A stretch of DNA of 64,000 bases, taken from contig CANRBF010000004.1 in the NCBI GenBank assembly GCA_947628795.1, positions 1 to 64,000 on the forward strand, written 5' to 3'. A model generated the notes under the pieces. The model was not told the DNA's origin, searched no databases, and worked only from the letters and a program-made list of their open reading frames with translations. Made by a program: the position numbers and the translations under genes. Positions 1 to 64,000 of the stretch are shown here, one piece after another (position 1 is the first letter of the stretch; each line of letters starts with the position of its first letter). This stretch comes from an uncultured Monoglobus sp. (GTDB lineage Bacteria; Bacillota; Clostridia; Monoglobales; Monoglobaceae).

Positions 1-56
1 ACCGCTCCGAAAATCAGCAGCGCGCTCAAAATTGCCGAGATAATTTTTTTATTCAT
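1..56 (-). CDS. Secreted protein, N-terminal fragment (runs off window)
   Basis: Reading leftward from an ATG at 56, the first 18 residues are a typical signal peptide start: a short basic N-terminus (MNKK) followed by a hydrophobic run (IISAILSALLIFGA). An SD (AAAGGA) lies about 8 nt upstream and a good promoter sits at 89-117. The rest of the gene is outside the window, so no function can be given. It is divergent from the giant surface protease and shares its intergenic region. Confidence 0.6.
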   Translation of the reverse strand, partial: MNKKIISAILSALLIFGA

Positions 57-88
57 AATATCCGTCCTTTCAGAATTAATATATATAT

Positions 89-117
89 ATTATATCACAA
101 AATGTCGCTTTTGTCTA
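89..117 (-). promoter_or_regulatory. Sigma-A-type promoter for the leftward secreted-protein gene
   Basis: Read on the minus strand: -35 TAGACA (112-117), 17-nt spacer, -10 TATAAT (89-94), followed by an SD and the ATG at 56. Confidence 0.6.
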
Positions 118-164
118 TCCCTTAGTTTGCCGTTAAAAGTATATCGCGATATAATTCACGATTT

Positions 165-220
165 GTCGTTTAAAACTCGGTATTCAGGCGTGAAAAGCGG
201 ATTTTTTGACGTAAAACTCC
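165..220 (+). promoter_or_regulatory. Direct repeats resembling LytTR-type regulator boxes
   Basis: Three related blocks sit at about 20-21 bp spacing: GTCGTTTAAAACTCGG (165-180), GGCGTGAAAAGCGG (187-200) and GACGTAAAACTCC (208-220). The middle block closely resembles GCGTGAAATGCGGG, which occurs twice at exactly 21 bp upstream of the LytTR regulator gene near 19.4 kb, in the same orientation relative to its promoter. LytTR-family proteins (VirR, AgrA) bind such spaced direct repeats just upstream of -35. Binding is an inference. Confidence 0.45.
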
Positions 221-241
221 TGTTTGCGGGCGCAAACAAAT

Positions 242-270
242 TTGAAATTTGCCGAGAGTTGTGATATAAT
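242..270 (+). promoter_or_regulatory. Promoter of the giant papain/SLH surface protein gene
   Basis: -35 TTGAAA (242-247), 17-nt spacer, -10 TATAAT (265-270). The LytTR promoter at 19397-19425 has the same -35 and -10 hexamers and spacing. The transcript leader is about 57 nt, ending in the SD GGAGGT at 321-326. Confidence 0.7.
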
Positions 271-333
271 TGTTATGGTATTATGTTTTTTAAGCAGTTA
301 ATATAAATTTATAATACAACGGAGGTCGAAATT

Positions 334-3300
334 ATGAGGCAATTCTGGAAAATTTTATCATGTGTTATCGCGGCAGTCATGGCTGTATCGCTTGTTCCCG
401 CGGGGGCTTTTGCCGCCTCGAAGGACGGAACAAAAATTACCGCCGAGGCCGCGGCGAGGGAGTTTATCAAAAGCGGGACCGATGTTTATTTGCCCGAGAC
501 CGCAGATTCCGCCGAGGCCGAGGAGTTTCCAAGCTCTTTTGATCTGCGCGCCGCCGATCTTGACGGCAGCGGAGAGAAAAAGAATTATATCACGCCAGTA
601 AAAAATCAGGGAAATTTCGGCACATGTTGGGGCTTTTCCGCCATAGCCGCGGCGGAGTCGTCCATATTAAGCGAAACGGGACTCTCATGCGGCGAATGGG
701 AAGAGACTTACGGAAATGAAATGGACTTGTCCGAGCACCATCTCGCGTGGTTCGCCAGCGTTCCTCTGCCGAGCGGCGATGCTAACCGTCAAGACGGCGA
801 GGGCGTTTATATACCCGGCGCGGATGAAAACCCGAGCAAGCGCATGAACGGGGGCGGACTTACCGCCACGGCCACGTCGATATTTTCCTGCGGTATCGGC
901 CCAATGCGCGAGCAGGATTATCCGTATCGCGGCAAAGAGGGCAACATCATGTATTTAACGCCGGACGAAACTTTAAGCTACACCGACGGCGAGGGCTATA
1001 TGCCCTATTGCTACAGCGACAAGGACGACTGGAGCATTGACGAAAGCGAGCGTTTCGGCCAGGTCGCCGCGCTTGAGGAAAGCTTTTTGATACCCGCGTC
1101 CGCGCAGTTTGAGCAAGACGAAAACACGGGCGATTATAAATTTATATTCAATCAAGAGGCGGTATGCGCCGCAAAAAAACAGCTTATGCTCGGACGGCCG
1201 CTGCAGATCGGCTACTGCTCAGACTCACGGTTCACAAATGAGGAAACCTGGGCGCAATACTCGCCAACAAGCCCAAAAGAGGATCCGTTCAGCGCAGCCA
1301 ACTCGGATCATCAGGTCACGGTCGTGGGCTGGGACGACGATTATCCGAGGGAGAATTTCAGCGCCGACAATGAGCTTCCGCCCGAAAACGGCGCCTGGAT
1401 AGTTAAAAACAGCTACGGCGCCGTGAGCAGGGAATTCCCCGATCATGATAATTGGGGAGACGACGGATATTTTTATCTGTCATATTACGACCACACTATC
1501 GACAGCTTTGAGGCTGTGGATTTTGACACGGCAAACGAGTACAGAAGCGGCAAGTATTATGACCTCAAATATAACTATCTGCCGGCGAACCCCAACACGC
1601 AGTATCATCTCTACGATGAGCCCTGCTACATGGCGAATAATTTTTTAGAATACTCTGATATGATAATTCGCACTCTGTCTCTTCAGACCAACACGCCGAA
1701 CACCACGACCACTTTTGAAGTGTATAAGCTGAACGAAAAAAGCGAAACGCCCACCGATGGCGAGCTGATCGCCAGCGAGACAAAAACATTTGAGCTGGGC
1801 GGCTATCACCGCGTGGATCTTGCCGAGCCGCTCTATATCCCCGCGGACACAGTTTTCTCGGTCGTTGTGACCAACAAAACAGCCGATGGGAAATACGAAT
1901 TGGTCAGCGACCGCAATGAGGGCGAGCTTATCTCAAGAAGCGTTATGGCGTCATCGTTCGATTCTTCGTACCCATACGTTTACGCGAAATCGGTCGTGAA
2001 TCCGGGCGAGAGCTATTTGGGCAGCACCGCCGGGGACGGCTCGGTATCGTGGAACGACTGGAGCGACGTGCTCTCCGAAGGCGAGCAGATGGGAACCGAT
2101 TTCCTAAAGTCGATCGGATACCTTGATCTTCTTGAGAGCGCCGAGCAAATGATCGACGAATACGAAACCGCGCTCTCCGCTTATCGCGCGGAGCATCCCG
2201 AAGTGCCGAGCGACGAGCTCCCCGAGGAGATCGCGGCTCTTCAAGATAAGTGCTATTCCAACGCGGCAATGCTTGACAGGCTCTTTAACTCGATAATGAA
2301 CGGGGATTACGACGATTTCGACCTCACCGACGAGCAGCTTGAAAATGCCAACGATCAGGCATTTTACGTTAACGACAACTTCCCGATAAGCGTTATCGCC
2401 GACCCGGTGGAGGCGGCCGATTACGCGTTATATTACGATCCCGAATCGGGCTTTCACAAAAACAGCAAAGACGGCGAGCCGATCCCGCCCGAGGAGCTCC
2501 CCGACGGAATAACTGCGGAGGGCAGCGTCGTTACGCTCACATCGGACTTTCGGTTCGTAACGACAAACAGAATCGGTCTGGCTTTATCGGACGGAGTGAC
2601 GCTCAATGTTTCGGAGGATGAAAGCCCGTCAATCCAATGCGCCCTTTCGGGCGGCGACGATCCGCGCGCTTTCGGAATATTCTCGAGCGGAGATGTAACG
2701 CTTGAGATAGACGGCGATCTCGCCGTGACAGCCGAAGGAACTGAAAACGCCATAAATACCGCGCTCTGCTCTGACGGAGATATAACGATAAACGGCAGCG
2801 GCGTTCTCAACCTAAATGGCGGACTGATGTGCGATACGGGCGCGCTGACTGTCGGCGGCGGCTCCCGCGTGACCGTGAAAAACGAGAAAGGTTACATCGC
2901 TTTCAGCACCGCGTGTATGACGGGCGATCTTACGGTTAAAGACGGCTCGAGCCTTGAAATTGCGGCCTCGGACCCCGAAAACAAAGACTGCGCGGCTCTT
3001 ATCATATGCGGCAGCGCCAATGAAGCGGGCAGGATAACGATCAAGAACAACGCCTCGCTCAAAATAACCTCGGACGGCATCGGCATTATGCCGTTTCAGG
3101 CGGACACGCGGGCAGTTGCGGATATTGACTCAAGCTGCGTCTTTACCGTCGAGGGTGATCCCGCGGTAGGCGTCAAGCTTGAGGGCGTCAGCGCCGAATC
3201 CGACGCGGCTCCCGCGTCATACGACAGCGAGAAAGAGGCTTATGTTAACTCCGGCGGCGAGCCCGCGAAAAGCATAACGTTTTATCCGCTCCCCTCCTCT

Positions 3301-4896
3301 CCCTCCGTCGGCTCGGGAGGAAGCATATCGACAAGCACATTCTCGACCTCGAACACGGCCCCGACCGCGGCTCCCACGCCCGACGCGACCGCCGCGCCGC
3401 AGACAATCGAGCCCCAAACAACTGACATAAACCAATCATCGGGAAGCGGACTGCCGTTTGCAGACGTCAGCGCCTCCGACTGGTTCTATGACGCGGTTTG
3501 CTCCGCGTATAACAGCGGTCTCGTAAATGGCGTGAGCGGCACCGAGTTCGGCCCCGACCAAAATATGACCCGCGGAATGCTTGTGACGATAATCGGACGT
3601 ATGGAAAACGCGCAGTCAAACGGAGCCTCGATGAGCGACGTTGACCCGAACGAATACTACGCGCCGTATGTGGCTTGGGCGGCCGAAAACGGCATTGTGA
3701 CGGGCTTTGAGGACGGCACATTCAGGCCCGATGAAAACGTGACGCGCGAGCAGACCGCGGCTATACTCTACAGATACGCGCGATATAAGGGCGCGGATGT
3801 TTCGCTAGGCGAAAACGCGGATATATCGGGCTTTACCGACGCGGCAGAGATCAGCGAGTATGCCTTGTCTGCCATTCACTGGGCATACGGAGCGGGAATT
3901 ATAAGCGGCTATCCCGACGGCACTCTCGCGCCCGCGGCGAACGTGACCCGCGCTGAGTTTGTGACGATGCTCGTTCGGCTTGAGCCGCAAAACTCGGAAG
4001 TTGATTACTCCGATTTGGCAAACTGGGCGTATTTCGAAAGCGGCGGTACCGACAAGGCGGCCGACGTGTTCTTCGTCTGCCCCACGGTCTACATGGGCGG
4101 CGACAACATGAGCCTCTCGGATGAGAAAACCAAATCAAATTTCCTGGGCGCGACAAATATGGAAAAGGGAATATATGACGACGACAGTCGATTCTTCGCT
4201 CCGTATTACCGCCAGGCGGGCCTTGAGGTCTACACCATGGACGATAGCGAGAGAGAAAAATATCTCGCGTCCGCTTACGAAGATATAAAAGACGCGTTTG
4301 AATATTATTATAAAAACATAAACGACGGCCGCCCGATAATACTGGCGGGATTCTCTCAGGGCGGCGATATGTGCATTAGGCTTGTGAGAGATTATTTCGC
4401 GGACAAATCGGCGCGAGATCAGCTTGTGGCGTGCTACGCAATAGGCTGGAGGCTCACCGGGGACGAGACGAAAAAATATCCGCAGCTGAAATCGGCCGAG
4501 GGCGAGAGCGACACCGGAGTTATTATCGCGTTCACCTGCGAGGCGCCCGAAATTGAAGATTCGATAATCATACCCAAGGGCACAAAGTCCCTCGCGATAA
4601 ATCCGCTTAACTGGAAAACCGACGGCACCCCGGCGGACAAGAGCCTTGATCTCGGCTCCTGCTTCACGGACTACGGCGGAAACATCAAAAACGAGGAACC
4701 GGCCCTGACCGGAGCGTATATCGACGATGTGCGCGGCGCGCTCAAGGTCACCGACGTCACGCCCGAGGAATATCCTCCGGGGCTCGACGTGTTTGAAAGC
4801 GGCGTGTACCACCTGTACGACTATCAATTCTTCTATCGCAATCTTGAGAAGAACGTGCGGACAAGGCTTGACGCCTTCAAAGATGATCGCGGTTGA
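334..4896 (+). CDS. Giant secreted papain-like (C1A) protease with beta-solenoid, SLH triplet and C-terminal DUF3089 hydrolase
   Basis: A 1520-residue secreted surface protein. The signal peptide covers about residues 1-27 (ends AGAFA). A papain-family domain follows with the oxyanion Gln and catalytic Cys in NQGNFGTCWGF (C98), the His in SDHQVTVVGW (H326) and the Asn in WIVKNSYG (N359). A lectin-like or beta-rich region runs to about 630, then a solenoid of repeating TSDFRFVTT, GDVTLEIDGDL and GDITINGSG strands (about 690-1000). A Ser/Thr/Pro/Ala linker leads to three SLH repeats (about 1040-1212), which normally bind secondary cell-wall polymer. Unusually, a further domain lies beyond the SLH triplet (about 1222-1520). 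It contains GFSQGG with nucleophile S1341 and resembles the DUF3089 alpha/beta-hydrolase family. The SD GGAGGT fixes the start. Clostridial C1A-SLH proteases are known; the C-terminal hydrolase fusion is the odd part. Substrate unknown. Confidence 0.88.
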   Translation: MRQFWKILSCVIAAVMAVSLVPAGAFAASKDGTKITAEAAAREFIKSGTDVYLPETADSAEAEEFPSSFDLRAADLDGSGEKKNYITPVKNQGNFGTCWGFSAIAAAESSILSETGLSCGEWEETYGNEMDLSEHHLAWFASVPLPSGDANRQDGEGVYIPGADENPSKRMNGGGLTATATSIFSCGIGPMREQDYPYRGKEGNIMYLTPDETLSYTDGEGYMPYCYSDKDDWSIDESERFGQVAALEESFLIPASAQFEQDENTGDYKFIFNQEAVCAAKKQLMLGRPLQIGYCSDSRFTNEETWAQYSPTSPKEDPFSAANSDHQVTVVGWDDDYPRENFSADNELPPENGAWIVKNSYGAVSREFPDHDNWGDDGYFYLSYYDHTIDSFEAVDFDTANEYRSGKYYDLKYNYLPANPNTQYHLYDEPCYMANNFLEYSDMIIRTLSLQTNTPNTTTTFEVYKLNEKSETPTDGELIASETKTFELGGYHRVDLAEPLYIPADTVFSVVVTNKTADGKYELVSDRNEGELISRSVMASSFDSSYPYVYAKSVVNPGESYLGSTAGDGSVSWNDWSDVLSEGEQMGTDFLKSIGYLDLLESAEQMIDEYETALSAYRAEHPEVPSDELPEEIAALQDKCYSNAAMLDRLFNSIMNGDYDDFDLTDEQLENANDQAFYVNDNFPISVIADPVEAADYALYYDPESGFHKNSKDGEPIPPEELPDGITAEGSVVTLTSDFRFVTTNRIGLALSDGVTLNVSEDESPSIQCALSGGDDPRAFGIFSSGDVTLEIDGDLAVTAEGTENAINTALCSDGDITINGSGVLNLNGGLMCDTGALTVGGGSRVTVKNEKGYIAFSTACMTGDLTVKDGSSLEIAASDPENKDCAALIICGSANEAGRITIKNNASLKITSDGIGIMPFQADTRAVADIDSSCVFTVEGDPAVGVKLEGVSAESDAAPASYDSEKEAYVNSGGEPAKSITFYPLPSSPSVGSGGSISTSTFSTSNTAPTAAPTPDATAAPQTIEPQTTDINQSSGSGLPFADVSASDWFYDAVCSAYNSGLVNGVSGTEFGPDQNMTRGMLVTIIGRMENAQSNGASMSDVDPNEYYAPYVAWAAENGIVTGFEDGTFRPDENVTREQTAAILYRYARYKGADVSLGENADISGFTDAAEISEYALSAIHWAYGAGIISGYPDGTLAPAANVTRAEFVTMLVRLEPQNSEVDYSDLANWAYFESGGTDKAADVFFVCPTVYMGGDNMSLSDEKTKSNFLGATNMEKGIYDDDSRFFAPYYRQAGLEVYTMDDSEREKYLASAYEDIKDAFEYYYKNINDGRPIILAGFSQGGDMCIRLVRDYFADKSARDQLVACYAIGWRLTGDETKKYPQLKSAEGESDTGVIIAFTCEAPEIEDSIIIPKGTKSLAINPLNWKTDGTPADKSLDLGSCFTDYGGNIKNEEPALTGAYIDDVRGALKVTDVTPEEYPPGLDVFESGVYHLYDYQFFYRNLEKNVRTRLDAFKDDRG

Positions 4897-4938
4897 TATT
4901 TGATATAATTTATTCAAAAAATATAAGGAGTTGATTTT

Positions 4939-6378
4939 ATGACAACATTTTTTATCGGACTCGCACTGCTTTTGGTTGGCGGCGCCTTATACGGAAAGGT
5001 GTGCGAAAAAGCCTTCGGTCCCGACGATCGCAAAACGCCCGCCGTCAGACTTAACGACGGCATGGACTATGTGCCCATGCCCAAATGGAAAAACTCGCTG
5101 ATTCAGCTTTTGAATATAGCGGGAACAGGCCCTATCCTGGGTCCGATACAGGGTATTCTTTTCGGGCCTATCGCGTTTTTGACCATCCCGATCGGCTGCG
5201 TGCTGGGCGGCGCGCTGCACGACTACATGTGCGGCATGATCTCGGTGCGCGAGGACGGCGCTCAGATGCCCTCGCTCATACGCAAATATTTGGGCAAATA
5301 TACATACCCGCTCTATAACGTGTTTGTGTGCCTCACGATGCTGCTGGTTGGCACGGTGTTTATCTACACGCCGGGCGATCTGTTTATAACGCAGATCCTG
5401 AGGACCGACAACGGCGCGGGCAACCCGCTTGTATGGGTGGTATACGGCGCGATATTCGCATATTACGTTATCGCGACGCTGTTCCCGATAGACAAGATAA
5501 TCGGCAAAGTCTACCCGTTTTTCGGCGCTCTGCTGGTTCTGTCGGCTATCGGCGTGTTTATAGGATTTATTGTCAAAGGCTATCCGCTTGATAACATTTG
5601 GGTGACCGGGGTCTCGGGCGTTCACCCCGAGGGTCTGCACTTTATTCCCGTGTTCTTTGTCACAGTCGCATGCGGCATAGTTTCGGGGTTCCACTCCACT
5701 CAGGCCACGCTCGTTTCGCGCACAATAGGCAATGAAAAAGAGGGCCGCATGACGTTTTACAACATGATGATCGCAGAAGGCGTTATCGCGATGATTTGGG
5801 CGGCCGCGGCAATGGGCGTTATGAAGCTCGGTCTCGCCTCCGCCTCCACAAGCGCGACCGACGTTGTGGGAATCGTGGCGAAAAACCTGCTCGGCAGCGT
5901 GGGCGGCATAATCGCCGTTATCGGCATTATTATTCTTCCGATCACTTCGGGCGACACGGCGCTGCGCTCGCTCAGGCTGATAATTTCCGAAGCGCTCAAG
6001 ATCGACCAGTCCAAAAAAATGAAAAGGCTGGGCGTCTCGATAGTTATATTCGCGGTCGTGGCTGTCATACTGGTTTTCGCCAAGGTCAACGCGGGCGGAT
6101 TCAACGTGCTCTGGCGCTACTTCGCGTGGGCTAACCAAACTCTCGCGGTGTTCGCGTTCGCTATGATAACGGTCTTTATGATGCGGAACAAGCAGCCGTT
6201 TGTTATGTCGCTCGTGCCGGGTATGTTCTATATGTTCATAATCTCGAGCTTTATTTTAAACGCCGCGATCGGATTTAATCTGCCCTGGCCCGTAAGCTAC
6301 GCGGTCGCCGGAGTTCTCACGATCGCGTACGCCGCGATCCTGCTGTGGTGCGGAAAATTGGGAAAGAAAAAGATATAA
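4939..6378 (+). CDS. cstA: CstA-family transporter (peptide/pyruvate type)
   Basis: A 479-residue polytopic membrane protein of the carbon-starvation CstA family. The N-terminus has the family pattern of a first helix, a polar segment (MDYVPMPKWKN) and the conserved NIAGTGPILGPIQG motif (about residues 57-70). Many hydrophobic helices follow. At 479 residues it is shorter than E. coli CstA (about 700) and fits the compact Gram-positive form. The family imports pyruvate and/or peptides. It starts 42 nt after the giant protease with its own SD (AAGGAG), so peptide uptake could be coupled to proteolysis outside the cell. That link is inferred from adjacency only. A terminator follows at 6406. 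Confidence 0.88.
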   Translation: MTTFFIGLALLLVGGALYGKVCEKAFGPDDRKTPAVRLNDGMDYVPMPKWKNSLIQLLNIAGTGPILGPIQGILFGPIAFLTIPIGCVLGGALHDYMCGMISVREDGAQMPSLIRKYLGKYTYPLYNVFVCLTMLLVGTVFIYTPGDLFITQILRTDNGAGNPLVWVVYGAIFAYYVIATLFPIDKIIGKVYPFFGALLVLSAIGVFIGFIVKGYPLDNIWVTGVSGVHPEGLHFIPVFFVTVACGIVSGFHSTQATLVSRTIGNEKEGRMTFYNMMIAEGVIAMIWAAAAMGVMKLGLASASTSATDVVGIVAKNLLGSVGGIIAVIGIIILPITSGDTALRSLRLIISEALKIDQSKKMKRLGVSIVIFAVVAVILVFAKVNAGGFNVLWRYFAWANQTLAVFAFAMITVFMMRNKQPFVMSLVPGMFYMFIISSFILNAAIGFNLPWPVSYAVAGVLTIAYAAILLWCGKLGKKKI

Positions 6379-6405
6379 GATTTATTGAAACGATAGAGAA
6401 AAACA

Positions 6406-6440
6406 GATCCGCGGATTTTTATTCCCGCGGATCTTGTTGT
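6406..6440 (+). terminator. Intrinsic terminator after cstA
   Basis: Perfect 9-bp stem GATCCGCGG (6406-6414) / CCGCGGATC (6425-6433), 10-nt loop, followed by TTGTTGTT. The T-tract is imperfect. Confidence 0.65.
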
Positions 6441-6487
6441 TAGATGATAATGATTATATTTAAGTCTTTCGCGCACCATGATCGTAG

Positions 6488-6684
6488 GAGACCCCTCTCA
6501 GTCTGCGGACAAGCCGCAGCCAGCTCTCCCCAAGGGGCGAGCCTAGTCTCTACGTTGGCAGCTCTCCCCAAGGGTCGAGCCTAGTCTCTAGATCCTATTT
6601 CCTAGTCTCTACGTTGGCAGCTCTCCCCAAGGGGCGAGCCTAGTCTCTACGTTGACAGCTCTCCCTCCAAAGGAGGGCGAGCCT
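6488..6684. repeat. Cluster of interspersed dumbbell repeats
   Basis: At least four full or partial copies of the unit CAGCTCTCCCC-AAGGGGCGAGCC are separated by the short module TAGTCTCTACGTTGG. The first copy also carries the left arm CCCCTCTCAGTC and the inner hairpin TGCGGACAAGCCGCA. The last copy has a diverged stem. This fills the 312-bp gap between cstA and the first M13 peptidase; no gene is seen in it. Confidence 0.8.
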
Positions 6685-6690
6685 ATCAAA

Positions 6691-9021
6691 TTACCAAATG
6701 GCGACTCTGTCTTCGGGGGCCACCCACATACCGTCGTTTTCGGTGATGCCGTAGGTCTCGAAGAATTTGTCGCAGGTCTCAAACAATCTGTTCACGCGGA
6801 CGCTCGGAAGGCTGTGGACATCGCCCGTCGCAAGCATTTGTAAGTAACCGCGATACGCCGCGCAGATCTGCAGGTAGGCGTAGCTTTCGAACATTTGCTT
6901 ATAGTCAAAATTTTCGGTCCTTGACGCAAGCTCAGCCACAACCGACAGTCCGCCCATGTCGGCAGTGTTTTCGGTAAGAGTCAGCTCTCCGTTTGTGGTA
7001 ATTCCGGGCGCCGTCTCATAGCCGTCATAGAAATCTATAACGCTTTGGCACAGCTTGTCAAAGGCAGCCGCGTCCTCTTCTGTCCACCAGTTCACCGCGT
7101 TTCCGTTCTCATCATACTGCGATCCGTTTTTGTCAAACGCGTGACTGATCTCGTGGCCGACGACCATGCCTATGGCGCCCAGGTTTCTCTCATAAGGTGC
7201 ATCGGTACTGTATACTCCGGGCATCTGCAAAAATCCCGCGCAAACAGTCACATCGTTAAATGAGGGATTATAGAAAGCGTTTACCGTCTGCGGCGAAGCT
7301 ACCCACTGACTGCGGTCTACCACGGTGCCCTCTCTGGCTATCATGTCCTCTTCCTGTGCCTCGCCTATCGTTATCATATTTTCAACAAGGCTTCCGCCCT
7401 CGTCGTAGGTCTTAAGCTGTTTTGAGTCAAGGGTGACTTCGGAGTACTCGTCGGGGCAGCCGACCTTTATGCCCATGGTGTCAAGCTTTTTTATTGCCTT
7501 TTGTTTTGTGGCCTCGCCCATCCAGTCGTTATTTTCAAGTCTCTCGCGGTAGATCTCGATCATGCCCTTTATCATTTCGGTCAGGTCGGTCTTGGTTTTC
7601 TCGTCAACGTATTTGTCGCTGTACAGCTCGCCGAGGTAGTCCGGAACAAGGCTGTTTATGCAGCTCACGGCCTTCGTCTCATCATCAACGGTTCCCTGAA
7701 TGCCCATGACCGCGGAATTGTATTCATCTTCCGCTTTTTCGAAATCCTCGCTCAGATATTGAACGCAATTGTTGAGCAGCGCGAATTTGGCGTAAGTCTT
7801 TAATGCGTCAATATTCTTGTCGTCAAGCAGCTCGGCCGTCTTTTTCATCGCGCTGACATCATAAATCATAAATCTGTCTTTGAGCTTAAATCCGCTGTCT
7901 TCAAACACCTTTTCAACATCAATGTTTTTAAACTCCGCGCATATTTCGTCAAGCGAGTATATGTTGTATGTTTTGTCTATATCATAGACATCGGTAAGCG
8001 AAAGGCTCGCCTCGGCTATTTGGGTCTCAAGATCAAATACCGTGTCGGCCGCGGCTTTGGCGTCAGCCTCGCTGCAGCCTATAAGGGTGAACAGCTTCGC
8101 GATATATTTGAGATATGCCTCTTTTTGATTTTCGTCCTTTCCCTCATACATTTCCTTGGTGTTTATCGACGGAGTGAAGAAAGTATTAATATATTGGGTC
8201 GATTCCTTTGGATCGACCTCATTATAAAAACTCATGAAAGCATCGATCGCTTCTGTGCCGACAAAGTCCGAGACGCTCTTTGCCGCGTCTATCTCGTCAA
8301 GATACGGCTTTATCGGCTCATAGCCTTTGGCGTTTCTTGCCTCTTTGTTCATGTAGTTGTCGTAAATCGTCTTGATCTTGCCCGCCTTTGAGCTTTTGTC
8401 GGGGTTTGAGGAGTCAGCTTCCTTTACAACGGCTTTAAGCTGGTCGCTGACCTGATCGCCGAACATGGTGCCCGTGGCGCTTTTTCCCTCGGGGATCACG
8501 GCGCTGTCGAGCGAGTCGTGATTAATTGTCTGATAATAGTCGTCCTTGAGGTTTGTGCCGAACACGCGGTACATGCGCTCGATAAACAGCTTCATCTCGT
8601 CTGTCGTAACGTTGTCGTCGGGCGCGAATATGCCCTCGGATTTGCCCGCCACTATGCCCGAGGCGAACACGTCCGAAAGCTCGGTCTGAGCCCAGTCGGG
8701 AATGTCGGTGAACGTCTCGGCGGGGAAGGCTATGTACTTGTTTGCGCCCTTGATCTCGGGTATCTCGCCGAACGCGCGCTTAAGCATAACAAGTGCCTCG
8801 GCTCTTGTCACGCTCCAGTCCTCGTGGAGCAGGCCGTCCTCGTAGCCCTTTAATATGTCTGTCTTTTGCACGCCGGGATTGTAGTCGTCCGCGGCGGTTA
8901 AAAGCATGTCGCAAACCTCGCCGCGTGTGGCGTAATCGTCCGCCGCGAATACCATAGCCGCGGGCATTGTGCCGATAAGCATTGCCGCGCTTAATATAAG
9001 CGCAATTAGTTTTTTCTTCAT
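6691..9021 (-). CDS. SLH-anchored M13 (neprilysin-like) metallopeptidase, paralogue 1
   Basis: A 776-residue secreted zinc peptidase. The signal peptide spans about 1-26 (ends MVFA). Two SLH-type repeats follow (about 28-155), the second ending at MYRVFG. The M13 domain takes up the rest: NAFYNPSFND substrate-binding motif, zinc site GHEISHAF (H623, E624, H627), the third-ligand motif ENTADMGG near 683, and a C-terminal tryptophan ending (VAIW), as in neprilysins. All catalytic residues are present. M13 enzymes cleave short peptides on oligopeptide substrates; here the SLH domains should hold the enzyme in the wall. It is last in a leftward run with the SLH solenoid protein (27-bp gap) and paralogue 2. 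SD AGGAGG. Confidence 0.92.
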   Translation of the reverse strand: MKKKLIALILSAAMLIGTMPAAMVFAADDYATRGEVCDMLLTAADDYNPGVQKTDILKGYEDGLLHEDWSVTRAEALVMLKRAFGEIPEIKGANKYIAFPAETFTDIPDWAQTELSDVFASGIVAGKSEGIFAPDDNVTTDEMKLFIERMYRVFGTNLKDDYYQTINHDSLDSAVIPEGKSATGTMFGDQVSDQLKAVVKEADSSNPDKSSKAGKIKTIYDNYMNKEARNAKGYEPIKPYLDEIDAAKSVSDFVGTEAIDAFMSFYNEVDPKESTQYINTFFTPSINTKEMYEGKDENQKEAYLKYIAKLFTLIGCSEADAKAAADTVFDLETQIAEASLSLTDVYDIDKTYNIYSLDEICAEFKNIDVEKVFEDSGFKLKDRFMIYDVSAMKKTAELLDDKNIDALKTYAKFALLNNCVQYLSEDFEKAEDEYNSAVMGIQGTVDDETKAVSCINSLVPDYLGELYSDKYVDEKTKTDLTEMIKGMIEIYRERLENNDWMGEATKQKAIKKLDTMGIKVGCPDEYSEVTLDSKQLKTYDEGGSLVENMITIGEAQEEDMIAREGTVVDRSQWVASPQTVNAFYNPSFNDVTVCAGFLQMPGVYSTDAPYERNLGAIGMVVGHEISHAFDKNGSQYDENGNAVNWWTEEDAAAFDKLCQSVIDFYDGYETAPGITTNGELTLTENTADMGGLSVVAELASRTENFDYKQMFESYAYLQICAAYRGYLQMLATGDVHSLPSVRVNRLFETCDKFFETYGITENDGMWVAPEDRVAIW

Positions 9022-9048
9022 AGATAAGTTCCTCCTAAAAAAATTTAT

Positions 9049-12048
9049 TTACAGCAGCGCGGTTCTGCCTATCATTGTCACAAACTCGGCTCTTGTTATC
9101 GAGGCGGACGGCGCCAGGGTGCCGTCGGGATAGCCGTTTATAATTCCAGCTCCGCACGCCCACTGTATCGCGGGCACCGCGTATTCGCTGATCTGCGCCG
9201 CATCGGTGAATATCATGTTTGCGCTCTCGCCGAGAGAAACATCTCCGCCCTTATACTGCGCGTATCGGTAAAGTATCGCCGCGGTCTGCTCTCTTGTCAC
9301 ATTTTCGTCGGGTCTGAATGTGCCGTCCTCAAAGCCTGTCACTATGCCGTTCGCGGCAGCCCAGGCCACATACGGAGCATAAAATTCATTCGGGTCAACG
9401 TCGCTCATCAGCGCTCCGTCCGACTCTGCGAATCCGTCCGCGCGTCCGATTATCGTCACAAGCATTCCGCGTGTCATATTTTGGTCGGGGCCGAACTCGG
9501 TGTCGCTCACGCCGTTTACAAGGCCTTTGCCGTACGCCGAATTCACCGCGTCATAGAACCAATCGGAAGGCTTCACGTCATTAAACGGCATTCCGTCGGA
9601 TATCGGCGCTTCGGATACCGGAGCGTCCGAAGTCTGCGGCTGCGGCGCAGCTGTTTCCGTCGGATTTGATGTCGGAGACGGGGTTGCTCCGGTCGTGCCA
9701 AATGAGCCGCCGCCATAGCCTCCCGAGCCGCTGCCGCCGGAATGTGACGCAGCTTTAGGTGAAAATGTTACTTTCTTTACGATATTTCCGTCCGCGTCAG
9801 TGTAATTTAACTTTTCTTTGTCATATTTCACTGTCTTGCCGTCCGATAATACCAAAACGCCGGTAACCTCCGACACGGAAGCGCCGGCGGAGCCCTCCGC
9901 CGCGAACGTTGAACTGTTATCCATCTTTACGATCACCGCCTTATTGCCCTCTTGTCTTGACGTAAGGCCGTAGCCGTTGGCTGAATCGAGCGCGGTAAGT
10001 ATAAGGGAACTATTGCCCGAAAGCTCGATTTTTCCGTCGCCGTAATTTTCCCAGTCAAAGATCATAAGTCCGAAAGCCTCATCCGCGGCCGAAGTCGATG
10101 CCGTAAGGCTCGAATTGTCTTTTATTATTAATGAATTAACCGCGCATCCGTCGCTTACTTTGTTCTCCTCTCTGCCGATGCAGGCGCCGCCTTTCGCGTT
10201 GACGTCCGCGCCGCCGCTTATGGTGAGCGTGTGAGGCTCAGTCATGGGATAGTCGACGTACATACCGACGGAGCACGCGTAAGCATCGCCGCCGACAGCG
10301 TTTACCTCGGCGAGAGATATATTAAGGTCGCCGTAGCTGAGTATTCCGGAGCTGTCGCCTCTTGATGTCTCTATAGTCTCGTCATACACAACATTTCCGC
10401 CGCGCGCGGTAAGGCTGCCGTTGCCCGTTATATTTAACGTTTTGTCTTTATTGACGCCTGTAACGCCCCAGCTGCTTATATTTGCTCCGTCGCCGCCTAT
10501 GACGTCAAGATCACCGTCTATCTCGAGAGTATTGTCTCCCACGCATAATAGGCCGGTGCTGCCGCCGACATCGCCGCCGAACTTAACGCCGGCCGCTCCG
10601 CCGTAGATCAGCGGGGTCTCTCCCTCGGGAACGTAGAGCGTCGCGCCTTCGCCGAGGATCAGTCCGTCCTCGTTTGTTGTGACAAAACGGAACTCCGAAG
10701 TAAGCGTAAGCTTATTTTTCTCACATATTGCTCCGGGCACTTCGACAGGATCGGACATCACGCCCGGTTCATAGTCGTGTTCCGAGTCGTATTCTGAATA
10801 CAGCCTGCCCGTTTCGCCGTCGAAATAGAGCACATTGTCAACCGCAACATCCGCGGGGTTTTTAAACGTGATATATTTCGCTATATTTCCCTGCTTGTCA
10901 ACATAGCTGTTTGTCAGTTTGTCGGTTCCTCTTGTGTATGACAATACCTCGCCGTCCGCCGACACAGCCACAACTCCCAAAAGCTCGGCGTAATGCGCCG
11001 CTTTCATCGTTCCCTCGACGGTAAACGTGCAGGTGCCGTCTGTTTTCACGGGTACCGACACACCCTCTGAACACCAGATGCCGAAACTGCGGTCGGAACC
11101 TGAGGTGCTTGATTTGAGCGTGCTGTTGTTTTCAAGCGTAATGCTGCCGTTATAGATCACGCCGTCTCCGCGCACATCGCCGCACATTATGCAGATCCCG
11201 TAGGAGTCGCTTTTTATGCTGCCTGCCGCCGAGGCGGTAAGGCTCGAATTGTCCTTAACCGTAAGATTGCCCGTCGTTAACGCGGTGCTGTAGCAATCAT
11301 CGTAAGGTTGACCTTCTCCGCGGGTCTCACCGCTTTCCGCCGTGACGGAAGCTCCGCCGCTTACGGTCAGGGTGCGGCCTTCATCGGTCACTATACCAAA
11401 ACTTATTCCATACGCGCTGCCGCCGCTGAAACGGGCTTTTGCAACCGATATATCCAGATCCCCGTACACATATATTCCGAGAGAATCCCGTCTAGCGGGC
11501 TCTGCGGCCTCATCATGCTCCGTGTCTCCGCTCACCGCGGTGAGTTCTCCTTTTCCGGTTATCGTAAGGTCGCCGTCCGAGAGAATTGCGCGGCTCGACG
11601 CTTCCGTGCCCGTGCCCGATCGCACGGTCAAGCTGCCGTCTATGTCTATCGTGCTGCCGTCGGCAGCGAATATGCCGGTGTACTCGCCCAGCTTATCGTC
11701 GCCCGTAAATCCGTCGGCCGCGCTCAGTATCGACGGGTTTTCGCCCTCGGGAACATAGAGCGTTGTATTACCGTCTATGAACAGGCCGTCCTTGGCCGTC
11801 GTCACAAATTGAAAGTCCGAGGTGAGCGTCAGCTTGTTTCCCTCGCATATAGCGCCCGGGAAGCTGTCTATCGGCTCGGAAAACTCCTTTGTTTCATAGT
11901 CCATCTTCGTGTAAAGCTTGCTCGTCGCGCTGTCATAGTAAAGGATATGGTCGCTTTTGGCCGCATCCGCGGCGAATATCATCGACGCGGGCATTGTGCC
12001 GACAAGCATCGCGACGATCGATATAAGCGCGATTATTTTTTTCTTCAT
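9049..12048 (-). CDS. Secreted SLH protein with duplicated beta-solenoid domain
   Basis: A 999-residue surface protein. After a signal peptide (about 1-27) come two copies of a module of roughly 360 residues (about 31-400 and 400-770). Each opens with a pattern like ILYYDSATSKLYTKMDY and contains repeated strands such as TSDFQFVTT, GDLDISV and DNSSLTAS. They resemble the solenoid in the giant protease and carbohydrate-binding Cthe_2159-type domains (from memory). A Ser/Gly and Pro/Thr linker leads to three SLH repeats (about 835-999). These are very close to the giant protease triplet, sharing long stretches such as NGIVTGFEDGTFRPDENVTR. No catalytic motif is seen; a structural or glycan-binding role is likely. 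It lies 45 bp after paralogue 2 and 27 bp before paralogue 1. SD AGGAGG. Confidence 0.82.
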   Translation of the reverse strand: MKKKIIALISIVAMLVGTMPASMIFAADAAKSDHILYYDSATSKLYTKMDYETKEFSEPIDSFPGAICEGNKLTLTSDFQFVTTAKDGLFIDGNTTLYVPEGENPSILSAADGFTGDDKLGEYTGIFAADGSTIDIDGSLTVRSGTGTEASSRAILSDGDLTITGKGELTAVSGDTEHDEAAEPARRDSLGIYVYGDLDISVAKARFSGGSAYGISFGIVTDEGRTLTVSGGASVTAESGETRGEGQPYDDCYSTALTTGNLTVKDNSSLTASAAGSIKSDSYGICIMCGDVRGDGVIYNGSITLENNSTLKSSTSGSDRSFGIWCSEGVSVPVKTDGTCTFTVEGTMKAAHYAELLGVVAVSADGEVLSYTRGTDKLTNSYVDKQGNIAKYITFKNPADVAVDNVLYFDGETGRLYSEYDSEHDYEPGVMSDPVEVPGAICEKNKLTLTSEFRFVTTNEDGLILGEGATLYVPEGETPLIYGGAAGVKFGGDVGGSTGLLCVGDNTLEIDGDLDVIGGDGANISSWGVTGVNKDKTLNITGNGSLTARGGNVVYDETIETSRGDSSGILSYGDLNISLAEVNAVGGDAYACSVGMYVDYPMTEPHTLTISGGADVNAKGGACIGREENKVSDGCAVNSLIIKDNSSLTASTSAADEAFGLMIFDWENYGDGKIELSGNSSLILTALDSANGYGLTSRQEGNKAVIVKMDNSSTFAAEGSAGASVSEVTGVLVLSDGKTVKYDKEKLNYTDADGNIVKKVTFSPKAASHSGGSGSGGYGGGSFGTTGATPSPTSNPTETAAPQPQTSDAPVSEAPISDGMPFNDVKPSDWFYDAVNSAYGKGLVNGVSDTEFGPDQNMTRGMLVTIIGRADGFAESDGALMSDVDPNEFYAPYVAWAAANGIVTGFEDGTFRPDENVTREQTAAILYRYAQYKGGDVSLGESANMIFTDAAQISEYAVPAIQWACGAGIINGYPDGTLAPSASITRAEFVTMIGRTALL

Positions 12049-12093
12049 GTGATTATTTTCCTCCTTTTATAAGCGGGCGGCGTCCCATTGATC

Positions 12094-14427
12094 TTACCAG
12101 ATCGAAACTCTGTCCTCGGGGGCAACCCACATTCCGTCTTTTTCGGTTATGCCGTAAACTTCCATGAACTTGTCGCTGGACTGGAACAGTCTGTTCACGC
12201 GCACGTTGTCGGGGCTGTGGGTGTCGGAATTCATGTGATTTTGGAGCGCTGCGCGGTAGTAAGTGCTCATCCATACGTTGGCCCAGCTCTCATAGAATTT
12301 CTCGTAATCAAAATTCTCGGTCTTTGAGGCAAGCTCGGTCGCGACGGAGAGTCCGCCCAGATCGGCGGTGTTTTCGGTAAGCGTCTGCTCGCCGTTCATA
12401 GCGAGTCCGGGAGCGGTCTCCTGGCCGTCATAGAAGTCGATAACCGCTTGGCAGCGCTCCTCAAACGCCGCGGCGTCCTCATCAGTCCACCAGTTCACCG
12501 CGTTTCCGTTCTCGTCATACTGCGAGCCGTTTCTGTCAAACGCGTGGCTGAGCTCGTGGCCTATAACAATACCCAGAGCGCCGAGATTTGTCTCGTATGC
12601 CGCGTCGGGGCTGTAGATGCCCGGCGTCAGAATAAATCCCGCGCAAATAGTCACATCGTTAAATGAGGGATTATAAAAAGCGTTTACCGTCTGCGGAGAC
12701 GTAATCCACTGCGTATGGTCGACCTCGGTGCCCTCCTGAGCGATCATGTCGGCAAGTGCCGCGTCACTTATCGTCATCAGATTTTCCACCAGCGAGCCGC
12801 CGTCCGCGTAGCTCCTGAGCTCTTTGCTGTCGATCCCGATCTCATCGTAAGACTCGGGAGCTCCGACCTTTATACCCATGGTATCGAGCTTTTTCAGGGC
12901 CTTTTGTTTCGTCGTGTCGCTCATCCAGTCGAGCTTTTGTATCCTCTCGCGATAGATGTCGATCATGTCGGTTATCATTTTGGTTATGTCGGCCTTTGTT
13001 TTCTCGTCAACATATTTTTCGGCGTATATCTCGCCGAGATACTGCTCGAGCATGTCGTTCACACAGTTTGTCGCCTCGATCTCATCGCTGAGCGTTCCCT
13101 CGGTACCGTTCATTGCCGAAATATATTTGTTAGTTGCCTGCTTGAAATCATCGCTCATATATTCGGCATAGTTTGTAACAAGCGAAATTTTTGCATAATC
13201 CTTTATGATGTCGAGGTTTTTGTCGTCAAGGAGCTCGGCCATCTTTTCCATCGCGCCCACGTCGCTTACGATAAACTTGTCTTTGTTTTTTAATCCGCTT
13301 TTTTCAAACAGCTTGTTTATGTCAAGATTTTTGAACACATCGCACAGCTGATCAAGGGAGTACACATTATATGTATTATTAACGTCCAGCTGCTCCGCAA
13401 GAGAAAGGCTCGCCTCGGCTATCTGAGCTTCAAACTCAAAGCCCGACTCAGCCGCTGCCTCGGCGTCGGCCTCGCTGTAACCGATAAGCTCGGCCAGATC
13501 TTTCATGTACTCAATATACGCCGCTTTCTGCGGTTCCGCCCTGCCTTCGTACATATCCTTTGTGTGTATTGCGGCAGTGCCGAAATAATTAGCGTAACGC
13601 GTCGAATCCATCGGGTCTAAAGATACGCCGAACTGCATGAAAGAGTCTATAGCCTTCGTGTCTACAAAGTCGGAGACGCTCTTCATCGCGTCTATCTCGT
13701 CAAGATACGGCTTTAGCGGCTCGTAGCCCTGCGCGTTTCTCGCCTCTTTGTTCATGTAGTTGTCGTAGAGCGTCTTGATCTTGCCCTCTTTTGAGTTTTT
13801 GTCGGGATTTGACGCGGAGATCTCCTTGATAAGGTCTCTGAGCTGAATATCGGTCGTGTCATTTCTGATCGTTCCGGTAGCCGTCTGTCCATCAGGGATC
13901 ACGCTGTTCTCGAGAGCGTCGTGGTTAACTGTCTGGTAAAAATCATCCTTAAGGTTTGTGCCGAACACGCGGTACATACGCTGGATAAACAGCTTCATCT
14001 CGTCTGTTGTCACGTTGTCGTCGGGCGCGAATATGCCCTCGGATTTGCCCGCCACTATGCCCGAGGCGAACACGTCGGCGAGCTCGGTCTCGGCCCAGTC
14101 GGGAATATCTGTAAATGTCTCGGCGGGGAAGGCTACGTACTTGTTAAAGCCTTTGATCTCGGGGATATTGCCGAAAGCGCGCTTGAGCATAACGAGCGCC
14201 TCAGCACGGGTAACGCTCCAGTCCTCGTGGAGCAGACCGTCCTCGTAGCCTTTTAATATGTCGGTTTTTTGCACGCCGGGATTGTAGTCATCGGCGGCGG
14301 TGAGTAACATGTCGCAGACCTCACCGCGTGTGGCGTAGTCGTCCGCCGCGAATACCGGTGCCACAGCGGGCATTGTACCGATAAGCATTGCGGCGCTTAA
14401 TAAAAGCGCGATTATTTTTTTCTTCAT
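12094..14427 (-). CDS. SLH-anchored M13 metallopeptidase, paralogue 2
   Basis: A 777-residue protein with the layout of paralogue 1: signal peptide (ends VFA), two SLH-type repeats nearly identical to the other two peptidases (for example DILKGYEDGLLHEDWS), then an M13 domain. Zinc motif GHELSHAF has H624 as first ligand; ENTADLGG and NAFYNPSFND are intact, and the protein ends RVSIW. It heads the compact group paralogue 2 - SLH solenoid - paralogue 1 (gaps 45 and 27 bp), so co-transcription is likely. The middle of the M13 domain diverges more than the ends, suggesting different peptide preferences. SD AGGAGG 9 nt upstream of ATG. Confidence 0.92.
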   Translation of the reverse strand: MKKKIIALLLSAAMLIGTMPAVAPVFAADDYATRGEVCDMLLTAADDYNPGVQKTDILKGYEDGLLHEDWSVTRAEALVMLKRAFGNIPEIKGFNKYVAFPAETFTDIPDWAETELADVFASGIVAGKSEGIFAPDDNVTTDEMKLFIQRMYRVFGTNLKDDFYQTVNHDALENSVIPDGQTATGTIRNDTTDIQLRDLIKEISASNPDKNSKEGKIKTLYDNYMNKEARNAQGYEPLKPYLDEIDAMKSVSDFVDTKAIDSFMQFGVSLDPMDSTRYANYFGTAAIHTKDMYEGRAEPQKAAYIEYMKDLAELIGYSEADAEAAAESGFEFEAQIAEASLSLAEQLDVNNTYNVYSLDQLCDVFKNLDINKLFEKSGLKNKDKFIVSDVGAMEKMAELLDDKNLDIIKDYAKISLVTNYAEYMSDDFKQATNKYISAMNGTEGTLSDEIEATNCVNDMLEQYLGEIYAEKYVDEKTKADITKMITDMIDIYRERIQKLDWMSDTTKQKALKKLDTMGIKVGAPESYDEIGIDSKELRSYADGGSLVENLMTISDAALADMIAQEGTEVDHTQWITSPQTVNAFYNPSFNDVTICAGFILTPGIYSPDAAYETNLGALGIVIGHELSHAFDRNGSQYDENGNAVNWWTDEDAAAFEERCQAVIDFYDGQETAPGLAMNGEQTLTENTADLGGLSVATELASKTENFDYEKFYESWANVWMSTYYRAALQNHMNSDTHSPDNVRVNRLFQSSDKFMEVYGITEKDGMWVAPEDRVSIW

Positions 14428-14454
14428 AATATTATTTTCCTCCTTTTTTTAATC

Positions 14455-14725
14455 GGGCGGATGATATCCGCCCATTTGCCTCGCCCCTTGGGGAGAGGTG
14501 GATTTCCGCCAAATGCGGAAAGACGGAGAGGGGTTAACATAGGTACTAGTGATTAGTAGCCAGGGACCAGGAACTATGAACCCCTCTCAGTCGCCTTCGG
14601 CGACAGCTCTCCCCAAGGGGCGAGCCTAATGTTTACCGATGTCCTAGTTGCTAGTCCCTACGTTGGCCCCTTCCACCGCTATCGCGGTCCCCGCTCCCCC
14701 ACCTTACGGCAGGGGAGGCAAATCC
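14455..14725. repeat. Interspersed repeat block between M13 paralogues 2 and 3
   Basis: Contains GGGCGGATGATATCCGCCC, then a dumbbell CCCCTTGGGGAGAGGTGG with inner hairpin TTTCCGCCAAATGCGGAAA, a GATTAG-type short-repeat stretch, and an oppositely oriented copy CCCCTCTCAGTC-GCCTTCGGCGA-CAGCTCTCCCC. A CTAGTCCCTACGTTGG module and a degenerate C-rich copy follow. No gene is seen in this 305-bp gap. Confidence 0.75.
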
Positions 14726-14732
14726 GTTTATT

Positions 14733-17075
14733 TTACCAAATGGAAACTCTGTCTTCGGGGGGTACCCACATGCCGTCGTCTTCGGTGATGCCGTAGGTCT
14801 CGAAGAACTTGTCGCTGGTCTCAAACAGTCTGTTCACGCGAACCTCGGCCGCGCTGTGCACGTCTGACACGGCCAGCTGTTCAAGATACCCGCGGTAAGA
14901 AACATCCATCCACAGCTGCGCCCAAGTCTCGAACATCTTTTTGTAATCAAAATTTTCGATTTTTGACGCCAGCTCCGTCGCCACCGAAAGGCCGCCCATG
15001 TCGGCGGTGTTTTCTGTAAGAGTCAGTTCTCCGTTGGTGGTGATGCCGGGCGCGCACTCCTGTCCGTCATAGAAGTCGATAACCGCTTTGCAGCGCTCAT
15101 CAAACGCCGCGGCGTCCTCGTCGGTCCACCAGTTCACCGCATTTCCGTTCTCGTCGTACTGGGATCCGTTTTTGTCAAACGCGTGACTGAGCTCATGGCC
15201 GATAGCAATTCCTATTCCGCCAAGATTTTCCTCATATGAGGCGCTTGAGCTGTAGGTGTGCGGTATCTGCAAGATAGCGGCGGTGATGGTTATATCGTTA
15301 AAGCTGGGATTGTAGCAGGCGTTCACGGTCTGGGGCGACATTATCCACTCGGTGTGGTCGATCTCTCCGCCCTCTTTCTTAATACCGTCTTTCTCGGCGG
15401 CGTCATTGATCGCGATAACGTTTTCAACGAGGCTGCCGCCGTCGGCGTAGCTTTTAAGCTCTGTGCCGTCAAGGGTCATTTCGGGGAGCTCATCGGGGCC
15501 GCCGACCTTTATTCCCATGGTGTCGAGCTTCTTTATCGCCTTCTGCTTCGTCGCGTCGCTCATCCAGTCAAGCTTTTGTATTCTCTCGCGGTAGATATCT
15601 ATCATGTCTTTGATAATTTGGGTAACGTCGGTCTTGGTTTTCTCGTCCATATACTTATCGGTATACAGCTCGCCGAGATAAGCTGAAAGATTATTGTCAA
15701 CGCAGTCCACCGCGTCGGTCTCGTCGTCGCTCTCTCCCTGAATTCCGTAAACCTCGGAAACAAACGTCTTATACGCGTTATCAAAGTCATCGCTCAGATA
15801 TGTGTCGTAGCTTTTAAGAATATTGATCTTCGCGCAATCCTTAATCGCTTCAAGGTTCTTGTCATCAAGCAGCTCGGCTATTTTTTCCATCGCGCCGACG
15901 TCATAAACAATAAATCTGTCCTTATTCTTAAGGCCGCTGTTTTCAAACACCTTGTTTATGTCCACGTTTTTAAACAGAGCGGATATCTCATCAAGCGAGT
16001 ATATGTTGTATGTTTTGTTTATATCATAGGTATCGGTAAGCGAAAGACTCGCCTCGGCGACCTGTGTCTCTATATCAAACACTCTGTCTGCCGCGGCTTC
16101 GGCGTCGGCCTCGCTGTAGCCGATCAGTTTTAAGAGAGACGCCGCGTATTTCAGAGAAGCCGCTTTTTGATTTTCATCCTTTCCCTCATACATTTCCTTT
16201 GTGTTTATTGTCGGAGTCGAGAAAAAATCGGCGTAATGAGTTGAGTCCTTATCATCATAGCCGATCTCAAATCTCGCGAAAATTTCCATCGCCTCCTTGC
16301 AGTTTACAAGATCGGAAACGCTTTTCATCGCGTCTATCTCGTCAAGATACGGCTTTATCGGCTCATAGCCCTGCGCGTTTCTCGCCTCTTTGTTCATATA
16401 GTTGTCGTAGAGAGTCTTGATCTTACCCTCTTTTGAGTTTTTGTCGGGATCTGACGCGGCAACGCTCTTTACGATGTCCTTGATCTGATCCTGCACCTCA
16501 AAGCCGGACATGGTGCCCATGCCGGTTTCTCCGTCGGGGATAACGGCACTGTCAAGCGCGTCGTGATTAACGGTCTGATAATAGTTGTCCTTGAGGTTGG
16601 TGCCGAACACGCGGTACATGCGCTCGATAAACAGTTCCATCTCGCCTGTCGTAACGTTGTCGTCGGGCGCGAATATGCCCTCGGCTTTACCCGCAACTAT
16701 GCCCGAGCCGAACACGTCGGAAAGCTCGGTCTCGGCCCAGTCGGGGATATCGGTGAACGTCTCGGCGGGGAAGGCGATGTACTCATTGGCGCCCTCGATC
16801 TCGGGGATCTCGCCGAAGGCGCGCTTCAGCATAACCAGAGCCTCGGCTCTTGTCACGCTCCAGTCCTCGTGGAGCAGGCCGTCCTCATAGCCCTTTAAAA
16901 TGTCGGTCTTTTGCACGCCGGGATTGTAGTCATCGGCGGCGGTGAGCAGCATGTCGCAGACCTCGCCGCGGGTGGCGTAATCATCAGCCGGCGCCTCGGC
17001 AGCGAACACAACCGCGGGCATCGCGGTAAGCAGCATCGCCGCGCTTATAAGAAGCGCGATAATTTTTTTCTTCAT
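14733..17075 (-). CDS. SLH-anchored M13 metallopeptidase, paralogue 3
   Basis: A 780-residue secreted peptidase with signal peptide (ends VVFA), two SLH-type repeats and a complete M13 domain. Zinc motif GHELSHAF (first His 627), ENTADMGG and C-terminal RVSIW are present. The substrate motif reads NACYNPSFND, with Cys where the paralogues have Phe. It lies just downstream of the GHKL/LytTR gene pair, but the spacing (71 bp after the kinase stop) and its own SD (AAGGAGG) leave open whether it is in that operon. A 305-bp repeat block separates it from paralogue 2. Confidence 0.92.
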   Translation of the reverse strand: MKKKIIALLISAAMLLTAMPAVVFAAEAPADDYATRGEVCDMLLTAADDYNPGVQKTDILKGYEDGLLHEDWSVTRAEALVMLKRAFGEIPEIEGANEYIAFPAETFTDIPDWAETELSDVFGSGIVAGKAEGIFAPDDNVTTGEMELFIERMYRVFGTNLKDNYYQTVNHDALDSAVIPDGETGMGTMSGFEVQDQIKDIVKSVAASDPDKNSKEGKIKTLYDNYMNKEARNAQGYEPIKPYLDEIDAMKSVSDLVNCKEAMEIFARFEIGYDDKDSTHYADFFSTPTINTKEMYEGKDENQKAASLKYAASLLKLIGYSEADAEAAADRVFDIETQVAEASLSLTDTYDINKTYNIYSLDEISALFKNVDINKVFENSGLKNKDRFIVYDVGAMEKIAELLDDKNLEAIKDCAKINILKSYDTYLSDDFDNAYKTFVSEVYGIQGESDDETDAVDCVDNNLSAYLGELYTDKYMDEKTKTDVTQIIKDMIDIYRERIQKLDWMSDATKQKAIKKLDTMGIKVGGPDELPEMTLDGTELKSYADGGSLVENVIAINDAAEKDGIKKEGGEIDHTEWIMSPQTVNACYNPSFNDITITAAILQIPHTYSSSASYEENLGGIGIAIGHELSHAFDKNGSQYDENGNAVNWWTDEDAAAFDERCKAVIDFYDGQECAPGITTNGELTLTENTADMGGLSVATELASKIENFDYKKMFETWAQLWMDVSYRGYLEQLAVSDVHSAAEVRVNRLFETSDKFFETYGITEDDGMWVPPEDRVSIW

Positions 17076-17146
17076 GGAATAAATCCTCCTTGGTATGTTT
17101 TATAATAAATTAATTTTTTCGTAAATTATATGTTTTTAGCGGCGCG

Positions 17147-18529
17147 CTAAATATCCGAGTGATTGTTGAGCCTTATGCGGGCCGTGAATATTTCTTTTTC
17201 GGCGTCGAAGCGGAACATGGCGCTGCCGCCGTATTTTTGCGCGGTGTGCGCTATGCTCATAAGGCCGTATCCTCCTTCCGCGCGGCCGCTCAGAAACGCC
17301 TCGGCGGGCAGAAATCCGTCCTCGGTCCTGAACCTGCGGCTTATGCGCGCCTCTTTGCAGGAGTTGGTTATCTCTATCGCCAGCGAACCCTGCACGGTAC
17401 CGATCCTGACCCTTATACGCCGATCCTCGGAACAATTTTTGCACGCTCTTATCGCGTTTTCGAAAGAGTTGGCGAACAGCACCGTCAGATCGGCGGCGTC
17501 TATGTCAAGCTCTCCGCACTCGGCGCGGACGTCGCAGCTTATGCCGGCGTCTCTCGCCATGCCGATATAATACTGCAAAAGACCGTTGACAGTCATGTTT
17601 TTGCAGTACGCCTCGCTGTCGCGCCTGACGGTCATGTCTATGACCTCCGAAAGGTATTCTCTCATCTCGTCAAGCTTTCCTCTGTCAAGCATATCGCTCA
17701 GCGAGGTGTAGTGGTGCCTCAGGTCGTGCCTCATTCGGCGCGTGTTTTCCATATCGTCCACGATCTTCTCATACTGCAGCCGCTGTATCTCCATCGAGTG
17801 CTTCCGCTCGCTGTCCGCCTCGCGCCGCAGCGATTCGCGGAAGATCAGCCAGTATATAAGCACCTGATCTACCAGCATGACCAAGAACATTGTCAGCAGC
17901 AGCAAATACAGCCGATACTCCATATAATAATACGAAAAATCGACGCAAATTATCATTATAACAAAAACGACCGTTGAGGCGATTACTATAATAAATTCCC
18001 GCCTCATACTCCGCGTTTCGACCCTGCTTATGTATTCGCGCAGCATGCGGACAACGAAAAACAGCATAAGCGGCAGCAGAAAAGCCGCGGTGATCAAATA
18101 CAGCAGCACCCCGCTCCGAGAATACACCGCCCATTCAGCGACATTCTCATACACGCGATAAAACCCGGGAAACAAGCCGTTGAGCGTGTTGACCAGACAG
18201 TATTGCAGCGTCGCGTAGAACAATACCACAAAAAAGACCAGCAGCTTTTTTATCAAGGACTCGCGCACCAGCCATATAAACGCCAGCATCGTCAGCAGTA
18301 TCGCGGAAAACATGAACGCGTTCGCGACAAAGGCCGCGTTGCCCGAGTAGCCGCGCTGCATGACCGCCGGAAACAGCGCCGCAACGATTATCGTCACGGC
18401 CGTCACACAGGCGAAGATATATCTGCGCCGAAAGCGGTATGACTCTTGCGGAAACGGCAGGAAGATCATCAGGGCGCAGGGAAAAAACTGTATGAGGAAT
18501 CCCAAAGAATTCTGCAAGTAAGCGCCCAT
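17147..18529 (-). CDS. GHKL sensor histidine kinase (AgrC/VirS-like)
   Basis: A 460-residue membrane sensor kinase. The N-terminal 225 residues form about six hydrophobic helices, a polytopic sensor of the type that detects peptides in Agr-like systems. A coiled linker leads to the H-box RRMRHDLRHHY (H268) followed by a GHKL ATPase with N-box NSFENAIRAC and G-box GGYGLMSI. I prefer the ATG at 18529, with SD AAGGAT 10 nt upstream, over an in-frame GTG at 18538 that almost touches the SD. The LytTR regulator gene is upstream, separated only by a tandem 10-bp repeat that leads directly into this SD. No agrB or agrD is visible next to this pair, so the ligand is unknown. Confidence 0.85.
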   Translation of the reverse strand: MGAYLQNSLGFLIQFFPCALMIFLPFPQESYRFRRRYIFACVTAVTIIVAALFPAVMQRGYSGNAAFVANAFMFSAILLTMLAFIWLVRESLIKKLLVFFVVLFYATLQYCLVNTLNGLFPGFYRVYENVAEWAVYSRSGVLLYLITAAFLLPLMLFFVVRMLREYISRVETRSMRREFIIVIASTVVFVIMIICVDFSYYYMEYRLYLLLLTMFLVMLVDQVLIYWLIFRESLRREADSERKHSMEIQRLQYEKIVDDMENTRRMRHDLRHHYTSLSDMLDRGKLDEMREYLSEVIDMTVRRDSEAYCKNMTVNGLLQYYIGMARDAGISCDVRAECGELDIDAADLTVLFANSFENAIRACKNCSEDRRIRVRIGTVQGSLAIEITNSCKEARISRRFRTEDGFLPAEAFLSGRAEGGYGLMSIAHTAQKYGGSAMFRFDAEKEIFTARIRLNNHSDI

Positions 18530-18542
18530 GATAATCACATCC

Positions 18543-18614
18543 TTATAATCTTTTATAATCTTTTATAATCTTTTATAATCTTTTATAATCTTTTATAATC
18601 TTTTATAATCTTTT
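18543..18614. repeat. Tandem 10-bp repeat between regulator and kinase genes
   Basis: The unit TTTTATAATC occurs six times perfectly (18551-18610), flanked by partial units on both sides. On the coding strand it reads GATTATAAAA. The last codons of the regulator gene (GGATTATAA) and the kinase SD region (GATTATAAGGATG) match the unit edges, so copy number sets the distance between the regulator stop and the kinase SD. Such a simple-sequence tract can change length by slippage. Confidence 0.9.
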
Positions 18615-18624
18615 TACAAGCTTC

Positions 18625-19341
18625 TTATAATCCTTTTCTCCGAGAAAGCCGATCAAACACATAATTATCGTACGCCGCTCTGATCGACGCGCTCTGTCTT
18701 GTGGCGATCGGCAGCCTGATCCCGCTGCGCAAAACGCAAGTTCCGGTCCCCATCTGAGCGATATAATCCATATTTACGACTATACCGCGATTTATTCTTA
18801 AAAAATTTTTATTCATTTTGTTCTGGAGCTCAGTGAACGACATACGTATCTTCAGGCACCGCCCGTCAGCAAGCGTGATATTGACCGAGTGATTGTCGCT
18901 TTCAAGAAGGCATATCTGATCAAGCAGTATCGTATGTCTCTCGGTGCCCGATTTAAGCGTTATGCGCTCCCTGTTTTCGGAGCGCGACTCGGCCAGCCTC
19001 CTGAACGACTCGGTAACGCCCTCGGCTGTTATCGGCTTTACCAGATAGTGAATGGCATAAAGAGAAAAAGCGTCCACCGCAAAGTCGCGGCTGACTGTCA
19101 CAAACACAATGGCCGTGTCGGGAGATATCTCGCGCAGCCGCTTAGCTATGTCAATACCGTTTTCTCCGGGCAGATAAATGTCCAAAAACACTATGTCAAA
19201 CCGCGGATATTCTTTAGCGGCGGCGAGCAGCGACGCGCCGTTTGAAAACACTTCCGCGGTGCGCGTCGGATCCCATGCCGCCAGCGCCGCCTCGAATTGC
19301 TCGCGCTCTCTCAAATCATCGTCGCAAACCGCGATCCTCAT
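18625..19341 (-). CDS. LytTR-family response regulator
   Basis: A 238-residue response regulator. The receiver domain has the acidic pair CDDD near the N-terminus, phosphoacceptor D54 in FLDIYLP and the conserved Lys in HYLVKPI. The C-terminal LytTR DNA-binding domain spans about 130-230 (FLRINRGIVVNMDYI). The start is set at 19341 (MRIAVCDDD), where GGAGGT is correctly spaced; an upstream TTG-type extension would bury the SD. Its own promoter at 19397-19425 is preceded by two 21-bp-spaced direct repeats like those before the giant protease, suggesting self-activation and control of surface proteins. The partner kinase is downstream. Confidence 0.9.
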   Translation of the reverse strand: MRIAVCDDDLREREQFEAALAAWDPTRTAEVFSNGASLLAAAKEYPRFDIVFLDIYLPGENGIDIAKRLREISPDTAIVFVTVSRDFAVDAFSLYAIHYLVKPITAEGVTESFRRLAESRSENRERITLKSGTERHTILLDQICLLESDNHSVNITLADGRCLKIRMSFTELQNKMNKNFLRINRGIVVNMDYIAQMGTGTCVLRSGIRLPIATRQSASIRAAYDNYVFDRLSRRKGL

Positions 19342-19396
19342 ACCGCACACCTCCCAAGATCGTTTAGCGCGCATTTAAGCGCAATAATCCAAAAAT

Positions 19397-19425
19397 ATTA
19401 TAACACAACATTTTGTGGCTTTCAA
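19397..19425 (-). promoter_or_regulatory. Promoter of the LytTR regulator gene
   Basis: Minus strand: -35 TTGAAA (19420-19425), 17-nt spacer, -10 TATAAT (19397-19402). It has the same hexamers and spacing as the giant protease promoter. Confidence 0.7.
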
Positions 19426-19434
19426 TACTTAAAA

Positions 19435-19469
19435 CCCACATTTCACGCTCCAAAACCCGCATTTCACGC
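19435..19469 (-). promoter_or_regulatory. Paired direct repeats upstream of the LytTR regulator promoter
   Basis: On the plus strand, CCCACATTTCACGC (19435-19448) and CCCGCATTTCACGC (19456-19469) are offset by exactly 21 bp and differ at one position. They end 9 bp upstream of the -35. Layout and sequence recall VirR boxes (CCCAGTT-type direct repeats) bound by LytTR proteins. Autoregulation is inferred. Confidence 0.6.
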
Positions 19470-19480
19470 AATCGGGCCGC

Positions 19481-19511
19481 AAAAAAACCGACAAGCGCCG
19501 CTTATCGGTTT
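19481..19511 (-). terminator. Intrinsic terminator of the leftward alr-mazF cluster
   Basis: On the minus strand, a stem CCGATAAGC / GCTTGTCGG (one G-U pair, extended by AAA/TTT) is followed by seven T. It lies 23 bp after the stop of the 157-residue secreted protein gene. Confidence 0.85.
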
Positions 19512-19533
19512 GCAATATTTTATTTTCAATATT

Positions 19534-20007
19534 TTATCTGAACGAATACCCGCCCTTTACCATAATTATCACCTCGTTGCTGGCCTTGAAGCCTCGGCCG
19601 TCGTCGCGCGGGACGATCAGCATATGGTTCGAAGGCATCTCGGTGCCGTCGGGCAGATCGTAACCGTAGGTCGTGTCGGCAATTCCTCCCATTTCGGTGC
19701 CGATTATCACGCCGTTGCCCTTTCGCAAAACAAACTGCGCACCGCCGTCGAATATAACAGTCTGACCGGGATTAACGTTTACCACCGCGAAATTGTCGGA
19801 ATAGGAATCGGACGAGCCCTCGCCCAGCCGCTCCTCGACATACGCCTTAAACTGCGGCACCACTACGTTTACTATGTAGCTTTTGGTAACGACCGGGTCA
19901 TCGGTATCGCCCGGCTCGGCCAGAACCGAGGTCACGCCCAGCAGCGCGGCGATCACCGCCGCGGCAATTATCATTTTAATTATCACACTCTTTGATCCGG
20001 ATCTCAT
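19534..20007 (-). CDS. Small secreted or membrane-tethered protein, unknown function
   Basis: A 157-residue protein that I do not recognise as a named family. An N-terminal basic segment and a hydrophobic helix (about 8-30: VIIKMIIAAAVIAALLGVTSVLA) indicate export or anchoring. The remainder is polar, with short beta-strand-like segments (NVNPGQTVIFDGGAQFVLRK) and a conserved-looking MPSNHMLIVPRDDGRG near the C-terminus. It starts 33 bp after mazF with a strong SD (AAGGAGG) and is last before the terminator at 19481, so it is probably co-transcribed with alr-mazF. A cell-wall role is possible from the alr context, but nothing in the sequence proves it. Confidence 0.7.
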   Translation of the reverse strand: MRSGSKSVIIKMIIAAAVIAALLGVTSVLAEPGDTDDPVVTKSYIVNVVVPQFKAYVEERLGEGSSDSYSDNFAVVNVNPGQTVIFDGGAQFVLRKGNGVIIGTEMGGIADTTYGYDLPDGTEMPSNHMLIVPRDDGRGFKASNEVIIMVKGGYSFR

Positions 20008-20040
20008 AATAATACCTCCTTATGTGATTCCAAACAAATT

Positions 20041-20391
20041 TTATCTGTCGTCAAGTCCGAAACTTATGCTTATGGCGCGGTTGACGCGCGTCATCAGCCT
20101 GTCGTCAAGATGGCCGATTTTTTCTTTAAGTCTGCGTTTGTCTATCGTGCGTATCTGCTCCGCCAGAACCACCGAGTCCTTAGAAAGGCCGTATCCCCCG
20201 GCGTCAAGCTCTATATGGGTGGGCATTTTGGCTTTGTTGAGCTGAGAGGTTATGGCGGTGGCGATAACGGTCGGGCTGTACTTGTTGCCCACGTCGTTTT
20301 GTATTATCAGCACCGGGCGCACTCCGCCCTGCTCAGAGCCCACGACCGGACTCAGATCCGCGTAATAAATGTCTCCGCGTTTTACTACCAA
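20041..20391 (-). CDS. mazF: MazF/PemK-family endoribonuclease toxin
   Basis: A 116-residue MazF-type toxin (EndoA/NdoA-like). It has the N-terminal [19 protein letters not shown] loop with the conserved Arg, the RPVLIIQND strand and TAITSQ core, and a C-terminal SISFGL ending; length matches the family. MazF enzymes cleave single-stranded mRNA at short motifs. In Firmicutes the gene usually follows alr behind a small ribbon-helix-helix antitoxin gene. Here the 122 bp between alr and mazF contain no antitoxin frame. The start is TTG, with an in-frame stop shortly upstream and only a weak, distant SD (GGAG). Inverted repeats flank and include the start codon (see 20383-20485). Confidence 0.9.
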
Positions 20392-20485
20392 ATCAATTCA
20401 CACTCCGCAAGTTTAATTTTTCTTAATGCCTTTGGTAGTATTTTATGCCTTAAATCTGTTTTGGTTCGGTCGGCGGAACTTGCGG
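20383..20485 (-). promoter_or_regulatory. Two crossing inverted repeats in the mazF leader
   Basis: A perfect 10-bp pair, TACTACCAAA (20383-20392) / TTTGGTAGTA (20431-20440), includes the mazF TTG start. A perfect 8-bp pair, CCGCAAGT (20405-20412) / ACTTGCGG (20478-20485), places one arm at the mazF SD. The two helices cross, so in mRNA they would be alternatives or a pseudoknot. Translational control is an inference; DNA operator function is also possible. Confidence 0.5.
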
Positions 20486-20513
20486 TGACGAAACGCCGAC
20501 GCCTATGTACAGA

Positions 20514-21716
20514 TCAAGTTTTTATCGGGCTGTCAAGCAGGTAGTTGTGAACGTCTGTCACACGTCCTCCTTTAAGATAGACCCGAGGCACTCTCTTTCC
20601 AATGACACAAAGGATCTCGTAATTGATCGTTCCCATAATCCCGGCTATCTCCTCTATGGGAAGCTCGCTTCCCGCGGAGTCTTTGCCGAAGAGTACGGCC
20701 TCGTCACCGATACTGATATTATTGACATCGGTGACGTCTATCATACATTGGTCCATGCAAATTGTTCCGATTTGGGGGCATTTTTTTCCGCCCGCAATCA
20801 CCTCGACCTTTCCCGACAAAAGCCGCGAGTATCCGTCGGCGTATCCGATAGACACGGTGGCCACTTTGGTCGGCTTTTCGGTGATATACTTTCTTCCGTA
20901 GCTGACCGACGCGCCCGATCCCACGGTTTTGACGTTTGTTATTTTCGCCTTGAGCGACATGGCGGGGCGCAGCTTTAATATGTTTTTATCGACGAAATCG
21001 CTCGGCATCAGGCCGTATAAAATGATCCCGGGGCGCACCATGTCCATGTGATATTCGGGAAAGCGCATAAGACCCGCACTGTTGCAGCAATGGCGCAGAT
21101 TTATTTTCACGCCGCGCTCTTTGAGCTTTTCGCAAAGCTCGGAAAAGCGTTCGAACTGCTGTTTTGTATACTCGTCGTCATCGTCGTCGGCCACTGAAAA
21201 ATGCGTGAATATTCCGTCTATCTCAAGATTCGGAAGCTTGGATATCCGCTCGATCTCCTCGACAGTCGCTCGTTTCGCTGCCTCGTCGCCGCAGTACCTG
21301 AACCCCACTCTGCCCATGCCTGTGTCGATCTTGATATGTATTTTTCCGATCTTATCAAGGCGCGCGCCCGCGTCGGACACCGCCTTAGCCATCTCAAAGG
21401 TGTAGCAGTTGGGCATTATGTCCTTTTCTATAAGCTCCTCGGCGTAGCTTGTGTCGGTGTAGCCCAAGATAAGCACCGGAGTTGTTATCCCGCACTTGCG
21501 TATCTGGATGGCCTCGTCGATAAAAGCGACCGCCAGAGCGTCGGCTCCGCTGTCGATCATGGTCTTGGCCGCCTCGAGATAGCCGTGGCCGTAGCCGTCG
21601 GCCTTGACGACCGCCATGATCTTGGTGTTGTCTCCCACGTGGGCGCGTATGGCGCTCATGTTTTCGGATATCGCGTCCAGGTCGATCTCGGCCCAGGCGC
21701 GCTTTTCGTTATTCAT
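20514..21716 (-). CDS. alr: Alanine racemase
   Basis: A 400-residue PLP enzyme interconverting L- and D-alanine for peptidoglycan. The PLP lysine is K38 in MAVVKADGYGHG. The second catalytic tyrosine lies in SIGYADGYSR, and the C-terminal CMDQCMIDVT segment is typical. It starts 30 bp after the AcpS-NnrD gene with a G-rich SD (AGGGGGAG), and mazF follows. The acpS-nnr-alr-mazF order is common in Firmicutes, which supports all four assignments. Confidence 0.95.
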   Translation of the reverse strand: MNNEKRAWAEIDLDAISENMSAIRAHVGDNTKIMAVVKADGYGHGYLEAAKTMIDSGADALAVAFIDEAIQIRKCGITTPVLILGYTDTSYAEELIEKDIMPNCYTFEMAKAVSDAGARLDKIGKIHIKIDTGMGRVGFRYCGDEAAKRATVEEIERISKLPNLEIDGIFTHFSVADDDDDEYTKQQFERFSELCEKLKERGVKINLRHCCNSAGLMRFPEYHMDMVRPGIILYGLMPSDFVDKNILKLRPAMSLKAKITNVKTVGSGASVSYGRKYITEKPTKVATVSIGYADGYSRLLSGKVEVIAGGKKCPQIGTICMDQCMIDVTDVNNISIGDEAVLFGKDSAGSELPIEEIAGIMGTINYEILCVIGKRVPRVYLKGGRVTDVHNYLLDSPIKT

Positions 21717-21746
21717 AATAAGCTCCCCCTATTTGCTCGGCGGCCG

Positions 21747-22994
21747 TTATTCCGCGTTTGATATCATTCTGAGCGTTTTGGGTATCCGCTCGCAAAGGTC
21801 GGTCGCCAGGATCCCGCGATCGCCTATGTCGCACCTCGCCAGGTCGCCCGCCGCTCCGTGAACGAAGGCGCCCAGGACAGCCGCATCGAAGCTCTCGAGA
21901 CCCTGTCCCATCAGGCTGCCTATTATTCCCGAAAGCGCGTCGCCCATGCCGCCGCTCGCCATCGCCTCGCTGCCCGAGTTGTTGACTCTCAGCTTGCCGC
22001 TGGGCGAGGCTATCACCGTATTTTTGCCCTTTAGTACCACGGTCACGCCGTATTCTTTTGCGAATTCCGCCGCTACGCCGCTGCGGTCGTTCTGCACCGC
22101 CTCGATCGGCTCGCCCGTCAGGCGGCTCATCTCTCCCGGGTGGGGCGTTATAACGACGCTGCACGACATGCGGTTCTTATGCTTTCTGAGTATGTCAAGA
22201 TTTTCCGAGATAACGTTCAGCGCGTCGGCGTCAAGCACCATGTCGGTCGAGCCGTTTAAGAGCGAGTCGATAAGCTTCGGCATATCGCCGTTGCGCGACA
22301 GACCGGGGCCGAAAACGCAGACGTCGGCGCGGCTGAGGCGCCTTTTTATCTCGCCCAGAGCGTCCAGGCTCAGCGTGCCGTCGCTCAGCTCGGGCAGAGG
22401 CGCGGTCATCGCCTCGGTCAGTTTTACAGCGGCTATGGGCTGCTGCGACTTAGGCACGCCCACCGTCACAAGTCCGCTGCCGCATCTGAGCGCTCCCAGA
22501 GCCGCAAGACACGGCGCGCCGCTCATTCCCGGGCTCCCGCCCACTATCACTACCTTGCCGCAGTCGCTCTTATTGGCCTCGGGCGCTCTGCGCGGGATCA
22601 GGCGGGCGTAATAGTCTATCCCCTCATAAAAGGGCAGACCCGTGCCGGGGATATTTTCGGAAATATACACCGCCGCGACCGCCACTGTGTCGGAATGGGA
22701 TATGCTCACCGAGGCGTTTATCCTCACGCCTCCGAATTTTATGTAGGGCATGCCAAGCTCATCGTGGCAGATCTCGATATCAGACATATCAAAGTTGCGC
22801 ACTCCGGTGCCGAGGGCCTTGGAGAACGCCTCCTTTGCCGCGAAATGCCCCGCCACCGATTCGTAAAACTTCTTGGCGGCGGCCTTTGATGTGAAATACT
22901 CGGTCTCGCCGTCGGTAAACATGCGGCGAATAAACATTTCAAGGTTTTTCATATCCCTAAAGCGTGATATTTCGATAATGTCAATTCCTATCAT
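21747..22994 (-). CDS. Fused holo-ACP synthase and ADP-dependent NAD(P)H-hydrate dehydratase
   Basis: A 415-residue two-domain protein. Residues 1 to about 122 are AcpS, which moves phosphopantetheine from CoA to acyl carrier protein: GIDIIEISRF at the start and HFAAKEAFSKALGTG with the Mg-binding Glu. From about 135 to 415 it is an NnrD (YjeF C-terminal) ATP/ADP-dependent dehydratase repairing hydrated NAD(P)H: VVIVGGSPGMSGAP, VITPHPGEMSRLTG and the nucleotide motif GGMGDALSGIIG. The usual NnrE epimerase half is absent; in most Firmicutes nnr is a separate bifunctional NnrE-NnrD gene next to acpS. The frame is continuous through the join (about residue 125-140), with no stop or second SD. 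SD AGGAGA. Confidence 0.88.
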   Translation of the reverse strand: MIGIDIIEISRFRDMKNLEMFIRRMFTDGETEYFTSKAAAKKFYESVAGHFAAKEAFSKALGTGVRNFDMSDIEICHDELGMPYIKFGGVRINASVSISHSDTVAVAAVYISENIPGTGLPFYEGIDYYARLIPRRAPEANKSDCGKVVIVGGSPGMSGAPCLAALGALRCGSGLVTVGVPKSQQPIAAVKLTEAMTAPLPELSDGTLSLDALGEIKRRLSRADVCVFGPGLSRNGDMPKLIDSLLNGSTDMVLDADALNVISENLDILRKHKNRMSCSVVITPHPGEMSRLTGEPIEAVQNDRSGVAAEFAKEYGVTVVLKGKNTVIASPSGKLRVNNSGSEAMASGGMGDALSGIIGSLMGQGLESFDAAVLGAFVHGAAGDLARCDIGDRGILATDLCERIPKTLRMISNAE

Positions 22995-23040
22995 AATCTA
23001 TCTTCTCCTATCATACTTTGTCTTGCGGCTCATATTATTT

Positions 23041-23571
23041 TTATTTATTCAAAAACACTTTTCTCGGCGCTGTCGCCTTGAAACACTCGAGGATCTTGTC
23101 ATTCGGATTAAACAGCAGCAGCCGTCCGCTTCCGTTCTCGGTGTACGCCGCGAAATAAACATCGTCGGCGTCCTTGTCGGCGCAGGCGTATATTTTTTTG
23201 AGACCCGGATTGTTCATGTAACGGTTAAAGTCGTCGTGGCTCCTGTGGGCAAGTATTTCCATGTCGTTTATGTCAAAGCTCGTGACGCGCTTTCTGCGCC
23301 TCGCGTTTATTACCGCGTCAACGTCAAGCTCTCCCGCCGTAAACGCGTACTCGTACTCCATGTTGGTCGAGGTTATCAGAAGATACAGCGCGTAAATAAT
23401 GCCGACCACGATTATCAGCATAAACATGCCGACAAACGGCATGAACGCGCTGAGAGCGCCAAGCGCCGCTATTATCACCAGCGCGCCAACTATGCTCAGA
23501 ACTATTTTCAGATAGTCGCCGCCGTCCTTCTTTTTCTTGACCAGTTGTTCCGCGAACAGATCCATGTCCAT
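23041..23571 (-). CDS. Small two-helix membrane protein (DUF6106-like)
   Basis: A 176-residue protein. A charged N-terminus (EQLVKKKKDGG) is followed by two adjacent hydrophobic segments (about 20-45 and 48-68), then a soluble tail of about 105 residues with DVDAVINARRRKR and HRSHDDFNRYMNNPG. It matches my memory of the DUF6106 family of clostridial small membrane proteins; no function is known to me. It lies between the RCC1 protein gene and acpS-nnrD, same strand, with SD AGGAGAG. Confidence 0.7.
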   Translation of the reverse strand: MDMDLFAEQLVKKKKDGGDYLKIVLSIVGALVIIAALGALSAFMPFVGMFMLIIVVGIIYALYLLITSTNMEYEYAFTAGELDVDAVINARRRKRVTSFDINDMEILAHRSHDDFNRYMNNPGLKKIYACADKDADDVYFAAYTENGSGRLLLFNPNDKILECFKATAPRKVFLNK

Positions 23572-23626
23572 AAGTTTTCTCTCCTATTCATTTTCATAAT
23601 ATTATATTTACAAAATTTATGCAAAG

Positions 23627-25294
23627 CTATTCGTTAAACTGTATATTCTCGGGGCCTATGTTATCCGCGGGCTCCGACATTAAATCAAGCTGCTTTTGGC
23701 TGTTGTTGCCCACGGCTAAGATCGACTCGCCGGGCGACAGCGACAGACCCAGCGAATGTGAATTGCCGCAGGCGACCGCGATAACGCCGTCCCAGAAGCC
23801 CAGAGAGCCTTGGTTCACGGAGTTGTCACCCACGGACACGGCATTGCCGTCTGTGCCGCAGTACACGATATATCCCGAGCCCACAGCCGCCGAGACCGCG
23901 TCTTTTATCCCCGACGCGTTTTTCTGGCCGTAGCTGTCGTCGCCCAGAACGACCGCGCTTCCGTCATATTTTATAAGCACGGTGTTCTTCTCGCCGGTGG
24001 CGACGCGCAGCACGTTTTTTTCGCCCTCAACGTCACACTGACCGTACTCGTTCCAGCCCGTCGCCAGCACAGTGCCGTCGCTTTTGAGGCCGATAGTGTG
24101 ATTGCCGGCGGCGGCGACCTGAACTATGTCGTCCCACTCCTGCACGTCGCACTGGCCGTAGTTATTGTTGCCTCTCGCTATCACGCGGCCGTTTGCTTTA
24201 AGGCCGACCGTGTGGCCCTCTCCGGTCGATACCGCCACAATATCGGTCCAGCCCGAAACGTCGCACTGGCCGTACTCGTTGTCTCCGCAGGCCGTGAGAT
24301 AGCCGTCATATGTCATTCCGACCGTATGGTTGCCCCCGGCGGACACCGCGATCATCTTTGTCCAATCGCCCGTGTTGCATTGGCCGCTGCCGTTGTCGCC
24401 GTATGCGGCCACCGTGCCGTTTTTCCGCGCGGCGACACTGTGGTTATACCCGGCCGATATCAGCCTGCCTCCCGCGTTTAATATGCTTCTCATGTTTGAC
24501 AAGCTGCGCTTGTAGTCCCCGCACTCGTGGAAATATTTCAGCGCCTCGCCGTACTCTCCGATATTCATATAGGAAAGCGCGGCGCAGTATTTTATCTCTT
24601 TGCCGTCGTTTCCCGAGAAATTGTATTTCTCGTCCAGAGCCGCCAGCGAAGGCGCGGCCGCGGCATAGTCGCGGTTTATGTAAAGATTCATCGCCTGCTT
24701 AAACGCGCCGCTCCTGACCGAGAAGTGCCGCGCCGCCGCGCCGCCGCCGAAAATCAGCGCCGCCGCGCAAGCTATGACAGCCGCGATAATCACAAGCTTT
24801 CGGTTTTCGGACATCAGCTTTTTTTGAGGCTTTTTTTCGGAATTTTTGTCTTTTATCTCCTTTGTCAGCCTCAGGCGCAGCCATTCCTCGCCAAGCGCCT
24901 CCTCGGACACTATATCGTCCGCCAGGCTTTGATTCGGATTGACCCACGATGTTCCGTCCTCAAACAGCACCTTCGCCACCTCGACGAAAACCGACCGCGT
25001 GAGCTCGGGCACTTCATTAATCTGCTCCTGCCCGAACAGCGTTCCGGGCCTCGCGTTGACGTTGACGTAGGGCAGGTTCTTGAGCTGCACGCAAAGATTC
25101 AGATCATTGTCGAAGCAGCCCACGTTGAAGTAGGCCGAGCGTACATTACTGCCGCAGTTGTTGTACAGCTTGAGGCGCAGCGCGGTCTTGCCGCCCGCCT
25201 CTTTCAGCACCTCGCTGGTGTCGATATAGATAGGCGCGTTACCTCGGTTCTCGTATTCGGTTTTCTTTATTGTTTTATATGTAACATCAGCCAT
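23627..25294 (-). CDS. Membrane-anchored RCC1-repeat protein
   Basis: A 555-residue protein in three parts. Residues 1-145 are cytoplasmic and beta-rich, with no recognised enzyme motif. A single hydrophobic helix spans about 167-187, and then a short helical repeat region (AAAPSLAALDEKYNF, YMNIGEYGEALKYFHECG) looks TPR-like. From about 278 to the end there are six or more RCC1-type repeats with the pattern ISAGxNHTVGLKxDGTVxAxGxNxYGQCD, which build a beta-propeller. RCC1 propellers usually mediate binding. Outward or inward orientation of the propeller cannot be decided from the sequence. It heads the leftward cluster; SD AAAGGTGA. Confidence 0.82.
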   Translation of the reverse strand: MADVTYKTIKKTEYENRGNAPIYIDTSEVLKEAGGKTALRLKLYNNCGSNVRSAYFNVGCFDNDLNLCVQLKNLPYVNVNARPGTLFGQEQINEVPELTRSVFVEVAKVLFEDGTSWVNPNQSLADDIVSEEALGEEWLRLRLTKEIKDKNSEKKPQKKLMSENRKLVIIAAVIACAAALIFGGGAAARHFSVRSGAFKQAMNLYINRDYAAAAPSLAALDEKYNFSGNDGKEIKYCAALSYMNIGEYGEALKYFHECGDYKRSLSNMRSILNAGGRLISAGYNHSVAARKNGTVAAYGDNGSGQCNTGDWTKMIAVSAGGNHTVGMTYDGYLTACGDNEYGQCDVSGWTDIVAVSTGEGHTVGLKANGRVIARGNNNYGQCDVQEWDDIVQVAAAGNHTIGLKSDGTVLATGWNEYGQCDVEGEKNVLRVATGEKNTVLIKYDGSAVVLGDDSYGQKNASGIKDAVSAAVGSGYIVYCGTDGNAVSVGDNSVNQGSLGFWDGVIAVACGNSHSLGLSLSPGESILAVGNNSQKQLDLMSEPADNIGPENIQFNE

Positions 25295-25395
25295 TTGATC
25301 ACCTTTGATTTACAATACTACAGAATAATTATACTACAAAGTCGGACAAAAAACATTACGATTCTGTTAATAGTATAATACAAAACAAAAACAAT

Positions 25396-25424
25396 TTGAC
25401 AATATACAATATATTGTGTATCAT
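25396..25424 (+). promoter_or_regulatory. Nitroreductase promoter with palindromic operator in the spacer
   Basis: -35 TTGACA (25396-25401), 17-nt spacer, -10 TATCAT (25419-25424). The spacer contains a perfect 12-bp palindrome ACAATATATTGT (25406-25417), where a dimeric repressor would block RNA polymerase. The repressor gene is not in the window. Confidence 0.75.
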
Positions 25425-25457
25425 TATAAAAGAGACATTTTTAAAAGGAGCGATATT

Positions 25458-26006
25458 ATGAATGTAATTGACGCGATCAAAGGACGCAGAAGCATCAGGA
25501 AATTCAAACAACAGGATGTTCCGCAAAAGGACATCGAAACGATCATAGACGCCGCGCGCTACGCCGCGAGCGGAGCCAACATGCAGCCGATCAAGTACGC
25601 GGTGATGCGGAATCACAGGGAGGTCTATCCCTGCACCAAATGGGCGGGCTATCTGACCGATTGGGACCCGGCCGAGAACGAGCGGCCGCTATGCTACATA
25701 GCGATCCTGGGCGATGCGGGCATAAAAAAGACGTTCGAGCCCGATGCGGGCGCGGCGGTCACGACCATGATGCTTGCGGCGCACGAAATGGGGCTCGGCA
25801 CCTGCTGGCTGGGCGCCATCGACAGGGCGAAGCTCAAGGAAATGCTCGGCACCGAGCACGAGGTTTTGTACCTACTGGCGGTGGGCTATCCCGCGCAGCA
25901 AAGCCGCGCCTTTGACGAGACAGACGGAAACATAAAATATTACGAGGACGAAAACGGAATAATAAACGTCCCCAAACGCCCGATGAATGAAGTAGTGATT
26001 AATTAA
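25458..26006 (+). CDS. Nitroreductase-family flavoprotein
   Basis: A 182-residue FMN-dependent oxidoreductase of the nitroreductase family. The N-terminus IKGRRSIRKFKQQDV carries the FMN-phosphate-binding Arg/Ser pattern. AARYAASGANMQP is the usual second motif, and GLGTCWLGAIDRAKL is the C-terminal FMN-contact segment. The start is taken at 25458, where AAGGAG is well spaced; an upstream extension would run into the promoter. It stands alone on this strand with its own operator-like promoter. The physiological substrate cannot be told from sequence; the family reduces nitro- and quinone-type compounds. Confidence 0.9.
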   Translation: MNVIDAIKGRRSIRKFKQQDVPQKDIETIIDAARYAASGANMQPIKYAVMRNHREVYPCTKWAGYLTDWDPAENERPLCYIAILGDAGIKKTFEPDAGAAVTTMMLAAHEMGLGTCWLGAIDRAKLKEMLGTEHEVLYLLAVGYPAQQSRAFDETDGNIKYYEDENGIINVPKRPMNEVVIN

Positions 26007-26009
26007 TAG

Positions 26010-26440
26010 GATCCCCCCTCAGTCACCTTCGGTGACAGCTCCCCCAAGGGGGCGCCTAATATCTGCCTCTCCCCCGAGGGGGCGCCTATTTTCTGCCTCC
26101 TCCCGGGAGGAGGTGGCTGCGGCTTGTCCGCAGACGGAGGTGGGAACGTAGGAATTAGCGATTAGTAAATAGTGATTACGCGGAGTTGATTTGGCGAAAT
26201 TCATTCGCATATTCCCGCGAACGTATGTGTTAGGCTCTCCCCAAGGGGCGAGGCAAACGGGCAGGCTGCGGCCGGAGCCGCGCAGCGGGTTCGTGGCACT
26301 AACGTATTCCGATTGCACAAATAAACGAGGCCATAAATCATTAAATCATCTAGGACATGTGAGGTCGTCCGCCCCTACGAACGTAGCGATTAGCGATTAG
26401 TAAATAGTAAATAGAAACGGGCGGCATATTGCCGCCCGTG
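26010..26440. repeat. Large composite block of interspersed repeats
   Basis: Directly after the nitroreductase stop lie: CCCCCTCAGTC-ACCTTCGGTGA-CAGCTCCCCC; a second AGGGGG-type arm; CCTCCTCCCGGGAGGAGG with inner hairpin CTGCGGCTTGTCCGCAG; AACGTAGGAATTAGCGATTAG short-repeat modules (26150 and 26385); a GGCTCTCCCCAAGGGGCGAGG copy; and GGGCGGCATATTGCCGCCC (26418-26438). Part of the middle (26176-26340) has no obvious module. No coding gene is supported. Confidence 0.75.
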
Positions 26441-26476
26441 GTTTAATTGATTAGGCTCTCAGAGCATCTCGCAAAA

Positions 26477-26649
26477 TAAAAAACGCGGCACACGAAGCGC
26501 CGCGGAAAATGCGGAACCTCGTTGTCGCCAAACAAACCCGAATTTACACTTTTATAAAGCAATAGCATAAATATTCCGCATTTTTTACGAAATAAAACTA
26601 TTGCTTTTAAAAAAAGTATAAATTCCATAATTATTCGAATTTGCTTGGC
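26477..26649 (-). ncRNA. Predicted free-standing structured RNA with pseudoknot and terminator, copy 2
   Basis: A transcript of about 170 nt from the promoter at 26656-26684. Closing stem P1 is 17 bp: 26633-26649 with 26527-26543. P2 is AAAGCAATAG/CTATTGCTTT (26598-26607 with 26556-26565), and P3 is a small hairpin at 26583-26597. The segment just after P3 (26574-26584) is perfectly complementary over 11 nt to 26506-26516, which lies 3' of P1, giving a long-range pseudoknot. The RNA ends in a GC-rich terminator (26484-26504) and seven T. P1 edges, promoter and terminator match the copy at 46509; the pseudoknot sequence is entirely different but still pairs. No open reading frame of note. Confidence 0.7.
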
Positions 26650-26655
26650 AAATTT

Positions 26656-26684
26656 ATATTACCACAAATTCGGGTCTGTGTCAA
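26656..26684 (-). promoter_or_regulatory. Promoter of structured RNA copy 2
   Basis: Minus strand: -35 TTGACA (26679-26684), 17-nt spacer, -10 TAATAT (26656-26661). The spacer end and downstream bases CGAATTTGTGGTAATATAAA are identical to the promoter of the other copy. Confidence 0.85.
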
Positions 26685-26699
26685 GGATAAAAATCGGCG

Positions 26700-26864
26700 C
26701 ACAATGCGTTGCGCAGAGAGCCCCTTCCACCGCTGTCGCGTCATGTCCGTTCACGTTAATGATCTGCGGCCTTGTTTGTGCTTGCAAACGGAATACTTTT
26801 GTTAAACGAACCCGCTTTGCGGCTCCGGCCGCAGCCATCCCCCTACGAACTGATTACTACGTTA
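26700..26864. repeat. Degenerate repeat remnants upstream of the hydG 3' end
   Basis: Contains GCGCACAATGCGTTGCGC, a decayed CCCCTTCCACCGCTGTCGCG arm, two GC-rich fragments (CCCGCTTTGCGG, CTCCGGCCGCAG) and the CTACGTTA edge that touches the hydG stop codon. No gene is supported. Confidence 0.5.
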
Positions 26865-28298
26865 TTAAAACCTGAAATCTCTGGCGCCCTGCTCGATTTT
26901 TTTCAGGTATTCCTTTGTGGTGCTATGGACCTTCGGGTTGGGCACCTTTTTTATTTCCTGTTCTATCAGCTTTTCGCCGTTTATTTTGGTCTCGGGCGAG
27001 GCGTAGTCCTCGAGGTACTCCTTGAGGGTGATAAGCGCATTGGGCTGGCAGCAGTTCTGTATCGCGCCCGACTTGGCGAGGGGCATAAAGCGGTCTCCGG
27101 TTCTGCCCTCGCGGTAGCAGGCGGTGCAGAAGCTGGGTATATATCCGAGGCCCACGAGCCAGTTTATCACCTCGTCGAGGGTCCTGCGGTCGCTGGTGTC
27201 AAACTGGGCCGAGTTTTCCTCCTCGGGCTCGGGCTCGGCGTAGCCTCCGACGCTGGTGCGCGAACCGCCGCTTATCTGGGAGATTCCCAGCTCAAGCGCC
27301 TTTTCGCGGCTCTTTTCGCTCTCGCGGGTCGAAATTATCATGCCTGTGTAGGGCACCGCGATCCTGATGACCGCGATTATCTTGTGGAAGATCTCGTCGG
27401 ACACGGCGTTTGAAAAGTCGTTGACGTCGATGTCGTCGGCAGGGCAGATGCGCGGCACGCTGATCGTATGCGGGCCCACTCCGAACGCCGCCTCAAGATG
27501 CTCGGCGTGCATCAGAAGTCCGACCAGATCATAGCGGTAAAGGTTCAGCCCGAACAGCACGCCGCAGCCCACGTCGTCGATGCCCGCGGTCATGGCGCGG
27601 TCCATCGCCTCGGTGTGGTAGGCGTAGTCGTGCTTGGGACCCGCGGGGTGCAGGCTCAGATAGTTTTCTTTGTTATACGTCTCCTGAAACAGAATGTATG
27701 TGCCGATCCCAGCGTCTTTGAGGCGCTTGTAGTTCTCGACCGTGGTCGCGGCTATGTTGACATTTACGCGGCGTATGGCGCCGTTTTTGTGCTTTATGTT
27801 GTATATGGTGTCGATGCACTCTAATATATATTCGATCGGATTGTTGACGGGGTCCTCGCCCGCCTCAAGCGCCAGACGCTTGTGTCCCATGTCCTGAAGG
27901 GCGATCGTCTCGGCCTTCACGTCCTCCTGCGTCAGCTTTTTGCGGCAGATGGTCTTGTTCTTGGCGTGGTACGGGCAGTAGACGCAGCCGTTTACGCAGT
28001 AGTTGGAAAGGTACAGCGGCGCGAACAGCACTATGCGCCTGCCGTAGATCTTCTCTTTTATCTCTTTTGCAAGCGCGAACATCTTCTCGTTTAAGTCGTC
28101 CAGCTCGCAGTCGAGCAGCACCGCCGCCTCGCGATGGGTCAGGCCTTTGCACTCGCGCGCCTTTTCGATTATCGACTCTATGAGCTCGCGGTTCTTGCTG
28201 TTTTCCGCGGCGTATTTGAGCGTTTCGTTTATCTCATCGTCGTTGATAAACTCCTCGGCGATCGGGGATTTCACGTCGTATTTATAAGCTTTTTCCAT
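26865..28298 (-). CDS. hydG: [FeFe]-hydrogenase maturase HydG (radical SAM tyrosine lyase)
   Basis: A 477-residue radical SAM enzyme that splits tyrosine to give the CO and CN ligands for the [FeFe]-hydrogenase H-cluster. The SAM cluster motif is CVNGCVYC (C101, C105, C108). The C-terminal auxiliary cluster motif, CTACYREGRTGD followed by the distal Cys of QNCCQPN, separates HydG from ThiH. Length fits the family. The gene is directly preceded by the TM1266-type protein. HydE, HydF and the hydrogenase must be elsewhere. The stop codon runs into an interspersed repeat (TAATAACGTAG). Confidence 0.95.
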   Translation of the reverse strand: MEKAYKYDVKSPIAEEFINDDEINETLKYAAENSKNRELIESIIEKARECKGLTHREAAVLLDCELDDLNEKMFALAKEIKEKIYGRRIVLFAPLYLSNYCVNGCVYCPYHAKNKTICRKKLTQEDVKAETIALQDMGHKRLALEAGEDPVNNPIEYILECIDTIYNIKHKNGAIRRVNVNIAATTVENYKRLKDAGIGTYILFQETYNKENYLSLHPAGPKHDYAYHTEAMDRAMTAGIDDVGCGVLFGLNLYRYDLVGLLMHAEHLEAAFGVGPHTISVPRICPADDIDVNDFSNAVSDEIFHKIIAVIRIAVPYTGMIISTRESEKSREKALELGISQISGGSRTSVGGYAEPEPEEENSAQFDTSDRRTLDEVINWLVGLGYIPSFCTACYREGRTGDRFMPLAKSGAIQNCCQPNALITLKEYLEDYASPETKINGEKLIEQEIKKVPNPKVHSTTKEYLKKIEQGARDFRF

Positions 28299-28319
28299 GA
28301 TAAGTCTCTCCTTTATATT

Positions 28320-28568
28320 TTATATTTTTGTGTACTGGGCCTTAACGCTGACATTTTTTATCATGCCGAGCCTGCCCGAAAGACCGGATATAACGTCGGC
28401 GGGCGCGTCGATCACGAGGCTGATTATCGCGACGCCGCGGCTGCGGTAGGGTATTCCCATTCGGCCGACTATGTATGCGCTGTAATCGTGGATTACCTCG
28501 TTGATCCTGTCTGTCACAGACAGGTCCTCAACGATGATCCCGATCAGCGCGACTCGGTTCTGCTGCAT
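28320..28568 (-). CDS. TM1266-type iron-only hydrogenase system regulator
   Basis: An 82-residue ACT-like small protein. It has the family layout RVALIGIIVEDLSVTDRINEVIHDYSAYIVGRMGIP followed by ISLVIDAPADVISGLSGRLG, matching the putative iron-only hydrogenase system regulator found beside hydE, hydF and hydG. The start is placed at 28568 (MQQNR), where GGGAGG is 7 nt upstream. This SD lies in one arm of a hairpin (28577-28597), so translation could be controlled. hydG follows 21 bp downstream. The regulatory role is the family annotation, not shown here. Confidence 0.87.
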   Translation of the reverse strand: MQQNRVALIGIIVEDLSVTDRINEVIHDYSAYIVGRMGIPYRSRGVAIISLVIDAPADVISGLSGRLGMIKNVSVKAQYTKI

Positions 28569-28599
28569 AAAAAAACCTCCCTTCATAAATGAGGGAGAA

Positions 28600-28815
28600 A
28601 ACAACATAGGTACTAGGGAATAGGTACTATTTTGCGTTCCCACCTCCGTCAGGCTTACGCCTGCCACCTCCTCCCCGGAGGAGGCATTAATTTGGCTCCC
28701 CCCTCGGGGGAGCTGTCGGGCTTTGCCCGACTGAGGGGGGATCCTAGTCCCCAGATCCTATTCCCTAGTCTCTACGTTGCCTTCACCCTCGGGACGAACC
28801 CTCGGTGTCAGGTCG
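28600..28815. repeat. Interspersed repeat block upstream of the TM1266-hydG pair
   Basis: Two dumbbells in opposite flavours: CCCACCTCCGTC-AGGCTTACGCCTG-CCACCTCCTCC with CGGAGGAGG, and CTCGGGGGAGCTGTC-GGGCTTTGCCCG-ACTGAGGGGGG. These are flanked by the CTAGTCCCCAGATCCTATTC and CTAGTCTCTACGTTG modules. Confidence 0.75.
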
Positions 28816-28858
28816 TATTTATTTTAGCACCGGATGGCGCCGTTGTCAACAAAAGATT

Positions 28859-28996
28859 TTAAATATTTTCAAAGTAATATTTGTCGATAATGGCGTCCAT
28901 CTCGAGCTTCATTTTGTAGATATCCTCGTATTTCACGTCGTCGCTGCTGAGCAGTTCCGCCATTCTCTGTTTTAATATCTGAATATCCTGTTCCAT
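28859..28996 (-). CDS. Spo0E-like small aspartyl-phosphate phosphatase (45 residues)
   Basis: A short gene directly after lgt. ATG at 28996 has SD GGGAGG, which overlaps the intergenic 13 bp behind the lgt stop. The 45-residue product is two helices, DIQILKQRMAELLSSDDVKY and YKMKLEMDAIIDKYY, matching the Spo0E pattern of a first amphipathic helix, a turn, then an SQxLDxLIxxYY-like helix. The usual SQELD core is changed here to KMKLEMD, so catalytic competence is uncertain. Spo0E proteins dephosphorylate Spo0A or related regulators and restrain sporulation. A short coiled-coil protein of other function is the alternative. Confidence 0.65.
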   Translation of the reverse strand: MEQDIQILKQRMAELLSSDDVKYEDIYKMKLEMDAIIDKYYFENI

Positions 28997-29009
28997 TTTC
29001 GGCCTCCCG

Positions 29010-29813
29010 TTATTCTTTGGATCTTGACTTTTTTCTGATTATTATGATCGCCGCCGCGGCCGCTATCGCCGAGAGCAGCGCCACAAGCTGAGATATTCTT
29101 ATCGGGCCTAAGTATAGCGAGTCGGTCCTCATGCCCTCTATCCAGAACCTGCCTACGCCGTACCACAGTATGTAGAGGCAGAACACCTCGCCGTCAAATT
29201 TTTTGCGGCGTTTGTAGAGCAAAAGCAGCAGCACGCCCAGCGCGTCCCAAAGGCTCTCGTAGAGAAACGTCGGGTGAACGCTCTCGGCGGCGGCCGAGCC
29301 GTCGGTCGGCGCGACGGTCATAGCCCAGGGCATCGAGCAGGGTCCGCCATACGCCTCGCCGTTCACAAAGTTGCCCCAACGTCCTATCGCCTGACCTATC
29401 AGGAATCCCACCGCCAGAATGTCCAGCACCTTGCCGAGGCTTATTTTCTTTTTCAGGCAGTAAATGATAACCACCGCCGCGGCTCCGATAAAACTGCCGT
29501 AGACCGCGATTCCGCCGCCGCGTATGTCGAACACGCTGAGCAGATTGTCTCTGTACATATCAAAGCTGAATATCACGTAGTACAGCCTGGCGCAGACGAT
29601 CGAGACCGGGACCGCTATCAAAAACATATTGATCGCGTCGTCCTGCTTCAGGCCCTGCTTCTTAAACTCGCGGAACGCGTAAAACAGGCCGACCATCATT
29701 CCCGCGGCGAGTATTATGCCGTACCAGTAGATATTAACGCCGCCGATAGTGAACGCCGCTCGGTTTATCGTGAAACTGAGGCCGAGACCCGGGAATGATA
29801 TCCTGTTTGTCAT
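29010..29813 (-). CDS. lgt: Prolipoprotein diacylglyceryl transferase
   Basis: A 267-residue polytopic membrane enzyme that adds diacylglycerol to the lipobox Cys of prolipoproteins. The family signature GRWGNFVNGEAYG lies at about 142-154, the conserved region RGGGIAVYGSFIGA precedes it, and there are about seven hydrophobic segments. The ATG overlaps the upstream M16 peptidase stop by 4 bp (ATGA), so it is translationally coupled to that gene. Confidence 0.95.
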   Translation of the reverse strand: MTNRISFPGLGLSFTINRAAFTIGGVNIYWYGIILAAGMMVGLFYAFREFKKQGLKQDDAINMFLIAVPVSIVCARLYYVIFSFDMYRDNLLSVFDIRGGGIAVYGSFIGAAAVVIIYCLKKKISLGKVLDILAVGFLIGQAIGRWGNFVNGEAYGGPCSMPWAMTVAPTDGSAAAESVHPTFLYESLWDALGVLLLLLYKRRKKFDGEVFCLYILWYGVGRFWIEGMRTDSLYLGPIRISQLVALLSAIAAAAAIIIIRKKSRSKE

Positions 29814-31126
29814 CGCTCCGCCTCCCCGCCGCTCTCGGTCGGCAGCACCGTTGAGAGCACGCAGTTGTTTGTGTCAAAATGGGTCTTGAGGCGGGTCATG
29901 ATATCGTCGTACGTCACGCTGTCGATCACCTTGTTGTAATCAAGCGGGTTAATGCCCTTGAGCAGCATCCTGATATAGGCGTTGCCCATGCCCTCGATAT
30001 AGTTAAACAGCTTTATTCCCGATGCCTTCATCACCTTTTTGGTGCGCTCGATATCGGACTTGTCTATGCCCTCTTTTTGAGCCTTTAGTATGCGCTTTTT
30101 GATTTTTTCATACACCGCTTTGGGATCGCGCGATTCGCCGCCCATCAGCGAGAATCCGTAGCGTTTTTCGAGCTCGGTCTCGACGCTGAATCCGCTGTCT
30201 ATCAGACCTTCGCCGTACAGCTCCATATAGAAATCGCTGCTCTTGCCGAACAGGGTGTCGAGAATTATCTCGGTGGCGGCCTCGCGCTTCGCAAGCTCTT
30301 CGCCGCTCGTAAACGGCGTTATGTCCTTAAAGCCGATATTGAACATCGGCTGCGACACCACAAGGCGCTGCTCGGTAAATTCGGTGACGCGCTCGGCGGG
30401 CTCGCGGACTTCGGGCCTTTGTATCTCGCCGAGGTTTTTCTCGTCGCCCATGCGCTTGTCGAGGCGATCCATGACCTCGTTTATATCCACGTCGCCCACA
30501 AGCACGAGTATCATGTTGCCGGGGTTATAGAACGTGTTGTAGCACTTATAAAGTATGTCCTTGTCGATCTTCGCTATGCTCTCCACCGTGCCGGCTATGT
30601 CGATCTTCACGGGGTTGTCGCGGAACATGGCGCGCAGCGCGTTGAAAAACACGCGCCAGCCCGGGTCGTCGTCGTACATCTTTATCTCCTGACCGATTAT
30701 GCCCATCTCTTTGCTGACGTTCTCGTCGGTGAAATACGGGCTGTTGACAAAGTCGATCAAGATATCAAGGTTTTCGTAAAACCTGTCGGTGCAGGTGAAA
30801 AGATACGCGGTCATGTCAAAGCTTGTGAACGCGTTGCTCGACGCGCCCGTTATCGCGAAGCTGTCAAAGGCGTTGCTGCCGTCGGGCTGCTCGAACATCT
30901 TGTGCTCCAGAAAATGGGCTATGCCGTCGGGCACGACCGTCTTTTCGCTCTCGCCCGGAACGAGGAACTCTCGGTCGGTCGAGCCGTAGTCGGTGCCATA
31001 TATCGCGTAGTATTTGCTGAATCCCTTTTTGGGGAAAACATAAACCCGAAGGCCGCTCTTGTGCGTGGCGAAAAGCATTTTTTCTTTAAGCTCATCGCTT
31101 GCGAATTCTTTTATTTCATAGCTCAT
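29810..31126 (-). CDS. M16-family zinc peptidase (YmfH-like, catalytic subunit)
   Basis: A 438-residue M16 peptidase with the inverted zinc motif HFLEH (H71, E74, H75) and the distal Glu region (KEMGIIGQEIKMYDDDP, about 145-160). A second M16-like half carries EFTEQRLVVSQP and NMILVLVGDV strands. It pairs with the upstream motif-less M16 gene, as YmfF/YmfH and AlbE/AlbF-type pairs do; such pairs process peptides, including in some bacteriocin and peptide systems. It overlaps lgt by 4 bp and its partner by 1 bp, which implies a three-gene operon. Confidence 0.9.
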   Translation of the reverse strand: MSYEIKEFASDELKEKMLFATHKSGLRVYVFPKKGFSKYYAIYGTDYGSTDREFLVPGESEKTVVPDGIAHFLEHKMFEQPDGSNAFDSFAITGASSNAFTSFDMTAYLFTCTDRFYENLDILIDFVNSPYFTDENVSKEMGIIGQEIKMYDDDPGWRVFFNALRAMFRDNPVKIDIAGTVESIAKIDKDILYKCYNTFYNPGNMILVLVGDVDINEVMDRLDKRMGDEKNLGEIQRPEVREPAERVTEFTEQRLVVSQPMFNIGFKDITPFTSGEELAKREAATEIILDTLFGKSSDFYMELYGEGLIDSGFSVETELEKRYGFSLMGGESRDPKAVYEKIKKRILKAQKEGIDKSDIERTKKVMKASGIKLFNYIEGMGNAYIRMLLKGINPLDYNKVIDSVTYDDIMTRLKTHFDTNNCVLSTVLPTESGGEAER

Positions 31127-32409
31127 TATTCCGCGCCTCCTTCGCTTGTGTTTCCTTTTAGGAAGTATATAACGTCGATCTCTATCTTTTTGAACGCCTC
31201 AACGATCTCAGCCTTGGTGACGGCGTTTGTGCGCTCGATCAGCTCGTCTATCCCGTCATCGCTGCCCATGATCGCCTGTGACAGGTAGTAGTCCTCCATG
31301 GTGCGCAGGCTGTCCTTCATTGAGGTGAACCTGCCGCTCATATAGCGCTTGGAGTTCTCGATCTCGCTGTCCTCGATCTCGCCGTTTTTCATCTTGTCAA
31401 ACTGGACCATGATCTCGTCGAGAGCCGCGCCGTATTTGTCGGTCTCGATGCCGCAGCTTATGAACATGGTGCTCTTAAAACGCTCGGTCCGCGACGCCGC
31501 GTAGTAGGCCAGGCTCAGCTTTTCACGCACGTTGTTGAAAAGCTTCGAGAACGGGCTGCCGCCGAAAACGCAGCCGCCCAGCATCAGCGCGTAGTACATC
31601 TTCGAGGTTGGCTCAACGCCGCATTTCAGGCCGATGCACAGCTTGCTCTGAACGACCGGTATCTCCTCGACTATCTCGCGGGGCTCGTTTCCGCAGCCTT
31701 TCGCGATACGCGTCGCCGCGTATTTCGCGTCTCTTTCGGCAAACGCTCCGCAAAGGCCGCTTTTTACCGCCGAGAGCGCGGAGTCCGAAAAGCTGCCGCT
31801 TATGAATATATCTGTCTTGGCGGTCGAGATCACGTCCTTATAGAACTCATAAAGACCGCCTCGGGTGATGCCCGGAAGGTCCTCGACGCGTCCCGCCTCA
31901 AACATGCCGTAGCCCTCGCCCTCAAACATCGCCTCGCGGCACTTGAACTCAACGTACTCGCGCTTGTCGTTTATAAGGCCCTCTATGGCGTTTTTAAGGT
32001 TCTGCTTCTCGCCGTCCAGGTATTCTTGGTCAAAGCCGCCCTCGTCGCATAGGGGCTCGAATATAAACTCACGCATGAGCTCAACGATTTTTTCGGTCAG
32101 GCTCTCGCCTATAAACTCGTCGCGGATATACTCGATCGTGAAATACAAAACCTCACCGTCGCCCTTGACGCGTATGCCCGCGTGCAGCGTCGCGCTGTAA
32201 AGCTCGTCGAGATATTTGGATATCTCGGTCATGGTCCTGTGCTTTTCGGTTCCGCGCTTCATAACAGCGGGCAGAAGCGCCGCCTTGGTTATCGTCTCTT
32301 TTTCGAGAGGTATGTTAAAAAACACGCTTATGGTATTGGTCTTAAACTTTTCGGCCGGGATATACTTAAGATCCACGCCGCTTTTGATATGCTCGGTCAT
32401 ATGTTTCAT
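31126..32409 (-). CDS. M16-family peptidase homologue lacking the zinc motif (YmfF-like)
   Basis: A 427-residue M16-fold protein. The region where HxxEH should be reads AALLPAVMKRGTEKHRTM, so it is probably catalytically silent. The C-terminal half keeps family features (SKLFNNVREKLSLAYYAASR, an R/Y-type substrate-binding segment). It is the first gene of the M16-M16-lgt set, with a good promoter at 32438-32467, and its last base is shared with the next gene (TAATG arrangement). It probably forms a heterodimer with the active M16 subunit. Confidence 0.87.
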   Translation of the reverse strand: MKHMTEHIKSGVDLKYIPAEKFKTNTISVFFNIPLEKETITKAALLPAVMKRGTEKHRTMTEISKYLDELYSATLHAGIRVKGDGEVLYFTIEYIRDEFIGESLTEKIVELMREFIFEPLCDEGGFDQEYLDGEKQNLKNAIEGLINDKREYVEFKCREAMFEGEGYGMFEAGRVEDLPGITRGGLYEFYKDVISTAKTDIFISGSFSDSALSAVKSGLCGAFAERDAKYAATRIAKGCGNEPREIVEEIPVVQSKLCIGLKCGVEPTSKMYYALMLGGCVFGGSPFSKLFNNVREKLSLAYYAASRTERFKSTMFISCGIETDKYGAALDEIMVQFDKMKNGEIEDSEIENSKRYMSGRFTSMKDSLRTMEDYYLSQAIMGSDDGIDELIERTNAVTKAEIVEAFKKIEIDVIYFLKGNTSEGGAE

Positions 32410-32437
32410 CCTTTACATATAAATATTTCAATATAAT

Positions 32438-32467
32438 ATTATATCACGATTTTTCACTTTGTGTCAA
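32438..32467 (-). promoter_or_regulatory. Promoter of the M16-M16-lgt operon
   Basis: Minus strand: -35 TTGACA (32462-32467), 18-nt spacer, -10 TATAAT (32438-32443), 29 bp before the ATG. The 150 bp beyond it up to the repeat at 32565 hold nothing I recognise. Confidence 0.8.
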
Positions 32468-32564
32468 TTTTGACCGTTTTGTAATATTAGGTTAACCAAA
32501 TATTAGTATTGCCTTATTATTTTGTAAAAATACGGCACAAAATCGCTGTTCGTTAATCGCTATG

Positions 32565-32645
32565 TTCCCCCACCTCCGTCAGGCTACGCCTGACACCTCC
32601 TCCCGGGAGGAGGCACGGGCGGCCGAGGTCGTCCGCCCCTACGGC
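32565..32645. repeat. Interspersed repeat, hairpin plus CGTCCGCCCC module
   Basis: CCCACCTCCGTC-AGGCTACGCCTGA-CACCTCCTCCCGGGAGGAGG, followed by GGGCGGCCGAGGTCGTCCGC and CCCTACGGC. The last module recurs near 26365 and 37920. Confidence 0.75.
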
Positions 32646-32671
32646 ATTATTCAAAAAATCAGTTTAAAAAC

Positions 32672-32700
32672 TTGATATTTTTTGAATCTTATGCTAAAAT
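32672..32700 (+). promoter_or_regulatory. Promoter of the DUF4160/DUF2442 pair
   Basis: -35 TTGATA (32672-32677), 17-nt spacer, -10 TAAAAT (32695-32700), 26 bp before the ATG. Confidence 0.65.
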
Positions 32701-32725
32701 AATTACAGAAAGCGAGGCGAGCGGT

Positions 32726-32992
32726 ATGCCGACTTTAAGTATGTTTTTGGGAATACTTATCAAAATGAATTGGGGAGATGTAGGCCAACATAAGAAACCG
32801 CATTTTCACGCGTTTTACAATGATTATGAGGCTGTGTTCGGACTTGACGGTGAAATGATATCCGGTAAATTTCCGAAAAAACAATCAGCGTTTGTAAAAG
32901 CGTGGGCGCTTATGCACGAGGATGAAATAAAAGATAATTGGAACAGAGCTGTTAACAAAGAAGAAACTTATCGTATTGATCCGTTAAGATAG
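32726..32992 (+). CDS. DUF4160 protein
   Basis: An 88-residue protein starting MPTLSMFLGILIKMNWGD, with the family core KPHFHAFYNDYEAVF, a GEMISGKFPKK turn and a C-terminal helix containing WALMHEDEIKDNWNRA. This is the DUF4160 family. The start is taken at 32726, because the upstream in-frame extension covers the promoter. DUF4160 genes are usually followed by DUF2442 genes, as here, and have been suggested to form toxin-antitoxin-like or regulatory pairs; no activity is certain. The PHFH motif could bind metal. Confidence 0.85.
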   Translation: MPTLSMFLGILIKMNWGDVGQHKKPHFHAFYNDYEAVFGLDGEMISGKFPKKQSAFVKAWALMHEDEIKDNWNRAVNKEETYRIDPLR

Positions 32993-33004
32993 GAGGATTA
33001 TATT

Positions 33005-33271
33005 ATGGATGATATTATCTATGGCGCACCGTTGGGGCCGCGTGTTGTAGAGGCGGTTGCAAACGATAATTATGAAATTTTTCTTACGTTCAACAATGGA
33101 GAACATCGGAAATTTGACGCGCGCCCGCTGCTCGAATACAAAGTTTTTTCACCTCTTAAAGATCTTGACTTTTTTAAGAGCGTAAAAGTAGAATTCGGAA
33201 CAATAGTCTGGTCTGACGATATTGATTATTGCCCGGATACACTATATGAACAGAGCGTATTGGTAGCATAA
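33005..33271 (+). CDS. DUF2442 protein
   Basis: An 88-residue partner of the DUF4160 gene, starting 12 bp after it with SD AGGAGG. It has the DUF2442 features VVEAVANDNYEIFLTFNNGEHRKFDARPLL, then a short strand-helix segment and the C-terminal IVWSDDIDYCPDTLYEQS (the family D-x-x-PxxLY motif). The family fold resembles a small DNA-binding or adaptor domain. A hairpin terminator closes the pair. Confidence 0.87.
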   Translation: MDDIIYGAPLGPRVVEAVANDNYEIFLTFNNGEHRKFDARPLLEYKVFSPLKDLDFFKSVKVEFGTIVWSDDIDYCPDTLYEQSVLVA

Positions 33272-33282
33272 AAACAAAGCAA

Positions 33283-33312
33283 AAGAGCTGCTGCGTTTGC
33301 GGCGGCTTTTTG
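33283..33312 (+). terminator. Intrinsic terminator after the DUF4160/DUF2442 pair
   Basis: Stem AGCTGCTGC / GCGGCGGCT (two G-U pairs) with a 4-nt loop, followed by TTTTT. Confidence 0.75.
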
Positions 33313-33358
33313 ACTTTCGTTTGTCCGGCAAATTTATTAAAATTTATCAATAAAACTC

Positions 33359-33387
33359 TTGCATTGGGAAATATCTTGGGTTATAAT
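33359..33387 (+). promoter_or_regulatory. Promoter of the thiamine operon
   Basis: -35 TTGCAT (33359-33364), 17-nt spacer, -10 TATAAT (33382-33387). Transcription would begin just before the riboswitch. Confidence 0.75.
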
Positions 33388-33393
33388 AGTATT

Positions 33394-33476
33394 TGCTGGG
33401 GGGACCGCCGCGGGCGGTTGAGATAGGCCGAGCCTGACCCTTTGAACCTGACGGTTAACACCGGCGTAGGAAAGCA
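33394..33476 (+). ncRNA. TPP riboswitch (THI element)
   Basis: Contains the conserved segments of the thiamine pyrophosphate aptamer in order: GGGGGGACCGCC, GGTTGAGATAGGC, CTGACCCTTTGAACCTGA, GTTAACACCGGCGTAGGAA. It lies directly upstream of thiC. Downstream, GCTTG (33502) and CAAGC (33519) can pair before a short T-rich stretch, a possible weak terminator platform. TPP binding should reduce expression of the thi genes. Confidence 0.97.
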
Positions 33477-33551
33477 TGGATATTTTAGATAATTTATTTG
33501 TGCTTGTCTCTATCACGGCAAGCGCTTTATTTTTCGGAAGGAGTTTTTAAA

Positions 33552-34853
33552 ATGAGCAGTTACACAACGCAGATGGACGCGGCGAAAAAAGGGATAGTTA
33601 CGCCCGAAATGGAGATCGTCGCGGCCAAGGAGGACATGGACATAAACGTGCTTTTGGAAAAGGTCGCCGCGGGCACCGCGGTCATACCCGCCAACAAGCA
33701 CCACGAAACGCTCTCGCCCGAGGGCATAGGCGAGGGGCTCAGGACAAAGATTAACGTGAATCTGGGCATCTCAAGAGACGCGGCGGATATCGAGCTGGAG
33801 CTCAACAAGGTGCGCACCGCCATCGACATGAAGGCCGAGGCGATCATGGACCTTTCGAACTACGGCAAGACCCGCGAAATGCGCCGCAGGATACTTGACA
33901 TATCCACCGCCATGCTGGGAACCGTGCCGGTTTACGACGCGATAGGCTACTGCGAGAAAAAGCTGAAGGACATCACCAAGGACGACTTTATGCGGGTGGT
34001 TCGGCAGCACGCGGAGGACGGCGTCGATTTTATGACGATACACGCGGGCATCAACCGCGCCACCGCCGAGAAGGTCAAGAACAACCGCCGCAGAATGAAC
34101 ATCGTGTCGCGCGGCGGCGCTCTGCTGTTCGCGTGGATGGAGATGACCGGAAACGAAAACCCGTTTTTTGAATACTACGACGAGGTCATGGAGATATTCC
34201 GCGAGCACGACGTTACCATAAGCCTCGGCGACGCCTGCCGCCCCGGCTGCCTTGACGATGCCAGCGACCCGGCTCAGATCTCGGAGCTTATCGTGCTGGG
34301 CGAGCTTACCAAGCGCGCGTGGGAGCACGATGTTCAGGTGATGGTCGAGGGCCCCGGCCACATGGCTATGAACCAGATCGCCGCAAACATGATAATGGAA
34401 AAGCGGCTGTGCCACGGAGCGCCGTTTTATGTGCTCGGCCCTCTGGTGACCGATGTGGCGCCGGGCTACGACCACATTACGTCCGCGATAGGCGGCGCGA
34501 TAGCCGCGGCGAACGGAGCCGACTTTTTGTGCTACGTGACGCCCGCCGAGCATCTCCGCCTGCCCGACCTTGACGACATGCGCGAGGGCATAATCGCCTC
34601 CCGAATAGCCGCGCACGCGGCCGACATCGCGAAAGGCGTCAAGGGCGCGATGGACTGGGACAACAAGATGGCCGACGCCAGACGCGAGATAGATTGGGAC
34701 AAAATGTTCGATCTGGCCCTTGAACCCGAAAAGCCCAGGGCGTACAGAGCGAGCTCCAAGCCCCGCGAGGAAAACACCTGCACCATGTGCGGCGAGCAGT
34801 GCGCCGTCAAGAACATGAACAAGATCCTGGGCGGCGAGGATATAGGAATATAG
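33552..34853 (+). CDS. thiC: Phosphomethylpyrimidine synthase
   Basis: A 433-residue radical SAM enzyme converting aminoimidazole ribotide to HMP phosphate. Core motifs include [12 protein letters not shown] and [21 protein letters not shown]. The C-terminal iron-sulfur motif CTMCGEQC (Cx2Cx4C) is intact. The start is at 33552, after SD AAGGAG; upstream in-frame sequence belongs to the leader. It is the first gene behind the TPP riboswitch. Confidence 0.97.
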
Positions 34854-34863
34854 GAGGCGCGTT

Positions 34864-35697
34864 ATGAAGAACTTATTGACTGTCGCGGGCTCCGACTCCT
34901 GCGGCGGAGCGGGCATACAGGCCGACCTTAAAACCTTCGTGGCTCACGGGGGCTACGGAATGAGCGTTATCACCGCCGTCACCGCCCAGAACACGAAGGG
35001 CGTTTTCGGAATCGAGCAGCTAAGCCCCGAGATCATAAAAGCGCAGGCAAAGGCTGTGTTTGACGACATACCGATAGACGGCATGAAGATCGGCATGCTT
35101 GGCAGCCGAGAGGCGGCCGAGGCGGTGGCCGACATACTGGATGAATACAGGCCGAAGCTCGTGATCGTCGATCCCGTTATGGTGTCTACCTCGGGCTCCG
35201 AGCTTATGACGGGCGGCGCTGAGGAGGTCTTGATAAGGCGCATACTTCCCGCGGCGCGCATGGTCACGCCAAATATCCCCGAGGCCGAGGCTATGAGCGG
35301 AATTAAGATCAGGACCATACAGGATATGGGCAAGGCGGCTCAGATCATAGGCGACATGGGCCCGGCCTACGTGCTGATAAAGGGCGGGCACCTGCGCTCA
35401 AGCTCGGACGATCTGCTCTATAACGGCCGGACCATGACGATATTCGAGGGCAAGCGGATAAATTCAAAAAGCACCCACGGCACGGGCTGCACGCTGTCGT
35501 CGGCGATATGCGCAAACATGGCGCGCGGAATGGACGCGGTCATGGCGGTTGGCGAGGCCAAGAAATATATCGAGACAGGCATCGCGAACGCTCCGAAGCT
35601 CGGCGGCGGCCACGGCCCGATACATCATTTTTACAGCCTGTGGAAAACCTCGGAGCCCAACGTTGAGACTACATTTAAGGTAAAAGAAAAGGAGTAA
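34864..35697 (+). CDS. thiD: Hydroxymethylpyrimidine (phosphate) kinase
   Basis: A 277-residue ribokinase-fold enzyme that phosphorylates HMP and HMP-P to HMP-PP. It has N-terminal AGSDSCGGAGIQADLKTF, the GGHL substrate segment (KGGHLRSSSDDLLY) and the anion-hole motif THGTGCTLSSAI. It begins 10 bp after thiC with SD AGGAGG and ends 6 bp before thiM. Confidence 0.96.
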   Translation: MKNLLTVAGSDSCGGAGIQADLKTFVAHGGYGMSVITAVTAQNTKGVFGIEQLSPEIIKAQAKAVFDDIPIDGMKIGMLGSREAAEAVADILDEYRPKLVIVDPVMVSTSGSELMTGGAEEVLIRRILPAARMVTPNIPEAEAMSGIKIRTIQDMGKAAQIIGDMGPAYVLIKGGHLRSSSDDLLYNGRTMTIFEGKRINSKSTHGTGCTLSSAICANMARGMDAVMAVGEAKKYIETGIANAPKLGGGHGPIHHFYSLWKTSEPNVETTFKVKEKE

Positions 35698-35703
35698 ATA
35701 ACC

Positions 35704-36546
35704 ATGAAAAACGAGATGCTTAAATCAATAATCGACCTTGTGAACAATATGAAGCAAAAGAAACCGATCGTGGAGTGTCTGACTAACCGCGTGACGATAA
35801 ACGACTGCGCCAACATGCTGCTGGCTATGGGCGCGTCGCCGATAATGGCCGAGATAGAGTGCGAGATGACGGAGATCGTGTCGGTCTCGGGCGCGCTGGT
35901 GCTGAACCTCGGCCTTTTGGACGAGCCGTATCTGGCGGCGATGAGAGCCGCGGCGAAGGCGGCCAAAGAGCAGGGCAAGCCGATAATCCTCGACCCTGTG
36001 GGCGCGGGCGCCTCAAAGCTGCGCGACAGGGTCTGCGCCGAGATGATCGAGCTGGCGGAGCCCGACATCATTCGCGGCAACATGTCCGAGATACGCGCCC
36101 TGTGCGGAGGCTCGATCGAGAGCCGCGGCGTTGACGCTTCAAGCGACGACGAGGTGACCGACGAGAACCGCGACGAGTTCGGAGAGCTTGTTAAGTCCCT
36201 AGCCGAAAAGACCGGAAGCGTGGTGTGCGCCACGGGCGCTATCGACGTGATAGCCGCGCCCGACGGCAAAGTTTGCTATGTCAAAAACGGACACGAGATG
36301 CTCTGCGGCGTGACCGGGACCGGCTGCATGTGCTCGGCTATGACCGGAGCCATGGCGGCTGCCGGCGATCCGTTCACGGCGGCGGCAGCGGCGGTCGTTA
36401 TGCTGGGCATCGCGGGCGAGCAGGCGCATGAATACACGGCGGAAAACGAGTCGGGCATCGGTACCTTTAAGGTCAAGCTGTTTGACTGTATTTACCTGAT
36501 GAGCGACGAGGACTTTATAAAAAGAGCGAAAATAATCGAGGACTGA
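35704..36546 (+). CDS. thiM: Hydroxyethylthiazole kinase
   Basis: A 280-residue kinase of salvaged thiazole (THZ). Motifs: CLTNRVTINDCANMLLAMGASPIMAE, DPVGAGASKLR, RGNMSEIRAL and the nucleotide/anion-hole GVTGTGCMCSAMTGA. A thiM gene, with no thiG, thiH, thiF or thiS here, indicates that the thiazole half is salvaged rather than made by this operon. Confidence 0.96.
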   Translation: MKNEMLKSIIDLVNNMKQKKPIVECLTNRVTINDCANMLLAMGASPIMAEIECEMTEIVSVSGALVLNLGLLDEPYLAAMRAAAKAAKEQGKPIILDPVGAGASKLRDRVCAEMIELAEPDIIRGNMSEIRALCGGSIESRGVDASSDDEVTDENRDEFGELVKSLAEKTGSVVCATGAIDVIAAPDGKVCYVKNGHEMLCGVTGTGCMCSAMTGAMAAAGDPFTAAAAAVVMLGIAGEQAHEYTAENESGIGTFKVKLFDCIYLMSDEDFIKRAKIIED

Positions 36547-36550
36547 TATT

Positions 36551-37180
36551 ATGAAAAATAAAATTGACTACAGCGTGTACTTGGTGACCGACACGGGCAT
36601 GTGCCCGAGAGAAAATTTGCTCGACGTGTGCGAGAAGGCGATAGACGGCGGAGCGACGCTTATTCAGCTGCGCGAAAAGGACATATCATCAAGGGCGTTT
36701 TTTGAGGAGGCGGCGGCGCTGAAAAAGCTGTGCGAAAGCAGGAACGTGCCGCTTTTGATAAACGACAGGGCCGACATCGCGCTTGCCGCGGACGCCGACG
36801 GCATACACATAGGTCAGAGCGACATTCCGATAGACGCGGCGCGCCGCATATTGGGCGATGATAAAATAATCGGAGTTTCGGCGGGCACGGTCGAGGAAGC
36901 GCTTGAGGCCGAGAAAAGCGGCGCCGACTATCTGGGCGTGGGCGCGGTTTTCCCCACCGCGACCAAGGACGACGCCGAGAACGTGGGTATCGACACGCTG
37001 CGCAAGGTGCGCGGGGCGGTGAAAATACCAATCGTGGGAATCGGCGGCATCAATACCGAAAATATCGAAAAGCTGAACGGCACCGGGATAGACGGCGTGG
37101 CCGTGGTGTCCTGCATCATGGCGGCAGGCGACCCGAAAGCCGCGGCCGCAGAGCTTAAAGAAAAGGCGCGGAAATTATGA
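36551..37180 (+). CDS. thiE: Thiamine-phosphate synthase
   Basis: A 209-residue TIM-barrel enzyme joining HMP-PP and THZ-P to thiamine monophosphate. Motifs: LIQLREKDISSRAF, LINDRADIALAADADGIHIGQSD, GAVFPTATKDDAE and GIGGINTENI. It starts 4 bp after thiM and overlaps the HAD gene by 4 bp (ATGA), showing translational coupling. Confidence 0.96.
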   Translation: MKNKIDYSVYLVTDTGMCPRENLLDVCEKAIDGGATLIQLREKDISSRAFFEEAAALKKLCESRNVPLLINDRADIALAADADGIHIGQSDIPIDAARRILGDDKIIGVSAGTVEEALEAEKSGADYLGVGAVFPTATKDDAENVGIDTLRKVRGAVKIPIVGIGGINTENIEKLNGTGIDGVAVVSCIMAAGDPKAAAAELKEKARKL

Positions 37181-37842
37181 TAATAAACAAGAAGATCGAC
37201 TTTGACAAAATTCAAAATTATATATTCGACATGGACGGCACACTGGTCGATTCGATGCACCTTTGGGACAATCTGTTGATCGACTTTCTGGCGCGGTACG
37301 GCTACGAGACGCCGCCCGATCTGCTGCGAGACGTGGCGTGCATGTCGCTGCTGCAAAGCTCAGCGCTGGTGAGCGAAATGTTTGATTTGGGCCTCAGTGC
37401 CGAGGATATTTATAGCGAGTGGCTCGCCATGATCTACGACGGGTACGCGCACGACGTAAAGCCCAAGCCGGGCGCGAAGGAGTTCGTCAAAGCGGCGCGT
37501 GACGCGGGAAAGAAGATCGCGGTCGCCACCGCCAACTCAAGGGAGCTTACCGAGGTGTGCCTCAAAAACAACGGCATGCTCGAATATTTTGACGTTTTTG
37601 TTTTCGCCGACGATGTGGGAAGCGGAAAATCAAGCCCCGACATATATCTCGAGACCATGCGCCAAATGGGCGCGGAGCCCGAAAACACCGTGCTGTTTGA
37701 GGACATATACGAGGCGCTCAATACCGCGAAAAAAATAGGCCTCAGCGTGGTTATCGCCGAGGACGCGGCCTCGGTCCCCGACCGCCCCCGCCTAAAATCC
37801 GAGGCCGACATATATATCAAAGATTTTACGGAACTAACGTAG
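37177..37842 (+). CDS. HAD-family phosphatase in the thiamine operon
   Basis: A 221-residue haloacid dehalogenase-type phosphatase. Motif I is FDMDGTLVDSM, motif II VATANS, motif III Lys in GSGKSSPDIY, and motif IV FEDIYEAL. The cap is of the helical beta-PGM type. It overlaps thiE by 4 bp. Its position after ThiE suggests that it acts on thiamine monophosphate, with the product then pyrophosphorylated elsewhere, in place of ThiL. This is inference; the family is promiscuous. Its last three codons (CTA ACG TAG) belong to the interspersed repeat that starts here. Confidence 0.88.
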   Translation: MIINKKIDFDKIQNYIFDMDGTLVDSMHLWDNLLIDFLARYGYETPPDLLRDVACMSLLQSSALVSEMFDLGLSAEDIYSEWLAMIYDGYAHDVKPKPGAKEFVKAARDAGKKIAVATANSRELTEVCLKNNGMLEYFDVFVFADDVGSGKSSPDIYLETMRQMGAEPENTVLFEDIYEALNTAKKIGLSVVIAEDAASVPDRPRLKSEADIYIKDFTELT

Positions 37843-38012
37843 AGACTAGGAAATAGGGTCTAGGAACTAGGAATATCTCACGGTTTATATTAGGCTCTCC
37901 CCAAGGGGCGAGGCAGACGGGCGGCCGAGGTCGTCCGCCCCTACGGCATTTTCTATATTACTATTCTAATCACTATTCGCTAATTACTAATCACTACGTT
38001 GCCTCGCACCCT
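37834..38012. repeat. Composite interspersed repeat with AACGTAG ... CTACGTT ends
   Basis: Begins CTAACGTAGAGACTAGG inside the HAD stop codon and ends AATCACTACGTTG. Between them are a GGCTCTCCCCAAGGGGCGAGG arm, GGGCGGCCGAGGTCGTCCGC and degenerate CTAATCACTATTCG units. The two ends are inverted copies of AACGTAG followed by GATTAG-like units, resembling a small inverted-repeat element. Confidence 0.7.
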
Positions 38013-38022
38013 TGGGAGCGTT

Positions 38023-38322
38023 TTAGATCTCAACACCGGTTCTCATCACTTCTCCGACAAACCCGCTTTTATCGGATGAAATATCAAGCAGGATAGGCTC
38101 AATGATCGTGTTTATCCCGTATGTCATACGCCACAATTCAGACGACGCCTTAAGACGGTTTCCGCTAAATTTGTCGAAAATAACAGCAATATCAATGTCG
38201 CTGTCATCGTTGGGAGTTCCGTTCACATAGGAACCAAACATCATGACTTTTGAAGGCGCAAAACGCTCTTTTACTCTTTTTGAGTATGCTTTAGCACAAT
38301 TCATAGCCTCGATTTTATCCAT
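38023..38322 (-). CDS. MNT-type minimal nucleotidyltransferase (antitoxin of HEPN/MNT pair)
   Basis: A 99-residue minimal nucleotidyltransferase. It has FGSYVNGTPNDDSDIDIAVIF, with the GSxxxG loop and the DxD metal pair, and a C-terminal EPILLD strand carrying the third acid. MNT proteins such as MntA modify and silence HEPN ribonuclease toxins by adding AMP. The ATG at 38322 lies inside the end of the HEPN frame (22-bp overlap). The gene appears full length. Confidence 0.85.
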   Translation of the reverse strand: MDKIEAMNCAKAYSKRVKERFAPSKVMMFGSYVNGTPNDDSDIDIAVIFDKFSGNRLKASSELWRMTYGINTIIEPILLDISSDKSGFVGEVMRTGVEI

Positions 38323-38537
38323 GAAAACCACTCCTCGGCCTTTTCCGAAAGCATCATAAGATTATGCAACTTCGGCGGGAAAACGCCGTTTGAAGCAATA
38401 ACGGCTTTAATTGACTTTTCAATTACCTGATGGCACATGAACCCGACATACAGATATCGATTTGTTTCAAGCATTACATCGGCTGTATCCATGTCATACT
38501 GCGCCGTATCGATCCAATATTTTACTTTTTCATCCAT
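38301..38537 (-). CDS. HEPN-domain toxin, C-terminally truncated
   Basis: A 78-residue HEPN protein. The N-terminal helices are typical: EKVKYWIDTAQYDMDTADVML, then RYLYVGFMCHQVIEKSIKAVI and PPKLHNLMMLSEKA. Family members usually run to about 120-130 residues with another helix pair ending in an RYP-like motif. Here the frame turns into WFSWIKSRL and stops inside the mnt gene, so the C-terminus seems lost, probably by a deletion joining hepN to mnt. Toxic activity is therefore doubtful. SD GGCGGTG; a promoter with duplicated elements lies upstream. Confidence 0.75.
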   Translation of the reverse strand: MDEKVKYWIDTAQYDMDTADVMLETNRYLYVGFMCHQVIEKSIKAVIASNGVFPPKLHNLMMLSEKAEEWFSWIKSRL

Positions 38538-38560
38538 GTCATCACCGCCTTAATAAAATA

Positions 38561-38622
38561 ATTATAACATATTGTTTCCATAAAATCAACAAGGTAATTA
38601 ATTATATTGTTTCTATAAAATC
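38561..38622 (-). promoter_or_regulatory. HEPN/MNT promoter with duplicated operator-like element
   Basis: Minus strand: -35 TTGATT (38584-38589), 17-nt spacer, -10 TATAAT (38561-38566). The 19-bp element ATATTGTTTCCATAAAATC (38569-38587) covers the spacer and part of the -35. It recurs with one mismatch at 38604-38622, 35 bp upstream. Such repeats suggest autoregulatory binding sites. Confidence 0.65.
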
Positions 38623-38643
38623 CACAGCGATAAAGTAAAAGAA

Positions 38644-38750
38644 CGCGGCATTTTTTCGCGACACTTCGTGTGCCGCGTTTTTTATTTTGCGAGTTTATGC
38701 TCTTGAGGACCTAATCAATTAAATAAGGGGCGGCAGATTGCCGCCCGTTT
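38644..38750 (+). repeat. 3' remnant of the structured RNA element plus palindromic module
   Basis: 38644-38725 matches the last 80 bp of the RNA at 46509: CGCGGCATTTTTTCGCG, terminator CACTTCGTGTGCCGCG with T-run, TATTTTGCGAG, TGCTCTTGAGG and CTAATCAATTAAAT. The promoter, P1 and P2 are missing; the terminator stem has one mismatch. It is followed by GGGGCGGCAGATTGCCGCCC. Confidence 0.7.
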
Positions 38751-38759
38751 GCCTCGCTC

Positions 38760-39404
38760 CTACGGCGTTATGTATTGATTTTTGGTCTCAAGGCTTATTC
38801 CGGCGCGGTCAGCGGCGGCTCTGCTCACCGCTCCGCTTTCGATCAGGTTGTTGATAAGCATTTTTCCATTAGGGGCCTTTACGCTCAGTGCCTTGTATGA
38901 CACATGCACCATTTTGTCTCGGGTGAATTCTCCCGATAGCAACTCCCGTATTTCCTTGCTTGAGCCGAGATACAGCTCGGGCGCGGCTAATTCCACGCTG
39001 TCCGGCTCAATGTTCGGGTAGCCTATCGAACGCAGCGCCAGCGTCATATACTCCGCGCCGCTCATTTTGTCATCCGGCGAAAATTTGTTTTCGCTCGTGC
39101 CGTTGGTTATCCCGTGCCCCGCGCAGTAGGCGACGTACGGCTTTGACCAATGGTCGGTCACATCCGCGAACTTCACGCTTCCGGCGCCGCTCAGCGCCTC
39201 TTTTTCTTTGCCCAAGAGACGAACTATCATCGCCGCTCCCTCGGCTCTGGTGAATGTTTTGTCAAGCTCGTAGCCCTTTTCGGTTCCCTTAAACAAGCCC
39301 ATGACGCTCAGCGCGTCCGCCTCTTTGGTATACTCGGCGGCAAACGCGCTCGCGCCGCCGAGCAGCATTGATACGCTCAATATTATAGCAATAAGTTTTT
39401 TCAT
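38760..39404 (-). CDS. Small secreted SLH-domain protein
   Basis: A 214-residue secreted protein. The signal peptide spans about 1-22 (ends ASAFA). SLH-type repeats follow: ADALSVMGLFKGTEKGYELDKTFTRAEGAAMIVRLLG, then KFADVTDHWSKPYVAYCAGHGITNGTSENKFSPDDKMSGAEYM, then a diverged third. No other domain is seen. The start at 39404 follows 1 bp after the upstream gene stop (TGATATG), so the two are translationally coupled. The final codons lie within repeat sequence. Confidence 0.82.
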   Translation of the reverse strand: MKKLIAIILSVSMLLGGASAFAAEYTKEADALSVMGLFKGTEKGYELDKTFTRAEGAAMIVRLLGKEKEALSGAGSVKFADVTDHWSKPYVAYCAGHGITNGTSENKFSPDDKMSGAEYMTLALRSIGYPNIEPDSVELAAPELYLGSSKEIRELLSGEFTRDKMVHVSYKALSVKAPNGKMLINNLIESGAVSRAAADRAGISLETKNQYITP

Positions 39405-39405
39405 A

Positions 39406-40707
39406 TCACAGCCCCATTTCACTTAAAATCTCGTTGGAGTTTTCAAACACATCTCCAAAAAATGTTGACATAAACTTTCCGGTATAGTCTATGTCATTGT
39501 AAGGCACTTCCGCGCTGCTGCCGTCGATCTCAAATGTCAGCGACTTTAAAAACGTTCGCGCGTCGCTGCTGTAATTGTAGGTTATGCCGACATTTGTCGT
39601 CGTTCTGTCGGCGGGCTTGTATTTTGTGCCGTCAAATCCGCTTATTACCGCGAATCCCTCATAGATCTGCGCGTCGTTTGAAATCTTGTTATATTCGCTG
39701 TGGAACACCGCGCCCTCGATCTTGATATCGGGGTATTCGATCGCGCTCACCTCGTACCACCGCTCAAGCTTATTTCCTTTGAGCCGCAGCAGCTTAATGT
39801 TCCTGCCGACCTTGGGCATGCCGTCCTTTCCCTTGCAGCTTACGCTTATTCCGTAATACGTGGCGGTGATATTGCCGTCGCCCGACAGCTGCGACGCGGT
39901 CTGCGAATTTTTAATATTCGCCGTAAACTCCGCGGTGTATTCCACGTTGTAATCATAAACATCGTCGTAATCCTCACCCCGTATTACTCTCGTGTTGTCC
40001 TTGACATCGGATTCGGCATTTGCCGAGAAATCTTTTTCCGAATAATCATTATAGCCGTTGTTATACACATAGTCGCTTTCTGTTTTGCCTCTCTCGGCGG
40101 GCTTGTCATATTCTGTAATATCCGCGCCGTCAACCGTGATCGTATTTGTTTTTATCAGATATTTTCCGTTGCTTATGCCCGCGCTTGCGTTATATACGAA
40201 AAACTCAATGCTTTTTTCTTCGTCTTTCTCAGATAACTTCATGTTCATTACATATTGCGAGCCGCTGAGCAGGCCATAGCTTGATACGGTACGATCATCT
40301 TCGTCTATATAATTATTGCAGTCGCAAAACTCAAAAATTCCTCTGCTGCCGAACGGCGCGTTTCCCTCGATATTGAACATACTGTACTTTTTGCTGCCTT
40401 GTTTAAGAGTAAGAATATAATCCGAGATGGGAGCCGCATATGTTCCGTAATCAGCCTGAACATAATTTGTCCTGGTAAGCGTAGCGTGGATAATACCCCT
40501 TTCCGACATGCTATAAAGCCATGTGCCTCTATATGTTTCATCAAGCTCGGCGGTAAATTCGCACTGATACATAATCTCATCCTCGGTCAGTTCCGATGGG
40601 GTTTTAAGCAGCGGATACTGCTCGCTCAAAGTTCTGCCCGCGGCAAACACATTTGACACGCTTAATAAAAATATAAGCGTTAAAGATAAACAAAACGATT
40701 TTTTCAT
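39406..40707 (-). CDS. Secreted protein of unknown function
   Basis: A 433-residue protein that I do not recognise. A signal peptide (MKKSFCLSLTLIFLLSVSNVFA, about 1-22) indicates export. The rest is beta-rich and polar, without Cys clusters or catalytic motifs. Two similar segments (FTAELDETYRGTWLYS and FTANIKNSQTASQLSGDG, each followed by a strand ending in Y or V) suggest an internal duplication. The start is at 40707, with SD GGAGG 9 nt upstream; an in-frame extension to 40809 would overlap the neighbour. It sits between the agr-linked 675-residue protein and the SLH protein, same strand, so it may be part of the same secreted output. Confidence 0.7.
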   Translation of the reverse strand: MKKSFCLSLTLIFLLSVSNVFAAGRTLSEQYPLLKTPSELTEDEIMYQCEFTAELDETYRGTWLYSMSERGIIHATLTRTNYVQADYGTYAAPISDYILTLKQGSKKYSMFNIEGNAPFGSRGIFEFCDCNNYIDEDDRTVSSYGLLSGSQYVMNMKLSEKDEEKSIEFFVYNASAGISNGKYLIKTNTITVDGADITEYDKPAERGKTESDYVYNNGYNDYSEKDFSANAESDVKDNTRVIRGEDYDDVYDYNVEYTAEFTANIKNSQTASQLSGDGNITATYYGISVSCKGKDGMPKVGRNIKLLRLKGNKLERWYEVSAIEYPDIKIEGAVFHSEYNKISNDAQIYEGFAVISGFDGTKYKPADRTTTNVGITYNYSSDARTFLKSLTFEIDGSSAEVPYNDIDYTGKFMSTFFGDVFENSNEILSEMGL

Positions 40708-40793
40708 AAAATCATTCCTCCAAATTTCTATTATATATATTAAAAATGTCTTCATAGTGCGAATTAATAAATTCGTATTATAAATCTTTGTAT

Positions 40794-42821
40794 TTAGAAA
40801 ATACTCCAATCAAAAATAGCTCCAACTGCTGCCGAATATGTATTTGCGCCTAAACCTACATTATCAATGCGTATATAGTATGTTGTATTTGGGCTAATAT
40901 TAGTTAGATAAATGTAGTCACCTGTGTCAAAATCTTTTTCCGAAGAAATCAATTCAAGATTGCCGCCTGAATTTAACTTATAAAGATACATATTATATTG
41001 CATACCATCTGCTTCATGGAGCCACAAATCCACAGTGTGCATAGATGAACCAGTGGTAAATTTCAGATAATCAATGTCATTTTTATGAATGGTTAAATCT
41101 GTTATTTTCCCACTATATCCTTTAATATTAACCAAATCTGTCGCAGTTTGCCATGTATTATTGGGTTCATAAGGATCTCCGCGGTATGGTGACATAATTT
41201 CCATGCTATAGTTCAAATTTCGAATCGTAGAACCATCAGCCCGTACCGTGGCAAAATAGTGATATGATGTATTTGACGTTCGAACCGAATTTATAACGGT
41301 TCTTCCCGGATTGACTGTTCTTGTGGCTAACTGCCATAACACAGATGTCGGAGTTGTACGGTACTGTACTATCATTTTCATGATACTTGAAGAATTATTT
41401 GTCATGTTAAAACTATACTCGCCATTTTCAGACGCAGTATTTGCATAATATATGTCAACATCACCTGCATATTCAATATATTCATTATATATTCTATCAC
41501 TTATTGTCCTGTTATTATTCTGTTCTAAATCATAAATTGAATTACTTCTATCGCTCGGAAAATCAGTACTCCTAATTCTAAAAATACTGTTACCTTCCAT
41601 AACATCATTAAACTGTATAACCCAATATAAAACCACACCAGCTGTAACAGTTGTTTCTTCACTAATATTGGGATAACCCAATAGTGAATATGAATATGTA
41701 GGAGTTGAGGTTGGACTGTTAGCCGTCCACACATCGCAATCAATAGTTGGGTTACCTACTGTTTCAATTACAAAGCTGCCATATTGTGGAAATACATGTT
41801 TAATTACTATATAATCACTAAACCTCGTGAAAGCAAATGTTCCATCTTGCAAATATTCATATTCACCTGCTTCATCGTATACTTCTTTTCCTGTAAGTGG
41901 TATAATAGGATTTGCTATTGTTGATATCTCACTGTATTCATCAGCATAATAAAATTTGTGCTTTGGCACAAAAATTCCCATGCCGGATAACTCGGGAGAC
42001 TTTGAAAAGAAACCAATGTAATGTTCCGTTAATAATTCCGAAGTTGCATCCGTTTGTATGCAATATATGTCATTGTCATTAATATTGTCGTAATATGATT
42101 GTAATTTATCGACGCTAATAGAAATGATATTATTTTCATCTACTTCTGAAATAATTGTTATGTTACCGTTCTCATCCGATATAAACCGATCATTATCCAC
42201 AGCCTTTGCAACATTTACACTTTCCGCCATAATGGTGTTGTTAATATTTGCACTTTCACCAATATATACATTTCCAGGCATATTTGCTGTATCATAAATT
42301 GTTTCAATAACAGCTCCGTAATCGGCGGTTTCACCGTCAAAGTTCTCGGTTATTGTAAGATTGTACACATGATTAATCGGTACATCCTCAAGGTATATCG
42401 TGTTGCTGTCCGTAGTAAGCTCCTGAGAATAATACACCTCACCGGAACTGCGGTCAGTCATTATGAAATCAGCGCTGTCGCCGTCGTCAACAACTTTAAA
42501 ATATGTAAAGCTCATGTTAAGCCGCGCCATATTGTCATAGTCGCTGTTTACCTGCATGGGGAAATTTTTGTATATTTCGGGCGAGACATCGCCGAGAGCG
42601 TCAACATTCCAATGTCCTTCTTCAATGTCTGCCTGTGTTGTGTCAATAGTTGAACCGTCATTAGCGTTAAGATCTTGAAGCTGATATACAACTTCATTGT
42701 CGGTGTTTACAGTCTCGTCAGTGATTTCAGTCGCATTAACACCAACAAAGCCGGTGCATAACATACATGTTGCTACAGCTGAACTCAGTATTCTTTTTAT
42801 ATTAGTTTTTATTCTTTTCAT
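40794..42821 (-). CDS. Large secreted protein with C-terminal PPC-type domain, next to agr
   Basis: A 675-residue exported protein. The signal peptide spans about 1-30 (ends VGVNA). No catalytic motif is recognised in the body. The C-terminal 115 residues match a bacterial pre-peptidase C-terminal (PPC) domain: DPYEPNNTWQTATDL, then KNDIDYLKFTT and SPNTTYYIRI. PPC domains usually accompany secreted proteases or adhesins. Base composition is uneven: the first 170 codons look like the rest of the window, while the remainder is markedly A+T-rich with AAT, ATA and TTA codons, suggesting a mosaic or imported gene. It lies downstream of agrBD on the same strand. SD GAGGAG fixes the start. Confidence 0.75.
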   Translation of the reverse strand: MKRIKTNIKRILSSAVATCMLCTGFVGVNATEITDETVNTDNEVVYQLQDLNANDGSTIDTTQADIEEGHWNVDALGDVSPEIYKNFPMQVNSDYDNMARLNMSFTYFKVVDDGDSADFIMTDRSSGEVYYSQELTTDSNTIYLEDVPINHVYNLTITENFDGETADYGAVIETIYDTANMPGNVYIGESANINNTIMAESVNVAKAVDNDRFISDENGNITIISEVDENNIISISVDKLQSYYDNINDNDIYCIQTDATSELLTEHYIGFFSKSPELSGMGIFVPKHKFYYADEYSEISTIANPIIPLTGKEVYDEAGEYEYLQDGTFAFTRFSDYIVIKHVFPQYGSFVIETVGNPTIDCDVWTANSPTSTPTYSYSLLGYPNISEETTVTAGVVLYWVIQFNDVMEGNSIFRIRSTDFPSDRSNSIYDLEQNNNRTISDRIYNEYIEYAGDVDIYYANTASENGEYSFNMTNNSSSIMKMIVQYRTTPTSVLWQLATRTVNPGRTVINSVRTSNTSYHYFATVRADGSTIRNLNYSMEIMSPYRGDPYEPNNTWQTATDLVNIKGYSGKITDLTIHKNDIDYLKFTTGSSMHTVDLWLHEADGMQYNMYLYKLNSGGNLELISSEKDFDTGDYIYLTNISPNTTYYIRIDNVGLGANTYSAAVGAIFDWSIF

Positions 42822-42949
42822 TTGTCTTCTCCTCGTAATAAAGTAGTAGTTATTATTGTCCCTCTCCAAGGACATAGACACAATTTATTATTTTAAATCT
42901 CTTTTTTGGGTTGCCACCTCTCTTTAATAAATAATAATTTGATACTTAT

Positions 42950-43120
42950 TTACGTTTCAGCATCTTTTTCTAGAAGTGCCTTTGGCACTTTAGGCTGATG
43001 ATACATAAATAAGCATGTTGAATTTTCAGTCAATTTAGCTATCACAGCAACTAAAGCTATAATGTAGCTACTTGCCTTAATCGCAAAGTTATGCCACTGA
43101 CATTTGTTGCTTTTTTTCAT
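42950..43120 (-). CDS. agrD: AgrD-type cyclic lactone autoinducer precursor
   Basis: A 56-residue gene not easily found by length. ATG at 43120 overlaps the agrB stop (ATGA) and has SD AGGAGG. The product has an amphipathic or hydrophobic N-terminal helix (FAIKASSYIIALVAVIAKL), then the autoinducer core NSTCLFMYHQ with the ring-forming Cys36, then the acidic recognition tail PKVPKALLEKD. This matches clostridial AgrD (S-x-C-x-F/W ... Q-P-K-V-P-x-x-L). The likely ring is C36 to Y40 (CLFMY thiolactone) with a short Ser/Thr tail. It is processed by the adjacent AgrB. Confidence 0.93.
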   Translation of the reverse strand: MKKSNKCQWHNFAIKASSYIIALVAVIAKLTENSTCLFMYHQPKVPKALLEKDAET

Positions 43121-43701
43121 CTTGTTCTCCTCCTTTCAAATTTAGCAATAATTATTGAAACTGATATTGAAAATAATGAAAATGCTGCCATAAACGATAA
43201 AGTAGATTTGTTAACCAAAAATAACAGAATAATTACAATATTACTTAGCATTAAAAGTATATGAGATAGCTTTTTAGATTGTTCTATCTGTCTCTTTGAT
43301 AATTGATGATTTTCATTTACTAAAGGGGAAGAAATTATTATGATTATATTTCCGATAAAACTTATAATAATTGCACTTATATTAAGCATAAATCCTTCCA
43401 ATAATTTGGAAAATACAATACCAATCATGATATTTACATTTAGAATTAATATACATGATAAATGATTTTTAGCATGATATCCTCCGGTATATGTTCTCAA
43501 CACAGCAAAGATAACCAAGAAGATGATACTTTCTATTACCGAGTTTATAAATATTGATAATATCAATACACTAATAATACCTGTTAAAGTAGAAAGTATT
43601 ACTTCTATACCATATTGTAAAATTTCAAACTGCTCTTTATCGTTCATATTATTTAAGTTATATATTATTTGAACACATTTATATGATAGTTTATTAAACA
43701 T
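43117..43701 (-). CDS. agrB: AgrB-type accessory gene regulator, peptide-processing membrane protease
   Basis: A 194-residue polytopic membrane cysteine protease. The conserved catalytic region is RTYTGGYHAKNHLSC, with His and Cys seven residues apart as in S. aureus AgrB (H77, C84). Five or six hydrophobic helices follow. It cleaves AgrD and cyclises the signal peptide. The start is at 43701, with SD GGAGAGG; a TTG further upstream lies on the SD itself. A TATAAT about 20 bp upstream of the SD marks a probable -10, with no convincing -35. It is separated from the kinase gene by a terminator, so agrBD has its own promoter. Confidence 0.93.
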   Translation of the reverse strand: MFNKLSYKCVQIIYNLNNMNDKEQFEILQYGIEVILSTLTGIISVLILSIFINSVIESIIFLVIFAVLRTYTGGYHAKNHLSCILILNVNIMIGIVFSKLLEGFMLNISAIIISFIGNIIIIISSPLVNENHQLSKRQIEQSKKLSHILLMLSNIVIILLFLVNKSTLSFMAAFSLFSISVSIIIAKFERRRTR

Positions 43702-43790
43702 TATAATCCTCTCCAATTATTTTAAATTATAACATATTTGGAAATTTATAATTAACTTATGTAATGAAATATCAAAAAAATGTAATTAAC

Positions 43791-43812
43791 AAAAAGGAGC
43801 TGTGCAGCCCCT
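43791..43812 (-). terminator. Intrinsic terminator between the agr sensor operon and agrBD
   Basis: Minus strand: GGGGCTG-CA-CAGCTCC (one G-U pair) followed by TTTTT, 19 bp after the kinase stop. The loop is very short. Confidence 0.65.
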
Positions 43813-43830
43813 AATAGAATTATTATTATC

Positions 43831-45135
43831 TTAAATATCAAACAATGAAATATAGACTGTAAAAGTGGTCTTTTCGGGCATAAACTTACACATTCCGTCA
43901 TATTTCCGTACTATATTATAAATGTTGCTAATGCCGATACCATGTTTGCCGTCTTTTGATTTACTTGAAATGAACCCTATTCCTTTATCCGCTTTCATAA
44001 TTCCGCTGTTGTCTGCACTGTTCTGTATACATATTTTAAGCCTGCGATCCTTATACTCAACAACAATATGTATATATTTGCTATTCTTAACTTTATCACA
44101 AGCTTCTATTGCGTTATCAAGCAGATTTCCGAACAGGATTGACATATCAATTGGTGTAACTTTTATATTTTCGGGTATTTTTATATCTGTTTGAACACAT
44201 ATTCTTTTTTGCTCGGCTTCAAAAATTTTGCTGTTAAGCACAGCGTCAAAAGTCGGATTTCCGGTATTTATATATTGTGTTTCTACATCATTGATAAGAC
44301 CGGTGTCTTTTAAGTATTCTGTTATTTTATCACGTTCGTTTAGCTTGTTAAGCATATATATTGTCTGAAAGTGATTTTTCAGATCATGCTTTAATGAGTC
44401 TGTTTCCATAATTATGTTTTTATTTTTTTCGGTTTGTGCCGATTGAAACGTAATTTGATTTTCAAGCGTGCGGATATTGTCTTTCAAAATGGTTATCCCT
44501 ATAATTTTATCAAATAAATAAAAAATTAAAATATTTATATATAATATACATATTATTGCGACAGACACTATCGAAACATTTTCAAGTGTTACATCATAAA
44601 AGAAATTAGCGATTGTAATCAACAATGCAACATTTACCAATGGAACAGTCAAAATAGCAAACCAATAATTTGTGTATACATTTATATCATTTTTGTTTTT
44701 AAACAGAGAGACAAGTTTCACGAGAAAAAGAACAATGGGTTTCGAAGCCACCATCGCAATCATTCTGCTGTAGCCGTCGATATCAAGAAGTGTTTCGGGT
44801 GTTGTTTTAAGGAACAGCATTAAAAGAATCGTTATGATTATATCAGCTATCATTATAATAGCCATATACCCTAAAACAACAAGAATTTTTCTGAAAATCT
44901 TATCGCTGAAAAACAGCATTATTGCTAAAAACATCACCAATGTTATAATTCCTTGCATGACGAAATTGTCAATATATTGATTGCTGACTAATGTGACCGC
45001 GAACATAAACAGCGCGCAAATAAAGTGCATTGTTGTTTTTTCACTTTTCCAATGCAAAAAGTCGTTAAAAAACATGAAAGTTATAATAACATCAAAAATA
45101 TTGGTTGCGACGCTCACCAGTGTAAACATAATCAT
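43831..45135 (-). CDS. agrC: AgrC-like GHKL histidine kinase
   Basis: A 434-residue quorum-sensing kinase. Six or seven hydrophobic helices (about 1-215) form the peptide sensor, followed by a coiled segment. The H-box is SLKHDLKNHFQ (H250), and the GHKL ATPase has LLDNAIEAC (N-box) and DGKHGIGISNI (G-box). The ATG overlaps the regulator stop by 4 bp (ATGA). The neighbouring agrBD supports AgrC function. The coding sequence is A+T-richer than the flanking housekeeping genes. Confidence 0.92.
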   Translation of the reverse strand: MIMFTLVSVATNIFDVIITFMFFNDFLHWKSEKTTMHFICALFMFAVTLVSNQYIDNFVMQGIITLVMFLAIMLFFSDKIFRKILVVLGYMAIIMIADIIITILLMLFLKTTPETLLDIDGYSRMIAMVASKPIVLFLVKLVSLFKNKNDINVYTNYWFAILTVPLVNVALLITIANFFYDVTLENVSIVSVAIICILYINILIFYLFDKIIGITILKDNIRTLENQITFQSAQTEKNKNIIMETDSLKHDLKNHFQTIYMLNKLNERDKITEYLKDTGLINDVETQYINTGNPTFDAVLNSKIFEAEQKRICVQTDIKIPENIKVTPIDMSILFGNLLDNAIEACDKVKNSKYIHIVVEYKDRRLKICIQNSADNSGIMKADKGIGFISSKSKDGKHGIGISNIYNIVRKYDGMCKFMPEKTTFTVYISLFDI

Positions 45136-45881
45136 TCACCTTTCATATATTTCATCTTGTCTATGACATCTTTACAGTCATTTTCAAAAAATAATTCTTT
45201 GACATTTTTCTTATTTTTAGCACTTAACGCAATTTTCGTTTCATCATACAAAATAAGATTATTATCTTTCAAGGAAACCATCGCGTTAGTATTTACACAA
45301 TAAAATCTGTTTACAGAATAAAACCCATTATTTTTCCATATATCTATATATTGCTTAAATGAACCATAAAAATCATAATCTTTGTTGGTTGTATGAGCTA
45401 TCAGTTTTCTTCCGTTTGTAGCAAAATACAGTATTTTAGTATATGGCAAACGCATATACATTTCACCCGATTTAAATTTAAATACACCGCTTTTGCTGTT
45501 AAACTCAGACATTATCTTTTCGAGAGCATTTTTAACCATGTTGTATGTTATTGTTGATTTGTCCCAAAAATTAACCGGCCTGCAATCAAAACATTTGCGA
45601 ACATATTTTTCATAGTTCGTCAAAAAGAATATTTTTATATCTTTATCAACTTCATATAGAAAATTGGCTAAATCAATACCGCTAATCGGACCCATTTCTA
45701 TATCGGTTATTAATACATCATATCGACTGCCATTGTCGTTATAATATTTCAAAAAATCTTCAGCAGAATAAAAGATATCCCAGTCGACATCTTTGTGAGT
45801 CATTTTAAACTTTATAAAATACTCCTCGAAATGATTTATCCAATCATTTTCATCATCGCACACAGCTATATGCAGCATCAT
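45132..45881 (-). CDS. agrA: AgrA-like LytTR response regulator
   Basis: A 249-residue regulator. The receiver has CDDEND, phosphoacceptor D60 (ITDIEMG) and Lys in NFWDKS, where YLLKP is more usual. The LytTR DNA-binding domain covers about 140-240 (FYSVNRFYCVNTNAMVSL). It probably activates agrBD and the secreted protein genes downstream. The promoter is at 45938-45966; two ACGGT direct repeats (45981 and 46001, 20 bp apart) lie just upstream of the -35. SD GAGAGG. Confidence 0.92.
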   Translation of the reverse strand: MMLHIAVCDDENDWINHFEEYFIKFKMTHKDVDWDIFYSAEDFLKYYNDNGSRYDVLITDIEMGPISGIDLANFLYEVDKDIKIFFLTNYEKYVRKCFDCRPVNFWDKSTITYNMVKNALEKIMSEFNSKSGVFKFKSGEMYMRLPYTKILYFATNGRKLIAHTTNKDYDFYGSFKQYIDIWKNNGFYSVNRFYCVNTNAMVSLKDNNLILYDETKIALSAKNKKNVKELFFENDCKDVIDKMKYMKGE

Positions 45882-45937
45882 TTTAACCTCTCTTTCAAAC
45901 TCTTCCCTAGGTGGGCGCCTATTTTCCGGTTATTTAC

Positions 45938-45966
45938 AAGATAACACGAACTGCGGTCGATGTCAA
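45938..45966 (-). promoter_or_regulatory. Promoter of the agrA-agrC operon
   Basis: Minus strand: -35 TTGACA (45961-45966), 17-nt spacer, -10 TATCTT (45938-45943). Upstream lie ACGGTCGTAT (45981) and ACGGTTAATT (46001), a 20-bp-spaced pair; the second resembles the AgrA box ACNGTTAAN. Confidence 0.7.
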
Positions 45967-46090
45967 TCCGTTTTTCTCAAACGGTCGTATTTTTTACCGA
46001 ACGGTTAATTAAAAATAAAATATTTGAGTTTTTCATGACATAATCCCATATTTTAGAAACTTAGGCGTTATTTACATTAAGTTTGTTATA

Positions 46091-46130
46091 CAAAACATAC
46101 AAAAACTTACAAAAACATACAAAAACTTAC
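46091..46130. repeat. Four-unit tandem 10-bp repeat upstream of the agr promoter
   Basis: The units are CAAAACATAC, AAAAACTTAC, AAAAACATAC and AAAAACTTAC: a perfect 10-bp period with alternating A/T, so also a 20-bp direct repeat. The first unit begins with C where the others have A. It lies about 125 bp upstream of the agrA -35. The 150 bp beyond it (46131-46284) are A+T-rich, and I see nothing else in them. Confidence 0.8.
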
Positions 46131-46284
46131 ATAAATCCGGGTGTGTAAGACCCCGAAAAGCCCGCAAAAACGTTGGTCTCAGGAAAAAACATCCAAATAT
46201 CCATAACTTTCAAATATATATGTATATAGGAATAAAATAAAAATTTATAACAGTATTGTTTTCATGTAAGAATGTAAGAATATG

Positions 46285-46445
46285 GGGAGTAGGCCGTCTC
46301 GTCTGCCTCGCCCCTTGGGGAGAGGTGGATTTCCGCCGCAGGCGGAAAGACGGAGAGGGGTCAGCAATGCGACACGGAACACAAACCCCTCTCAGTCTGC
46401 TTCGCAGCCAGCTCTCCCCAAGGGGCGAGCCTTATATTGCCGCCC
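46285..46445. repeat. Pair of opposed interspersed dumbbell repeats
   Basis: CCTCGCCCCTTGGGGAGAGG with inner hairpin TTTCCGCCGCAGGCGGAAA, then GACGGAGAGGGG. Downstream is the inverted flavour CCCCTCTCAGTC-TGCTTCGCAGC-CAGCTCTCCCC with AAGGGGCGAGCC. Open frames across it are artefacts of the repeat. Confidence 0.8.
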
Positions 46446-46473
46446 GTTTGTTTTTTCCGGATCATATTCATCC

Positions 46474-46502
46474 TTGACATAAAGCCGAATTTGTGGTAAT
46501 AT
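46474..46502 (+). promoter_or_regulatory. Promoter of structured RNA copy 1
   Basis: -35 TTGACA (46474-46479), 17-nt spacer, -10 TAATAT (46497-46502). Confidence 0.87.
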
Positions 46503-46508
46503 AAATTT

Positions 46509-46661
46509 GCCAAACGTTTTTTAATTTAATTATGATGCTTGTATTTTTGTTATGACAAAAATACCCGCTTCTCTTTATACAAGTATCATAATATAAAGAA
46601 AAACTGTTTGGCGACACGAAGCGCGGCATTTTTTCGCGGCACTTCGTGTGCCGCGTTTTTT
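46509..46661 (+). ncRNA. Predicted free-standing structured RNA with pseudoknot and terminator, copy 1
   Basis: A transcript of about 153 nt. P1: GCCAAACGTTTTT (46509-46521) with AAAAACTGTTTGGC (46599-46612). P2 is 16 bp: ATTATGATGCTTGTAT (46529-46544) with 46577-46592, one G-U pair. P3: GTATTTTTGT-TATG-ACAAAAATAC (46541-46564), sharing 4 nt with P2. Pseudoknot: CGCTTC (46566-46571) with GAAGCG (46618-46623), 3' of P1. Terminator: CGCGGCAC-TTCGT-GTGCCGCG (46635-46655) and six T. A competing antiterminator, ACACGAAG (46614-46621) with CTTCGTGT (46642-46649), would need the same bases as the pseudoknot. No gene follows on this strand, so it is not an ordinary leader. It is not recognised as 6S, SRP, RNase P or tmRNA. 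Confidence 0.7.
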
Positions 46662-46703
46662 ATTTTGCGAGTTAATGCTCTTGAGGGCCTAATCAATTAA
46701 ATA

Positions 46704-46860
46704 GTGGGCGGCAATATGCCGCCCGCCTGCTATTTGCTAATCACAATCGCTGCGTTGACCCCTCTCAGTCGCCTTCGGCGCCAGCTCTCCCCAAGGGGCG
46801 AGCCAAACGGGCGGCATATTGCCGCCCGCTCCTATTCGCTATTCTCTAATCGCTAGTCCC
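46704..46860. repeat. Interspersed repeats at the groEL 3' end
   Basis: GGGCGGCAATATGCCGCCC, a TAATCACAATCGCTGCGTTG module, dumbbell CCCCTCTCAGTC-GCCTTCGGCGC-CAGCTCTCCCC, GGGCGGCATATTGCCGCCC, and CTAATCGCTAGTCCCTACGTTA, whose last bases form the groEL stop codon. Confidence 0.8.
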
Positions 46861-46864
46861 TACG

Positions 46865-48502
<1,638 letters not shown>

Positions 48503-48531
48503 TTACCTCCTGAAATTAGATTTTGCCAAAA

Positions 48532-48840
<309 letters not shown>

Positions 48841-48848
48841 TCATTTTG

Positions 48849-48875
48849 TTAGCACTCTCTCTTCGAGAGTGCTAA
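48849..48875 (-). promoter_or_regulatory. CIRCE operator (HrcA binding site) of groESL
   Basis: A perfect TTAGCACTC-N9-GAGTGCTAA inverted repeat, 33 bp upstream of groES. A TATAAT (48875-48880, minus strand) overlaps its end and is a likely -10; no matching -35 at 17-18 bp. HrcA represses through this site; hrcA is not in the window. Confidence 0.98.
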
Positions 48876-48994
48876 TTATATTCTACTCTTATTTTATTAT
48901 TTATCAAATTCGGTTAATTGGGATTATATGCCAATATCACCGATTATATTCAATAAGCCGATGTATTTTTTTGCAAATCACAAATTTTTTCAAG

Positions 48995-50443
48995 TTATTT
49001 TGCTTTTTTGCCCTTGACGTTGATCCCCTCGTTAATATCGGTGTTCTTGATGTCCTCGGGCGAGGGCTCGAAGCGCTCGTCTATCGGGATATACTCAAGG
49101 CGCTTTACCGCGCTCTTGTAGGCGGGGCGGATTATGCGCTTGCCGGTGGTTATCTCCTCTATCCTGTGTGAGCACCAGCCGACGATCCTCGCCATTGCGA
49201 AGATCGGGGTGAACAGCTCCTGCGGGATGTGAAGCATCTGATACACGAATCCCGAATAGAAATCCACATTGGCGCACATGGGCTTTTCAAAGCCCTTGAC
49301 ATCGTTAAACACGATCGGAGCCAATTCTTCCACCGAGGAATAGAGATTGAACTCGTCGGTGTATCCCATGACATCGGCCAGCTTTTGGGCGCGCTCCTTG
49401 AGTATTACCGCTCTGGGGTCGGACATCGTGTATACCGCGTGTCCCATGCCGTAGATGAGGCCCTTGCCGTCTCCTGCCTCTTTGAGCATTATTTTTTTGA
49501 GGTACTCGTATATCTCGTCCTTGTCGTTCCAGTTTTTGACGTTGTTTTTGATCTCGTCCATCTGGGAGCGCATTTTGTCGTTGGCGCCGCCGTGCTTGGG
49601 ACCTTTGAGCGAGCCGACCGCCGCGGCTATCGCCGAGTATGTGTCGGTGCCGGTGGACGACAGCACATGGACAGCGAACGCCGAGTTGTTTCCGCCGCCG
49701 TGCTCGGCCTGCAGCATCAGCGTCAGGTCCAGTATCTCGGCCTCAAGGGGCGTGAAATGATTGTCGGGACGGATCAAATGCAGGAAATTCTGCGCGGTGT
49801 TGTACTCACGAACGGGATTGTGCAGGATAAGGCTCTGATTGTCATAATAATGGCGCTTGCACGCGTACGAGTGGGCGATAAGCATCGGGAACCTGGCGAT
49901 AAGCATCAGGCTTTGGCGAAGCAGGTTCGGCAGCGATATATCGTCGGGATTGTCGTCGTAGGAATAGAGCGCCAGCACGCTTCGCGCCAGCTTGTTCATT
50001 ATATTTTTACCGGGAGCCTTTAAGATCATGTCCTCGGTGAACTCGGGCGGCAGCATTCTGAAATCCGCCAGGTTTTTTTCGAAATGCTCAAGCAGAGAAC
50101 GACTCGGCAAAAAGCCGAACAGCAGCAAAAACGCGACCTCCTCAAAGCCGCTGCGCTTTTCCGCCAGGCAGCTCGAGACGATGTCCTCTATATCAATGCC
50201 GCGGTACCTGAGCTTGCCCTCGACCGGCATTTTGTTTCCCTCGTCCAAAACATAGCCGTGGACCTCTCCGATCGTTGTCATTCCGGCAAGCACGCCGGTG
50301 CCGTCGGAATTCCTCAGACCGCGCTTTACGTTGTATGCGTCGTAGTAGCGCTCGGGTATCTTGTTCCAGCGCGAGTTCTGGCTCTTCATAAACTCTATAA
50401 AGTTCTCCATGCTCGCGTTAAAATCACTTGATTTTGAATTCAA
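48995..50443 (-). CDS. Citrate synthase
   Basis: A 482-residue citrate (Si)-synthase-type enzyme condensing oxaloacetate and acetyl-CoA. Motifs: LQAEHGGGNNSAFAVHVLSS with the first His, KGPKHGGAN, catalytic His in GMGHAVYTMSDPRA and Asp in NVDFYSGFVY. An N-terminal extension of about 45 residues precedes the usual start of similarity. The best start is TTG at 50443 with SD GGGAG; the next ATG (50410) lacks an SD. It may serve glutamate synthesis in a branched TCA pathway. It stands alone. Confidence 0.94.
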   Translation of the reverse strand: MNSKSSDFNASMENFIEFMKSQNSRWNKIPERYYDAYNVKRGLRNSDGTGVLAGMTTIGEVHGYVLDEGNKMPVEGKLRYRGIDIEDIVSSCLAEKRSGFEEVAFLLLFGFLPSRSLLEHFEKNLADFRMLPPEFTEDMILKAPGKNIMNKLARSVLALYSYDDNPDDISLPNLLRQSLMLIARFPMLIAHSYACKRHYYDNQSLILHNPVREYNTAQNFLHLIRPDNHFTPLEAEILDLTLMLQAEHGGGNNSAFAVHVLSSTGTDTYSAIAAAVGSLKGPKHGGANDKMRSQMDEIKNNVKNWNDKDEIYEYLKKIMLKEAGDGKGLIYGMGHAVYTMSDPRAVILKERAQKLADVMGYTDEFNLYSSVEELAPIVFNDVKGFEKPMCANVDFYSGFVYQMLHIPQELFTPIFAMARIVGWCSHRIEEITTGKRIIRPAYKSAVKRLEYIPIDERFEPSPEDIKNTDINEGINVKGKKAK

Positions 50444-50565
50444 ATTCTCTCCCGCCTTTCGTCTTGTTAATTAAAATAATTATACAACAAAATCAAACGA
50501 AGTGTCAATGTTATTATATCTAATAATTTCCAAATATAAGCGTCATTTTTTGGAAGAAAAATTAT

Positions 50566-51324
50566 CTACAGATCACGAACCATTTTTAAATAGTCAAGGG
50601 TTTTGAGCTTTTTTTCAAGCTGCGCCGTCATGTAGCTTTCGGCGACCTCCGCCAGGTAGCGCGTGCTGTTTTCGCCCAATGAAAACGAAAACGCCGCCGC
50701 GTCGCCCGAGGTCACTATATAAGAGATCGCCTTGTATATCGTGTCGTTCACCTCGATGCAGAATTTTCCCTCTTTTTCGGCGGCGCAATTCTCGCAGCAG
50801 AACACGCCGTCGGTCGGGCAGAGCAGCTTGATCCTTCCTCCTCCGCCGCAAACGCAGCCGCCGCATTCGGGCGCGAAGCCCGCCTCTCTGAGCGCGCGCA
50901 GCAAAAAGACCGCCTCGATCTTAAACGCGCCGTCGCCGCTGCCCTTATTGAGCTTGCTCAGCGAGTTCAAAAGCAGCCTGAGTATCGCGTTCTGCTCGGC
51001 GCCCTCATAGCACAGATGGTTGGCGACGTCGCAAAAATACGAGGCGTACGCCATTTTGTCAAGGGACGAGCGAAGGTCGGCGAAGGGCTCTATGACCTCG
51101 GCCTCGTTGAGACGCAGCAAGCCGCCGTCGCGGTTTTTGAACACCTCAAAATCGGAATAGCAAAACAGCTGAGTGGCGATAAGCGCGCCCGAGCGGCTCA
51201 GTCTCGAGCGCCCCGCGAGGATCGAGACCTTGCCCATGTCCTTTGCAAGAACCGTGAGTATGCGGCTGTTCTCGCTGTATTTGACCTCGCGCGTCACCAC
51301 GCCCCGCAAATCAATGTTCGCCAT
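50566..51324 (-). CDS. recO: DNA repair protein RecO
   Basis: A 252-residue RecF-pathway mediator that binds DNA and SSB and loads RecA. It has an N-terminal OB-fold (DLRGVVTREVKYSENSRILTVLAKDMGK) and a C-terminal helical domain with a zinc finger: CGGC followed by C, then CPTDGVFCCENC. The start is at 51324 with SD GGGAG. It overlaps the RluA-type gene by 14 bp. Confidence 0.93.
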   Translation of the reverse strand: MANIDLRGVVTREVKYSENSRILTVLAKDMGKVSILAGRSRLSRSGALIATQLFCYSDFEVFKNRDGGLLRLNEAEVIEPFADLRSSLDKMAYASYFCDVANHLCYEGAEQNAILRLLLNSLSKLNKGSGDGAFKIEAVFLLRALREAGFAPECGGCVCGGGGRIKLLCPTDGVFCCENCAAEKEGKFCIEVNDTIYKAISYIVTSGDAAAFSFSLGENSTRYLAEVAESYMTAQLEKKLKTLDYLKMVRDL

Positions 51325-52219
51325 ACTCAAACTCCCTTCCGTTTAAGTATTCGAGAATACCGCCGTCCGACTTAAACTCAAATTTTATCTTATGCGCCCG
51401 AAGTTCCTGATAGCCGCCTTCGCGCCGCTTGGCGCCGTATTTTATATCTCCCGCTATCGGGCAGCCGAGGTAAGCCATGACCGCGCGTATCTGGTGCGTC
51501 CTGCCGGAATACAGCTCGACCTCGACAAGATTTGAGCCCCTTTCTTTGCCGATCACGCGGTAGCTCAGCGCCGCCGCCTTTCCTCCGTCCGCGTCCGATT
51601 TTGAGAACTTGAATCTGTTTTGACCGACTTTTGTTATATATCCGCGAATATCCGCGCTTTTCGGTTTTAGTTCTCCCTCGACGCGGCAGATATAAAACTT
51701 GCGTATCTCCTTTGATTTTATCTTGTCCGCGATGATCTCGTGGGCCTCGCGGTTTTTGGCGGCAAGCACCAGGCCCGAGGTGTTTCGGTCTATCCTATGG
51801 CAGAGCGACGGGATGTACGCCCCGCACGGCTCAAGCTCGCCGCGCCCAAGCAAAATTTTCCGAAATCCGCTCTCAAGAGAATATCCGGGTCTTTCGGGCA
51901 TGTCCTGAGACGGCAGACCCGACGGCTTAAACATCGCGGCGATGTTCTCATCCTCATAAACAAATTCGGGAGTGACCGCGCAGCTTTCCCACGCGGGCGC
52001 CTTTGTCTCTCCGAAAAACTCGTCGTTTATATAAAGCTCCAGCCGGTCGCCCGCGCTCAAGCGAGCCGAGCCGTCGGTCACGCGCTTGCCGTTCACTTTT
52101 ACGCGTTTTTTGCGCAGAGACTTATAGACTACGCTCGACGGCGCGTCGAGCATGAGCTTAAACAGCAGCTTGTCAAGCCGTATTCCGTTGTCAGATTTTG
52201 CTATTTCGTATTTTTTCAT
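51311..52219 (-). CDS. RluA-family pseudouridine synthase
   Basis: A 302-residue RNA pseudouridine synthase. The N-terminal S4-like RNA-binding domain (about 1-70: NGIRLDKLLFKLMLDAPSSVVYKSLRKKRVKVNG) is followed by the catalytic domain with motif II CHRIDRNTSGLVLAAKN (catalytic Asp) and the C-terminal GRTHQIRAVMAYLGCPIAGD. The start is taken at the ATG of MKKYEIAK (52219). It most resembles the RluC/RluD group, but the exact target uridines cannot be assigned. Confidence 0.92.
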   Translation of the reverse strand: MKKYEIAKSDNGIRLDKLLFKLMLDAPSSVVYKSLRKKRVKVNGKRVTDGSARLSAGDRLELYINDEFFGETKAPAWESCAVTPEFVYEDENIAAMFKPSGLPSQDMPERPGYSLESGFRKILLGRGELEPCGAYIPSLCHRIDRNTSGLVLAAKNREAHEIIADKIKSKEIRKFYICRVEGELKPKSADIRGYITKVGQNRFKFSKSDADGGKAAALSYRVIGKERGSNLVEVELYSGRTHQIRAVMAYLGCPIAGDIKYGAKRREGGYQELRAHKIKFEFKSDGGILEYLNGREFEYGEH

Positions 52220-52271
52220 GGCAATATAATAACACAATTTTTCCGTCTGTGCAAGCGAATCGCTATATAAA

Positions 52272-52306
52272 AACGAGGCGGAATCGCTCCGCCCCGCCTG
52301 TTTTAA
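52272..52306 (-). terminator. Intrinsic terminator after the stalk-domain secreted protein gene
   Basis: Minus strand: GGCGGA-GCGA-TTCCGCC followed by TCGTTTTT, 9 bp after the gene stop. Confidence 0.75.
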
Positions 52307-52314
52307 ATTCTGTG

Positions 52315-53211
52315 CTAATCGCTGAAAGGCGCATATACTATAGCATCCTCAAGGCCGTCAGCCTCGTCTTGATAATCCTTTCTCGAAACATCGTCGCCGT
52401 CGATGCTGTAATCGCTCTCGGTTTCGGTCTCGGAATATCTGATCCTATGCAGCGAAACAAACTCGCCGTTTCTGTAGTCCAGGATCTTTATGTCGCCGTT
52501 TTTGTACTCGCTGTTGCTGTCCGCCACAGACTCTACCAGATACGCTCTGCCCTTATACTCTATGACAAAGTATCTGTACGACGTGCGTGACGCCAGGCCT
52601 ACCTTGGCGAGCATCTTGGCTATGGAGCCGCCTTCGTTCACATCCCAGACCGAAATGCACTTTGACGACTGCATATCGGTGTTATCGGTGGGCGTAACGT
52701 CCGAGAACACGATCAGCTCGTCCTCACCGTCGCCGTCGATATCCGCGTAATAATCCGATATACGCTTGTTTTTGCAGGCTGTGTTTGTGTTGTCCTGCTC
52801 TATCGACTTGAACTGATCGGTCTGTGTCATAACGGTAGCCGACTCAAAATCGTTAGCCAAAAAGTCAGAGAACACTTTGCTGCGGTCCACGGTCTTGTTT
52901 TCCTCGGGCTTCGCCGTGGGCGCCAATGTTGCGGCGGGCGCCTCGGTGGGAGCGGCCGTCGGAGCAGCGGGCGTTACCGAGTCGATAAGGATAGTATCAT
53001 CCTTAAAGTCAACGGTGAAGCCTCCGACCGCGTCGGCGATGTCGCGCAGCTTGAAGTATGTCCGATCGTCGATGTTATAGCCCTCGATCTTTTTCTCAAC
53101 GCCGTTCACCTTGACCGGGAACCTGTTGTCCACCACGGTGCCGACCGCGAATCCTCCGAGCGCCGTTCCGAGAACCGCTCCGATCACAATTCCGCTTATA
53201 AGCTTTTTCAT
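52315..53211 (-). CDS. Secreted protein with stalk (copper amine oxidase N-like) domain
   Basis: A 298-residue exported protein. A glycine-rich hydrophobic N-terminal segment (about 1-30) acts as signal or anchor. A stalk-type domain follows (VKVNGVEKKIEGYNIDDRTYFKLRDIADAVGG, about 33-77), then a Pro/Ala/Thr linker (PTAAPTEAPAATLAPTA). The C-terminal domain of about 180 residues contains DIDGDGEDELIVFSDV, a calcium-binding, FG-GAP-like repeat. No catalytic residues are seen. The stalk domain is common in clostridial wall proteins. SD AGGAG; monocistronic, with its own terminator. Confidence 0.83.
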   Translation of the reverse strand: MKKLISGIVIGAVLGTALGGFAVGTVVDNRFPVKVNGVEKKIEGYNIDDRTYFKLRDIADAVGGFTVDFKDDTILIDSVTPAAPTAAPTEAPAATLAPTAKPEENKTVDRSKVFSDFLANDFESATVMTQTDQFKSIEQDNTNTACKNKRISDYYADIDGDGEDELIVFSDVTPTDNTDMQSSKCISVWDVNEGGSIAKMLAKVGLASRTSYRYFVIEYKGRAYLVESVADSNSEYKNGDIKILDYRNGEFVSLHRIRYSETETESDYSIDGDDVSRKDYQDEADGLEDAIVYAPFSD

Positions 53212-53341
53212 AATATATCACTCCTATCAGAAATGTTTGTTAATTTATCTTATTTATAATAAATATATCATAAAAAAATAGTAAATGCAAGGATTATTTT
53301 TAATGTCAAAAAACAATCAAATAGAAAAATAAAAATTTTTG

Positions 53342-53370
53342 TTTACTTTTTAGGCGGAATGTGATAGAAT
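53342..53370 (+). promoter_or_regulatory. Promoter of the abrB-like gene and its leader
   Basis: -35 TTTACT (53342-53347), 17-nt spacer, -10 TAGAAT (53365-53370). The -35 is a moderate match. Confidence 0.5.
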
Positions 53371-53376
53371 ATAAGA

Positions 53377-53562
53377 CGCTACATATTATGAATTTCAAAA
53401 GGACAAATATTTCACCAATTCTCTGAATATGTATTTTTCGAAAAAATGCATGCTTTGAGTTTGGGGAATTGGCTATTGTCCTTAATAGATCTGATTTTCA
53501 TAATGTGTAGCAGCATTAAAACCAAAGCTGCGTTTTTATGCGCGGCTTTGCCGCGCATTTTT
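53377..53562 (+). ncRNA. Structured leader with pseudoknot and terminator/antiterminator upstream of the abrB-like gene
   Basis: P1: ACATATTATGAA (53381-53392) with TTCATAATGTGT (53497-53508). P2: AAGGACAA (53399-53406) with TTGTCCTT (53476-53483), continued by CCAATTC (53415-53421) with GAATTGG (53466-53472). A hairpin follows around TTTTTCGAAAAA (53434-53445). GCTTTG (53452-53457) pairs with CAAAGC (53523-53528), 3' of P1. Terminator: ATGCGCGGC-TTT-GCCGCGCAT (53538-53558) plus TTTT. The alternative AAAGCTGCG (53524-53532) with CGCGGCTTT (53541-53549) excludes both terminator and pseudoknot. This is a plausible attenuator. The order of elements equals that of the RNAs at 26477 and 46509, although the sequence does not match. 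Confidence 0.55.
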
Positions 53563-53589
53563 GTTGCGGATATTTCTTGGAGGGCCGCC

Positions 53590-53832
53590 ATGCATTGTGT
53601 TAAATTGATTGATAAAAACGGACGAATCGTTATTCCTAAATATATGCGGGAGAAAATCGGCATAAACAGTGAAGAGGAAATGGATGTGCTGCTTATGGAT
53701 GATATTGAACAGATCGTTCTTAAACGAAGAGAGGCGCGCTGTGCGATATGTTCTTCGCCAAAAAATCTGAAAAAACTCGATAACGGTTATATTTGCGCTT
53801 CCTGCGCAAAACGGGTATCCGAACTTATATAA
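53590..53832 (+). CDS. AbrB-family transition regulator with C-terminal zinc ribbon
   Basis: An 80-residue DNA-binding protein. The N-terminal SpoVT/AbrB swapped-hairpin domain is MHCVKLIDKNGRIVIPKYMREKIGI, then the strand DIEQIVLKR. The C-terminal 30 residues form a zinc ribbon (CAICSS ... YICASCAKRV, CxxC-x15-17-CxxC). The start at 53590 has SD GGAGGG. A long leader with its own terminator precedes it. AbrB-type proteins control stationary-phase and developmental genes. Confidence 0.9.
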   Translation: MHCVKLIDKNGRIVIPKYMREKIGINSEEEMDVLLMDDIEQIVLKRREARCAICSSPKNLKKLDNGYICASCAKRVSELI

Positions 53833-53838
53833 CATCTA

Positions 53839-53867
53839 TTGACTTTATCAAAGCGTTGTGCTAAAAT
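53839..53867 (+). promoter_or_regulatory. htpG promoter and leader hairpin
   Basis: -35 TTGACT (53839-53844), 17-nt spacer, -10 TAAAAT (53862-53867). The leader contains GGGCGG-TTTTTAG-CCGCCC (about 53892-53911) followed by GTTTTG, a terminator-like or repeat-derived hairpin before the SD. Confidence 0.65.
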
Positions 53868-53956
53868 CTTATTTATGAATAAACGCGCAGGGGCGGTTTT
53901 TAGCCGCCCGTTTTGATTGGAAACGCGCCAAAATTATAAAACAAGGAGACAGAAAA

Positions 53957-55852
53957 ATGCCAAAAAAACAATTCAAAACCGAAAGTAAAAAACTGATGGA
54001 TCTGATGATCAACTCGATCTACACCAACAAGGAAATATTTTTAAGAGAGCTTATCAGCAACGCCAGCGACGCGATAGACAAGCTGTATTTTAAAAGCCTG
54101 ACCGACAGCTCGGTCGGCCTTTCCAAGGATGACTTTGAGATCTTGGTCACCCTCGACAAGGACGCGCGCACTATCAAGGTCGCCGACAACGGTATCGGCA
54201 TGACCCGCGACGAGCTTGAAAACAACCTGGGCACCATTGCCAGAAGCGGCAGCCTCGACTTTAAGACAGACAATAACCTTGAGGACAAGGTCGATATAAT
54301 CGGCCAGTTCGGCGTGGGATTTTATTCCGCGTTTATGGTTTCCTCGACCGTCACGGTAGTGAGCCGCGCCTTCGGCTCCGACGAGGCGTGGATATGGGAG
54401 AGCTCGGGAGCTGACGGCTACACTATAACCGAGACCGAAAAAGACACGGTCGGAACCGAGATCACCATGACGCTCAAGCCCGATACCGACGAGGAAAACT
54501 ACGGCGAATTTCTGGACGAATACAGAATTTCGGGAATAATCAAAAAATACAGCGACTATGTGCGCTACCCCATAAAGATGTACCGCGAAAAGACCCGCGA
54601 AAAGGAGCGCCCCGCGGACGTGGGCGAGGACTACAAGCCCGAATATGAGACATACACCGAGCTTGAGACGATAAACAGCATGATCCCCCTCTGGAAACGC
54701 CCGAAAAAGGACGTCACCGACGAGGAATACAACAACTTCTACAAGGACAAGTTCATGGACTTTTCGGATCCCGCGCGCGTTATATACACCAACACCGAAG
54801 GCGCCATCTCTTACAGCGCGCTGATGTTTATACCGTCAAGAACGCCCTATGACTACTACACAAGGGAATACGAAAAAGGCCTTCAGCTTTACACCTCGGG
54901 CGTTATGATAATGGACAAATGCGCCGACCTGCTGCCCGACCACTTCAGCTTTGTGAAGGGCGTGGTCGACAGTCAGGACCTGTCGCTTAATATCTCCCGC
55001 GAAATGCTGCAGCAGGACAGACAGCTGGGTATAATTCGAAAAAACCTCGAAAAGAAGATCAAAAACGAGCTCAAGTCGATGCAGGCCGCAGAGCGCGACA
55101 AGTATGAGGAGTTTTGGAAAAACTTCGGCAGGCAGATAAAATTCGGCTGCTACAACGCATTCGGACAGAACGCCGAGCAGCTCAAAGACCTGCTCATGTT
55201 CTACTCGGCGAGAGATAAAAAAATGATCACTCTCGACGAGTACACCACCGCCATGGGAAGCGAGCAGAAATATATCTACTACGCGGCGGGAGACTCGGTC
55301 GACCGTCTGGCGAAGCTGCCCGCGGCGCAGACCGTTCTCTCGAAGGACTGCGATCTGCTGCTTTTGACCGAGGACGTTGACGAGTTCTGTCTCCAAGTCC
55401 TGCGCGAGTATAACGAAAAGGAATTCAAGAACATAAACAGCGGCGACCTGGAGCTTGAGACCGAGGAGGAAAAAAAGGCCGCCGACAAGGCCGGAGAGGA
55501 GAGCCGCGAGCTTTTGGACGCTATCAAAAACGCGCTTGACGGCAAGGTAAAGGACGTCAAGATCTCAACGCGCCTCACCGACCACCCGGTGTGCATCACC
55601 GCCGACGGCCCGATCTCGATCGAGATGGAAAAGGTCCTGGCGTCAATGCCCGGAAACGAGGGAGAAAAACCCGTCAGCGACAAGGTGCTTGAGCTCAACG
55701 CGGGTCACCCGGTGTTTGAAAAGCTGAAAGCCGCAGACGGCGATACCCTCAAAATGTACGCCGAGATACTCTATAATCAGGCCCGCCTCATCGAAGGCCT
55801 CCCCGTCGAGGACCCGATCGAATACACCAAACTGGTGTGCGAATTGTTTTAA
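53957..55852 (+). CDS. htpG: Hsp90-family chaperone HtpG
   Basis: A 631-residue bacterial Hsp90. N-terminal GHKL ATPase: ELISNASDAIDKL, VADNGIGMTRDEL and GQFGVGFYSAFMVS. The middle domain carries the catalytic-loop region VVDSQDLSLNISREMLQQ, and a C-terminal dimerisation domain completes the family length. SD AAGGAG. No CIRCE nearby. nspC begins 3 bp after the stop. Confidence 0.97.
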   Translation: MPKKQFKTESKKLMDLMINSIYTNKEIFLRELISNASDAIDKLYFKSLTDSSVGLSKDDFEILVTLDKDARTIKVADNGIGMTRDELENNLGTIARSGSLDFKTDNNLEDKVDIIGQFGVGFYSAFMVSSTVTVVSRAFGSDEAWIWESSGADGYTITETEKDTVGTEITMTLKPDTDEENYGEFLDEYRISGIIKKYSDYVRYPIKMYREKTREKERPADVGEDYKPEYETYTELETINSMIPLWKRPKKDVTDEEYNNFYKDKFMDFSDPARVIYTNTEGAISYSALMFIPSRTPYDYYTREYEKGLQLYTSGVMIMDKCADLLPDHFSFVKGVVDSQDLSLNISREMLQQDRQLGIIRKNLEKKIKNELKSMQAAERDKYEEFWKNFGRQIKFGCYNAFGQNAEQLKDLLMFYSARDKKMITLDEYTTAMGSEQKYIYYAAGDSVDRLAKLPAAQTVLSKDCDLLLLTEDVDEFCLQVLREYNEKEFKNINSGDLELETEEEKKAADKAGEESRELLDAIKNALDGKVKDVKISTRLTDHPVCITADGPISIEMEKVLASMPGNEGEKPVSDKVLELNAGHPVFEKLKAADGDTLKMYAEILYNQARLIEGLPVEDPIEYTKLVCELF

Positions 55853-55855
55853 AAT

Positions 55856-56980
55856 ATGAATACAAACAACCTAAAAACCCCGTGCTATATATTTGACGAG
55901 GGTAAACTTATCCGAAATCTTGAAATACTCGGCGGCGTTGAGCGTGAAACAGGCGCCAAAATACTGCTGGCACAAAAGGCGTTCTCGATGTACGCCTTTT
56001 ATCCGCTTATCGGAAAATACCTGTCGGGCACCACGGCAAGCTCGCTGAATGAGGCGCGGCTGGGACACGAGGAAATGCCGAATACCGAGACGCATATCTA
56101 CGCCCCGGCATACAGCGACACGGACTTTGACGAGATAGTTAAGCTCTGCGATCATGTTGTGTTTAACTCGTTCTCCCAATGGGAGATGCACAAAGGCAAA
56201 TGCGCGGGCATTGAGTGCGGCATAAGGATCAATCCCGAGTATTCCGAGATTAAGACCGACATGTATAACCCGTGCTTTCCGGGTTCAAGAATGGGAGTGA
56301 AGGTCTCCGACTTTCCCGAAAAGCTCCCCGAAGGCATAAGCGGGCTGCACTTTCACACAATGTGCGAGCAGAACTCGGATGTGCTGTGGCGTACTGTGCT
56401 TGAGGTAGACAAAAAGTTCGGGCATATCCTGAGCCTGCCGCAGATCAAGTGGCTCAACTTCGGCGGCGGACACCATATCACCCAAGACGATTATGATATA
56501 GAGACGCTTATCAAGTCGATCGAATATATGCGCGACAAATACGATCTGACAATATATCTGGAGCCGGGCGAGGCCGTGGCGCTTAACGCGGGCTACCTCG
56601 TCACCGAGGTCATGGACATCATAAACAACGGCATTGACATTGCTATAGTCGACGCGTCGGCGGCCTGCCATATGCCCGACGTTTTGGAAATGCCGTACCG
56701 CCCGCCCCTTTTCGGCAGCGGTAGACCGAACGAGAAAAAACACACCTACCGCCTGGGCGGGCCCACCTGCTTGGCCGGAGACATTATCGGCGACTACTCG
56801 TTCGACAGGCCGCTCAACGTAGGAGATAAACTGGTGTTCGGAGATATGGCTATATACACGACCGTGAAAAACAACACCTTCAACGGAATAAACCTGCCAA
56901 CCATCTATATCAGACGCCCAAACGGAGCCCTTGAGCTTCACAAACAATTCGGCTACAATGACTTTAAAGCAAGATTATAG
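55856..56980 (+). CDS. nspC: Carboxynorspermidine/carboxyspermidine decarboxylase
   Basis: A 374-residue PLP enzyme (alanine-racemase fold III) making norspermidine or spermidine from the carboxylated precursor. It has LLAQKAFSMY with PLP Lys41, the HFHTMCEQ and LNFGGGHHIT motifs, EPGEAVALNAGYLVTEV, and GPTCLAGDIIGDY near the C-terminus. The partner dehydrogenase gene is not adjacent. The start has no recognisable SD: it follows the htpG stop by 3 bp (TAAAATATG), so translation probably relies on reinitiation. Confidence 0.93.
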   Translation: MNTNNLKTPCYIFDEGKLIRNLEILGGVERETGAKILLAQKAFSMYAFYPLIGKYLSGTTASSLNEARLGHEEMPNTETHIYAPAYSDTDFDEIVKLCDHVVFNSFSQWEMHKGKCAGIECGIRINPEYSEIKTDMYNPCFPGSRMGVKVSDFPEKLPEGISGLHFHTMCEQNSDVLWRTVLEVDKKFGHILSLPQIKWLNFGGGHHITQDDYDIETLIKSIEYMRDKYDLTIYLEPGEAVALNAGYLVTEVMDIINNGIDIAIVDASAACHMPDVLEMPYRPPLFGSGRPNEKKHTYRLGGPTCLAGDIIGDYSFDRPLNVGDKLVFGDMAIYTTVKNNTFNGINLPTIYIRRPNGALELHKQFGYNDFKARL

Positions 56981-56989
56981 CAATTAAAC

Positions 56990-57046
56990 ACAGGCTCGCC
57001 CCTTGGGGAGAGCTGTCTGCGGCTTGTCCGCAGACTGAGAGGGGTA
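56990..57046. repeat. Interspersed dumbbell repeat supplying an SD-like sequence
   Basis: GGCTCGCCCCTTGGGGAGAG, then CTGTC-TGCGGCTTGTCCGCA-GACTGAGAGGGG. Its right end GAGAGGGG is the only SD-like sequence upstream of the next ATG (57058). Confidence 0.85.
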
Positions 57047-57057
57047 AAAAATTCCAC

Positions 57058-57726
57058 ATGACAAATATCCAAAACCAAATCAAAAACTTTTTAACCGAAA
57101 ACGGCGCGGGGCAAGTGGGCTTTTGCGAGCTCGGCGATGATGAATTCGGCAAAAACGAGTTCGGCATGACCCGCGCGGTGTCATACACCGTTCCGCTGTC
57201 AGACGCGATAGTGGACGGCATCAAGGACGCGCCGACCCACACCTACTTCCACCACTACCGAACCGTTAACGCGCTGATCGACCGAAACTCGCTTATGGTC
57301 GGATCAATTTTAAGGCGCGCGGGATATAAGTACGTTCCGATCCCCGCTTCACAGTCGGTGGACGGGCTGAGGGGCGCGTTCTCGCACAAATACGCCGCGG
57401 TGCGCTCGGGGCTCGGATATGTGGGCAAGAGCGGGCTTTTTATCTCAAACGAAAACGGGCCGCGCGTAAGGCTCGGCACAATCTTGACCGACTGCACCGA
57501 GTTTGATGTAAATCAAAAAATTCCGGAGTGCGGGTGCGGCGAATGCAATCTGTGCATGAAAGCCTGCCCCGCCATGGCTATATCGGGCAATCTTTGGAAG
57601 CCCGGCGAGCCGAGAGAAAATATAGTGGACGCTCTGGCGTGCAGCAGGCATATGAAAGCCGCGTACCAAAAAATCGGACGCGGCGCCGTGTGCGGTATTT
57701 GCATGCGGGTATGCCCCAAAAAATAA
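57058..57726 (+). CDS. QueG-like 4Fe-4S double-cluster protein
   Basis: A 222-residue protein related to epoxyqueuosine reductase (QueG) but shorter. The N-terminal region has GQVGFCELG and a segment with HTYFHHYRTVNALIDR. The middle has SHKYAAVRSGLGYVGKSGLFIS, the QueG-type cofactor-binding GLGxxGKxxL pattern. The C-terminus has two clusters: CGCGECNLCMKACP and CGICMRVCP. The cobalamin-domain arrangement of true QueG is not complete, so epoxyqueuosine activity is unsure. The SD comes from the repeat just upstream. The stop codon is immediately followed by another repeat. Confidence 0.83.
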   Translation: MTNIQNQIKNFLTENGAGQVGFCELGDDEFGKNEFGMTRAVSYTVPLSDAIVDGIKDAPTHTYFHHYRTVNALIDRNSLMVGSILRRAGYKYVPIPASQSVDGLRGAFSHKYAAVRSGLGYVGKSGLFISNENGPRVRLGTILTDCTEFDVNQKIPECGCGECNLCMKACPAMAISGNLWKPGEPRENIVDALACSRHMKAAYQKIGRGAVCGICMRVCPKK

Positions 57727-57890
57727 CCCACCTCCGTCTTTCCGCCTTTGGCGGAAATCCACCTCCTCCCGGGAGGAGGCATTAATAAGGTGCCCCACGG
57801 AGGAGGGCACATAAAATAGGCTCCCCCTCGGGGGAGCTGTCTGCGAAGCAGACTAAGGGGGGATTCCTAGTCCCTAGATCCTATTCGCTA
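57727..57890. repeat. Interspersed repeat block between convergent genes
   Basis: CCCACCTCCGTC-TTTCCGCCTTTGGCGGAAA-TCCACCTCCTCC with GGGAGGAGG starts directly at the stop codon. After it come CCTCGGGGGAGCTGTC-TGCGAAGCAGA-CTAAGGGGGG and a CTAGTCCCTAGATCCTATTC / GCTAATCACTACC tail that forms the stop of the next, opposing gene. Confidence 0.8.
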
Positions 57891-57894
57891 ATCA

Positions 57895-58578
57895 CTACCT
57901 CGCAAACCTATAACCCGCGCCCCAGACGGTTTCTATAAACTTCTCGTCGGTGTATTTCTCGAGCTTGTCGCGGACGCGCTGGACATGCACCGTCACAGTG
58001 GACGGATCGCCTATGGCGTCCATGCCCCAGACGCGGTCGAACAGCCTGTCCTTGCTGAACACGATATTCGGATTCTCAAGCAGGAACAACAGCAGATCAT
58101 ACTCCTTGACCGTGAGTATGATCTCATTTTTTCCCGCGAAAACTCTGCGCGAATCCTTGTCGATCGTGAGACCTTTGATATTGAGCGCCCGAGACTTTTG
58201 CGCGCCGCCCGACTTGAGCGCCTTATATCTGGCAGTATGAGCCTTGACCCGCGCAACCATCTCGGATGGCGAGAACGGCTTTGCTATATAGTCGTCGGCG
58301 CCCAGGCCTAAGCCTTTGATCTTGTCAACGTCCTCCGACCTGGCCGAGAGAAATATAACCGGCACGTCCTTTGTTTTTCTCAGCTCCTCGCAGACCGAGA
58401 ACCCGTCCAGCCGAGGCAGCATTATGTCGATTATGATAAGATCGTAGTCGCCCTTCAGCGCCTTTTCGAGGCCGCTCTCGCCGTCAAACGCCAGCTCGCA
58501 GCGAAAGCCCGCGGCGATAAGATAATCCCGCTCAAGCTCGGCAATGCTCCTGTCGTCCTCTATGATCAAAATTTTCAT
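57895..58578 (-). CDS. OmpR/PhoB-family response regulator
   Basis: A 227-residue regulator. Receiver: IEDDRS, phosphoacceptor D51 in IIIDIMLPRLDG, and Lys in YIAKPFSP. The C-terminal winged helix has VKEYDLLLFLLENP and VTVHVQRVRDKLEKY ... GAGYRFAR. The start at 58578 lies 1 bp after the kinase stop. The last codon and stop (CGA GGT AGT context) run into repeat sequence. It probably controls the adjacent ABC exporter, as in antimicrobial-peptide-sensing loci. Confidence 0.93.
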   Translation of the reverse strand: MKILIIEDDRSIAELERDYLIAAGFRCELAFDGESGLEKALKGDYDLIIIDIMLPRLDGFSVCEELRKTKDVPVIFLSARSEDVDKIKGLGLGADDYIAKPFSPSEMVARVKAHTARYKALKSGGAQKSRALNIKGLTIDKDSRRVFAGKNEIILTVKEYDLLLFLLENPNIVFSKDRLFDRVWGMDAIGDPSTVTVHVQRVRDKLEKYTDEKFIETVWGAGYRFAR

Positions 58579-58579
58579 A

Positions 58580-59716
58580 TTATTTCTTCCTTTCACCTAA
58601 AGAGCTTTTATCCGAAATTTTCAGTCTGATATACACGGTGACGCCCGGCTCCTCGCCGTTGCTCCTGAGCCACATGCGGCCGCCGTGCTCGCGCACTATC
58701 CTGTCGCATATCGAGAGCCCGAGCCCGTTGCCCGATACATTCATGTTCCTCGCCTTGTCGGCGCGGTAGAACGTCTCAAACACCCGCTTTTCCTCATCCT
58801 CGCTTATGCCTATCCCGCTGTCGGAAAAGGCGATAACCGCGAAACCTCCGTCGCGGCTCACCGTTATGTCGAGACTGCCGCGTCCGTTCGGAGCTTTATA
58901 TTTTATCGCGTTTTCTATCACGTTTGAAAACACTCTTTTCATCTTGGCTCTGTCAAAGGCGACGGTCAAATGCTCGCCTCCGAGCGACGGGGTTATGTCC
59001 GCGGCTCTCAAGTCGATCTCGTATTCCTTGAGCATTTCGGCAGCGAAATCCAAAATATCGCGGTCCTCGATGTCGTATTCCGCGGCGGCACTCAGCTTTG
59101 AATAGAGCGACAGATTGTTGACCATGTTTTCGAGGGTGTCGGTCTTGGCGAGTATCGTGTCAAGGTATCGCCTTGTCATGGCCGGATTCGCCGCCACTCC
59201 GTCGCGCAGACCCTCGACGTAGCCCTTGATCGAGGTTATGGGCGTTTTTAAATCGTGGGAGATGTTGGCAATTAACATCCGATGCTCCTCTTCCCTCGTT
59301 ATCTCGTCGCTTACAGAAAGCTTGAGCCTGAGGCGCAGCCTTTCGATAGCGTCGAAAACCTCTCTGATCTCGCCGTCGCCCGAGCTTAGCACCTCATAGT
59401 CAAGGTCACCGCTCGTCAGGTGTTCCATCGCCTCAGACATGCCTTTGAGCGGGCGGAGTATCGTTTTGGTGAGGTAGGCCGTGACGCCCGCGCAGCAGCC
59501 CGCGACAACGATGATCAGCACGATTATCCAAAGCATGGCGTAACGCCTGAGTATGGGATTATAAAGAGTCGGCGCGAGGCCCTTTATCTCAATGGCGACG
59601 CCCGGAAAATACCCCGCCAGCAGCACCAAAATAAACGCCGATATCAGCACCATAAGAAAAACCGGCAGCACCAGCATTATTATTGATGAGATAAAAAACT
59701 TCGTTTTGACCGACAA
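58580..59716 (-). CDS. HAMP-type sensor histidine kinase
   Basis: A 378-residue kinase. Helix 1 spans about 7-35, an extracytoplasmic loop of only about 20 residues follows, and helix 2 covers about 60-82. Then come HAMP (TKTILRPLKGMSEAMEHL), the H-box IANISHDLKTPITSIKGY (H154), the N-box NVIENAIKYKAP, and G-boxes FSDSGIGISEDE and GNGLGLSIC. The start is TTG at 59716 with SD AAAGGAG; an in-frame upstream extension would be translated from an interspersed repeat and is rejected. The short loop resembles intramembrane-sensing kinases (BceS type), which work with ABC exporters like the next genes. Confidence 0.9.
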   Translation of the reverse strand: MSVKTKFFISSIIMLVLPVFLMVLISAFILVLLAGYFPGVAIEIKGLAPTLYNPILRRYAMLWIIVLIIVVAGCCAGVTAYLTKTILRPLKGMSEAMEHLTSGDLDYEVLSSGDGEIREVFDAIERLRLRLKLSVSDEITREEEHRMLIANISHDLKTPITSIKGYVEGLRDGVAANPAMTRRYLDTILAKTDTLENMVNNLSLYSKLSAAAEYDIEDRDILDFAAEMLKEYEIDLRAADITPSLGGEHLTVAFDRAKMKRVFSNVIENAIKYKAPNGRGSLDITVSRDGGFAVIAFSDSGIGISEDEEKRVFETFYRADKARNMNVSGNGLGLSICDRIVREHGGRMWLRSNGEEPGVTVYIRLKISDKSSLGERKK

Positions 59717-59749
59717 TTTTTGCTCCTTTCGATTATATGGCACGCCACT

Positions 59750-59868
59750 ATATGATCCACCTCCGTCTTTCCGCCTTTGGCGGAAATCCACCTCCTCCCG
59801 GGAGGAGGCCTTAAATAGGCTCCCCCGAGGGGGAGCTGTCGGGCTTTGCCCGACTGAGGGGGGACTTA
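59750..59868. repeat. Interspersed repeats between the exporter and kinase genes
   Basis: CCACCTCCGTC-TTTCCGCCTTTGGCGGAAA-TCCACCTCCTCC with GGGAGGAGG (nearly identical to the copy at 57727), then CCCCCGAGGGGGAGCTGTC-GGGCTTTGCCCG-ACTGAGGGGGG, touching the permease stop codon. Confidence 0.85.
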
Positions 59869-60612
59869 TGCCTCTTTAAATCTGAACGCGTAGTATCCGA
59901 TCGCGGTGAAGGTCAGGGCGTAGCCTATCATCAGCAGCGCCTTGAACGAAGCCGCCGGAAACGGCATACCGCCGCCCAAAAATATCTTGTGCCACTGCAT
60001 ATACCCCGTGAACATCAATCCTCCGAGGCTGCTGAACCGTATTCCCGCAATCTTGAGACCCGCGTATACTATTATACACAAAAACATTGCCATTGTCGAG
60101 CTTTTTGTGAACTGATTTATCATCACCGCCATCAGGATAACCACCAGCATCGGGAACGCGTCCAGAATATAGGCACCCAGCGCGTAGCCGGGATTGACTA
60201 TTTTGTGCGACACAATAAGGTCCGCGGCGCAGGATGCAATAAACACCGCGAGCATATTTATCAGCGCCAAAACGAACACCGCCCCGACCTTGCCGACAAA
60301 TATCTTGTATCTGTGGCACGGGCGCGCCAGGATCGCTCTGATCGTGCGGTCGCGGAACTCGGTCGAAAACAGCTCGCACGCCGCCATGATCGAAATAAAA
60401 GGGATCACCGCCTCGAAAAACAGGCTCATAAGGCTCATTGAGGTGTTGATGCCGCTCAAAGTGAACACGCCGTCCGACACGCGCGACGTCAGAAGCTTGA
60501 CGCAGACGGCGCCGCCGCAGATTATCAGCTCGATTATAAGAAACACGATATATTTTTTTCGGCTCAGCAGCTTGTCCGTCTCGTTTTTAAGATTAGCGAT
60601 TATTCCGTTCAT
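59866..60612 (-). CDS. ABC-2-type permease
   Basis: A 248-residue membrane protein with six hydrophobic helices and the ABC-2 pattern: an amphipathic N-terminus (NGIIANLKNETDKLLSRKKY), EAVIPFISIMAACELFSTEFRDRTIRAIL after helix 2 (the coupling segment) and a short C-terminal tail. It overlaps the ATPase gene by 20 bp. It forms the channel of a putative exporter or antimicrobial-resistance transporter; substrate unknown. Confidence 0.88.
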   Translation of the reverse strand: MNGIIANLKNETDKLLSRKKYIVFLIIELIICGGAVCVKLLTSRVSDGVFTLSGINTSMSLMSLFFEAVIPFISIMAACELFSTEFRDRTIRAILARPCHRYKIFVGKVGAVFVLALINMLAVFIASCAADLIVSHKIVNPGYALGAYILDAFPMLVVILMAVMINQFTKSSTMAMFLCIIVYAGLKIAGIRFSSLGGLMFTGYMQWHKIFLGGGMPFPAASFKALLMIGYALTFTAIGYYAFRFKEA

Positions 60613-61354
60613 GATATCCTCCTTCGCCGTGCCCGGTCACCGACAGAAAATAATCCTCAAGGGACGGGTGATTCTCAAGTATGTCCTTCATATCCGCTCG
60701 GGCCGGGATCTGTCCGCCGTGGATGACCGCGGCTTTGTCGCACACCTTCTCAAGCTCGGCGGCGACGTGCCCCGCTATCAGAAAGGCGGCGCCCTCGCTC
60801 TCTGCCATATCGCGGATCACGCCGCGCAGGTGAACGACGCCCTCAATGTCAAGCCCGTTGGTGGGCTCGTCAAGGATAATGAGCTTCGGCCTTGACAAAA
60901 ACGCCAGAGCCAGACCCAGTCTCTGCTTCATGCCCAGCGAGAACCGCCCGGCCTTGTCGTCCGCGTACTCGCTAAGATTTACAAGCTCAAGCACCTCGTC
61001 GATCCTCCGCTCGCCCGCTCTGCCCCTGAGCTCGGGATAGAACCTCGCCGCAAGACGCAGATTTTTTCGAGCGCTCATGTTCTCGTACACGGCGGGCGCC
61101 TCGATAAGCGCGCCCACTCCCCGCATCGCGGCCTCGAAGTCGGTGTCGATGTCTGTGCCGAACACGCGTATCTCGCCCGCGTCAATGCCGCACATGCCGC
61201 ATATCGCCTTCATGGTGGTGGTCTTGCCGGAGCCGTTCGGTCCTAGCAACCCCATTATCTCGCCTTCCTTGAGCTCCAGAGAAATGTCGCGCACGCCCCT
61301 GCCGTTTCGGTAGAGCTTCCGCATGTTCCTGATCGATAAAACTGTCTTTGGCAT
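60593..61354 (-). CDS. ABC transporter ATP-binding protein
   Basis: A 253-residue ATPase. Walker A GPNGSGKTTT, signature FSLGMKQRLGLALAFLSRP, Walker B LIILDEPTNGLDIEG and H-loop IAGHVAAE. The signature (LGMKQR rather than LSGGQ) and overall form fit bacitracin/lantibiotic-exporter ATPases of the BcrA type. The start at 61354 has SD GAAAGGG. Partner permease follows with overlap; the secreted-protein gene lies upstream beyond a repeat block. Confidence 0.92.
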   Translation of the reverse strand: MPKTVLSIRNMRKLYRNGRGVRDISLELKEGEIMGLLGPNGSGKTTTMKAICGMCGIDAGEIRVFGTDIDTDFEAAMRGVGALIEAPAVYENMSARKNLRLAARFYPELRGRAGERRIDEVLELVNLSEYADDKAGRFSLGMKQRLGLALAFLSRPKLIILDEPTNGLDIEGVVHLRGVIRDMAESEGAAFLIAGHVAAELEKVCDKAAVIHGGQIPARADMKDILENHPSLEDYFLSVTGHGEGGYHERNNR

Positions 61355-61383
61355 TGTTTTTTTCCCTTTCTTTATTTTCATTC

Positions 61384-61560
61384 CTATTTGCCTCCTCCCG
61401 GGAGGAGGTGGCTGCGGCTTGCCGCAGACGGAGGTGGGAACGTAGTGATTAGTTATTAGCGAATAAGATCCCCCCTCAGTCCGCTTCGCGGACAGCTCCC
61501 CCGAGGGGGCGCCTAATTTTGCCTCGTCCCACGGGCGGATAATATCCGCCCGCTTTGTGT
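61384..61560. repeat. Interspersed repeat block upstream of the ABC exporter genes
   Basis: CCTCCTCCCGGGAGGAGGTGG-CTGCGGCTTGCCGCAG-ACGGAGGTGGG, then AACGTAGTGATTAGTTATTAGCGAATAAG, then CCCCCCTCAGTC-CGCTTCGCG-GACAGCTCCCCC with GAGGGGG, and GGGCGGATAATATCCGCCC. Confidence 0.85.
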
Positions 61561-61566
61561 CATTCG

Positions 61567-62517
61567 CTAATCCTCAATATCATCGCCGCTTACTTCGACG
61601 CTTTCGGTTTTGACGTAGTTCGGCAGGTCGCGCACGTTTCGGTATTCCTCGGGGTTCACGGGGTCGATCTTGGTGGTGCCGTAGTCGCCCGCGTTAAGGT
61701 TTATGCTGATGCACAGGTCGTGGGCGGCATTGTTCTCATCATAGCCCGTGACTGTTACCTTGCCGTCGAAGGCGGTGATCCTGTCGCGGTCGTCAAGGGT
61801 CACATTGCCGCACACATTGTTGATATACGGCTCGTTTTGATTTATCATCATGTTATTCATGACGGCGCCCATATCGCCGCCCACATCAAACACCGCGTCC
61901 TGACGGGAGCCCGCACAGATAAAGGAGAACGCGGCTGTCATATACTTGGGCAGCTGCTCGCCCGACATGTTGAGGCTGTAGGTGCGGCTCGCGCCGTCGG
62001 TCTGCGCCAGCACGATATTGTTCTTGATATCGCCCACAAGCACGTCGCTCAACGTCTCGACAAAATTCACGCCCTTGTCAAACAACTCGTCGTCGACGTC
62101 GAAAAAAGTTCCGTCGCCGCTGTCAGGATACATGAGTTTATCCACTTGTTTTTCGCCGTTATCATAAGCGACGTATTCGCTGTAAACATACCTGTCGCCG
62201 TTCTGCTCGACCGCTTCATACACATCCCGACCGCCATCCGGGTTAGCGAAGCTCTCGCTCGAGTAGGTTTGAACCTCTCCGTTTTTGTCAAGCTTGTATG
62301 TCATCTCGCTCGCGCAGCCGATACTCGCTCCGTCGAGCGACACGTCCGCATTGACGCTCATCGTAAAGTTGTCCTGATAGAGCAGGCCCTTTACTCCGTT
62401 TTTGATCGCCGCGTAGCCGCCCGCGTTGTCGTAGTTGGCGAAGACCGCCATGCTGAGTATCAGCAGCGCGGCGCAGACGCACAGCGCCGCCCGAAGCTTT
62501 CTGTTTTTCTTTTTCAT
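61567..62517 (-). CDS. Secreted protein of unknown function upstream of an ABC exporter
   Basis: A 316-residue protein that I do not recognise. The signal peptide or anchor is at about 8-27 (LRAALCVCAALLILSMAVFA). The remainder is acidic and beta-rich. A repeated strand pattern (FTMSVNADVSLDGASIG, RTYSLNMSGEQL, GNVTLDDRDRITAFDGKVTVTGYD) suggests a lipoprotein-like or beta-barrel-shell fold, but no lipobox is evident. A similar secreted gene often precedes bacitracin-type exporter and two-component genes in clostridia (from memory), so it may belong with them. SD GTGAGGAA. Confidence 0.7.
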   Translation of the reverse strand: MKKKNRKLRAALCVCAALLILSMAVFANYDNAGGYAAIKNGVKGLLYQDNFTMSVNADVSLDGASIGCASEMTYKLDKNGEVQTYSSESFANPDGGRDVYEAVEQNGDRYVYSEYVAYDNGEKQVDKLMYPDSGDGTFFDVDDELFDKGVNFVETLSDVLVGDIKNNIVLAQTDGASRTYSLNMSGEQLPKYMTAAFSFICAGSRQDAVFDVGGDMGAVMNNMMINQNEPYINNVCGNVTLDDRDRITAFDGKVTVTGYDENNAAHDLCISINLNAGDYGTTKIDPVNPEEYRNVRDLPNYVKTESVEVSGDDIED

Positions 62518-62777
62518 AGTAATTCCTCACTTTCAGAATATATTTTGCCGTTATCTAAGCGCTTATCTTCAGCTTATGACTGTATTATAAAACCCAATTA
62601 TAAACTTTTTCTAAACAAAACCTAAAATATTTCTAAAATTTTTGAAAGTCCCGAAAACACGTTGGTTTGAGTGATAAATTTTTGAAAGAAATTAGTTTGA
62701 CACCATTTTGATTGACGCCATTTTGACTGAAAGACAGTTTTGAGATATTTTCTTTCATCAAAATAATGTCTAAAGTA

Positions 62778-62807
62778 TTGACAAAGTGTGCATAACAGAT
62801 GTATAAT
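62778..62807 (+). promoter_or_regulatory. Promoter of the RelB/YafQ toxin-antitoxin operon
   Basis: -35 TTGACA (62778-62783), 18-nt spacer, -10 TATAAT (62802-62807). Fifty bp upstream, TTGACACCATTTTGA (62697-62711) and TTGACGCCATTTTGA (62712-62726) form a tandem 15-bp repeat. The rest of the gap 62518-62696 is A+T-rich, and I see nothing further in it. Confidence 0.85.
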
Positions 62808-62829
62808 AGACGTTGAAGGAGATGATATT

Positions 62830-63111
62830 ATGGCAACTGTCAGCACAAATATTAAAATTGATTCAGTATTAAAGCAGGAATCGCAAAAGTTATTTGAGAG
62901 TTTTGGGTTAAGTCTCAGCGCGGCGGTAAATATCTTTCTTCGTCAGGCGGTTCGCGAGCAGGCTATTCCGTTTAGAGTAGGCGCACCTATGCCAAACGAA
63001 GAAACTCTCGAAGCCATTAATGAGGTAAAAAGAATGAAAGAAAATCCAAGTTTTGGCAAGACTTATTCAAGTGTTGAACAAATGATGGAGGAACTGCTTG
63101 CTGATGTATAA
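62830..63111 (+). CDS. RelB/DinJ-family antitoxin
   Basis: A 93-residue antitoxin. The N-terminal ribbon-helix-helix DNA-binding domain is STNIKIDSVLKQESQKLFESFGLSLSAAVNIFLRQAV, the RelB/DinJ signature. The C-terminal acidic tail (ENPSFGKTYSSVEQMMEELLADV) should neutralise the toxin. The start is at 62830, with SD AAGGAG. It overlaps the toxin gene by 8 bp and probably autorepresses the operon at 62778-62807. Confidence 0.93.
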   Translation: MATVSTNIKIDSVLKQESQKLFESFGLSLSAAVNIFLRQAVREQAIPFRVGAPMPNEETLEAINEVKRMKENPSFGKTYSSVEQMMEELLADV

Positions 63112-63376
63112 GATAAAGCCAACCACAAGATTCCAAAAGGATTTAAAGCGCGTAAAGAAACGCGGATTTGATATTTCCTTGTTGACCAATGTGATCAAAA
63201 AACTTGCCAATGGCGAGCAGTTACCCGAAAAAAACAAAGATCATCCGCTTTCCGGTGTCTATTATGGTATGAGAGAATGTCATATTACACCGGATTGGTT
63301 GTTGGTTTATGAAATAGACAATGACAATCTTATTTTATATCTTACAAGAACAGGTTCTCACAGTGATCTGTTTTAA
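63104..63376 (+). CDS. YafQ/RelE-family mRNA interferase toxin
   Basis: A 90-residue RelE-superfamily toxin of the YafQ type: MYKIKPTTRFQKDLKRVKKRGFD, HPLSGVYYGMRECHITPDWLLVYE (catalytic His-x-x-P-D-W region), then LYLTRTGSHSDLF. YafQ cleaves mRNA on the ribosome. The start is taken as ATG 63104, the usual family start; a TTG at 63098 has slightly better SD spacing (GGAGG). The gene appears intact. A terminator follows. Confidence 0.93.
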   Translation: MYKIKPTTRFQKDLKRVKKRGFDISLLTNVIKKLANGEQLPEKNKDHPLSGVYYGMRECHITPDWLLVYEIDNDNLILYLTRTGSHSDLF

Positions 63377-63383
63377 TAGTTGA

Positions 63384-63408
63384 GCCGCCCGTTATTGGCG
63401 GCTTTTTT
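63384..63408 (+). terminator. Intrinsic terminator of the RelB/YafQ operon
   Basis: GCCGCC (63384-63389) / GGCGGC (63397-63402) with a 7-nt loop, followed by TTTTTT. Confidence 0.9.
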
Positions 63409-63558
63409 ATTATAAGACAGGCATGAAAATTTGGGCGGTGTTTTGATTTTTCAGAATTAAATAAATAAATTTTTGTCACTTTTTGTAAAATTGCGGCATA
63501 GGATATTATCGGGCGCGCCAAATGATACAAAATGAGAAATTAAAAGGAGAGATAAAAA

Positions 63559-64000
63559 ATGGCAACCAATCTTCCAAACAGAGCGCAGATATCCTACAGC
63601 GATAACGGCATGCAGGCGACGGCGCTTTCCAATCAGACAAACACCTCGCTTATTGACCAATACACCATGGAAGCGACAAAGACGGCGGTCACGCCCGCGA
63701 TCGTGCCCGGCTCCGCCGCATCGTATATCGTGCGCATTGACAACACCGGCTCGGGAGCGCTTTACAATCCGTCCGTGGTCGACGACCTGGGCGACGCCGA
63801 AAGCGGCTCGCAGCCCCTTATCTACGTGGGCGGCTCGGCGAAGTTCTATTTAAACGGAGACCCGATCAGCGGAACGGCGAACCCCGCCGAAACAAACGTT
63901 ACCTTCTCGGCGACAACCGTTTTGCAGCCCGGCGACAATCTTATCATCGTGTACGCCGCCACGCTCGATCCTTCTCAGAGCGAGGCCGTGACAAACACGA
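63559..64000 (+). CDS. DUF11-like surface protein, N-terminal fragment (runs off window)
   Basis: The first 147 codons of an open frame that continues beyond the window. ATG at 63559 has SD AAAGGAGAG. The sequence starts MATNLPNRAQISYSDNG without a signal peptide, then TNTSLIDQYTMEATKTAVTP, VPGSAASYIVRIDNTGSGALYNPSVVDDLG and TTVLQPGDNLIIVYAATLD. The pattern of strands ending in YxVxIxNTGxxxLxNxxVxDxLG is the DUF11/isopeptide-type surface repeat. It resembles clostridial proteins beginning MATNLPNRAQ that carry several such repeats. Unusual for a surface protein is the lack of a leader; export or assembly mode is unknown. Confidence 0.8.
   Translation, partial: MATNLPNRAQISYSDNGMQATALSNQTNTSLIDQYTMEATKTAVTPAIVPGSAASYIVRIDNTGSGALYNPSVVDDLGDAESGSQPLIYVGGSAKFYLNGDPISGTANPAETNVTFSATTVLQPGDNLIIVYAATLDPSQSEAVTNT

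Follow-up and report, generated by a model that had tools for sequence, protein, structure and literature searches.

Orphan riboswitch-like leaders in Clostridia: a candidate family of transcription-attenuation switches with stand-alone members in an uncultured Monoglobus sp.

Relation to known leader switches

Several classes of leader RNA couple a competition between folds to the fate of a terminator. In the fluoride and preQ1 riboswitches, a pseudoknot controls the terminator. C-di-GMP riboswitches occur in many copies per genome and have surface-protein targets in Clostridia, while T-box leaders, also present in many copies per genome, choose between a terminator and an antiterminator. The RNA element considered here was noticed in a window of 64,000 nucleotides, the whole stretch of DNA analysed, from an uncultured Monoglobus sp. 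Like riboswitch-type attenuators, members of its family lie between a promoter and an ORF and contain an intrinsic terminator together with an antiterminator, whose strand is also claimed by a fold lying upstream. They differ in having few conserved unpaired bases and no candidate ligand, and in their number: a genome has tens of copies, which sit on unrelated genes and are each driven by a separate promoter. As in the fluoride and preQ1 riboswitches, a pseudoknot to a 3′ strand would decide termination, but the apical strand is here carried on a 100-170-nt hairpin of free sequence, with no match in Rfam. Multiple copies and surface-protein targets in Clostridia are shared with the c-di-GMP riboswitches, whereas fold and sequence are unlike that family and again find no Rfam match. 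The terminator/antiterminator choice and the multiplicity recall T-box leaders; the targets, however, are unrelated to amino acids or to tRNA charging and the Rfam scans gave no T-box match, which led to the rejection of this identity. 6S RNA, raiA and other known RNAs were likewise set aside for want of an Rfam match.

These comparisons rest on cmscan searches of Rfam 15 with the window, with copy A alone and with 17 loci carrying other members, in none of which a family spans the element with a score above its gathering threshold; relaxed thresholds also gave no match. Nothing matching was found in the literature on riboswitch candidates, BspA leaders and anti-antiterminator pseudoknots, and this RNA is not described in those parts of the motif-discovery papers that term searches brought up. 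The element thus apparently belongs to a large, unnamed and undescribed RNA-switch family of gut Clostridia.

Family layout, distribution and target genes

The original prediction described two copies of an RNA gene, copy A (positions 26477 to 26684) and copy B (the 46509 copy), belonging to a family with variable cores and constant ends. A search of related genomes with copy A returned divergent copies as well as orthologs of A, of B and of a further paralog, C. Their alignment reveals a shared layout consisting of a promoter, GCCAA, a variable hairpin with an apical AAAAAUGC..., the segment GUUUGGCGACAAUCGGAG..GCGUUUUU and a terminator. The family therefore exists, but its ends are not constant, as those of the basal helix P1 also vary, with compensation (GCCAAAC/GUUUGGC, GCCACAU/GUGUGGC, GCUACAU/GUGUAGC). 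Only A5/U5 and the GCUY/GRGC pairing are nearly constant, and the nucleotides that follow P1 are variable (GACAA, AGCAA, AACAA, GATTA). Promoter, hairpin, ORF behind the terminator and family size are established at the level of sequence, as are three mutually exclusive pairings that covary.

From the window's own genome, 17 full copies were fetched. A strict pattern identifies at least 119 stretches in named Clostridia genomes, with matches in 19 of 51 genomes of an order sample and in 35 of 391 of a class sample; outside the class Clostridia it found none, the phylum sample matching only the window's own genome, and the reversed pattern gave zero matches in the order, class and phylum surveys. 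A covariance model built free of the strict pattern (R1) gives 20 matches in the genome from which the window comes; a congener has as many as 40, and several genomes carry 20-40 model matches. With a second covariance model (R2), members were detected in 65 of 245 class genomes, about a quarter, among sampled genomes with at most 11 scored stretches each. These counts imply thousands of copies across Clostridia and tens per genome. A phage origin was rejected, the strict pattern being present in only 9 of 2.9 million IMG/VR contigs. Two leaders on such contigs (L235 and L238) are near-identical although they precede different ORFs, and their beta/terminator part has diverged.

Initiation at the element itself is indicated by a −10-like box just upstream of GCCAAA in 145 members, with 5.13 of 6 matches versus 3.34 at random sites. 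Downstream, an RBS and an ORF lie within 100 nt of the T-run, mostly at 13-35 nt, in 104 of 147 pattern-found elements, and 15 of the 17 copies of the window's genome have a terminator followed by a nearby ORF (L275 and L280 having been read by eye). Most members are therefore leaders of protein genes and not, as originally proposed, essentially RNA genes; copies A and B lack this position between promoter and ORF. Attenuation coupled to an upstream ORF was discarded as an explanation, since only 13 of 145 leaders contain an RBS and a start codon.

In the window's genome, the targets include BspA-type leucine-rich repeat proteins, MazE/AbrB-like zinc-ribbon proteins, a CHAP/lectin protein and a copper-amine-oxidase-N protein. 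By a simple signal-peptide rule applied to a sample of 109 proteins, 61% of the targets of at least 100 aa are export-like, whereas for control ORFs taken from the targets' contigs the figure is 19% (p = 7e-14); lipoprotein-like N-termini occur in 16% of targets versus 5% of controls. No metabolic theme is seen among the targets, and their mix suggests no ligand. PADLOC matches among them are isolated single families, and a link to defence islands was discarded. In a longer subtype (type-2; L026, L044, L068 and others), the 5′ arm of the upper stem P2 contains an additional short hairpin, GGG..TATACCC, with a T-run behind it.

A third member in the window, overlooked in the original prediction, shows the leader arrangement on the plus strand. 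This copy D (53376-53563; covariance-model match of 61 bits, E 1e-12) follows a promoter with TTTACT, 17 nt and TAGAAT (53342-53370) and comprises P1 GCTACAT/ATGTGTAGC, alpha at 53442-53457, beta at 53523-53537, gamma at 53541-53550, with which beta forms a 10-bp match, and the terminator. Behind it, an RBS GGAGG at 53579 precedes a gene (53590-53832, plus strand) for an 80-aa MazE/AbrB-like protein with a zinc ribbon, which matches Pfam MazE_antitoxin at E 3.5e-5, marginally below the cut-off.

Three competing pairings and the proposed switch

Copy A is read on the minus strand, from 26684 to 26478. Its promoter and terminator lie where they had been predicted, the former with TTGACA (26684-26679), 17 nt and TAATAT (26661-26656), the latter with a stem at about 26505-26484 and six T at 26483-26478. 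The RNA would start near 26649 with the letters GCCAAGC, so that its 5′ end, GCCAAGCAAATTCGAAT, forms the 5′ strand of P1 (26633-26649). In the MFE this strand pairs with 26527-26543, which carries GTTTGGC at its end and is also assigned by family covariation; the predicted 17-bp helix is borne out (26649-26633 with 26543-26527). P2 (26544-26632), delimited by ortholog comparison, is a long AU-rich arm with an apical hairpin, in which the apical strand alpha, AAAAATGCGGAA, occupies 26574-26585. Just 3′ of P1 follows the pivot strand beta, ACGAGG plus TTCCGCATTTT (26506-26522), whose partner may be either alpha, in a pseudoknot, or gamma, in an antiterminator. Alpha was assigned by swap tests, and beta by swap tests and pair counts. 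Gamma, CTTCGTGT (26490-26497), lies in the loop and 3′ arm of the terminator, and its duplex with beta is worth −11.1 kcal/mol. On the plus strand, TTCCGCATTTT (26574-26584) and AAAATGCGGAA (26506-26516) are fully complementary, and the 11-nt perfect match claimed for copy A is thus present.

Copy B (about 46507-46661, plus strand), defined by its fold and the covariance model, has the same promoter elements (TTGACA, 17 nt, TAATAT; 46474-46502), then P1, P2, alpha at 46557-46571, beta at 46614-46633 and a terminator. Its pseudoknot had been given as 6-nt CGCTTC/GAAGCG; the pairing is real but longer, AAAAATACC-CGCTTC facing GAAGCG-CGGCATTTTT in a helix interrupted by a single bulge and a single mismatch. 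Both RNAs are far more stable than shuffled sequence (fold z = −7.8 for copy A and −6.9 for copy B), in agreement with the claim of a genuine RNA structure.

Evidence for the pairings comes mainly from swap tests, whose z values retain some effects of relatedness between sequences. Over 126 elements, the apex pairs better with its own 3′ segment than with swapped ones in 20,000 of 20,000 permutations (z −16.6), so that the match is not due to chance and pairing has been kept despite sequence change, as originally argued. Restricted to the positions that the search pattern left free, z is still −10.7, which attests to an upstream fold competing for the antiterminator strand. That antiterminator, mutually exclusive with the intrinsic terminator, escaped the original prediction although it competes with the pseudoknot for beta; it is supported by pair counts and by a swap test with z −15.7, in which exchanging partners weakens pairing in every permutation. 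Control strand pairs gave z −1.0 and −3.0. Within the window's genome alone, z reaches −5.4 for the pseudoknot (16 copies) and −5.5 for the antiterminator, and complementarity between apex and 3′ segment is kept in all 17 fetched copies, none showing the loss that would have spoken against the structure. In 28 aligned type-2 members, the pseudoknot is 96.2% paired and the antiterminator 95.0%, values equalled in none of 500 shuffles. P1 shows double changes in all 15 modelled pairs with 96% pairing across 90 sequences; its ends are paired in 141 of 143 MFEs, and the hairpin has z −8.5. Support from a swap test and pair analysis extends to a local apical hairpin in which alpha would be hidden. 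The original interpretation is thus partly supported, correct in outline but too small in scale.

With a probability of about 0.82, the family is best read as a set of transcription-attenuation switches, that is, orphan riboswitch-like leaders, of which copies A and B would be derived stand-alone members. Each unit would be transcribed from its own sigma-70-type promoter, so that the RNA begins at P1, and the long P1/P2 hairpin would present alpha (AAAAAUGC...) at its apex. Pairing of beta with alpha would leave the terminator free to form and stop transcription. Were alpha instead held in its local apical hairpin, beta could base-pair with gamma in the loop and 3′ arm of the terminator, and the polymerase would continue into the ORF, usually that of an exported protein. 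Beta is similar to alpha's partner strand in the local hairpin and might displace it, which suggests a toehold-like strand displacement. In terms of duplex energies, which leave out tertiary structure and co-transcriptional kinetics, the isolated tail favours the antiterminator in 83% of members and the OFF and ON folds are close (mean −7.6 kcal/mol before any pseudoknot penalty); given this balance, the pseudoknot would be what trips termination. From these comparisons we infer a switch in vivo based on the pairings, with the pseudoknot as the OFF state and the antiterminator as the ON state.

What would throw such a switch might be a small molecule, a protein or a physical cue, and the first two can be weighed. 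A small molecule or ion bound at the pseudoknot or apical hairpin would set the terminator, a more specific form of the attenuation reading that is a serious possibility at somewhat less than even odds: the three-strand layout is typical of riboswitches, tandem units occur (three in genome G001) and exported proteins predominate among the targets, as they do in second-messenger regulons, but the targets have no metabolic theme, the sequence of P2 is unconstrained and that directly behind P1 is variable. The scarcity of conserved unpaired bases, unusual for such an aptamer, argues mildly against a small-molecule pocket. It would suit a trans-acting protein that binds the pseudoknot or the apical hairpin, as in protein-dependent antitermination, and so would the many diverse targets placed under one signal; this is conceivable though rather doubtful, as no gene adjoining the elements stood out as an RNA-binding regulator and the switch appears complete within the RNA itself. 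A dispersed MITE-like repeat, whose folds would be by-products of inverted repeats, could account for the way in which copies A and B bracket, in opposite orientations, a segment that other genomes carry inverted, and for an orphan 3′ end at 38644. It is nevertheless very improbable, for three mutually exclusive pairings covary, promoter spacing is fixed and the distance to the RBS is consistent.

If the attenuation switch is real, it would define a surface-protein regulon in uncultured gut bacteria. Its three strands offer many natural compensatory variants for testing, and the shared signal could be sought in one cultured host, Pumilibacter intestinalis (locus L164). It is tempting, albeit speculative and on present evidence unlikely, to go further and see a global regulatory RNA class of Clostridia, in which promoter-plus-RNA-switch cassettes would place tens of mostly exported-protein genes per genome under one common signal with no conserved small-molecule pocket, and copies A and B would titrate that signal in trans.

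Stand-alone copies A and B

Judged by their sequence, copies A and B are derived stand-alone members that retain the whole predicted switch. Each faces the 3′ ends of convergent genes and has no ORF behind it, so the leader mechanism leaves their role unexplained. Their neighbours are nitroreductase, radical SAM, GroEL and two-component genes; no cognate RT, TnpB or Cas gene lies beside either copy, and retron, omega and CRISPR guide RNAs were rejected as identities. The proposed output is a terminated RNA, with a predicted length of about 175 nt for A and 155 nt for B. Such RNAs probably work in trans or by decoying the same signal, or else they are leaders that lost their genes recently.

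Orthologs of copy A in genomes G000, G011 and G002 bear on this question. Compared by eye, as MAFFT misaligns P2, they differ in the sequence of P2 while stem and apex are kept; alpha and beta are unchanged, and the replaced arm still forms a stem. RNAalifold finds few compensatory pairs in P2 because of this misalignment. Conservation of alpha and beta beside a replaced P2 indicates that the parts of the stand-alone switch are either under selection or recently orphaned. That A and B have evolved from leaders into trans-acting small RNAs or decoys is close to an even proposition: they keep promoter and terminator without an ORF in either genomic arrangement, the apex and 3′ segment of copy A persist in its orthologs, and a 3′ flank is common to A, B and the 38652 relic. 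Yet no target was identified for either copy, and relics such as 38644 show that copies of this type also decay. Paralog C has two tandem 3′ arms, one or other of which, in different genomes, matches the 5′ arm of its P2.

The 20-kb segment between the inverted copies A and B (26478-46661) appears inverted in related genomes. In G002 and G011, groEL adjoins copy A, and in G002 the nitroreductase gene adjoins copy B, as expected from such an inversion; its breakpoints would fit the shared flanks, and the arrangement is consistent with recombination at the 3′ flanks of the elements. The extra 3′ flank (26415-26470 for A, 46662-46739 for B) ends in the palindrome GGGCGGCAATATGCCGCCCG, which is also present elsewhere in the genome. 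The relic itself (38644-38712, plus strand) is what is left of an A/B-type copy, namely its terminator and 3′ flank without a leader, and is 96% identical to the 3′ end of copy B.

Two known RNAs were also seen. An Rfam skipping-rope RNA (RF02924) lies close to a family member at L181:796-885, and the window contains a TPP riboswitch on the plus strand (33388-33489), just upstream of an ORF at 33498.
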